Origin: a virus
DNA length: 28,582 nt
Direction: 5' to 3' (one strand)
IMG/VR virus record: IMGVR_UViG_3300017744_000103
Location: 1-28,582 of that record
Below the pieces are notes generated by a model. That model ran no database searches. It saw only the letters and a list, made by a program, of their open reading frames with translations, and had not been told where the DNA came from. The first letter of the stretch is position 1, and every line of letters starts with the position of its first letter. The position numbers were made by a program, and so were the translations under genes. This document shows, piece after piece, positions 1 through 28,582 of this stretch.

Positions 1-313
1 AAGGTTTGTAAAAGAGAAATCTAAAATCCCAGTTGAAGTTACTTGGGAAGGTGGTATCGCATCCTATGGTGGATTACTCGATGTAGCCTTAGCAGGTGGA
101 TATGTAACCAAACCAAATGTTGGTTGGTATGCAAGAGTCGATAAAGCTACAGGTGAGATTGAAGATGGTAAGGTTAGAGAAAAAGATACCAAGACTAAAA
201 AGTTCTGGGATCCAATTTTCAAAGAAACAGACTTTAAAGAATTTGTAAAAACATATTACTCAATTGGTCATAAACCATTACTAGAAATTGATTTAGATTT
301 TGAGGAAGAGTAA
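1..313 (+). CDS. uvsX: UvsX RecA-like recombinase, C-terminal part (5' end outside window)
   Basis: Reading the frame from base 2 gives 103 residues ending in a TAA that overlaps the next ATG (TAATG). The segment KIPVEVTWEGGI, then YGGLLDVALAGGYV and NVGWYARVD, matches what I recall of the C-terminal part of T4 UvsX, and the acidic end DLDFEEE is also typical. UvsX is the phage RecA homologue that forms filaments on single-stranded DNA and drives recombination-dependent replication. The Walker motifs lie upstream of the window. Its place just before the gene 41 helicase supports the call, since T4 has the same neighbourhood. Confidence 0.88.
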   Translation, partial: RFVKEKSKIPVEVTWEGGIASYGGLLDVALAGGYVTKPNVGWYARVDKATGEIEDGKVREKDTKTKKFWDPIFKETDFKEFVKTYYSIGHKPLLEIDLDFEEE

Positions 314-660
314 TGTTTGATATTACTGAAAAAGATTACGGATTTGTGGATAACCCAAATTATCCAATACAAGGAGTAATATATAAAACAGGAACCTATA
401 AAGACGTAATAGTTATGTATGGAACTGTCTCAGTAAAAGAGAGCCCTGAATTAGACATGGCTAGTTTAGGGTTTACATTTCAAATAGCTGATCCATCAGA
501 ACATACTGTTGATGAATTAGAAAAAGATGAACACTTTAAGAATTATATGGGTGCAGTCTTACAGCATATTATAGAACACAATTTAGATAGCGATAAAGCA
601 AGGATAGGAAATATTGAATCAGACACTACCGACACACATACTGAATCATCTACTTCATAA
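313..660 (+). CDS. Conserved small protein between uvsX and gene 41
   Basis: A 115-residue ORF whose ATG overlaps the uvsX stop (TAATG) and whose last 47 bases overlap the gene 41 start, so it is translationally coupled on both sides. It looks soluble, with a beta-rich first half (GVIYKTGTYKDVIVMYGTVSV) and an acidic, threonine/serine-rich tail. A small ORF at this position is common in T4-like phages. I do not recognise a domain and assign no function; a replication or recombination accessory role is suggested only by position. Confidence 0.75.
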   Translation: MFDITEKDYGFVDNPNYPIQGVIYKTGTYKDVIVMYGTVSVKESPELDMASLGFTFQIADPSEHTVDELEKDEHFKNYMGAVLQHIIEHNLDSDKARIGNIESDTTDTHTESSTS

Positions 661-1999
661 CGAAGAGTATTGCAGAAGAGTAATTCCTTATGTCAAAAAA
701 GAATACTTTGATGGTTCTCATAGAACTGTATTTGACTTAATAGTAAGTTTCGTAAATGCACATAATAAATTACCTACAGCAAAGGTATTAGATCTTGAAT
801 TAAAAAAGATAAGTGCTCATGAAGAAGTATTAAATCAAGCGTCAAGACTTATTGAAGAAATACAAGAAAAGTCTGATGTTGATACTGATTACCTTATTAA
901 AGAATCTGAAAACTGGTGTAGAGAACGAGCAGTCTACAATGCCATTATGGAATCTATTCAGATTATCGATAAAAAAGACAAAGAAAGAAGTGAAGGTGCT
1001 ATACCTGAAATACTATCTAATGCATTAGGTGTATCTTTTGACCAAGCTATAGGTCATGACTATATTGATAATTCTGACGAAAGATATGATTTCTATAATC
1101 TTAAAGAAGATAGGATTCCATTTGATTTAGATTACTTCAATAAAATTACAAAAGGTGGATTACCAAATAAAACTTTAAATATCGCTCTTGCTGGAACTGG
1201 TGTTGGTAAATCTTTGTTTATGTGTCATTGTGCATCATCAGTTCTAGAGCAAGGTAAGAATGTATTATATATTACAATGGAAATGGCAGAAGAAAGAATA
1301 GCAGAAAGAATAGATGCTAATCTTATGAATTTACCAATCGAACAATTATCATCTTTACCTAAAAAAGTATTTAACGATAAGATTGGAAAGATTGCAAAAG
1401 GGTCAATTGGTAAGTTAATTGTAAAAGAATATCCAACAGGTTCTGCTCATACAGGTCATTTCCGAGCACTACTAAATGAATTAAAACTAAAGAAAAACTT
1501 TAAACCAGACATAATATATATAGATTATTTAAATATTTGTGCATCTTCGCGTATGCGAGGGATGGGCGGAAGTATAAATAGTTATACATATATTAAAGCT
1601 ATCGCGGAAGAACTTCGTGGATTAGCTGTGGAATTCAATGTTCCGATAGTGTCGGCAACTCAGACCACAAGGTCAGGGTTCAGTAATACTGATGTCGGCC
1701 TTGAGGATACATCTGAATCATTTGGTTTACCAGCAACGGCTGACTTAATGTTTGCTCTAATTTCAACAGAGGAACTTGAAGAGTTAGGCCAATTATTGGT
1801 AAAGCAATTGAAGAATAGGTATAATGATCCTACCAAATATCGAAGATTCGTAGTTGGTGTGGATCGTTCCCGCATGAAACTATATGATGTGGAAGAGTCA
1901 GCTCAGTCAGATATAATGTCTGACATGACCCCTGACAAACCTATAAATAAGTTCGGTGAAAGAGAACAACCAGATTCTTTCGCCGATTTCAAAGTATAA
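614..1999 (+). CDS. 41: Replicative DNA helicase, DnaB-like (T4 gp41 type)
   Basis: A 461-residue protein, close to the 475 of T4 gp41. It moves on the lagging-strand template and works with the gene 61 primase. Walker A AGTGVGKS lies at about residues 193-200 and Walker B IIYIDY at about 300-305. Other matches to T4 gp41 are YITMEMAEE, KEYPTGSAHTGHFRALLNEL, NSYTYIKAIAEELR and SFGLPATADLMFALI. The N-terminal segment ILNHLLHNEEY aligns with T4 ILSHLIFDQAY near its residue 5. That supports the TTG start at 614, which has AGGA at 601-604 upstream; no ATG fits. The gene is read inside the end of the preceding ORF. Confidence 0.95.
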   Translation: MNQTLPTHILNHLLHNEEYCRRVIPYVKKEYFDGSHRTVFDLIVSFVNAHNKLPTAKVLDLELKKISAHEEVLNQASRLIEEIQEKSDVDTDYLIKESENWCRERAVYNAIMESIQIIDKKDKERSEGAIPEILSNALGVSFDQAIGHDYIDNSDERYDFYNLKEDRIPFDLDYFNKITKGGLPNKTLNIALAGTGVGKSLFMCHCASSVLEQGKNVLYITMEMAEERIAERIDANLMNLPIEQLSSLPKKVFNDKIGKIAKGSIGKLIVKEYPTGSAHTGHFRALLNELKLKKNFKPDIIYIDYLNICASSRMRGMGGSINSYTYIKAIAEELRGLAVEFNVPIVSATQTTRSGFSNTDVGLEDTSESFGLPATADLMFALISTEELEELGQLLVKQLKNRYNDPTKYRRFVVGVDRSRMKLYDVEESAQSDIMSDMTPDKPINKFGEREQPDSFADFKV

Positions 2000-2011
2000 A
2001 GAGGAGACTTT

Positions 2012-2197
2012 ATGGAACTATTAAATGTAGCAAAAGAATGGGTCGTATCAAGATGGTCAGAAAGAACATCTTGGGATGGCGGTGTGATCATAGGATTATC
2101 CCTTGGATATATTCTATTAGGTGGACTAATTGATTGGTTAGCCTGGGTAGCACTTGCTTACGGTGTCTACACTTTTGTTAAATCAGAAGTTGCTTAA
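2012..2197 (+). CDS. Small membrane protein downstream of gene 41
   Basis: A 61-residue ORF with a good ribosome binding site (AGAGGAG, about 2000-2006) before the ATG. Residues about 24-55 are hydrophobic, with two short stretches (VIIGLSLGYILLGGL and WLAWVALAYGVYTFV), so one or two membrane passes are likely. It is the last gene before the 2220-2243 terminator and probably shares the uvsX-41 transcript. I recognise no family; a membrane-associated role is all the sequence supports. Confidence 0.7.
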   Translation: MELLNVAKEWVVSRWSERTSWDGGVIIGLSLGYILLGGLIDWLAWVALAYGVYTFVKSEVA

Positions 2198-2219
2198 TTA
2201 AGCACTTGTAAGTTCATTA

Positions 2220-2243
2220 GGGGTCTTCGGGCCCCTTTCTTTT
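2220..2243 (+). terminator. Rho-independent terminator with TTCG tetraloop
   Basis: Stem GGGGTC / GGCCCC (one T-G wobble) closes a TTCG loop at 2226-2229, followed by TTTCTTTT. It sits 22 bases after the 2012-2197 stop and just before the next promoter region, so it ends the uvsX-41 transcription unit. Confidence 0.88.
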
Positions 2244-2249
2244 GAGTAA

Positions 2250-2289
2250 TGTTACAGGAGTGTTACAATTCTGTTACAATTGTGTAACA
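2250..2289 (+). promoter_or_regulatory. Helically phased operator-like array of TGTTACA heptamers
   Basis: TGTTACA occurs at 2250-2256, 2261-2267 and 2272-2278, and its reverse complement TGTAACA at 2283-2289. All start-to-start distances are exactly 11 bp. The last two form a perfect inverted repeat with a 4-base spacer (ATTG). The array ends 14 bp before the -35 box of the promoter at 2304. This layout suits cooperative binding of a regulator to one face of the helix. The regulator is unknown, and the heptamer does not match the T4 MotA box. Confidence 0.6.
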
Positions 2290-2303
2290 ATTTAAAAAAA
2301 CTA

Positions 2304-2332
2304 TTTACATTTCTATCAAACTATGGTATAAT
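2304..2332 (+). promoter_or_regulatory. Sigma70-like early promoter with extended -10
   Basis: TTTACA (2304-2309), a 17-bp spacer, then TATAAT (2327-2332) preceded by TGG. Start of transcription is expected near 2339, leaving a leader of about 29 bases with AAAGGAG before the ATG at 2368. It belongs to a family of five such promoters in this window (others at 14645, 19652, 21428, 24065) and is the only one with a normal leader. Confidence 0.85.
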
Positions 2333-2367
2333 AGATGTATATTTAATAAAAAAAGGAGTTAGTAAAT

Positions 2368-2769
2368 ATGTTTAAAGAATGGGATCAATTATCAGAAAAG
2401 GAGCAACTGCTTCAGTACATCTCTGATGAGCACAAAAGTGCTTATGGGTTCAGACCTAGAGGTGGATATGACCACCTTTCTGTTGAGGAGCTTAAGGCTG
2501 AGCTCGACAGACTTAACGCTTATGCGAATGAGCAGTATGAGCTAGAGCAAGCTCAGGCAGAGCAGGATGCTGATGAGTTCGACGCTCGTGTTGAGTACAT
2601 CATTGAATCTGGTGCAGGTTCTAGAGCTAAGGCTCTTCAATGGATCCTAGAGGCTGATGAAGCTGACTTCGATATGGAGTTCTTTGTTTACAAGCAAGGA
2701 TTTCTATTCACTGAGAGAGGTAGAGCTCTCGCCGACGAACTTTGGAAACTACAAAAGGAGGTAGTATAA
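2368..2769 (+). CDS. Acidic 133-aa protein, first gene of the operator-controlled operon
   Basis: Starts after a strong AAAGGAG site and follows the phased operator array and early promoter directly, so it is probably an early, strongly expressed protein. It is acidic and helical, with the segment YISDEHKSAYGFRPRGGYDHLS, which I recall from small hypothetical proteins of many phages; no function is known to me. Codon use is unlike its neighbours: GAG, CTT, GCT and AAG dominate where the rest of the window prefers GAA, TTA, GCA and AAA. That may reflect selection for expression or recent acquisition. Its stop overlaps the next ATG. Confidence 0.85.
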   Translation: MFKEWDQLSEKEQLLQYISDEHKSAYGFRPRGGYDHLSVEELKAELDRLNAYANEQYELEQAQAEQDADEFDARVEYIIESGAGSRAKALQWILEADEADFDMEFFVYKQGFLFTERGRALADELWKLQKEVV

Positions 2770-2987
2770 TGAGTAATATAATAAACGAACAAATCCTTGA
2801 GGACCTAGCTCAAGAGATAGATAAGATGTCAGGTATGGCAATTGTTAATGAGGTCTTAGGTAGGTCAGAAGCTTATAGTAGTGTCGCACCAGGATGCGAT
2901 TCATGGGATGAATTCTTTTCTCTTGCTGATATGAATAGCTTTAAAAATAGGTTAATGAAAATAAGATTTGAGGAGATGTCAAGATGA
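2769..2987 (+). CDS. Hypothetical 72-aa protein
   Basis: The start at 2769 (MSNIINEQ) is chosen because AAAGGAGG (2754-2761) stands at the right distance and the ATG overlaps the preceding stop as TAATG; an in-frame upstream ATG at 2742 lacks such a site. The protein is acidic, with no membrane segment or recognisable motif. Its end overlaps the next gene by ATGA, so the two are coupled. No function assigned. Confidence 0.72.
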   Translation: MSNIINEQILEDLAQEIDKMSGMAIVNEVLGRSEAYSSVAPGCDSWDEFFSLADMNSFKNRLMKIRFEEMSR

Positions 2988-3310
2988 GATGTTCAGATAG
3001 TTATGTAGGAACATATTGGACTGCTAGTGCAGGAGATATGCTAGAGATTAAAAAGATCAGAGAAGTCGTTAAAGTAATTAATAGACATAATAAAAATAAA
3101 GAGAAAAATGCTCTATATAGATTTGAGCATGGTTACTCTAAACAACCACCAGTTCAACTACCAAGAATGAGAGTTGAGCTTAAGGGTAGAGGACCAAGAG
3201 CAGAACATGCAATTGCTGATGGTCGATATCCAGGTGCATATAATCAAACTTTACCACTCAGACATGCTGAAAGAGTTGATGTCTATATTTACGAAAGGAA
3301 TCAGTGGTGA
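2984..3310 (+). CDS. Hypothetical basic 108-aa protein
   Basis: Overlaps the preceding gene by ATGA and the following GTG-start gene by four bases. The sequence is basic, with a proline/arginine-rich middle (QPPVQLPRMRVELKGRGPR) and a C-terminal strand-like end (ERVDVYIYERNQW). No domain recognised. Basic charge would fit nucleic-acid binding, but this is only a guess. Confidence 0.7.
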   Translation: MRCSDSYVGTYWTASAGDMLEIKKIREVVKVINRHNKNKEKNALYRFEHGYSKQPPVQLPRMRVELKGRGPRAEHAIADGRYPGAYNQTLPLRHAERVDVYIYERNQW

Positions 3311-3480
3311 GATTATTAGAAGCAAATTATGGAGATGTAAGAATATTCTCCGAAAGACCATTTGGCTATAAAAGATATATAGTCGAATGGCAAAATGGTG
3401 CTACCACAATGTATTCTGGGTTGTGGTATAAAAAAGAAAAAGTATTACAAATAGTAGAGGAGAAATTAAAAAATGAGTGA
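3307..3480 (+). CDS. Small 57-aa protein with GTG start
   Basis: GTG at 3307 overlaps the previous stop (GTGA), with AAAGG at about 3294-3298 upstream. The frame runs open for 57 residues (begins MRLLEANYGDVRIF, ends VEEKLKNE) and ends 8 bases inside the next gene. The composition is protein-like, with SERPFGYKRYIVEWQNG and YSGLWYKKEKV. It fills what would otherwise be a 162-base gap in a fully packed operon. No family recognised. Confidence 0.7.
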   Translation: MRLLEANYGDVRIFSERPFGYKRYIVEWQNGATTMYSGLWYKKEKVLQIVEEKLKNE

Positions 3481-3715
3481 TAGTTATTTTAACATGGACG
3501 ATATTATGGATAAACTCGATGATATCGATAAGAAGATTGATGAATTAGCAATGTATGTCAAAGAGGACAAACAATTAGTTTATACAGTAGTAGCAACTAA
3601 GAATAGTAAAACAGTTGCTGATTATGTATTTGAAAAAATGAAAGAAGCAATTTTATTTCAAAAACAAATGGTAGAAAAAGGCTATACCGTAGAATTTAAT
3701 AGAAAATGGATATAA
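3473..3715 (+). CDS. Hypothetical 80-aa coiled-coil protein
   Basis: ATG at 3473 follows GAGGAG (3459-3464). The first 35 residues (MDDIMDKLDDIDKKIDELAM) have a clear heptad pattern and should form a short coiled coil; the rest is mixed helix and strand. It overlaps both neighbours by 8-10 bases. No function recognised. Confidence 0.68.
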   Translation: MSDSYFNMDDIMDKLDDIDKKIDELAMYVKEDKQLVYTVVATKNSKTVADYVFEKMKEAILFQKQMVEKGYTVEFNRKWI

Positions 3716-3894
3716 TATTTTATGTTCTGTTTGCTGTTTGCATAGCGGGCTGTTCCTATCAAACTTATAGAATTGGATATAACGAAGGCGTTCGTTCTGG
3801 AGCAGAAAATACTATCGATATGTTACATGAAAATAGAGTAATTTCATTTGATAATAAAGGAAATATTGTTCCAAATCCATATTTTAAGGTTTAG
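3706..3894 (+). CDS. Small N-anchored membrane protein
   Basis: A 62-residue protein starting inside the previous gene. Residues 3-18 (IIFYVLFAVCIAGCSY) form one membrane segment, followed by YRIGYNEGVRSGAENTIDML, a pattern I recall from small single-pass proteins of T4-like marine phages. AGC at residues 14-16 looks a little like a lipobox, but there is no positively charged N-terminus, so an ordinary anchor is more likely. Last gene before the late promoter at 3901. Function unknown. Confidence 0.68.
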   Translation: MDIIFYVLFAVCIAGCSYQTYRIGYNEGVRSGAENTIDMLHENRVISFDNKGNIVPNPYFKV

Positions 3895-3900
3895 TAAATG

Positions 3901-3908
3901 TATAAATA
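3901..3908 (+). promoter_or_regulatory. Late-type promoter box TATAAATA
   Basis: Exact T4 late-promoter consensus in the short gap between 3894 and the ATG at 3933. Transcription would start near 3914, leaving a leader with AAAAAGGAA before the start codon. It would drive the long run of capsid-targeting-tagged genes that follows, which fits expression during head assembly. The octamer also occurs by chance inside genes of this AT-rich genome, so the intergenic position is the main support. Confidence 0.6.
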
Positions 3909-3932
3909 GATTATATAAAAAGGAATCTATTT

Positions 3933-5330
3933 ATGAACTTTAAATCTTTTATTGATAAACCACAAGTAATTAGTGAAGGTACTAAATTAACACCGTCTGT
4001 TCTAGACGAAAAAAATTCTAAAACTGGAGAAGAAAGAATTGATATTCTTCGTGATTTAGTTCGTGGAAGCAAACCCTTAGAATTAGCAAAAGGTGGTACA
4101 GTCGTCGTAGTTAATATTAAAGACGCTCTGGAAAAAATCAAATTATTTAAAAAGAATTCTTTACATTTTGGTAGAGGTGGAATTCCATTAGAAACTAACG
4201 GTGGTACCATTTATACGAATGATCTTAAAAAATCAAAAGTATTTGGTGGTGAAACTGGTGGTGCTGGTGGCGGTAGTGTAAATACAAAAATTTATGAATC
4301 ACATAATGCTGTAATGCTTCATGCGATGTTAGAGCATGGCCATAAACAACCATTAGATTTTTTTACAAATGATATATTAAAGAATGCTTATAAGTTAGCT
4401 GATGTTGATGCTAAGTGGAATGAACTAGAAAACATACCAGATGAATGGATGTTATCATCTTATAATATATCACAAGAATTAATTAAATTAGGATATGTAA
4501 GAAAAGGTCATGTTATCCATAGAGGTAGCACAATAATGAATGGAATTTATAAAAAGAAAAATGAAGCCTTTGCAAATATAAAAGCAAAAAGCTTAAAAGA
4601 TGATAAATGGAATCCAGGTGATGTATGGGCGGTAGATAAATCCTTTGACATTAACAGTTTAAATACTGATACAGTTGATGGATTAAATGCTGATATATTA
4701 GAAAACTATATGAATAGAAGTTGTGTAGGTATATCTCTTAAAGGACCTATGGTAAAATCTGTTCCTATAAAAGAATACAATATTGATAAGTCATTATTAA
4801 AAACCTATAAGTTTAAAGACTTTAGATTAGAGTCCAAGGGTGGAAACTTTTGGTCATCTAAAATGGGTCATATAGATTATGATGGTGGTGAAATGACTAT
4901 TAAAGATGGTAAACATTTTGGTTCTGTAAAAGCAGAAATTAAAGGTAAGAAAGCAAGAGGCGGAGGAATCGGTTGGGGCGAAATGAGTGGATATCTTCAA
5001 AGATATGGCAAGAAGTTTGGACTTAAACCTATTTCAGCTCATGCTAAAAAAATAGCTAAAGCAATTGAAAGAAAGCAAGATGAAAAATCTATAAAAGAAT
5101 TTTATAAGTATTATAATTACTTTTATAAAAATGATTCTTACGACGATTTTAAAGCTAAATTAATTACAATGCCAGGGCATTGGATATCAGCTAAGTTTGC
5201 TATTACACAACTTGGATATAATATTAACCATGTGCCACGGTCAAAAATCAACGAATTAATTACTAATTTTGTTAATTATGCGGGTTCTTCATTATCAGAA
5301 TCTAGTGCATATGTTAAGGCAGGGAAATAA
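3933..5330 (+). CDS. Large 465-aa protein with capsid-targeting-like N-terminus
   Basis: First gene after the late box. The N-terminus MNFKSFIDKPQVISEG resembles a T4 capsid-targeting sequence, with ISE|G (residues 13-16) as a good prohead-protease site. The remainder has glycine-rich patches (GGETGGAGGGS at about 105-115), NTKIYESHNAVMLHAMLEHGH, and a basic C-terminal half. A stretch near 335-345 (GSVKAEIKGKKARGGGIGWG) could bind phosphate or nucleic acid, but this is a guess. I do not recognise the fold. Position and tag suggest a packaged internal protein. The stop overlaps the next ATG as TAATG. Confidence 0.75.
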   Translation: MNFKSFIDKPQVISEGTKLTPSVLDEKNSKTGEERIDILRDLVRGSKPLELAKGGTVVVVNIKDALEKIKLFKKNSLHFGRGGIPLETNGGTIYTNDLKKSKVFGGETGGAGGGSVNTKIYESHNAVMLHAMLEHGHKQPLDFFTNDILKNAYKLADVDAKWNELENIPDEWMLSSYNISQELIKLGYVRKGHVIHRGSTIMNGIYKKKNEAFANIKAKSLKDDKWNPGDVWAVDKSFDINSLNTDTVDGLNADILENYMNRSCVGISLKGPMVKSVPIKEYNIDKSLLKTYKFKDFRLESKGGNFWSSKMGHIDYDGGEMTIKDGKHFGSVKAEIKGKKARGGGIGWGEMSGYLQRYGKKFGLKPISAHAKKIAKAIERKQDEKSIKEFYKYYNYFYKNDSYDDFKAKLITMPGHWISAKFAITQLGYNINHVPRSKINELITNFVNYAGSSLSESSAYVKAGK

Positions 5331-5962
5331 TGAAAAGATTTAGAAAACATATAAAAGAAGATATGGCTGTATATAAAACACAAGCTGAACTTAAACCTGC
5401 TAAATACAAAGATATTAAAATATTTAAAGATGGATGGGAAAACATTCAGCTACCGACGCCCCCGCCGGAGCGAATAGAAATAGACAAAGTAATAAAAATT
5501 TGTCATTCAGCAAGTGAAAAGGATATCGAAGAATATAAGCTATGTGATACAGATGCGTCATATATGATTAGAGATTATATGGATAAAAATGATTTAGAAT
5601 ATAATGATAATGTAATAGAATATATTGAAAAACAATGTGTACCTATTATTAGGCATTATAAAAATCATTTTAATAGACCAAGACCGTATCAAGTAGCTGC
5701 GTATTATAATAAAGAGCTTAAAAGATTTAAATCTGAAACTGCTAGTACACCATCATATCCATCAGGACATACAGTACAGCCATTAGTTGTAGCATTACAT
5801 TATGCTAAGAAGTATCCAAATCATAAATTAAATTTGGAAAAGATGGCAAAGATATGCGGATACGGTAGAGTAATCGCAGGGTTACATTATCCTGCTGATT
5901 ATAACGCAGGTATAATACTAGCAAATAAATTAATGGAATATATAGAATATGAAAAATTTTAA
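5330..5962 (+). CDS. PAP2/acid-phosphatase superfamily enzyme with capsid-targeting-like N-terminus
   Basis: A 210-residue protein. The PAP2 signature is visible: K111 with R116-P117 (KNHFNRP), PSGH at 144-147, and R180 followed by H186 and D190 (GRVIAGLHYPAD), the three parts of the phosphate-binding and catalytic site. There is no membrane segment, so it resembles soluble class A acid phosphatases and vanadium haloperoxidase relatives rather than lipid phosphatases. The N-terminus MKRFRKHIKED has the tag pattern with IKE at 8-10. The substrate is unknown; nucleotides or phosphate esters are possible. It is coupled by overlap to both neighbours. Confidence 0.85.
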   Translation: MKRFRKHIKEDMAVYKTQAELKPAKYKDIKIFKDGWENIQLPTPPPERIEIDKVIKICHSASEKDIEEYKLCDTDASYMIRDYMDKNDLEYNDNVIEYIEKQCVPIIRHYKNHFNRPRPYQVAAYYNKELKRFKSETASTPSYPSGHTVQPLVVALHYAKKYPNHKLNLEKMAKICGYGRVIAGLHYPADYNAGIILANKLMEYIEYEKF

Positions 5963-7184
5963 TAACTATTTAGCCGAAGCCAAGAATACTCATATGATTC
6001 ATATTGAGGACTTAATCTTGGACGGCGGAGTTAAGGGGGCACGCCAAGCAATCCTAGCGCTTAGGTCAATGAGGGATATGTTGAGCGGTAATGCAAAAGC
6101 ACCAATGGACATTACTGTTAAGTGGGACGGTGCCCCCGCCGTATTTGCTGGAGAAGATCCAAGTGATGGTAACTTCTTTGTAGCAAAGAAAGGTATATTT
6201 AATGCTAATCCAAAAATATATAAATCACATAAAGATATAGATGCCGATACATCTGGAGACCTTAATAAGAAATTAAAAATGGCATTTGATAATCTCAAAG
6301 GTCTTGGTATCAAAGGTGTTATTCAGGGTGATTTTATGTTTGAGAAAAAAGATCTTAAAAGAGAAAACATTAATGGTATAAAACATATTGTATTTCACCC
6401 AAACACAATTGCATATGCTGTTCCAGAAAAGAGTGCATTAGGTAAAGAAATAGGTAAAGCTGAAATAGGTATTGTATGGCATACTACTTATAACGGTGGA
6501 ACATTCGAATCAATGAGTGCAGAATTTGGAAAAGAGATTGTACCTAAATTAAAAAAGAGTTCAAAGGTATGGATGGTTGATGCAACACTTAGAGATTTAT
6601 CAGGAACAGCTACATTAACTTCAAACGATAATAAAGCAATATCTAAAAAACTATCAGATGCAGGAAAGATATTTAAAAAGATAGCAAGTGGAGTATTAAA
6701 AGAGATTGAATCTAATAAAGAACTTAATCTTGTTATTAATACCTATAACAACACTAAAGTTAGAGAAGGACAAAGAATTACAAATACTAAATCTCATGCA
6801 ACAGGTTTAGTAATGTGGGTAAGTAATAGATACCAAAAGGAAATTGATAAAAGAAGTACACCAAAAGGTAAAGATGCTCAGGTAGTAAAACGTGATGCAT
6901 TACTATCATTTTTCAGTAAAGAAAACATAAAAAATTTAAAATTAATCTTTGATTTACAAAATTTAGTCATCGATAGCAAATTAATTATTATAAATAAATT
7001 AAACAAACTATCTAAAATTGATACGTTTGTGAAGACCAAAAATGGGTTTAAGGTCACCGGCGTTGAAGGCTTTGTGGCAATAGACCGATTAGAAGGTGGT
7101 GCTGTTAAGCTTGTAGATAGAATGGAATTTTCTACAAACAATTTTAGCAAAGATATTATAAAAGGTTGGGACAACCCCAACTAA
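5949..7184 (+). CDS. KxDG ligase-like nucleotidyltransferase (DUF6267-like) with capsid-targeting-like N-terminus
   Basis: A 411-residue protein. KWDGAP at 58-63 fits ligase/nucleotidyltransferase motif I, K58 being the likely adenylated lysine. VIQGDFMF (about 124-131) fits an internal strand motif. Near the C-terminus, VEGFVAID (372-379) and AVKLVDR (385-391) look like motifs IV and V. Together these suggest a polynucleotide ligase/capping fold, though the order and spacing are stretched. Related proteins in marine phages are, as I recall, filed as DUF6267. The N-terminus MKNFNNYLAEAK is very close to the T4 internal-protein tag, with LAE|A at 8-11. It may join or nucleotidylate nucleic acid ends; this is inference. 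Confidence 0.75.
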   Translation: MKNFNNYLAEAKNTHMIHIEDLILDGGVKGARQAILALRSMRDMLSGNAKAPMDITVKWDGAPAVFAGEDPSDGNFFVAKKGIFNANPKIYKSHKDIDADTSGDLNKKLKMAFDNLKGLGIKGVIQGDFMFEKKDLKRENINGIKHIVFHPNTIAYAVPEKSALGKEIGKAEIGIVWHTTYNGGTFESMSAEFGKEIVPKLKKSSKVWMVDATLRDLSGTATLTSNDNKAISKKLSDAGKIFKKIASGVLKEIESNKELNLVINTYNNTKVREGQRITNTKSHATGLVMWVSNRYQKEIDKRSTPKGKDAQVVKRDALLSFFSKENIKNLKLIFDLQNLVIDSKLIIINKLNKLSKIDTFVKTKNGFKVTGVEGFVAIDRLEGGAVKLVDRMEFSTNNFSKDIIKGWDNPN

Positions 7185-7204
7185 ATGGGATACCGAGGAA
7201 ATAC

Positions 7205-8578
7205 ATGTCAGTTAAATCATTTAGCGATTTTTTAACAGAGTCAACAAAAGAAGTTACTTTCGTTTTTGGAAGATTCAATCCACCAACGATTGGACATCAA
7301 AAATTATTTGATCATCTGAAAAAAGTCAGCCGTGGCGGAGCATATCGAATTTATGCTTCAAGATCTGTGGATAACAAAAAGAATCCACTCTTATTCAAAG
7401 ATAAAATTAAATTTCTCAGAAAAATGTTTCCGAAACATGCACGAAGTGTTATGTCGGATAAAGATGTAAGAACTGTTTTAGATATAGCAGTTAAACTATA
7501 TGACCAAGGATTTACAAAAGTAACTATGGTTGCTGGGTCAGATAGAGTAAAAGAATTTGATATTCTACTAAACAAATACAACGGTGTCAAATCAAGACAC
7601 GGTTTTTACGAATTCCAGGGTGCTATAAATATAGTCAGTGCTGGAGAAAGGGATCCGGATGCAGAAGGCGCAACCGGTATGTCAGCTTCAAAGATGCGAA
7701 TGACCGCTCAACAGAATGACCTTGAAGGCTTTTCAAAAGGATTGCCTTCAGGTTATTCACCTAATGATTTATTCAATGCGGTTAGAAAAGGAATGGGCTT
7801 AAAAGAAAAAACATCATTCAGAAAGCATGTGCAATTGTCTCCAGTATCAGAAACCAGAGAAGAGTATATAGAAGGAAGTTTATATTCTAATGGTGATATA
7901 ATTCGTATAAAAGAAAGTAATGAAAATGGTACTATAGTTTATTGTGGTGCAAATTATGTTATTGTGGAATCAAACGGTAATAAGAAAAGATATTGGTTAG
8001 ATTCTGTAGAAAAGATAAATGAATATAACGAAGTTGGTACTAAGAAAACACTAAAAAATTATTTAAAAGCAACACCATTTTCAGAAGTTAAAGTCAAACA
8101 AGACCCTGATATTAAAGATAGAGACGGATCACAACCAGCAGGGTATTATAAAGGTTTAAAAACAAAATCAACAAAACAAGCTAGAGCTAGGCATTTTGCC
8201 AAGAAGTCTAAAATGGACGATGATAATCCAAAGGCATATAGTAAAGCTCCAGGCGATGCAACTGCAAAAACTAAACCATCAAAACATACTAAAAAGTTTA
8301 AACAAATGTATGGCGAAATGGCAGAGCATTTAACGTTTGAAGATTTTACAGTTACAGAACAAGATACTAAAAAGGCATTAAGAAAAAAGGCTGATAAGTC
8401 AGGAATGCCGTATGGTATATTGAAAAAAGTTTTTGATAGAGGAGTAGCCGCTTGGAGAACTGGACACAGACCAGGCACTACACCTGTACAATGGGGATTA
8501 GCAAGAGTCAATTCTTTTGTTACCAAATCAAAAGGAACGTGGGGTAAAGCTGATAAAGATTTAGCCGCGAAAGTTTAG
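7205..8578 (+). CDS. TxGH nucleotidylyltransferase with two phage-type C-terminal modules and capsid-targeting-like N-terminus
   Basis: The start at 7205 (MSVKSFSDFLTES) is preferred over an in-frame ATG at 7166, because GAGGAAA precedes it and it restores the tag with LTE|S at 10-13. Residues about 16-200 form a Rossmann nucleotidylyltransferase: GRFNPPTIGH (22-31) is the TxGH motif and MSASKMR the ISSTxxR-like motif, as in NMN adenylyl- and cytidylyltransferases. After a linker come two modules I recall from many marine phage proteins: YYKGLKTKSTKQARARHFAK...KPSKHTKKFK, then SGMPYGILKKVFDRGVAAWR...GTWGKADKDLA at the end. The substrate is unknown. NAD or nucleotide chemistry is the family expectation. 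Confidence 0.85.
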   Translation: MSVKSFSDFLTESTKEVTFVFGRFNPPTIGHQKLFDHLKKVSRGGAYRIYASRSVDNKKNPLLFKDKIKFLRKMFPKHARSVMSDKDVRTVLDIAVKLYDQGFTKVTMVAGSDRVKEFDILLNKYNGVKSRHGFYEFQGAINIVSAGERDPDAEGATGMSASKMRMTAQQNDLEGFSKGLPSGYSPNDLFNAVRKGMGLKEKTSFRKHVQLSPVSETREEYIEGSLYSNGDIIRIKESNENGTIVYCGANYVIVESNGNKKRYWLDSVEKINEYNEVGTKKTLKNYLKATPFSEVKVKQDPDIKDRDGSQPAGYYKGLKTKSTKQARARHFAKKSKMDDDNPKAYSKAPGDATAKTKPSKHTKKFKQMYGEMAEHLTFEDFTVTEQDTKKALRKKADKSGMPYGILKKVFDRGVAAWRTGHRPGTTPVQWGLARVNSFVTKSKGTWGKADKDLAAKV

Positions 8579-8586
8579 GAGAAAAA

Positions 8587-9321
8587 ATGAAAATTTTTAA
8601 AGAAATTAGAGAAAAGTATAGAAGTAAGTTCCCACCTGCTCTAGTTGCTGCAGCTGTTAAGATTGCTCTTGACATGGGCGGTAATATGACTGGTGCTTAT
8701 AAAAAAATCGAAAGAATGAAACGTGGGTTAGGGGACGACCCAATGGTCAAAGATGCATTAAGATTAGCTAATGAAGAAGTTCAAAACGAAAATTACAACC
8801 AAGACTTAGCTCTAGCTACTAAGAATATAGCAAGACTTTCTAAAAAAGAAAAGGGTCAAGACCAAAAAGATTATCAAGCAGTATCTCGAGCTCTTGCTCA
8901 AGGTAACCTCGGTGCAGTTAAGAAAGTAATTAAAGGTATTTCAACAAAAGAAATCCAAGCTGACTTATTAAATGTACTTGTAGGTTATAATGACTTAATT
9001 GGTAAAATGTACCCTAAAGCAATGTCTGGTGGTAAATTTAAAAGTGGTATGACTGTAGATAAGATGGTTAAAGAAGAAACAGTTATAAATGAGTTAAACT
9101 TTTCATATGCATTCTTTGACAAGCAAAGCCTTAATAAGTTCATGATGAAAGCATTAAAAGTTAAAGGCGGAACTGTTCTAGATAGTGAAAAGCAAACTGG
9201 TGGACACTTTACAGTTAAAGTTAAAGCTGATGATAAGAAAGTAATTGCAAAATATAATGCAATAGCTCTCAAAGCAATGTCAGAATGGGTAGAAGAGCTA
9301 TATCCGGAGATTGTATCATAA
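8587..9321 (+). CDS. 244-aa phage protein with capsid-targeting-like N-terminus
   Basis: The N-terminus MKIFKEIREKYRSKF has the tag with IRE at 7-9, followed by PPALVAAAVKIALDMGGNMTGAYKKIE, a segment I recall in several marine phage proteins. The middle is lysine-rich and helical; the end (FSYAFFDKQSLNKFMMKALKV to the C-terminus) looks like a small alpha-beta domain. No enzyme motif seen. A start codon preceded by AGGAGAAAA supports translation. The DNA for residues 4-9 (8596-8613) is identical over 18 bases to the start of the 9560 gene. Confidence 0.78.
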   Translation: MKIFKEIREKYRSKFPPALVAAAVKIALDMGGNMTGAYKKIERMKRGLGDDPMVKDALRLANEEVQNENYNQDLALATKNIARLSKKEKGQDQKDYQAVSRALAQGNLGAVKKVIKGISTKEIQADLLNVLVGYNDLIGKMYPKAMSGGKFKSGMTVDKMVKEETVINELNFSYAFFDKQSLNKFMMKALKVKGGTVLDSEKQTGGHFTVKVKADDKKVIAKYNAIALKAMSEWVEELYPEIVS

Positions 9322-9560
9322 TGAAAACATTTAAACAAGTAAGAGAAGCTAAAAAATTTAATTCAAAAAAAGAAGTAGCTGATGTTAAAAAAATAGACAA
9401 ACAGTTAGAAGCAGCATATAAAGGTATGAATAGATTACAATATGGCAAATCTACATATATGATGGATGTTAATGATGGTATAATAACAGCAAGAAGAGCT
9501 TTAGCAGTGTATTCAGATATAGCAGCTAATGGTGAACTAGATGGCCCAATGATTAAATAA
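9321..9560 (+). CDS. Small 79-aa protein with capsid-targeting-like N-terminus
   Basis: The start at 9321 is chosen because it forms TAATG with the previous stop, GGAG lies at 9306-9309, and it exposes the tag MKTFKQVREAK; an upstream in-frame codon at 9285 would bury it. VRE|A at 7-10 is the likely cleavage point. After removal about 70 residues remain, similar in size to processed T4 internal proteins. The rest is helical, with no motif I can name. Confidence 0.72.
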   Translation: MKTFKQVREAKKFNSKKEVADVKKIDKQLEAAYKGMNRLQYGKSTYMMDVNDGIITARRALAVYSDIAANGELDGPMIK

Positions 9561-9982
9561 TGAAAAACTTTAAAGAAATTAGAGAAGATAAGTTTCAGTT
9601 AGTAGACATGGATGCTGATACAGCAAGAGTTGCAGTTCAACTCGCTAAGAAAGCTGGGCTGAAACCAAAAAGCTATAAATCAAGAAGTGGTGGTTTAGAC
9701 ATATCTGTAGAAGGCCCTAAGAAAAAAGTAGCTAAGTTTATAATGTCATTACCAGAGTCAACACAAGTAGATGAAAGAGCGGCATTAGTAATGGATATAT
9801 CCTCTATTGTAAAAACTATGCTTAAAGATGTACAATCTAAATTGGAAAAAGAATTGAAAAAAGGACAAACAGAATTAGCAAATAATGTCGGCCGATTGGT
9901 TGGTTTAAAAATAACCACTAAAGGTCAACAAAAGAATAAAGCTTTTTTATATGATTTAGAAAAAGGATTTAAGAAAAAATAA
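9560..9982 (+). CDS. 140-aa protein with capsid-targeting-like N-terminus
   Basis: Begins MKNFKEIREDK with IRE at 7-9 and overlaps the previous stop as TAATG. Residues about 13-65 look like a small alpha-beta unit (ARVAVQLAKKAGLKPKSY, then GLDISVEGPKKKVAKFIMS), possibly a compact nucleic-acid- or ligand-binding fold. The rest is a lysine-rich helix and tail. No named family. Tag and size suggest a packaged internal protein. Confidence 0.74.
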   Translation: MKNFKEIREDKFQLVDMDADTARVAVQLAKKAGLKPKSYKSRSGGLDISVEGPKKKVAKFIMSLPESTQVDERAALVMDISSIVKTMLKDVQSKLEKELKKGQTELANNVGRLVGLKITTKGQQKNKAFLYDLEKGFKKK

Positions 9983-10320
9983 TGCAAGATTTTAAAACAT
10001 TTTTTGAAAATAAAGGACCATGTTGGGACGGCTATGTACAAGTTGGTACTAAAATGAAGAATGGGAAAAAGGTTCCTAATTGTGTTCCTAAAGAAGAAGT
10101 AGAAGAAGGAAAAAACAAAAAGAGCGAAACCTGGGAAGATGGATTTAAACGAAGAGTTGTTCCAACCACTAAACCAGAACATAAGGAAGATGGATATAAG
10201 TGGAGAATAAAAGGTAAAGAAAAAGATCATTTATCTATTAAACTCTATAAGACTAAACCAGATTTTGCAGAATTTAAAAAACAAATGAAAAGGGTAGCAG
10301 GACATGAATTCGGAGGTTAA
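9982..10320 (+). CDS. 112-aa protein with CWDGY...NCVPK motif and weak capsid-targeting-like N-terminus
   Basis: Coupled to the previous gene by TAATG. MQDFKTFFENK has the tag shape, but with FFE rather than LxE/IxE. It is followed by GPCWDGYVQVGTKMKNGKK and PNCVPK, a short two-cysteine module I recall appended to many marine phage proteins. The remainder is basic. A disulphide or metal role for the two cysteines (C13 and C34) is possible. Function unknown. Confidence 0.74.
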   Translation: MQDFKTFFENKGPCWDGYVQVGTKMKNGKKVPNCVPKEEVEEGKNKKSETWEDGFKRRVVPTTKPEHKEDGYKWRIKGKEKDHLSIKLYKTKPDFAEFKKQMKRVAGHEFGG

Positions 10321-10675
10321 AACATTTACCGAATGGAAAGAAAGGTTTGATTTATATGAAGGTAAATACGTACCTTTAGAAATGCCTATGGTAGAAGCAC
10401 CTGAATTAAATAAACCAAAAAGGTCAGCGGGTCCAAGCAAATACGTTGTATATGTAAAAGATCCAAAAACTGGTAATGTAAAAAAGATAAATTTTGGAGA
10501 TGCTAAAGGTGGTTTATCTGCAAAGATAAATGATCGAGACGCAGCCAGGAATTTTGCTTCAAGACATAACTGTGATACTAAAACAGATAAAATGAAAGCA
10601 GGATACTGGGCGTGTAGATTACCAAAGTTTGCAAAAGAATTAGGGATGAAAGGTGGCGGTAGCTATTTCTGGTAA
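10304..10675 (+). CDS. Small phage protein with VVYVKDPKTG...RHNC...YWACR module
   Basis: A 123-residue protein starting 17 bases inside the previous gene. From about residue 40 it carries a module common in phages as far as I recall: KYVVYVKDPKTGNVKKINFG, then ARNFASRHNCD and AGYWACRLPKFAK, sometimes filed as DUF5872 (name from memory). The two conserved cysteines and the histidine suggest metal binding or a disulphide. The N-terminus (VKTFTEWKERF) resembles the tag only weakly. Function unknown. Confidence 0.78.
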   Translation: MNSEVKTFTEWKERFDLYEGKYVPLEMPMVEAPELNKPKRSAGPSKYVVYVKDPKTGNVKKINFGDAKGGLSAKINDRDAARNFASRHNCDTKTDKMKAGYWACRLPKFAKELGMKGGGSYFW

Positions 10676-10949
10676 AATAAACTTTCCATTTATCGAGGAA
10701 GTTGATATCGGTGGAGTTATTCGCACATTTTACCCTACGAAAGATGATTCTGAATATGTATGGCATAGGGACCGAGAGGACCGTGAAATTGAAGTACTTG
10801 AAGGAGAAGGTTGGCAATTCCAATACGATAATTGTTTGCCATATTTGCTAGAAGAAGGTATGATCTTTGAAATTAAAAAAGGTGAATACCATAGATTAAT
10901 CAGAGGGGTTACTCCTCTTAAATGCAGGGTTATATTCAGCGATGAGTGA
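10653..10949 (+). CDS. Cupin-like small protein, GTG start
   Basis: A 98-residue ORF beginning with GTG at 10653 inside the end of the previous gene, with a GGGATGAAAGG stretch upstream as a possible ribosome site. The pattern VWHRDREDREIEVLEGEGWQ, then LEEGMIFEIKKGEYHRL, resembles a cupin barrel with histidines and acidic residues placed as metal ligands. I recall similar proteins in T4-like cyanophages. Enzyme activity is not proven by the motif. It overlaps the next gene by 8 bases. No capsid-targeting tag. Confidence 0.7.
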   Translation: MAVAISGKINFPFIEEVDIGGVIRTFYPTKDDSEYVWHRDREDREIEVLEGEGWQFQYDNCLPYLLEEGMIFEIKKGEYHRLIRGVTPLKCRVIFSDE

Positions 10950-11262
10950 TGAAAGACAAGTTTATACAATTCAATCTCAAAGATTGGACAGAATAGAAGA
11001 AAAGATTGACCAGATGGGAGAGGCTATTGTTATGTTAGCTAGAGCAGAAGAAAAGATTCACACGCTCACAAGTTTTAGTAAACAACAGTCAGAGCAGATA
11101 CAAAATCTTATAAATAGAATAGACAGAGTAGAAATGTTGGCAACCGGCAATTCTAATACTGTTGCTTTAATAAATAAAGTTTTCTGGGTAATTGTTGTTG
11201 GTTTAATATCAGCATTTACTTGGGAAATCGTTATACACAGTGGTTACTTTAACGGAGGATAA
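10942..11262 (+). CDS. Coiled-coil plus C-terminal membrane anchor (XhlA/holin-like topology)
   Basis: 106 residues. Residues about 8-75 have strong heptad spacing (RLDRIEEKIDQM, FSKQQSEQIQNLINRIDRVEM), and residues about 82-99 (KVFWVIVVGLISAFTWEI) form one membrane span near the C-terminus. This layout matches hemolysin XhlA-like and other phage lysis or holin-associated proteins, but the match is of topology only. ATGA-type overlap with the cupin-like gene. Confidence 0.7.
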   Translation: MSDERQVYTIQSQRLDRIEEKIDQMGEAIVMLARAEEKIHTLTSFSKQQSEQIQNLINRIDRVEMLATGNSNTVALINKVFWVIVVGLISAFTWEIVIHSGYFNGG

Positions 11263-11267
11263 CTAAA

Positions 11268-11753
11268 ATGAAACTAACTGATAAAGAAGGCCTAGAGATT
11301 GCATCCGTCGTAAAAGATGTGTTGGAAGGAAAGGCTGTTAAAAAAGAAAAGAAAAACGTAAAAGAGGTCGAAGAACCAAGACCTGAAGGCGAAAAAGAGT
11401 TTAAGAAAAAGCATGTGATTAAAAAATCAGGTGAAAAAGAAGATGGTACAGTTGCTAAAGAAGCTGCATCTCCTGAAGAAAAAGCTCAACAAGCTCTAAA
11501 ACATGCAAAAGAAAAAGAAGGTTTGAAAAAGAAGCAGGACCAAGAAAAAGAAAGACTAAATGCTAAAGAAGAAGTAGAAGTTGAAGAAAAAGTTACTGCA
11601 GCAGAATCTAAAAAAGAAAAATATCAAAAATTCTTTCAAGCTGCTTTGAAAAAGTTTGGTGTTAAATCACCTGCTGAATTAGAAGGCGATAAGAAAAAAG
11701 AATTTTTTGATTATGTAGATAAAAACTACGAAGCAGATAACGAGGCAGATTAA
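11268..11753 (+). CDS. Lysine/glutamate-rich protein with conserved C-terminal phage module
   Basis: 161 residues preceded by GGAGG (11255-11259). The first 115 are extremely rich in K and E and probably helical or disordered. The last 45 (YQKFFQAALKKFGVKSPAEL, then GDKKKEFFDYVDKNY) are a compact module I recall at the C-terminus of proteins in many marine phages. High charge suits a scaffold, core or internal head protein, and the location among tagged genes agrees, but it has no tag itself. Stop overlaps the next ATG. Confidence 0.75.
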   Translation: MKLTDKEGLEIASVVKDVLEGKAVKKEKKNVKEVEEPRPEGEKEFKKKHVIKKSGEKEDGTVAKEAASPEEKAQQALKHAKEKEGLKKKQDQEKERLNAKEEVEVEEKVTAAESKKEKYQKFFQAALKKFGVKSPAELEGDKKKEFFDYVDKNYEADNEAD

Positions 11754-12052
11754 TGAAAGATTATTTTCAACTAAGAGAAGAAATATCTGAAAAAACTTCA
11801 GTAAAAGATTTACCTCAATATAAAGATAGAGACAGAAAAGGCCATCAAGCTTATATGTATATTAGTAAAAAGGCTTTTAAAAACATAGATAGCTTAGGAA
11901 TGGAATTAATGAATATTCGTGGTAAATTCCACATTTCTTCTTTTGATGGATTAGACACAAATCCAAAAGAAGTAGAATTATATGGAGATTTAAAAGTTCT
12001 ACAGCAAATTGCTAAAAAATACAGAGGCTCTAAAGTCTATAAAAGTAAGTAA
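11753..12052 (+). CDS. Small 99-aa protein with capsid-targeting-like N-terminus
   Basis: Starts TAATG with the previous stop. MKDYFQLREEI fits the tag with LRE|E at 7-10. The rest (HQAYMYISKKAFKNIDSLGMEL, then VELYGDLKVLQQIAKKYRG) looks like a small alpha-beta domain. Last tagged gene of the operon that begins at 3933. No family recognised; a packaged small protein is the inference. Confidence 0.72.
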   Translation: MKDYFQLREEISEKTSVKDLPQYKDRDRKGHQAYMYISKKAFKNIDSLGMELMNIRGKFHISSFDGLDTNPKEVELYGDLKVLQQIAKKYRGSKVYKSK

Positions 12053-12073
12053 ATAAACTATACATTTGATTTG

Positions 12074-12081
12074 TATATATA
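12074..12081 (+). promoter_or_regulatory. Possible variant late promoter box TATATATA
   Basis: One base off the late octamer, followed by ATTTTATAATATG exactly as after the AATAAATA box at 23165. The ATG at 12092 begins 11 bases after the box, so a transcript from it would have a leader of about five bases. It lies in the only non-coding gap of this region (12053-12091). Confidence 0.4.
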
Positions 12082-12091
12082 ATTTTATAAT

Positions 12092-12460
12092 ATGAAAAAT
12101 TTTGATAAATTGACACACAGGAATTTTAAGCTTTACGCAGCTAAACACTATGATAATCCAGAGTGCTTAGACATTGAAGAGTTTAAACAAGACCTTAGCA
12201 GATTTAAGTATCTTAAGAGATTACTCAAGAGATATGAATTAACTGGTGATTTGCAAATAAGATTAATACTTAATCATATTATAGTTTTATATAATGTGTT
12301 TGGTATTGAAGCGTGTAACAAAATGATGTGGTTTAAAATCAATGATGAACATTGGAATGTAATTAAACCATTCTTAGTCTATTTGCACTATTTACCTGAA
12401 GAAGAAAAGGTAGAAATACCAATGGATCCATATATAGTGGATGTATTAAGGGAACTATGA
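12092..12460 (+). CDS. Conserved T4-like phage protein, 122 aa
   Basis: Helical protein with the stretch LILNHIIVLYNVFGIEACNK and the C-terminal PFLVYLHYLPEEE, matching from memory a protein conserved in cyanophages and other T4-like phages, usually annotated hypothetical. It starts MKNFDKLTHRNF, superficially like the tag, but without the LxE/IxE site. No ribosome site is visible, because the promoter-like box abuts the ATG. The stop overlaps the next ATG as ATGA. Function unknown. Confidence 0.82.
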   Translation: MKNFDKLTHRNFKLYAAKHYDNPECLDIEEFKQDLSRFKYLKRLLKRYELTGDLQIRLILNHIIVLYNVFGIEACNKMMWFKINDEHWNVIKPFLVYLHYLPEEEKVEIPMDPYIVDVLREL

Positions 12461-13050
12461 CAAGAACAGTATTAATTAGAGAATCATTAAAGGCAATAGC
12501 TGATTTTGCTTATGCTATAAGGTTTCTTAAATTATTAGTTACGCCTTTTGAAAAAACTGATGCCTTTAAGCTCGGTGTAATTGATGCTAAAGGTAAAGTA
12601 TTAAAGAAAGGCAAAGAAAGAAAAACGAGAGAAGAAAAAGATTCTTATACAGTATTTCATAGATTAGTATTTAATCTCAAAAAGATTATTCCATTAGGTA
12701 AATTAGGTTCATATGCTTCAGCACTATTTCTCATTAGAGAACATACAGGTATGAGTGATGAAGAAATTGAAAACGCATTGGATAAAGCTGATTTAAGATT
12801 AGATGATTTCATACACGAAAGCAGCCACTATGTAACAGATTTCGAAGAATTAAAAATTGGTACATATATACTTAAAGATGATTTATGTCATACTGAAACA
12901 GGTGAAGACATATTTAAAAAGGGTACCAAAATAAGAGTAGATGAACATACTATTCCTGTTGGTAAAGTATTCGATATAAATATATTTGAAGCTAAACATA
13001 TTCCAACAGGTATGAACATATATGTTTCACAGTATAATATAGAGAGATAA
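12457..13050 (+). CDS. Conserved T4-like phage protein, 197 aa
   Basis: The N-terminal part (RESLKAIADFAYAIRFLKLL, DAFKLGVIDAKGKVLKKGKE, YTVFHRLVFNLKKII) matches from memory a conserved protein found next to the 12092-type gene in other marine T4-like phages. After residue 125, IGTYILKDDLCHTETGEDIF...GTKIRVDEHT looks like a small beta domain. It is soluble, with no catalytic motif recognised. Starts within the preceding stop, so coupled. Virion or assembly role possible but unproven. Confidence 0.82.
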   Translation: MTRTVLIRESLKAIADFAYAIRFLKLLVTPFEKTDAFKLGVIDAKGKVLKKGKERKTREEKDSYTVFHRLVFNLKKIIPLGKLGSYASALFLIREHTGMSDEEIENALDKADLRLDDFIHESSHYVTDFEELKIGTYILKDDLCHTETGEDIFKKGTKIRVDEHTIPVGKVFDINIFEAKHIPTGMNIYVSQYNIER

Positions 13051-13051
13051 A

Positions 13052-13282
13052 ATGGCAACAAAATATACAAAATCTTTTAATGAATATATAAAGCAATGGG
13101 AACAAGCTGCCAATTCTGTCGGCGGAGGTGGTGTATCATTACCAGCTGATGCTATGGGTAGTAAAGCTTTACTCAAAAGAAAGAAAAAAGTTTATGATGG
13201 CAGAACTAAAGAGGGCAAAAAGTTTATAGAACGAATGCTCGCTAAGAGAGCACAACGTGAAGCAAATAAAAAAATTACTTAA
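13052..13282 (+). CDS. Conserved small basic phage protein, 76 aa
   Basis: Preceded by AGAGAGATAAA. Begins MATKYTKSFNEYIKQW; contains VSLPADAMGSKALLKRKKKV and ends YDGRTKEGKKFIERMLAKRA, a pattern I recall from marine T4-like phages. The N-terminus resembles the tag slightly, but the expected protease site is absent. Strongly basic, so nucleic-acid or capsid contact is conceivable. Function unknown. Confidence 0.75.
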   Translation: MATKYTKSFNEYIKQWEQAANSVGGGGVSLPADAMGSKALLKRKKKVYDGRTKEGKKFIERMLAKRAQREANKKIT

Positions 13283-13508
13283 TGGTATAAAGCGTTTTTA
13301 TCTATGGATAAGACGTTTTTTTACTATTCGTTATACAGTACATGTATCGTTTGATAGCCAATGGGGAAACGAAGACGACCAAGTATGGTATGGTGTTCGT
13401 AAAATAATCAAATCCAATTTCAAAGAATTAAAGTTTAGAACTGAAGATAAAAAAACTGTTCATATTAGAGGTATGAGTGGTTTACGCTATAGGATAGAGG
13501 ACGAATAA
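13257..13508 (+). CDS. Conserved small phage protein, 83 aa, GTG start
   Basis: GTG at 13257 starts 26 bases inside the previous gene; the ATG at 13282 runs at once into a stop, so GTG is the best available start. The core (YTVHVSFDSQWGNEDDQVWYG, then SNFKELKFRTEDKKTVHIRG) matches from memory a small beta-rich protein conserved in cyanophages. The N-terminal 20 residues are basic and aromatic (RFYLWIRRFF), perhaps membrane-interacting. Function unknown. Confidence 0.72.
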   Translation: MKQIKKLLNGIKRFYLWIRRFFTIRYTVHVSFDSQWGNEDDQVWYGVRKIIKSNFKELKFRTEDKKTVHIRGMSGLRYRIEDE

Positions 13509-13891
13509 TGCAACAGGTATTAATAGGAATACTAATTATTCTTGGTCTAGGTAGTTGGTACTTATATAATGAGAATCAAACCCTAACTGAAAATAATTAC
13601 AAATTAGAAATTGCAGTTGAAGAGCAAAAAGAAGCTATGACTGCTATGAAAGAACAATACGAAAAACAAGGTAAAGCTCTTATGAATATGAGTAGACAAA
13701 ATGCTCAGATCGAAAAAGAGAAATCAGAATATTTGGCGATATTCTCTAGGCATAATTTAGATTTACTTGCACTAAAGAAGCCAGGTATGATTGAATTGAG
13801 ATTTAATAATGCAAGTCAAGAAGTGATGGAGGGTCTGGAAAATGATACTAAAGAATTCTATAATATCGATAATCCTAGTACTAACGATTAG
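13508..13891 (+). CDS. Inner-membrane spanin-like protein (Rz-type)
   Basis: 127 residues with AGAGGACG before the ATG. Residues about 4-20 (VLIGILIILGLGSWYLY) are a single N-terminal membrane segment, followed by a coiled coil to about 75 (YKLEIAVEEQKEAMTAMKEQ). This is the layout of i-spanins, which link inner and outer membranes in the last lysis step. Its 3' end overlaps by 50 bases, out of frame, a lipoprotein gene (13842), which is the classical Rz/Rz1 arrangement. No endolysin is seen in the window. Confidence 0.72.
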   Translation: MQQVLIGILIILGLGSWYLYNENQTLTENNYKLEIAVEEQKEAMTAMKEQYEKQGKALMNMSRQNAQIEKEKSEYLAIFSRHNLDLLALKKPGMIELRFNNASQEVMEGLENDTKEFYNIDNPSTND

Positions 13892-14372
13892 CGGATGTTC
13901 ACTATTAGGAACTAAACAAATAGAGGTCGTATCTAAACCTATTCAAATAGATATTATGCAACCGGATTTACCAAGACCTGTAGATTTAGTTGCTCCAAAA
14001 TGGTATGTTGTATCAGAAGCAAGGATAGTCAATCCATGTAAAGCAACCCTATCGTTTGATCCAAAGAAATATAACGATGATGGTTCTGAAAAATTCAAAA
14101 GACCAAAGACTTGTGAGCTCTCAGAAAGAGAAAATCCAGAATGGCCAGAAGGCTATACATATTTAGATAGATTTCTTGATGATATGAAGGAACAAAATAA
14201 CGGAGAGGTTGTATTCGTTGCAACATCTGTTGGCGATTATAAAGTAATGGCTGAAGATTTACAAGAGATTAAAAGATATATAAAACAATTAGGTGAAGTT
14301 GTAGTTTATTACAGAAATGTTACTATGCCTAATGGTGAAGAAGGCGTAGGTATTGCAGTAGAGACTAACTAA
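13842..14372 (+). CDS. Outer-membrane spanin-like lipoprotein (Rz1-type), long form
   Basis: 176 residues. Residues 1-18 are a type II signal peptide and ISGC (16-19) is the lipobox, with S at +2 favouring the outer membrane. It is followed by a proline-rich strand (SKPIQIDIMQPDLPRPVDLV), as in o-spanins, and then a folded part (GYTYLDRFLDDMKEQ, VVFVATSVGDYKVMAEDLQE). I recall a similar fold in lipoproteins of pelagiphages. It is much longer than lambda Rz1. Its start overlaps the i-spanin-like gene, and GGAGGG (13828-13833) precedes it. Confidence 0.72.
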   Translation: MILKNSIISIILVLTISGCSLLGTKQIEVVSKPIQIDIMQPDLPRPVDLVAPKWYVVSEARIVNPCKATLSFDPKKYNDDGSEKFKRPKTCELSERENPEWPEGYTYLDRFLDDMKEQNNGEVVFVATSVGDYKVMAEDLQEIKRYIKQLGEVVVYYRNVTMPNGEEGVGIAVETN

Positions 14373-14644
14373 TGATTGGTCTCTCCTTCAAAATTCTCCG
14401 AATATTAATATCTTTAATATTCAAATTATATCAACCAAAGTGGTTATTACGTTTCGACAAATGGTGCGAAAAGAAACTTGGTCTTGATATAATCAAACAA
14501 GAAAAAACTTTTTATGAAAGATACCCAGGTATTACAAATAGAATTCAACAACTAGAGAAAAATACTCACCCACCAATACCAATTGATTGCTTTGATGGGT
14601 ATAGGGAATTAATAAAAAGAATAGAAAAATTAGAAAAAAAGTAG
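14372..14644 (+). CDS. Hypothetical 90-aa membrane-anchored protein
   Basis: Overlaps the previous stop as TAATG. Residues about 2-20 (IGLSFKILRILISLIFKLY) are hydrophobic but include lysines, so a monotopic or amphipathic anchor is possible. The C-terminal half is charged and ends in a short coiled coil (LIKRIEKLEKK). Its place after the spanin pair might hint at lysis, but nothing else supports this. Last gene before the nrdA promoter. Confidence 0.65.
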   Translation: MIGLSFKILRILISLIFKLYQPKWLLRFDKWCEKKLGLDIIKQEKTFYERYPGITNRIQQLEKNTHPPIPIDCFDGYRELIKRIEKLEKK

Positions 14645-14673
14645 TTTACATTTGAAGTAAACTGTGGTATAAT
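14645..14673 (+). promoter_or_regulatory. Sigma70-like early promoter of nrdA with extended -10
   Basis: TTTACA (14645-14650), a 17-bp spacer ending CTGTGG, then TATAAT (14668-14673). Start of transcription is expected near 14680, only about four bases before the ATG at 14684, so the nrdA mRNA should be nearly leaderless. The spacer resembles those of the promoters at 19652 and 21428. Confidence 0.85.
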
Positions 14674-14683
14674 ATATAATATT

Positions 14684-16978
14684 ATGAATGGAATAAACAC
14701 AATGAATGTTACAAAAAGAGACGGAAGCATACAGCCTTTCGATTTAGATAAAGTACATAAAGTTTTAGAATGGGCAGTTGAAGATATCACTGGTGTATCA
14801 ATGTCGGAGATAGAGCTAAAAGCAAATATCCAACTATATGATAAAATCCCAGCATATAATATCCATGAGCTATTAATCAAGTCGGCATCAGAACTCATAT
14901 CCGAACATACACCTAACTATCAATTTGTCGCGGCAAGGCTGATTAGTTATAAACTCAGAAAAGAAGTTTATGGAGACTACAAACCTTGGCATTTAGAAGA
15001 TATAATACAAACAAACGTTGATAAAGGTGTATATGATAAAGCTATATTAGACAATTATAGCGATGAAGAAATAAGCGAACTAAACGAATATATTAAACAC
15101 GATAGAGACGATACATTTACTTATGCTGGAATGGAACAGTTCCGTGGTAAATATCTTGTCCAAGACAGAAGAACTAAAGAACATTATGAAACTCCACAGG
15201 TTTTATACATGATGGTATCTGCAACTTTGTTTAGTGGATATCCAAAAGAAATAAGGATGAAATACGTAAAGGATTACTATGATGCAATTTCTCAGTTTTA
15301 TATTTCGTTACCCACACCGATTATGGCAGGAGTTAGAACACCTACTAGACAATTTAGTTCCTGTGTTCTTATTGAGTCTGGCGATAGTCTTGATTCCATT
15401 AATGCTACTGCTACTAGTATTGTTAAATATATAAGTAAGAAAGCAGGGATAGGAATTGGTGCAGGTGCTATTAGAGCTGAAGGTGCTAAAGTTGGCGATG
15501 GTTCTGTAGTTCATACAGGATTAATACCATTCTTAAAGTATTTCCAATCAGCAGTAAAATCTTGTTCACAAGGTGGAGTTAGAGGTGGTGCAGCCACTGT
15601 ATATCTTCCTGTATGGCATTATGAGTTTGAAGATTTAGTAGTATTAAAAAATAATAAAGGTACTGAAGAAACTAGAGTCAGACATATGGATTATGCATTT
15701 CAGTTTAATAAATTAATGTATGAAAGATTATTAACTGGTGGTAATATAACATTCTTTGACCCTAATGATGTACCTGGTTTATATGATGCATTCTTTGCTG
15801 ACCAAGATGAGTTTAAAGAACTATATGAGAAATACGAAAGAGCTACAAGTATACGCAAGAAAAAACTACCAGCACTCGAAGTCTTTTCACAATTCTTAAC
15901 TGAAAGAAAAGATACTGGAAGAATATATGTAATGAATGTTGACCATGCAAATGATCATGGAGCATTTAATCCAACTCGTGCACCTATACACATGAGTAAT
16001 TTATGTTGTGAAATAGATTTACCAACTAAACCAATGGACGTTGATAGTGAAGGCGAAATATCACTATGTACACTATCTGCAATTAATTGGGGTTTAATAC
16101 ATGAACCACATGAATTCGAAAAGTATTGTGATTTATCAGTTAGAGCTCTTGATGAATTACTTGATTATCAGGATTATCCTGTAGCTGCTGCAGAAAAAGG
16201 TACCATGGGTAGAAGACCATTAGGTATAGGTATTATTAACCTAGCATATTTCTTGGCAAAACGTGGATTAAAATATGATGAATCAGCATATGAGATTGTA
16301 GATGAATATGCTGAAGCATGGTCGTATTATCTTATTAAAGCATCAGCAAACCTAGCTCTTGAAAAAGGAAAAGTAATATATAATAATGATACGAAATATT
16401 CCGAAGGGATACTTCCTATTGATACTTATAAGAGAGCGATAGATAATCTAATCGAGTCCAGGGAACGTCTACCGTGGGAAGAATTGCGAAAGCAACTCAG
16501 GGAAACAGGTATTCGAAACTCTACTCTCATGGCATTAATGCCTGCTGAAACAAGTGCTCAGATAAGTAATAGTACAAATGGTATTGAACCTCCTAGAGCT
16601 TTAGTATCATATAAACAAAGTAAAGATGGGGTTATGGCTCAGGTTGTACCTGGTTATCACCATCTCAAAAATAAGTACGATTTACTCTGGGATCAAAAAT
16701 CTCCAGCAGGTTATCTTGGTATCTGTGGTATATTACAAAAATATATTGACCAAGGAATTAGTGTAAACACATCTTATAATCCAGAACATTTTGAGGATAA
16801 TAAGATACCTATGTCAGTAATGATACAGGATTTAGTAACAGCATATAAATATGGATTAAAACAATTATATTATTTTAATACATTTGATGGTGCTGGAGAA
16901 ATGGAAGAAGAATATCATACATATGATGGAACAGAAGTAATAGAAGATGAGGATGATTGTGATTCATGCAAAATTTAA
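14684..16978 (+). CDS. nrdA: Ribonucleoside-diphosphate reductase, large subunit (class Ia, T4 type)
   Basis: 764 residues against 754 in T4. Reduces ribonucleotides to deoxyribonucleotides for phage DNA synthesis, together with NrdB. Diagnostic stretches are an ATP-cone-like N-terminus (VTKRDGSIQPFDLDKVHKVL), TPTRQFSSCVLIESGDS, QGGVRGGAATVYLPVWH, SNLCCEIDLP with the active-site cysteine, and ALMPAETSAQISNSTNGIEP. The C-terminal thiol pair is in DDCDSCKI. Two starts are possible, 14684 (fits the promoter but has no leader) and 14702 (MNVTKRDG, closer to the T4 N-terminus). The first is given; the second remains open. Confidence 0.97.
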   Translation: MNGINTMNVTKRDGSIQPFDLDKVHKVLEWAVEDITGVSMSEIELKANIQLYDKIPAYNIHELLIKSASELISEHTPNYQFVAARLISYKLRKEVYGDYKPWHLEDIIQTNVDKGVYDKAILDNYSDEEISELNEYIKHDRDDTFTYAGMEQFRGKYLVQDRRTKEHYETPQVLYMMVSATLFSGYPKEIRMKYVKDYYDAISQFYISLPTPIMAGVRTPTRQFSSCVLIESGDSLDSINATATSIVKYISKKAGIGIGAGAIRAEGAKVGDGSVVHTGLIPFLKYFQSAVKSCSQGGVRGGAATVYLPVWHYEFEDLVVLKNNKGTEETRVRHMDYAFQFNKLMYERLLTGGNITFFDPNDVPGLYDAFFADQDEFKELYEKYERATSIRKKKLPALEVFSQFLTERKDTGRIYVMNVDHANDHGAFNPTRAPIHMSNLCCEIDLPTKPMDVDSEGEISLCTLSAINWGLIHEPHEFEKYCDLSVRALDELLDYQDYPVAAAEKGTMGRRPLGIGIINLAYFLAKRGLKYDESAYEIVDEYAEAWSYYLIKASANLALEKGKVIYNNDTKYSEGILPIDTYKRAIDNLIESRERLPWEELRKQLRETGIRNSTLMALMPAETSAQISNSTNGIEPPRALVSYKQSKDGVMAQVVPGYHHLKNKYDLLWDQKSPAGYLGICGILQKYIDQGISVNTSYNPEHFEDNKIPMSVMIQDLVTAYKYGLKQLYYFNTFDGAGEMEEEYHTYDGTEVIEDEDDCDSCKI

Positions 16979-17199
16979 GAGATAAGATTAATCAAAGAAT
17001 GGATATCTTACAAAGTTGGATGGAACAAGATTATCATATAAAAAAACCTGAAGTCGTATATGACCATACCTTAACAATAAGTAAATTTTGGTCAGTACTT
17101 TCAGAAGAAGATAAAGATTATATACAATGTGCACAAGATGCAATAGAAACAAAATCAGTCATATCATGGAGACCAAATGGCAATATTAACAAAGAATAA
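16966..17199 (+). CDS. Hypothetical 77-aa protein between nrdA and nrdB
   Basis: Overlaps the end of nrdA by 13 bases and the start of nrdB by 23, so it is embedded in the reductase operon. The sequence is helical (LRDKINQRMDILQSWMEQDY; FWSVLSEEDKDYIQCAQDAI) with no motif I know. Position suggests a reductase-related or neutral passenger role. I recall small ORFs in this slot in other marine phages, but not their function. Confidence 0.72.
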   Translation: MQNLRDKINQRMDILQSWMEQDYHIKKPEVVYDHTLTISKFWSVLSEEDKDYIQCAQDAIETKSVISWRPNGNINKE

Positions 17200-18250
17200 A
17201 AAATCTCATTTATTAAAGAATATGTTTTTAGATGAGTCAGTAGATATACAGCGATTTGATTTAGTAAAGTATCCTCAGTTAGAAAAAATAACAGAAAAGC
17301 AACTTGGATTCTTTTGGAGACCCGAAGAGGTAGATATTTCAAAAGATAAGAAAGACTTTGATGCTCTAACTGAACATGAAAAACATATCTTTACATCAAA
17401 TTTAAAAAGACAAATATTATTAGATAGTGTACAAGGAAGAGCACCAAACCTTGCGTTTCTACCTATTGCATCTTTACCAGAAGTAGAGAATTGGGTAGAG
17501 ACATGGTCATTCTTTGAAACTATTCACTCAAGATCATATACACATATTATTAGAAATGTATATCCTGACCCTGCAGTTGTATTTGACACGATGTTAGATG
17601 TGAAAGAAATACTTGACTGTGGTAACGATATCGCACTGTATTATGATGATCTTATTGATTGTAATAATTCAACAACAAATAGAATGGATCACAAGCGTGC
17701 ATTATATATGTGTATGCTTTCAGCGAATGCCCTAGAAGGAATTCGTTTTTATGTTTCCTTTGCCTGCAGTTGGGCATTTGCTGAACTTAAGAAGATGGAA
17801 GGTAATGCAAAGATTATTAAATTTATTGCCCGTGATGAAAATACACACCTAGCTGGAACTACAACCATTTTAAAGAAAATGTTATTAGAAGATAAAGATA
17901 TGCAGAAGATTGCAAAAGAAATGGAACCACGAGCGACAGAACTATTTGTTAAAGTTATAGAACAAGAAAAAGAGTGGGCTGAATATTTATTCGCCAATGG
18001 CTCTATGATTGGTCTTAATGAAACAATATTAAAAGAGTACGTTGAATGGATAGGATGTAAACGAATGAGAGCCATTGGTTTAACTTGTCCTTACACCGTA
18101 CCACAGATGAACCCACTACCATGGACAGAAAAATGGATTGCTGGAAGTAGTGTGCAAGTTGCACCACAAGAAACAGAAATCACATCTTATGTTACTGGTG
18201 GTGTTAAACAAGATGTTGATGACAACACATTAAAAGGATTAAGTTTATAA
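17177..18250 (+). CDS. nrdB: Ribonucleoside-diphosphate reductase, small subunit (class Ia, T4 type)
   Basis: 357 residues; the ferritin-like subunit that carries the di-iron centre and tyrosyl radical. Matches T4 NrdB across QLGFFWRPEEVD, LLDSVQGRAPN, WSFFETIHSRSYTHI, ALEGIRFYVSFAC and NAKIIKFIARDENTHL (ExxH metal ligands), and the tail QVAPQETEITSYVTGG. GGAGA (17168-17172) precedes the ATG. It is 31 residues shorter than T4 NrdB, mainly from a shorter central insertion. Partner of nrdA upstream. It differs clearly from the second NrdB at 28075-28582. Confidence 0.97.
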   Translation: MAILTKNKKSHLLKNMFLDESVDIQRFDLVKYPQLEKITEKQLGFFWRPEEVDISKDKKDFDALTEHEKHIFTSNLKRQILLDSVQGRAPNLAFLPIASLPEVENWVETWSFFETIHSRSYTHIIRNVYPDPAVVFDTMLDVKEILDCGNDIALYYDDLIDCNNSTTNRMDHKRALYMCMLSANALEGIRFYVSFACSWAFAELKKMEGNAKIIKFIARDENTHLAGTTTILKKMLLEDKDMQKIAKEMEPRATELFVKVIEQEKEWAEYLFANGSMIGLNETILKEYVEWIGCKRMRAIGLTCPYTVPQMNPLPWTEKWIAGSSVQVAPQETEITSYVTGGVKQDVDDNTLKGLSL

Positions 18251-18420
18251 TGGAAGCTATATTAGATGCTCATGACTACGCTGAGTTTAAAAAAAGAGTA
18301 GATATATTAAAAGAAAAAGGTATTGACCTAAATCATCGTGTAAACGAACAAGGTAGTAAGTATCAAGTAATTGTTGATACATATTATACTAAAGAAGAAT
18401 TGGACACGCTTACAGAATGA
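18250..18420 (+). CDS. Small 56-aa protein after nrdB
   Basis: ATG at 18250 overlaps the nrdB stop as TAATG, and the TGA overlaps the cytochrome start as ATGA, so the frame is coupled on both sides. It reads MEAILDAHDYAEFKKRV..., then VNEQGSKYQVIVDTYYTKEE: one helix and a beta pair, a plausible small fold. I recall no family. Without this gene there would be an unexplained 166-base gap in a packed operon. Confidence 0.75.
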   Translation: MEAILDAHDYAEFKKRVDILKEKGIDLNHRVNEQGSKYQVIVDTYYTKEELDTLTE

Positions 18421-18848
18421 AAGGTTATATATTATTAATATGTTTGTTTATGTTTGGTTTAATAAATTGGACACACGCAAACTTAGAATATAAAGGGTAC
18501 CCAAGAAATACAGCTTGTACAGGAGAATGTTACAAGGAGTATATTAGAGTAAATGGCACGGTTGTAGAACAACTTGAGGCCAAAGCTGAAATTGCTGCAT
18601 CGGATCCATTCAGTTCTATTAGAGGACTATGGGCAGGATGCGCAGCATGTCATGGAGCAGAAGGACAAGGTATGGGAGCATTTCCACAATTAGCTGGAAG
18701 AGATTCAGAGTATATAATTGATAGGTTAACTACTTATAAGAATAGAGGCCAGGTTGGTAATATGAGTTCAACTATGTGGGCTCAAGCTGGTATGTTATCA
18801 GAAAAAGATATAGAAACAATAGGAAAATTTATAGAGGAAACACTATGA
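18417..18848 (+). CDS. Secreted c-type cytochrome (cytochrome c553-like)
   Basis: 143 residues. Residues 1-21 are a Sec signal peptide (hydrophobic core ILLICLFMFGLI, end THA). WAGCAACHGAEGQG holds the covalent haem site CxxCH (C75, C78, H79), followed by FPQLAGRDSEYIIDRLTTYK and Met116/Met120 as candidate sixth ligands (GNMSSTMWAQAGMLSEKDIE), as in the periplasmic class I cytochromes of bacterial respiratory chains. An extra C34/C38 pair precedes the haem domain. It would need host cytochrome c maturation. It overlaps small coding genes on both sides and shares their base composition, so it is a resident phage gene and not a bacterial contaminant. Confidence 0.93.
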   Translation: MKGYILLICLFMFGLINWTHANLEYKGYPRNTACTGECYKEYIRVNGTVVEQLEAKAEIAASDPFSSIRGLWAGCAACHGAEGQGMGAFPQLAGRDSEYIIDRLTTYKNRGQVGNMSSTMWAQAGMLSEKDIETIGKFIEETL

Positions 18849-19063
18849 TAGAAATATATGGAAAAGACAATTGCCCATTTTGTGATATGGCAAAAGTACT
18901 ATGTACAAAAGAACAAAAAGAATATAAGTATTTTCAGTTAGGAATAGACTTTGGTAGAAATGAAATGTTAGAGAAATTCCCTACAGCAAGAACCTTTCCA
19001 CAAATTATACTAGATGGCGAAAAGATTGGTGGTTTTGACCAATTAAAAGAAAAGATAGGATAG
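18845..19063 (+). CDS. Glutaredoxin
   Basis: 72 residues from the ATG that overlaps the cytochrome stop as ATGA; an upstream in-frame codon at 18776 would lie inside the cytochrome gene. The CPFC active site is at 10-13, the cis-proline loop is TFPQI, and IGGFDQL is the glutathione-site glycine region. The natural role is to pass electrons to the ribonucleotide reductase, as T4 NrdC does, and it lies in the same operon as nrdA and nrdB. Confidence 0.92.
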   Translation: MIEIYGKDNCPFCDMAKVLCTKEQKEYKYFQLGIDFGRNEMLEKFPTARTFPQIILDGEKIGGFDQLKEKIG

Positions 19064-19067
19064 TTAA

Positions 19068-19217
19068 ATGGAACCAAATCATTGGTATACTCATAATTGC
19101 GATTTTTGTTTTACATCTACCAAGATATATTTTGAAGATGAAAGACCTGAACCTATATATTGTCCATGCTGTGGTTCTGCAGTTGAGCCTGTCGATGAAT
19201 TAGATTTCGATGAATAA
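19068..19217 (+). CDS. Mini zinc-ribbon protein, 49 aa
   Basis: ATG at 19068 follows the glutaredoxin stop by four bases, and 49 residues run to TAA at 19215. Cysteines at 11, 14, 32, 34 and 35 give CxxC - 17 - CxCC (NCDFCF and YCPCCGSA), a zinc-ribbon pattern, followed by an acidic tail. I recall similar tiny zinc ribbons in cyanophages. It may regulate or bind nucleic acid, but no function is proven. The late-type box at 19213 overlaps its stop codon. Confidence 0.8.
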   Translation: MEPNHWYTHNCDFCFTSTKIYFEDERPEPIYCPCCGSAVEPVDELDFDE

Positions 19218-19220
19218 ATA
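19213..19220 (+). promoter_or_regulatory. Late-type promoter box AATAAATA
   Basis: Fits the NATAAATA form of the late box that I recall for marine T4-like phages. It overlaps the stop of the zinc-ribbon gene and ends five bases before the ATG at 19226, so a transcript from it would start at about the start codon itself. Moderate support only, because the octamer is AT-rich. Confidence 0.45.
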
Positions 19221-19225
19221 AGAGT

Positions 19226-19648
19226 ATGGAATGGCAATATCAAGGCATAAAATACGAACTGCCGACAGAATACGATCACAAAGACGTTTATGGTTTCGTT
19301 TATCTAATAACAAACAGAGCGACAGGAAGGATGTATGTCGGGAAGAAATTCTTTTGGAGCAAGAAAACACTACCAATAACAAAGACAAGAAAACGTAGAA
19401 AAAGATTACTTGTTGAGTCTGATTGGAAAAAATATTATGGGAGTAATGTACATCTCAAAGAAGAAGTAGAAAAACAAGGAGATGAAATGTTCCATAGAGA
19501 AATACTACATCTATGTAAAACAAAAGGTGAATGTGCTTACATGGAAGCTAAAGAACAATTCGATAGAGATGTTCTTATTAACGATGAATATTATAATGGC
19601 ATTATTAATTGTCGGATTGGCGGAAACGCAGTAAAAAACTTAAAATAA
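19226..19648 (+). CDS. GIY-YIG-like protein, putative endonuclease
   Basis: 140 residues. GFVYLITN (23-30) and MYVGKK (36-41) correspond to the GIY and YIG strands, and a downstream HREIL and acidic residues (about 90-110) could complete the active site. Proteins of this type occur in many T4-like marine phages from memory. In T4 the GIY-YIG fold occurs in Seg homing endonucleases and endonuclease II. Whether this one is a free-standing homing enzyme or a resident phage nuclease cannot be told. No inverted or duplicated flanks that would mark mobility were seen. Confidence 0.75.
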   Translation: MEWQYQGIKYELPTEYDHKDVYGFVYLITNRATGRMYVGKKFFWSKKTLPITKTRKRRKRLLVESDWKKYYGSNVHLKEEVEKQGDEMFHREILHLCKTKGECAYMEAKEQFDRDVLINDEYYNGIINCRIGGNAVKNLK

Positions 19649-19651
19649 CCC

Positions 19652-19680
19652 TTTACATTTAGCTAAAACTGTGGTATAAT
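19652..19680 (+). promoter_or_regulatory. Sigma70-like early promoter with extended -10
   Basis: TTTACA (19652-19657), a 17-bp spacer ending CTGTGG, TATAAT (19675-19680). Predicted start near 19687, about five bases before the ATG at 19692. Drives the operon of the 130-aa protein, RNase H and the 169-aa protein. Confidence 0.85.
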
Positions 19681-19691
19681 ATAATAATATT

Positions 19692-20084
19692 ATGGCAAAA
19701 ATACTAAAGTTTCCTACAGGTGAGGAAATCAAACCAAACATAAATCCGCTAGATGAAATATCTGACGAATGTGTTAACACATCTCAATTTCTAATGGAAG
19801 TATTAGAAGAATTCATAAATACAGGACAAGCTTCGGAATATGAGCAGTTTATGGATATGAATTTTAGAGATGAAACAGTCCCAGAATCTAGGGATATGTT
19901 TGTGATTGTAAATATGATAAACGCAATGCTAAATAGATATATGGGTATACCTCATAGACTACATCGTACTTTTGATAGGTCTTATATTGAAATTAAAGCA
20001 TTGTTAGCCGCAAATGAACACGGTAAAGAAGAACTCAAGAAACTTCTAGACCAACTTGAGGAAGAAGATAATGATACTACTTGA
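19692..20084 (+). CDS. Conserved small phage protein, 130 aa
   Basis: First gene after the early promoter, with almost no leader. MAKILKFPTGEEIKP is followed by a helical acidic body (FLMEVLEEFINTGQ; DMFVIVNMINAMLNRYMG; KKLLDQLEEEDND). I recall this as a conserved hypothetical protein of marine T4-like phages placed before rnh. No motif. Overlaps the RNase H start by 14 bases. Confidence 0.78.
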   Translation: MAKILKFPTGEEIKPNINPLDEISDECVNTSQFLMEVLEEFINTGQASEYEQFMDMNFRDETVPESRDMFVIVNMINAMLNRYMGIPHRLHRTFDRSYIEIKALLAANEHGKEELKKLLDQLEEEDNDTT

Positions 20085-20925
20085 TTATTCACAAATTGCA
20101 TTAAGCAATATTATTGTGCAAAAACTAAACGATGAACAGATAATTAGACATATGATACTAAATAGTATTCGTATGTATAATAAAAAGTATAGAGAAGAAT
20201 ATGGCCAAATGGTTATATGTGCTGATGGTATGAATACCTGGCGTAAAGACTATTATCCATATTATAAAGCAAACAGAAAAAAAGGTAGAGATAATTCAGA
20301 CCAAGATTGGACTGAAATATTTAGAATATTACATTTAGTTAGAGATGAAATTAGAGATAACCTACCTTATAAAGTAATACATATGGAAGGTTGTGAAGCA
20401 GACGATATTATCGCATCATTAGTTTTAGAATCTCAAGAGTTTGGTAAAGACGAACCAATGATGATTATATCTAGTGACAAAGACTTTATACAATTACAGA
20501 AATACAAAAATGTTAAACAGTTCAGTCCAATTCAAAAGAAAATGGTTACTGACAAGAACCCAAGAACATACGCATTTAATCATATTATGCGTGGTGATGG
20601 TGGTGATGGTGTACCAAACGTTTTATCAGCAGACGATACATTTGTAACTGATAAATCTCAAACACCATTGAGGCAAACTAGGATTGACGAATGGTTGGAA
20701 AAATCAGATAGGTTAAGAGAAGTTATGCCTGAAGAATTGTATAGGAATTATCAGCGTAATAAAAAACTCATTGATTTGACAGAAATACCTGATGATATCC
20801 AAACAACGATTATAAATACTTATACGGAACAAAAAGTTCCGATGAAAATGAAAGTATTAAATTATTTAATTAAAAAGAGATGTAATCTCTTAATAGAAGT
20901 CGCGGAGGAATTTTACAATGGCTAA
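20071..20925 (+). CDS. rnh: RNase H / 5'-3' exonuclease (T4 Rnh type)
   Basis: 284 residues from ATG 20071 (MILLDYSQIALS), chosen because GAGGAAGAAG precedes it. This FEN-1-family nuclease removes RNA primers from lagging-strand fragments. Matches T4 RNase H at LLDYSQIALSN, WRKDYYPYYKANRKKGRD, EADDIIASLV, IISSDKDFIQLQKY, VKQFSPIQKK and RGDGGDGVPNV, which hold the acidic metal ligands. T4 Rnh is 305 residues. It overlaps neighbours on both sides. Confidence 0.95.
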   Translation: MILLDYSQIALSNIIVQKLNDEQIIRHMILNSIRMYNKKYREEYGQMVICADGMNTWRKDYYPYYKANRKKGRDNSDQDWTEIFRILHLVRDEIRDNLPYKVIHMEGCEADDIIASLVLESQEFGKDEPMMIISSDKDFIQLQKYKNVKQFSPIQKKMVTDKNPRTYAFNHIMRGDGGDGVPNVLSADDTFVTDKSQTPLRQTRIDEWLEKSDRLREVMPEELYRNYQRNKKLIDLTEIPDDIQTTIINTYTEQKVPMKMKVLNYLIKKRCNLLIEVAEEFYNG

Positions 20926-21427
20926 ACCATTAATTAGCGAAATACTACAAGGTCTTACTGAAGTTGAAGGAAAAGAACTACATAAGGCTAGAGTAGCATA
21001 TTTACAAAAACATAACAGATTTCCAGCACTCATGGCAGTGTTGAGAATCAATTTCGATGAAGCTGTAGTTTCAGATTTACCTAAAGGTGACCCACCTTAT
21101 AGAAAAGATGATGCACCAGCTGGTATGGAATATATAACCTTACATAGGGGATTTAGAAGACTCAAACATTTCTTTAATGGCAATACAGATATTGTTCCAG
21201 CTAGAAGAGAAAAATTGTTTGTGGATTTATTAGAATCTTTAAATGGTAAAGAGGCTGAAGTTCTTTTATTAGCAAAAGAACGTAACTTATACGATGAGTA
21301 TAAAGGTCTTACATTAAAAGTAGTGCAGGATGCTTTCCCTGGATTAATCGTGAAAGCGCCAGAGAAAAAAGCACCAGTGAAGAAAAAAGTAGCACCTAAA
21401 AAATCAACAAAGAAAAGCAAAAAATAG
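20918..21427 (+). CDS. Conserved T4-like phage protein downstream of rnh (DUF6433-like), 169 aa
   Basis: A strong GGAGGAA (20903-20909) precedes the ATG, and the start overlaps the rnh end. Residues 1-140 include HRGFRRLKHFFNGNTDIVPA and KLFVDLLESLNGKEAEVLLLAKE, matching from memory the DUF6433 proteins conserved after rnh in cyanophages. The last 25 residues are a lysine/alanine tail (KAPVKKKVAPKKSTKKSKK) typical of nucleic-acid-binding ends. In T4 the DsbA and gp33 transcription genes lie near rnh, but I see no sequence likeness to them. Function unknown. Confidence 0.82.
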   Translation: MAKPLISEILQGLTEVEGKELHKARVAYLQKHNRFPALMAVLRINFDEAVVSDLPKGDPPYRKDDAPAGMEYITLHRGFRRLKHFFNGNTDIVPARREKLFVDLLESLNGKEAEVLLLAKERNLYDEYKGLTLKVVQDAFPGLIVKAPEKKAPVKKKVAPKKSTKKSKK

Positions 21428-21456
21428 TTTACATTTGGCTGAAACTGTGGTATAAT
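21428..21456 (+). promoter_or_regulatory. Sigma70-like early promoter with extended -10, leaderless
   Basis: TTTACA (21428-21433), which overlaps the previous stop codon by one base, a 17-bp spacer ending CTGTGG, and TATAAT (21451-21456). The ATG at 21464 begins eight positions after the -10 box, at or next to the expected +1. Confidence 0.85.
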
Positions 21457-21463
21457 ATATATT

Positions 21464-21859
21464 ATGAACAAAAAATTTATTAAAATTACAACATGGATCA
21501 TTGACTGCTGGAGAGTGGTAATGGACCATAGATTTAATCCACTTAGGTTTATTCCAGATCCAAGTTTACAAATGTATTTCACAGTTGTGTTATTCACAAT
21601 GTGGTCAGTATACTTTGGCTTTGTTGCAACATATTATATGGGATGGCTTGGTTATGATATTATCTTAAGCATTGCAGTTCACTTAGGGGTATTAATACCT
21701 TTATTCTTTACCAATGCTATCTTTTTAGATGCAGAAAGAAATGGTTCTAAATGGCTAAAAGACGTAAGAGTTGAAATAGATATTGATGCTATGGATAAAA
21801 GATTGAAACAACGAAACTACGAAAAAAGAGTTAAGTGGGATATCGATAAAGAAGCATGA
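21464..21859 (+). CDS. Membrane protein, 131 aa, two predicted spans
   Basis: Residues about 37-58 (MYFTVVLFTMWSVYFGFVATYY) and 64-86 (YDIILSIAVHLGVLIPLFFTNAI) are hydrophobic and give two membrane segments, with charged ends on both sides. The FNPLRFIPDPSLQMYF stretch before the first span is one I recall from small membrane proteins of marine T4-like phages. An early promoter directly at the ATG suggests early expression, perhaps an envelope-level effect on the host; that is inference. Confidence 0.78.
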   Translation: MNKKFIKITTWIIDCWRVVMDHRFNPLRFIPDPSLQMYFTVVLFTMWSVYFGFVATYYMGWLGYDIILSIAVHLGVLIPLFFTNAIFLDAERNGSKWLKDVRVEIDIDAMDKRLKQRNYEKRVKWDIDKEA

Positions 21860-22413
21860 ATATTTTTATACTAGATAATGATCCAGTGACTGCTGCGCAA
21901 ATGCAATGCGATAAACATGTACCTAAGATGATTGTTGAGTCAGCTCAAATGCTATCAACAGTTCATCGTATGCTTGATGGTACTATGGAACGAAGACTAT
22001 CAAAGTCTGGTAAAGTCAGAGTACAATATTGGAAACTAGATGATGATAGAGAAGATGTGTTATACAAAGCATGTCATTTTAATCATCCTAGTACTATATG
22101 GACAAGAGAATCAATTTACAATTACAAATGGCACTATGAACACTTTTGTGCACTGTGTGACGAATACACACATAGATATGGTAAAACACATATGACAGAT
22201 TCTAAACTAAGAAAGGAATTATATTATATTCCAAACAATATGCCAAAAACAGAAATGACTCAATTTAAATTGGCCATGAAATCAAATCCTGAATGTATGC
22301 TGGAATGTCCTATAGAATCATACAGAGCTTTCTATCAAACAAAGCAACATAGATTTAATATGGTATGGTCAAAAAGAAAAGTACCAGAGTGGTTTAATTA
22401 TGCCAATATATGA
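21856..22413 (+). CDS. Conserved phage protein, 185 aa (CDKH and HxNHP motifs)
   Basis: Coupled to the previous gene by ATGA. MNIFILDNDPVTAAQMQCDK, then HVPKMIVESAQML, CHFNHPSTIWTRES and HFCALCDEYTHRYGK recur in a family I recall across many large phages, annotated hypothetical. The conserved H and C residues suggest a metal site and possible catalysis, but I know no proven activity. Ends KVPEWFNYANI as in relatives. Confidence 0.82.
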   Translation: MNIFILDNDPVTAAQMQCDKHVPKMIVESAQMLSTVHRMLDGTMERRLSKSGKVRVQYWKLDDDREDVLYKACHFNHPSTIWTRESIYNYKWHYEHFCALCDEYTHRYGKTHMTDSKLRKELYYIPNNMPKTEMTQFKLAMKSNPECMLECPIESYRAFYQTKQHRFNMVWSKRKVPEWFNYANI

Positions 22414-22648
22414 GTTCATAGATACAGAAACAGAAGAAGTAGAAGAGGTAATTCTTTCTATTTCAGAATATGATCAATGGTTAATAGATAACCCAACAAA
22501 GAAAAGATATTATTCAAAAGCACCAGGTTTAAGTTATAGTGGATTTAAATCAAAAGAAAGTAAAGCTGGTGATGGTTGGAAAGAAGTACAAGACCGAATA
22601 AGAAGTGGAATGCCACCAAGATTAAGGGATAATATTAAACAAAAATAG
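22400..22648 (+). CDS. FmdB-like small protein lacking zinc cysteines, 82 aa
   Basis: Starts MPIYEFIDTETEEVEEVILS, as in FmdB-type putative regulators, followed by ISEYDQWLIDNP and YYSKAPGLSY; the C-terminal half has GWKEVQDRIRSGMPP. The CxxC pairs of bacterial FmdB proteins are absent, so it cannot bind zinc in that way. Similar cysteine-free versions occur in cyanophages from memory. Function unknown. Overlaps the preceding gene by 14 bases. Confidence 0.75.
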   Translation: MPIYEFIDTETEEVEEVILSISEYDQWLIDNPTKKRYYSKAPGLSYSGFKSKESKAGDGWKEVQDRIRSGMPPRLRDNIKQK

Positions 22649-22668
22649 TCCATTAGGTTATAATACAT

Positions 22669-22676
22669 TATAAATA
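22669..22676 (+). promoter_or_regulatory. Late-type promoter box TATAAATA, close to ATG
   Basis: Exact late octamer in the 36-base gap 22649-22684, ending eight bases before the ATG at 22685, so the mRNA would have a leader of about three bases. A TTATAATAC stretch at 22659-22667 could instead be a -10 box, but lacks a convincing -35. Confidence 0.5.
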
Positions 22677-22684
22677 ATATTGAT

Positions 22685-22891
22685 ATGTACCAACAACAAT
22701 TACAATTACAACTTAATAAAACTAGAGATGCAACTCCTGAAGAACATGAGGAGTGGATAAATAACGAACTATTACCAATAGGTGATATGCAGTTAAAATT
22801 TGTAGCGATGATGTCGGTAATACAATTTGCAACTCTAGGTATGATGATGGTTAGTTTTTGGGTTATTGGTACATTCATATCAGGAGAATAA
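22685..22891 (+). CDS. Small tail-anchored membrane protein, 68 aa
   Basis: The polar N-terminal half (YQQQLQLQLNKTRDATPEEH) is followed by a hydrophobic stretch at about 38-66 (LKFVAMMSVIQFATLGMMMV, then SFWVIGTFI) reaching the C-terminus. Likely a single-pass membrane protein. Its end is within two bases of the EF-hand gene. Function unknown. Confidence 0.7.
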   Translation: MYQQQLQLQLNKTRDATPEEHEEWINNELLPIGDMQLKFVAMMSVIQFATLGMMMVSFWVIGTFISGE

Positions 22892-22893
22892 AA

Positions 22894-23166
22894 ATGAAAA
22901 AACTATTAAGCATTTCAATATTCTCACTATTTGTATCAGATGCATTTGCTGATGATTGGAGAATGAGAAAATTTGATTTAAACGATAATAATGTAATAAG
23001 CGAAGCTGAGTTAATTCAATCTGGTTGTAGATTAGGTAAAAGGTTTGACCTTGCTGACAAAAATAATGATGGCGTTCTAAATAGAAAAGAAGCTAGAAGA
23101 GCATCAGATTATTTGTTCAGGAAGAGATGTCCTAAGAACCCACAGCCAATTGATATCAGAGGCTAA
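22894..23166 (+). CDS. Secreted EF-hand calcium-binding protein, 90 aa
   Basis: Start 22894 follows AGGAGA; an in-frame codon at 22858 would spoil the signal peptide. Residues 1-19 are a Sec signal (KKLLSISIFSLFVSDAFA, cut before DD). Two canonical EF loops follow: D28-N30-N32...E39 (DLNDNNVISEAE) and D55-N57-D59-G60...E66 (DKNNDGVLNRKE), with a C45/C79 pair that could form a disulphide. It should bind Ca2+ in the host periplasm or outside the cell. Partner unknown. Confidence 0.87.
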   Translation: MKKLLSISIFSLFVSDAFADDWRMRKFDLNDNNVISEAELIQSGCRLGKRFDLADKNNDGVLNRKEARRASDYLFRKRCPKNPQPIDIRG

Positions 23167-23172
23167 TAAATA
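23165..23172 (+). promoter_or_regulatory. Late-type promoter box AATAAATA with near-leaderless start
   Basis: Overlaps the EF-hand stop codon and is followed by ATTTTATAATATG, the same 13 bases found after the box at 12074. The ATG at 23183 lies 11 bases after the box. Confidence 0.45.
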
Positions 23173-23182
23173 ATTTTATAAT

Positions 23183-23863
23183 ATGAATTTTATACATGAA
23201 GAAATTGATTTAGGTTATGAAGATCTGAATTCGGAAACGAAAACAAAGGGTAGACATTATGTCGACCCAGAGGGTAATCAATATCCGAGTATCACAACAG
23301 TTTTATCAATACTGTCTCGTGAAGCTATACAAAAGTGGAGGGAGAGAGTTGGAGAAGAAGAGGCTAATCGCATCAGCCGAGTGGCCTCTTCGCGTGGTAC
23401 TAAAATCCACAACATAATCGAAAAGTATATTGCTAATGATCCTGAGTATTTATCAGGTGAAATGCCACATAATATACAAACATTTAAAGACATACAACCA
23501 TTTGTTGACGAAAACTTATCAAAAGTATATTCAATAGAAGCACCATTATATTCTAAACATTTAGGAGTAGCTGGAAGAGTTGACTGTGTTGGTGTATGGA
23601 ATGGTAAAGATTCCATCATTGACTGGAAAACATCTCGTAAAGAAAAAAAGAAAGAATGGATATCTAATTATTTTATGCAAGCAGCAGCGTATTCTATCAT
23701 GTGGGAAGAAAGAACAGGTATGCCAATTAAGCAATTAGTAGTAGCTATTGCAGGAGATCATGGCCCACAGATCTTTATAGAAGATAGAGATAATTGGACA
23801 GAAGAATTAATAAATACTATTACTAAGTATAAAAGAGAAAAGTTTTGGGAGGAAACGAGATGA
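23183..23863 (+). CDS. PD-(D/E)XK exonuclease, RecB/Cas4/MGME1-like
   Basis: 226 residues. Nuclease core: H76 (RGTKIHNIIE), GRVD with D134 (131-134), IIDWKTS with D147 and K149, and the QAAAY motif (Q166, Y170). This order is typical of the PD-(D/E)XK exonucleases related to mitochondrial MGME1 and Cas4/RecB that occur in many phages. Probable role is DNA processing in replication or recombination. No iron-sulphur cysteines, so not Cas4 proper, and no CRISPR context. Confidence 0.88.
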   Translation: MNFIHEEIDLGYEDLNSETKTKGRHYVDPEGNQYPSITTVLSILSREAIQKWRERVGEEEANRISRVASSRGTKIHNIIEKYIANDPEYLSGEMPHNIQTFKDIQPFVDENLSKVYSIEAPLYSKHLGVAGRVDCVGVWNGKDSIIDWKTSRKEKKKEWISNYFMQAAAYSIMWEERTGMPIKQLVVAIAGDHGPQIFIEDRDNWTEELINTITKYKREKFWEETR

Positions 23864-24057
23864 ACTTTATGTTAGAAGCTTTAACTAAAAAACTAGAAGG
23901 TGAAATTGCTATCGCTAAAGCTAATATATTAGTGTATGTTAGAAACTCTACAGGTATTGGAGAGCATCCAGAAGTCGTAGAAGCAATAGAAACTCAGGTT
24001 ACTAAAATAGCTGAAGCACAAGATAAAATAAACACTATAAAAGACTTAAAATTATAA
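23860..24057 (+). CDS. Conserved small phage protein, 65 aa
   Basis: Start ATG 23860 follows GGGAGGA and overlaps the exonuclease end; a TTG at 23845 is in frame but less likely. The sequence NFMLEALTKKLEGEIAIAKA, then GIGEHPEVVEAIETQV matches a small helical protein conserved in T4-like cyanophages from memory. Probably a helical hairpin. Function unknown. The TATAAATA box at 24053 overlaps its stop codon. Confidence 0.8.
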   Translation: MNFMLEALTKKLEGEIAIAKANILVYVRNSTGIGEHPEVVEAIETQVTKIAEAQDKINTIKDLKL

Positions 24058-24060
24058 ATA
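24053..24060 (+). promoter_or_regulatory. Late-type promoter box TATAAATA upstream of the tagged HAD gene
   Basis: Exact late octamer overlapping the preceding stop, five bases before the -35 of the early promoter at 24065. A late transcript would begin near 24066 and have a leader of about 36 bases, in contrast to the early one. Confidence 0.55.
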
Positions 24061-24064
24061 GATA

Positions 24065-24093
24065 TTTACAAAACACAAAAAGTGTGGTATAAT
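24065..24093 (+). promoter_or_regulatory. Sigma70-like early promoter with extended -10
   Basis: TTTACA (24065-24070), a 17-bp spacer ending GTGTGG, TATAAT (24088-24093). The ATG at 24102 starts nine positions after the box, so the early mRNA is nearly leaderless. Confidence 0.83.
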
Positions 24094-24101
24094 ATACTAT
24101 T

Positions 24102-24710
24102 ATGAAAAAGTTTAATGAATTTTTAACCGAAAAATCTGGCAAAGGATTAACTATCTTTGATATAGATGACACAATGTTTATATCTAAAGCTAGAGTAAAA
24201 GTTAAAAACAAAAACACTGGTAAAGTCAAAGAACTCACACCTCAAGAATATAATTCCTATAAATTAGGTAGAGAAGAGGAATGGGATTATGGCGAATTTA
24301 AATCAGCTAAACTATTTTTTAAAACAGCAACACCGATTGCACGAATGATAGAAAAAGCTAAAGCAATCATTAAGAATGCTACAGCCAGAGGAAGTAAAGT
24401 TATTATCGTAACAGCAAGAGCTGATATGGATAATAAAGACGTATTCATTAAAACATTTGAAGCTCATGGTATACCAATGAAGAATGTATATGTTGAGCGT
24501 GCAGGAAATGTTGGTGGTAAGAATAGCGCAGCAAATAAAACTGTTGTGTTTAAAAAGTATTTAGATACAAATAAGTATGCTAGAGTTCGCTTATTTGACG
24601 ATCATATGGATAACCTAAAAGCTTTATTGGATTTACAAAGAGAATATCCACAAGTAGAGTTTTTTGCTTATCTAGCTGATTCGAAAGGAAGTGTAAAAAG
24701 AATTAAATAA
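24102..24710 (+). CDS. HAD-superfamily phosphatase with capsid-targeting-like N-terminus
   Basis: 202 residues. The N-terminus MKKFNEFLTEKSG has the tag with LTE at 8-10. The HAD motifs follow at once: DIDDT (20-24, nucleophile D20, acid D22), VIIVTARADMDN (motif II threonine) and RLFDDHMDN (motif IV). This resembles the 3'-phosphatase half of T4 polynucleotide kinase and related HAD enzymes in cyanophages; no kinase domain is present. Likely substrate is a nucleotide or nucleic-acid end phosphate (inference). It is the only tagged gene outside the 3.9-12 kb operon and has overlapping early and late promoters. Confidence 0.87.
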   Translation: MKKFNEFLTEKSGKGLTIFDIDDTMFISKARVKVKNKNTGKVKELTPQEYNSYKLGREEEWDYGEFKSAKLFFKTATPIARMIEKAKAIIKNATARGSKVIIVTARADMDNKDVFIKTFEAHGIPMKNVYVERAGNVGGKNSAANKTVVFKKYLDTNKYARVRLFDDHMDNLKALLDLQREYPQVEFFAYLADSKGSVKRIK

Positions 24711-24796
24711 TGATATATAATAAATTGAGAAGCGCCGCGTATGGAGAAGGAAGAAGATATTTCCGATGGTGGCTTCAGTGGACAAGGAGAATATAA
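24710..24796 (+). CDS. Very small 28-aa ORF
   Basis: ATG overlaps the HAD stop (TAATG), and its own stop overlaps the next ATG in the same way, so it sits in the chain of coupled genes without a gap. It encodes a basic, aromatic peptide (KLRSAAYGEGRRYFRWWLQW). The coding DNA is richer in G+C than its surroundings. It could be a real micro-protein or simply a translated bridge. Confidence 0.45.
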   Translation: MIYNKLRSAAYGEGRRYFRWWLQWTRRI

Positions 24797-24990
24797 TGCC
24801 AATAAAATTAAGTAAAAGCGTAGCAGTTAGAAATAGACAAACTGGTAAAATAACAATCGAACATAACTACATACATACAGTTAGTAAGAAAGAATTGATT
24901 GAGAAGTATAATAATAGTAATACTAGACCAAAAGATAAACAAAAAATTAAAAATGAATTAGTAAAAAGAGGCGGAGTGGTTTTTGGATAA
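24796..24990 (+). CDS. Conserved small phage protein, 64 aa
   Basis: Start at 24796 (MPIKLSKS) follows AAGGAGA; an in-frame ATG at 24766 lies inside the preceding micro-ORF. MPIKLSKSVAVRNRQTGKIT, then EHNYIHTVSKKELIEKYN matches a small basic protein conserved in cyanophages from memory. Beta strand then helices; possibly nucleic-acid-associated. Function unknown. Confidence 0.78.
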   Translation: MPIKLSKSVAVRNRQTGKITIEHNYIHTVSKKELIEKYNNSNTRPKDKQKIKNELVKRGGVVFG

Positions 24991-25132
24991 AATAGATAGA
25001 ATACGTGAAGTATTAGATTTAAAAGAATACTATAAAAAGAAAAAAAGAGATTTTTGGATTTGGGTATTAAGAGTTATAGGATCTATTGCACTTATAGCTG
25101 CTGCAATTTATTATTGGATTCATTATGTCTAA
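24983..25132 (+). CDS. Small membrane protein, 49 aa, TTG start
   Basis: TTG at 24983, inside the end of the previous gene, has GGCGGAG just upstream (24970-24976) and opens a frame to TAA at 25130-25132. It encodes a basic N-terminal helix (REVLDLKEYYKKKKRDF) and one membrane span (LRVIGSIALIAAAIYYWIHY). No ATG is available in this frame. It overlaps the next gene by 8 bases and fills an otherwise empty 134-base stretch. Confidence 0.65.
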   Translation: MDKIDRIREVLDLKEYYKKKKRDFWIWVLRVIGSIALIAAAIYYWIHYV

Positions 25133-25313
25133 ATGGCATGGCGGAAAAGGTTCTAAGCCAAGGCCTATTACTAATCAAGCTCAGTTTGAAGAAAACTGGG
25201 ATAATATATTTGCTAGGAAAAAAACACCAAAGCATGGTGCTACAAAAATACATAAAGATAAGACAAAAGTCATACCTAGGGAATATAAATATAATAAAGA
25301 GGAACAACAATGA
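25125..25313 (+). CDS. Conserved small phage protein, 62 aa (SKWHGGKGS)
   Basis: Begins MSKWHGGKGSKPRPITNQAQ and continues NWDNIFARKK, a pattern I recall from many T4-like phages. Basic and probably mostly unstructured. Overlaps the previous membrane-protein gene by 8 bases and the next by ATGA. A longer frame at 25054-25335 crosses it but has no ribosome site or likeness to known proteins. Function unknown. Confidence 0.78.
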   Translation: MSKWHGGKGSKPRPITNQAQFEENWDNIFARKKTPKHGATKIHKDKTKVIPREYKYNKEEQQ

Positions 25314-25576
25314 GTATAGATATCAATCAATTTGATTTTGGATTTACAGCTGTTGATGAAGACGAGCTTGAAGTAGTTCAAAAACAAACACAAAAACTAC
25401 AGTCAACTTCTGGTAAAGTAGAAGAGGCTGAAGAAAAATTAAATAAACTTTATAACTCTATATTACCATTATTAAGCAATTTAAAAATGAATCCAGAAAA
25501 GGATTACATCTATTGGCCAAACAGAAATGAAAAAGTAGAAGAGTTCGAAGAGTTAATAGCGGGGATAGTTAAGTAA
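25310..25576 (+). CDS. Conserved small phage protein, 88 aa
   Basis: AGAGGAAC precedes the ATG. MSIDINQFDFGFTAVDEDEL, then a helical middle (KVEEAEEKLNKLYNSILPLL) and KDYIYWPNRNEKVEEFEELI match a protein conserved in cyanophages from memory. Acidic and helical. Its stop overlaps the start of the structural gene (TAATG), suggesting co-expression with virion proteins. Confidence 0.8.
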   Translation: MSIDINQFDFGFTAVDEDELEVVQKQTQKLQSTSGKVEEAEEKLNKLYNSILPLLSNLKMNPEKDYIYWPNRNEKVEEFEELIAGIVK

Positions 25577-26577
25577 TGGCATTACCAGGATCAGGTCAAA
25601 TATCTTTCAAAGATATCGTTGATGAAAAAAAGGGAAACACAGACACTGTGCAAAACGTATCTTTGACTGGATTGTCTCAGGACGGAGTAGACTCACCGTT
25701 CATACCTAATTATGATTATGAAACTACAGGCGGACAAGGAATCGATGTTGATAATAACACTGCATCAGGTTCAAATCCACCAAACCAATCACCTCCATTT
25801 CAGATGTCAGAGTTTTATGATTATGATCATGACTTTGATCCAAGATCCTTCAATGGTTCAGGCGTAGGGTCAAGTACATTTAATCTTAGTACAAGTTTGG
25901 TACCATGCTCTAACCACCCTAATTTTGATATGGATATCAATGGTTCATCATCGGGCCTATCTTGGATAATGGTCCATCAACCACAACATCAACCTAGTAG
26001 TTCAGGACAAGTTAATTCTACAGCTACAGTGCGTATAGGCAGAGACATAACAAATAATAGAATTTTAATGTTATTATTAAAAGATGGTGATCACAATACA
26101 ATAGCTGGTAATGGTACTGATGGTATGTATAGAATATTACCTTATGTTGGATTAGGAAGTGCTACATGGTCATTTAAATTTGAATATGATACAACTAGTT
26201 CAAACTATAATAGTAGTACAGGCAATCCAAAAGTATTCTTTGGTTCGAACCAAGGCCCAGGGACTTTAACTACATCAACATCTTATCATAGTGCACCAAG
26301 TTCTCCAGGAACATTTGTATCTATGCCAAGCTTTACAGGTATGGCTGAAAATGGTGAATCTTTGTTTGCAGAGGGTACTAGTACCGCGCTTACCTGGACA
26401 GCAAAGGTACCAAGTGCTGTCAACACTGGTGGGGCAAGTCTTGGGCGAACTTCATTTTACACACAGTCAATGCCTGTAAGATTAGTAATTAAAGCAGTCG
26501 ATGGAAGTGATACGTATACCGCAACTTCAAGTTATTGGTCACTAGGGTTAAGCGCTACCAAAGGGATAATATTATAA
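25576..26577 (+). CDS. Virion/adhesin-like structural protein, 333 aa
   Basis: MALPGSGQISFKDIVDE is the N-terminus I recall from phage tail or fibre-associated proteins. QMSEFYDYDH (77-85) is a short motif shared with the next gene. The rest is rich in S, T, G and N and should be beta-structured (GSGVGSSTFNLSTSLVPCSN), as in surface or receptor-binding proteins. Coupled by TAATG to both neighbours. The exact place in the virion is unknown. Confidence 0.72.
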   Translation: MALPGSGQISFKDIVDEKKGNTDTVQNVSLTGLSQDGVDSPFIPNYDYETTGGQGIDVDNNTASGSNPPNQSPPFQMSEFYDYDHDFDPRSFNGSGVGSSTFNLSTSLVPCSNHPNFDMDINGSSSGLSWIMVHQPQHQPSSSGQVNSTATVRIGRDITNNRILMLLLKDGDHNTIAGNGTDGMYRILPYVGLGSATWSFKFEYDTTSSNYNSSTGNPKVFFGSNQGPGTLTTSTSYHSAPSSPGTFVSMPSFTGMAENGESLFAEGTSTALTWTAKVPSAVNTGGASLGRTSFYTQSMPVRLVIKAVDGSDTYTATSSYWSLGLSATKGIIL

Positions 26578-27371
26578 TGGCAGTTCCAACTACAGGCAAT
26601 GCAATCACTTTAGGTAAAATCTATCAAGAAATAGATGGTTCTGGATATTCAAATGCTGTTGATCCTGGTGAAGAAGCAAGCTTAGAAGATATGAGTGAAA
26701 ACTCTACACCAGATCTATTAAACACAGCAAGTGCTAATAGGCCAGATGAAAATGCACCACATAGTATGTCAGAGTTTCATGGTTATGACCATAGTGCTGT
26801 AAATAGTATACCTACTACTAACTTTGCAAATCAAAATGGAACTACTGATGCAGCCTTTACAAGAGATGCACATACATCAGGTATTGTATTTTTAAGTGTT
26901 ACTTTAGAAGTAAGAATGCGTAGAGCAGATCCTTATGTTTATTTAGAAGTAAGAGAAAGAAGTGCTAACTATGATTTTGCAAGATGGTATAATACAAGTA
27001 ATACTGCTAATACTTTATCGACAACTTATGTTCCATTAGCAAGATGGAACTTAACTGGAATTACAGCAATTAAAATGAATTGGTCTGCTGTCACTGGAAG
27101 TGGTTTTGGAAGTTGTTACCTTGCAGGAGAGACAAATGGACCAAGTGCAACATACAATGCACAAGATGATACTTTCCAAACAGTATCTAACAATCAATCA
27201 ATTGCTTTTGCCTTTTCATCAAATGCAAGTGCAGAGTGTTATGCAAGTAATGTGAGAAATTGTTCTTTTACGGTAACAGCTACTGCAAGAAAGAGTGGGT
27301 ATAATGATACTACTATGGGAACTTATAAAATAGCAGGTAGAGCAACAGCAACATCGAATAACTGTTTCTAG
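26577..27371 (+). CDS. Second virion/adhesin-like protein, 264 aa, paralogous layout
   Basis: The start at 26577 (MAVPTTGNAITLGKIYQEID) is chosen because it forms TAATG with the previous stop; an upstream frame start at 26535 is inside that gene. Same plan as its neighbour: a MA(L/V)P N-terminus, a low-complexity link, SEFHGYDH (65-72), then a serine/threonine-rich beta domain with several cysteines (GSCYLAG, AECYASN, RNCSF). The C-terminal domains look unrelated in sequence, as expected for exchangeable surface modules. Confidence 0.7.
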   Translation: MAVPTTGNAITLGKIYQEIDGSGYSNAVDPGEEASLEDMSENSTPDLLNTASANRPDENAPHSMSEFHGYDHSAVNSIPTTNFANQNGTTDAAFTRDAHTSGIVFLSVTLEVRMRRADPYVYLEVRERSANYDFARWYNTSNTANTLSTTYVPLARWNLTGITAIKMNWSAVTGSGFGSCYLAGETNGPSATYNAQDDTFQTVSNNQSIAFAFSSNASAECYASNVRNCSFTVTATARKSGYNDTTMGTYKIAGRATATSNNCF

Positions 27372-27379
27372 GAATATAT

Positions 27380-27757
27380 ATGAAAGAAGGAATATGCGAA
27401 ACATGTACATACACTAAAGTAGATTATACTTTGGAGCGGGATAGTGGTGGTTGGACTACATCAATAACTTGGACATTTAAATTGTATAATAATGTAAACT
27501 ATCAAAAACAAACAATAGTCATGGATGCTGATGGTAATACAGAAGAACATATTGTGCCTACAGTTATTGACGAGAATTTAATAAAGACAGAGTCAGCTAC
27601 TTATGCTATACCTACCGATCAAAGAACACAAGCAACACACGAAGAACCGCATGTACATGAAAATGAAATGGCTTTTCAAGCTGCTTATAGAAGTTGGGCG
27701 GATTCACACAGAGAATCAGATGTAGGCAAGGCTTTTTGGTCTTTGTTTAACAATTAA
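27380..27757 (+). CDS. Hypothetical 125-aa protein after the structural pair
   Basis: AGGA (27371-27374) precedes the ATG. The N-terminal CETCTY pair is followed by a beta-rich part (WTTSITWTFKLYNNVNYQKQ) and a histidine-containing segment (THEEPHVHENEMAF), then a helix (AYRSWADSHRESD). The histidine cluster might bind metal. Position suggests a tail or adhesin accessory. Not recognised. Confidence 0.7.
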   Translation: MKEGICETCTYTKVDYTLERDSGGWTTSITWTFKLYNNVNYQKQTIVMDADGNTEEHIVPTVIDENLIKTESATYAIPTDQRTQATHEEPHVHENEMAFQAAYRSWADSHRESDVGKAFWSLFNN

Positions 27758-27772
27758 GTTTATTACACAATA

Positions 27773-27799
27773 AAAAAAGGGGCGATAAGCCCCTTTTTT
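27773..27799. terminator. Bidirectional Rho-independent terminator
   Basis: GGGGC / GCCCC stem (27779-27783 with 27789-27793) with loop GATAA, flanked by six A on the left and six T on the right, so it works in both directions. It lies between the convergent genes ending at 27757 and 27801. Confidence 0.93.
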
Positions 27800-27800
27800 G

Positions 27801-28064
27801 TTACTCAGCCTCTACGGCTTCGACTTCTGTGTCTTCTGGTGGATTCTCTACAACTTCTTTTAATTTAGCTGTAAACCCCTCTGTAGCAACAGTAATTTGA
27901 TCTAGTTCCATCTGGAAGTTATTTCTTTTCCCAGCTAGACTATTCAAACAAGCAACATAGTATTTTGCTTCGTCACTTAATTCAGAAATCACATATTTTT
28001 TATCATCGAGTACTAAGACAGGCTCTTGCTGTTGTTGTACTTCTGGATTTTCTTGTGTCGACAT
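27801..28064 (-). CDS. Conserved small phage protein, 87 aa (DUF6447-like)
   Basis: Minus-strand ORF starting at 28064 (MSTQENPEVQQQQEP), chosen because AAGGAG lies just upstream (28070-28075); longer in-frame starts run into the nrdB gene. VLVLDDKKYVISELSDEAKY, then helices and an acidic end (ENPPEDTEVEAVEAE) match a family I remember as DUF6447 in T4-like phages. Downstream of the second nrdB in one operon. Function unknown. Confidence 0.75.
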   Translation of the reverse strand: MSTQENPEVQQQQEPVLVLDDKKYVISELSDEAKYYVACLNSLAGKRNNFQMELDQITVATEGFTAKLKEVVENPPEDTEVEAVEAE

Positions 28065-28074
28065 AATTTTCTCC

Positions 28075-28582
28075 TTATTTAAAAATATCTTGCCAATTTC
28101 CTTGGGTGCTCGCCTTAGCATACTCGGTAGCACGGTTTTCAAAAAAGTTGGTATGCTCAACAGCGTTTACTTGCATATCTATCCATGGAAGAGGATTATC
28201 AGTACTATGAAATATTTTCTTCATACCAATACCCAATAGTCTTCGATCTGCAATATAACGTATATACTCTTTTACTTCTTTAGCAGTTAAGTCAGGTACA
28301 TCTACCTTTCCAAAACAAATATCAATAAAACTATCTTCTAGCTCTACTGTTCTTTCTGCTGCGCAGTAAATCTCATATTTTAATTTATCAGTCCATAATT
28401 CTGGATTTTCACTGATAAAAGTTCTAAAAAGTTGGGATAATCCTTCAACATGAAGAGACTCGTCTCTTATTGACCATGTTACAATTTGTCCCATACCTTT
28501 CATTAGGTTGTGTCTGGGGTAGTTAAGAAGAATAGCAAAACTACTAAATAGTTGTACTCCTTCTGTAAATGCACTATATACT
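28075..28582 (-). CDS. Second ribonucleotide reductase small subunit (NrdB/NrdF family), C-terminal part, 5' end outside window
   Basis: The minus-strand frame is open to the window edge and reads VYSAFTEGVQLFSSFAILLN, then GMGQIVTWSIRDESLHVEGL, with the ExxH di-iron ligands. The C-terminus HTNFFENRATEYAKASTQGN is typical of bacterial class I beta subunits. This differs from the T4-type NrdB at 17177-18250, whose equivalents are ALEGIRFYVSFAC and FIARDENTHL. An internal ATG at 28503 is not the start, because conserved sequence continues upstream. Whether a matching large subunit lies beyond the edge is unknown. Confidence 0.9.
   Translation of the reverse strand, partial: VYSAFTEGVQLFSSFAILLNYPRHNLMKGMGQIVTWSIRDESLHVEGLSQLFRTFISENPELWTDKLKYEIYCAAERTVELEDSFIDICFGKVDVPDLTAKEVKEYIRYIADRRLLGIGMKKIFHSTDNPLPWIDMQVNAVEHTNFFENRATEYAKASTQGNWQDIFK

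Follow-up and report, generated by a model that had tools for sequence, protein, structure and literature searches.

A predicted membrane-anchored cytochrome c common among uncultured, mostly marine phages, and its recurrent linkage to an alternative oxidase

To our knowledge, cyanophage photosynthesis is the only case in which phages are well documented to control the electron transport of their hosts. During cyanophage infection, electrons are proposed to exit through PTOX or COX, with plastocyanin feeding COX (PMC10452541, PMC5082946). Plastocyanin (petE) and PTOX are a phage-encoded soluble-side electron carrier and a phage-encoded di-iron quinol oxidase. A haem c motif is also found in phage-encoded SoxD (PMC8190135), a subunit of a sulfur oxidation enzyme. 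Cytochrome carriers were not observed in a study of nitrogen-cycle phages (PMC8115048), and 158 sequences from the viral fraction of a 2012 virome study were reported as 'cbb3-type cytochrome C oxidase' (PMC3474794). Among bacterial proteins, cytochromes cy and c552 of Rhodobacter and Paracoccus have an N-terminal anchor, a linker and a single class I haem c domain, and shuttle electrons from the bc1 complex to an oxidase.

We found that a phage gene encodes a small cytochrome c whose predicted architecture is like that of cytochromes cy and c552; the likeness is one of architecture, not of sequence membership. Unlike phage SoxD, the product appears to be a small anchored carrier, and it occurs in different phages. 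The gene lies in an IMG/VR record of 28,582 bases, the whole of which was analyzed (the window). The window holds T4-like replication genes, and its DnaB is 60-64% identical to that of marine T4-like phages. The features discussed here are as follows.

14684 to 16978, + strand: NrdA, ribonucleotide reductase (RNR) large subunit (PF02867, 5.7e-120)
17177 to 18250, + strand: NrdB, class I RNR small subunit (PF00268, 1.9e-43; phrog_86)
18250 to 18420, + strand: 56-aa open reading frame, present in 5 loci of the set
18417 to 18848, + strand: membrane-anchored monohaem class I cytochrome c, 143 aa (predicted from a Pfam PF00034 match, viral relatives and a fold match)
18423 to 18479, + strand: N-terminal hydrophobic helix, residues 3-21 in the AlphaFold (AF2) model, probable uncleaved signal anchor
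18516 to 18530, + strand: C34-x-G-x-C38 motif followed by Y39, a family-specific second cysteine pair
18639 to 18653, + strand: CAACH haem c attachment motif, residues 75-79
18774 to 18776, + strand: M120, probable axial haem ligand
18845 to 19063, + strand: glutaredoxin with a CPFC motif (PF00462, 2.1e-9)
21464 to 21859, + strand: two-TM membrane protein, relatives of which adjoin the cytochrome in related loci
22685 to 22891, + strand: single-TM small protein, of a family found in 36 loci and adjoining the cytochrome in 18

A sequence-only reading of this DNA had proposed a c-type cytochrome at 18417-18848, and the coordinates and translation check out. The 143-aa product matches Pfam Cytochrom_C (PF00034) with an E value of 1.3e-7 (33.3 bits; cut-off 21.3) and contains one CxxCH. 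In an alignment of 61 diverse family members, ten residues were invariant: C34, G36, C38, Y39, C75, C78, H79, P90, M120 and W121. The same reading had placed CxxCH at 75-79 and named M116 and M120 as candidate axial ligands. All three are present in the translation. M116 is replaced by Q in 21 of 95 family sequences, so the axial methionine is likely to be M120. M120 is also the residue opposite the Met of Vibrio c554 in an alignment.

The predicted structure is consistent with this assignment. An AF2 model with a mean pLDDT of 85.5 superseded an earlier one built from 28 close sequences (pLDDT 68). In this model, residues 63-143 take a class I fold like that of Thioalkalivibrio c546/556 (8yts, Z 10.5), Vibrio c554 (2zzs, Z 9.3) and Pseudomonas nautica c552 (1cno, Z 9.2). 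The likeness to the c554/c552/c553 group extends to CxxCH, a downstream axial Met and 29-32% identity over residues 64-143. Unlike these proteins, the phage cytochrome bears a membrane helix at its N-terminus and a conserved linker, some 40 residues long, with the CxGxCY motif. Sequence and model together contain the features that define a class I Met-His cytochrome, namely CxxCH, a C-terminal axial methionine (M120) and the class I fold. The product is thus predicted to be a monohaem class I, c553/c554-like cytochrome c, haem loading being part of that prediction. The CxGxCY pair might form a disulfide or serve as redox thiols.

Two further comparisons gave little. The BFVD structure library held no meaningful match to the phage cytochrome (best E 2.6). 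One chain of the CIII2-CIV/cy supercomplex of R. capsulatus matched weakly in structure (Z 3.8, rmsd 7.3), and we count this as no evidence. The best NCBIfam profile was that of CcoP, subunit III of cbb3 oxidase (TIGR00782). Membership in that family was rejected: the score of 24.7 bits is far under the cut-off of 179.95, there is one haem motif rather than two, and the other cbb3 subunits are absent. Judging from this weak match, the phage family may nevertheless be the source of the 158 sequences in the 2012 virome study.

The N-terminus had been called a clear signal peptide of a secreted, c553-like protein. A haem c domain on the periplasmic side remains the likely arrangement; secretion is probably wrong. 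The window's copy has a plausible cleavage site (THA followed by N). Just 23 of 91 family members have a strict AxA-type site, and many have Q, N, D or P where the -1 residue would fall. For these reasons we favor a signal anchor over a cleaved signal peptide: the N-terminal helix more likely stays uncleaved in the membrane, with the haem domain on the periplasmic side.

The sequence-only reading had called secreted haem proteins of the respiratory type rarely reported in phages. Among uncultured phages, most of them marine, the gene is common. From fetched loci we gathered 95 distinct sequences. At least 390 IMG/VR contigs encode relatives, and a divergent clade in IMG/VR comes in addition to these. 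No relatives were found at E 0.01 among the 50,697 phages of INPHARED, no match was found in PHROGs, and in the open-licence literature we found no published description of this family or of the oxidase that accompanies it in some phages (see below).

Because c-type cytochromes are common in bacteria, and because three metagenome-assembled genomes (MAGs) contain the gene, we considered whether it stems from contaminating cellular DNA, or is an insertion, by chance or degraded, confined to one genome. Each MAG copy adjoins phage-type nrdAB, and other genomes from the same groups give only weak haem-domain matches (at most 42.9 bits, vs 223). We therefore take the MAG contigs to be misbinned phage, and a scan of genome contigs with two exact peptide patterns matched only such misbinned phage contigs. 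Long contigs with the gene carry head, tail and terminase genes, and the median pairwise dN/dS of the family is about 0.19. Together with the number of viral contigs, these results refute contamination and a rare degraded insertion alike, and the probability that we leave to either is next to nil. The genomes labelled Synechococcus, Planctomycetaceae and Sphingobacteriales (L082, L083 and L084) include contigs of cytochrome phages, probably misbinned.

The cytochrome gene is embedded in a nucleotide-reduction operon, as the sequence-only reading had described. Downstream of nrdA and nrdB, it overlaps the 56-aa reading frame through an ATGA at 18417-18420 and the glutaredoxin gene, whose ATG is at 18845, through another at 18845-18848. 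The order nrdB, small reading frame, cytochrome, glutaredoxin recurs across viral metagenomes, and glutaredoxin lies immediately 3' of the cytochrome in 41 of 80 loci. Elsewhere in the window, positions 28075-28581 (- strand) encode an apparent second RNR small subunit, of a type unlike the NrdB at 17177-18250 and cut by the contig end. Positions 22858-23166 encode a small EF-hand protein with a signal-peptide-like N-terminus, possibly a secreted calcium-binding phage protein.

These neighbors could indicate a redox-stress protein that supplies electrons for envelope reactions of peroxides or thiols. Glutaredoxin, peroxiredoxin, DoxX and an alternative oxidase would then make up a kit against oxidative stress instead of one for energy. 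The frequency of the adjacent glutaredoxin, the presence of peroxiredoxin and DoxX in neighboring loci and the invariance of the extra cysteine pair are consistent with such a role. However, glutaredoxin is cytoplasmic and serves RNR, and reading of the long contigs turned up no periplasmic peroxidase. We consider this explanation unlikely. In some phages a gene for a DoxX-family membrane protein is directly 3' of the cytochrome (L023:6419-6877, L103:8932).

Small membrane proteins are the other recurrent neighbors. Searches of Pfam, PHROGs and NCBIfam with the two-TM protein gave nothing over cut-off, and the single-TM protein matched nothing in PHROGs or NCBIfam. Among 80 loci retrieved using the two-TM protein, its gene is directly upstream of the cytochrome in 19. 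Elsewhere it stands alone, also in phages without the cytochrome, and an obligate partnership between the two was therefore rejected. The recurrent adjacency to membrane proteins of no known family might mean that the cytochrome is a haem sensor in a membrane complex, specific to phages, with the two-TM and one-TM proteins, acting in lysis timing, control of membrane potential or superinfection exclusion. We regard this as quite unlikely: the two-TM protein is not confined to the vicinity of the cytochrome, and haem c proteins of the Met-His class I kind usually carry electrons rather than act as sensors.

We found that the cytochrome gene is recurrently linked to a gene for an alternative oxidase (AOX). 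In four contigs AOX is the next gene after the cytochrome (PF01786, 224.5 bits; cut-off 22.7). Aligned with AOX of T. brucei, the phage protein keeps all di-iron ligands (E, ExxH, E, ExxH). A scan of IMG/VR with the phage AOX as query returned 205 relatives, and the family (L006:6432-6992; loci L194-L273) is present in at least 205 IMG/VR contigs. Phage C48C1 has a member too, annotated as a hypothetical protein (OQ984149, 26255-26815). Grouped at 90% identity, the AOX genes form 31 clusters; the cytochrome is the immediate neighbor in 6 of these and within 4 kb in 11. By our own estimate, with roughly 150 genes per genome, fewer than one adjacency would be expected by chance. Among AOX contigs over 30 kb, 12 of 30 contain the cytochrome.

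The pairing takes at least four gene orders, including TM2-cyt-AOX, nrdB-x-cyt-AOX-grx, nrdB-AOX-cyt-TM1-grx and nrdB-cyt-grx-x-AOX. In the window's own lineage (NrdA 83%) the order is nrdA-nrdB-TM1-cyt-AOX-grx. AOX was not found in the window itself, and within the nearest cytochrome set just 4 of 47 contigs have it. The pairing is thus recurrent and not obligatory, and the window holds part of a module whose AOX partner appears in related phages.

We suggest, with moderate confidence, that the phage cytochrome acts as an anchored electron shuttle and keeps the quinol pool of the host oxidized, in some phages together with AOX. An uncleaved N-terminal helix would tether the protein to the inner membrane, with the haem domain in the periplasm. 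Maturation would depend on the c-type cytochrome machinery of the host, which we assume to be present. The cytochrome would most likely accept electrons from the host bc1 complex and pass them to the host cytochrome c oxidase, both likewise assumed to be present, as membrane-anchored cytochrome cy/c552 does. COX1 was absent from 21 cytochrome-bearing records. A phage-encoded cytochrome c oxidase was rejected on this basis, and if the cytochrome is respiratory, the acceptor must be a host oxidase. AOX in related phages would oxidize quinol directly and so provide a second quinol outlet. The shared purpose may be to maintain an oxidized quinol pool and running respiration as host proteins decay and dNTPs are produced by the phage. 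A part in respiratory electron flow, as first proposed from the sequence, is plausible and gains from the recurrent linkage to AOX, with electron transfer presumed.

By analogy, the cytochrome and AOX may best be explained as doing for respiration what plastocyanin and PTOX do for photosynthetic electron transport in cyanophage infection. The carrier differs from plastocyanin in using haem rather than copper, in its probable membrane anchor and in being encoded by genomes without psbA. The phage AOX and PTOX (phrog_4235) are distant matches (1.4e-4).

Two points argue against the shuttle model. Shuttling electrons leaves the conserved CxGxCY motif unexplained, and AOX bypasses cytochrome c, so that the pair may act separately. 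Since AOX, its partner in some phages, is a non-pumping oxidase, the cytochrome could also be a decoy or brake that diverts or blocks host electron flow, lowering the proton-motive force or starving a competing pathway. The complete axial ligation and strong conservation favor a working carrier instead, and we consider a decoy very unlikely.

The cytochrome gene occurs in more than one kind of phage. Two long contigs that have it, of 135 and 103 kb, are T4-like, and both include a curli cluster and IscU. Two 75-kb contigs combine the cytochrome with a family A DNA polymerase, a curli cluster and IscU, and one 75-kb contig has an HK97-type protease, portal and tape measure. The gene calls on these long contigs were made by reading protein sequences, not by profile searches. 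By gene content, then, T4-like genomes and HK97-type siphovirus-like ones both carry the cytochrome, and these backgrounds are intermixed on its tree. At least 13 changes among three RNR backgrounds are required on this tree, many forks of which are weak; the gene therefore appears to move between phage lineages.

Other genes are also common to these unrelated phage types. Judged by reading, these are the curli cluster (csgG/csgF-like and curli-repeat proteins; L189 and L191, 75-kb siphovirus-like; L095 and L104, T4-like) and CHASE2- and FecR-like proteins. IscU-like scaffolds were likewise read at L095:8896, L103:19462, L189:8803 and L191:10315, and an A-type Fe-S carrier (PF01521) is at L022:7048-7353, in genomes of the same phages.

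The phage relatives bear on the host. A cyanophage origin was rejected: a psbA-type gene is absent from the 21 records, and TerL of one cytochrome phage is 55.8% identical to that of phage C48C1 and about 44% identical to those of cyanophages. The curli cluster has been reported as a hallmark both of pelagimyophages (PMC7029224) and of the OM43 phage Melnitz (PMC9004378). A search for tmRNA or RNA families as host clues found nothing but tRNAs. SAR11-like or other Proteobacteria as hosts would fit the phage relatives.

We propose, tentatively and at slightly less than even confidence, that phages of marine heterotrophs carry and exchange a dedicated respiratory module, shared by T4-like and siphovirus-like lineages, that rewires host electron transport during infection. 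The module would consist of an anchored, CxGxCY-linker cytochrome c of a phage-specific family, often with AOX and small membrane partners. If this is true, a cytochrome c and AOX pair that is widespread and conserved among phages lacking psbA would extend viral steering to respiration in heterotrophic bacteria, which form the larger share of the ocean's oxygen consumers, and the two genes would be specific ones to seek in infection proteomes and metatranscriptomes.
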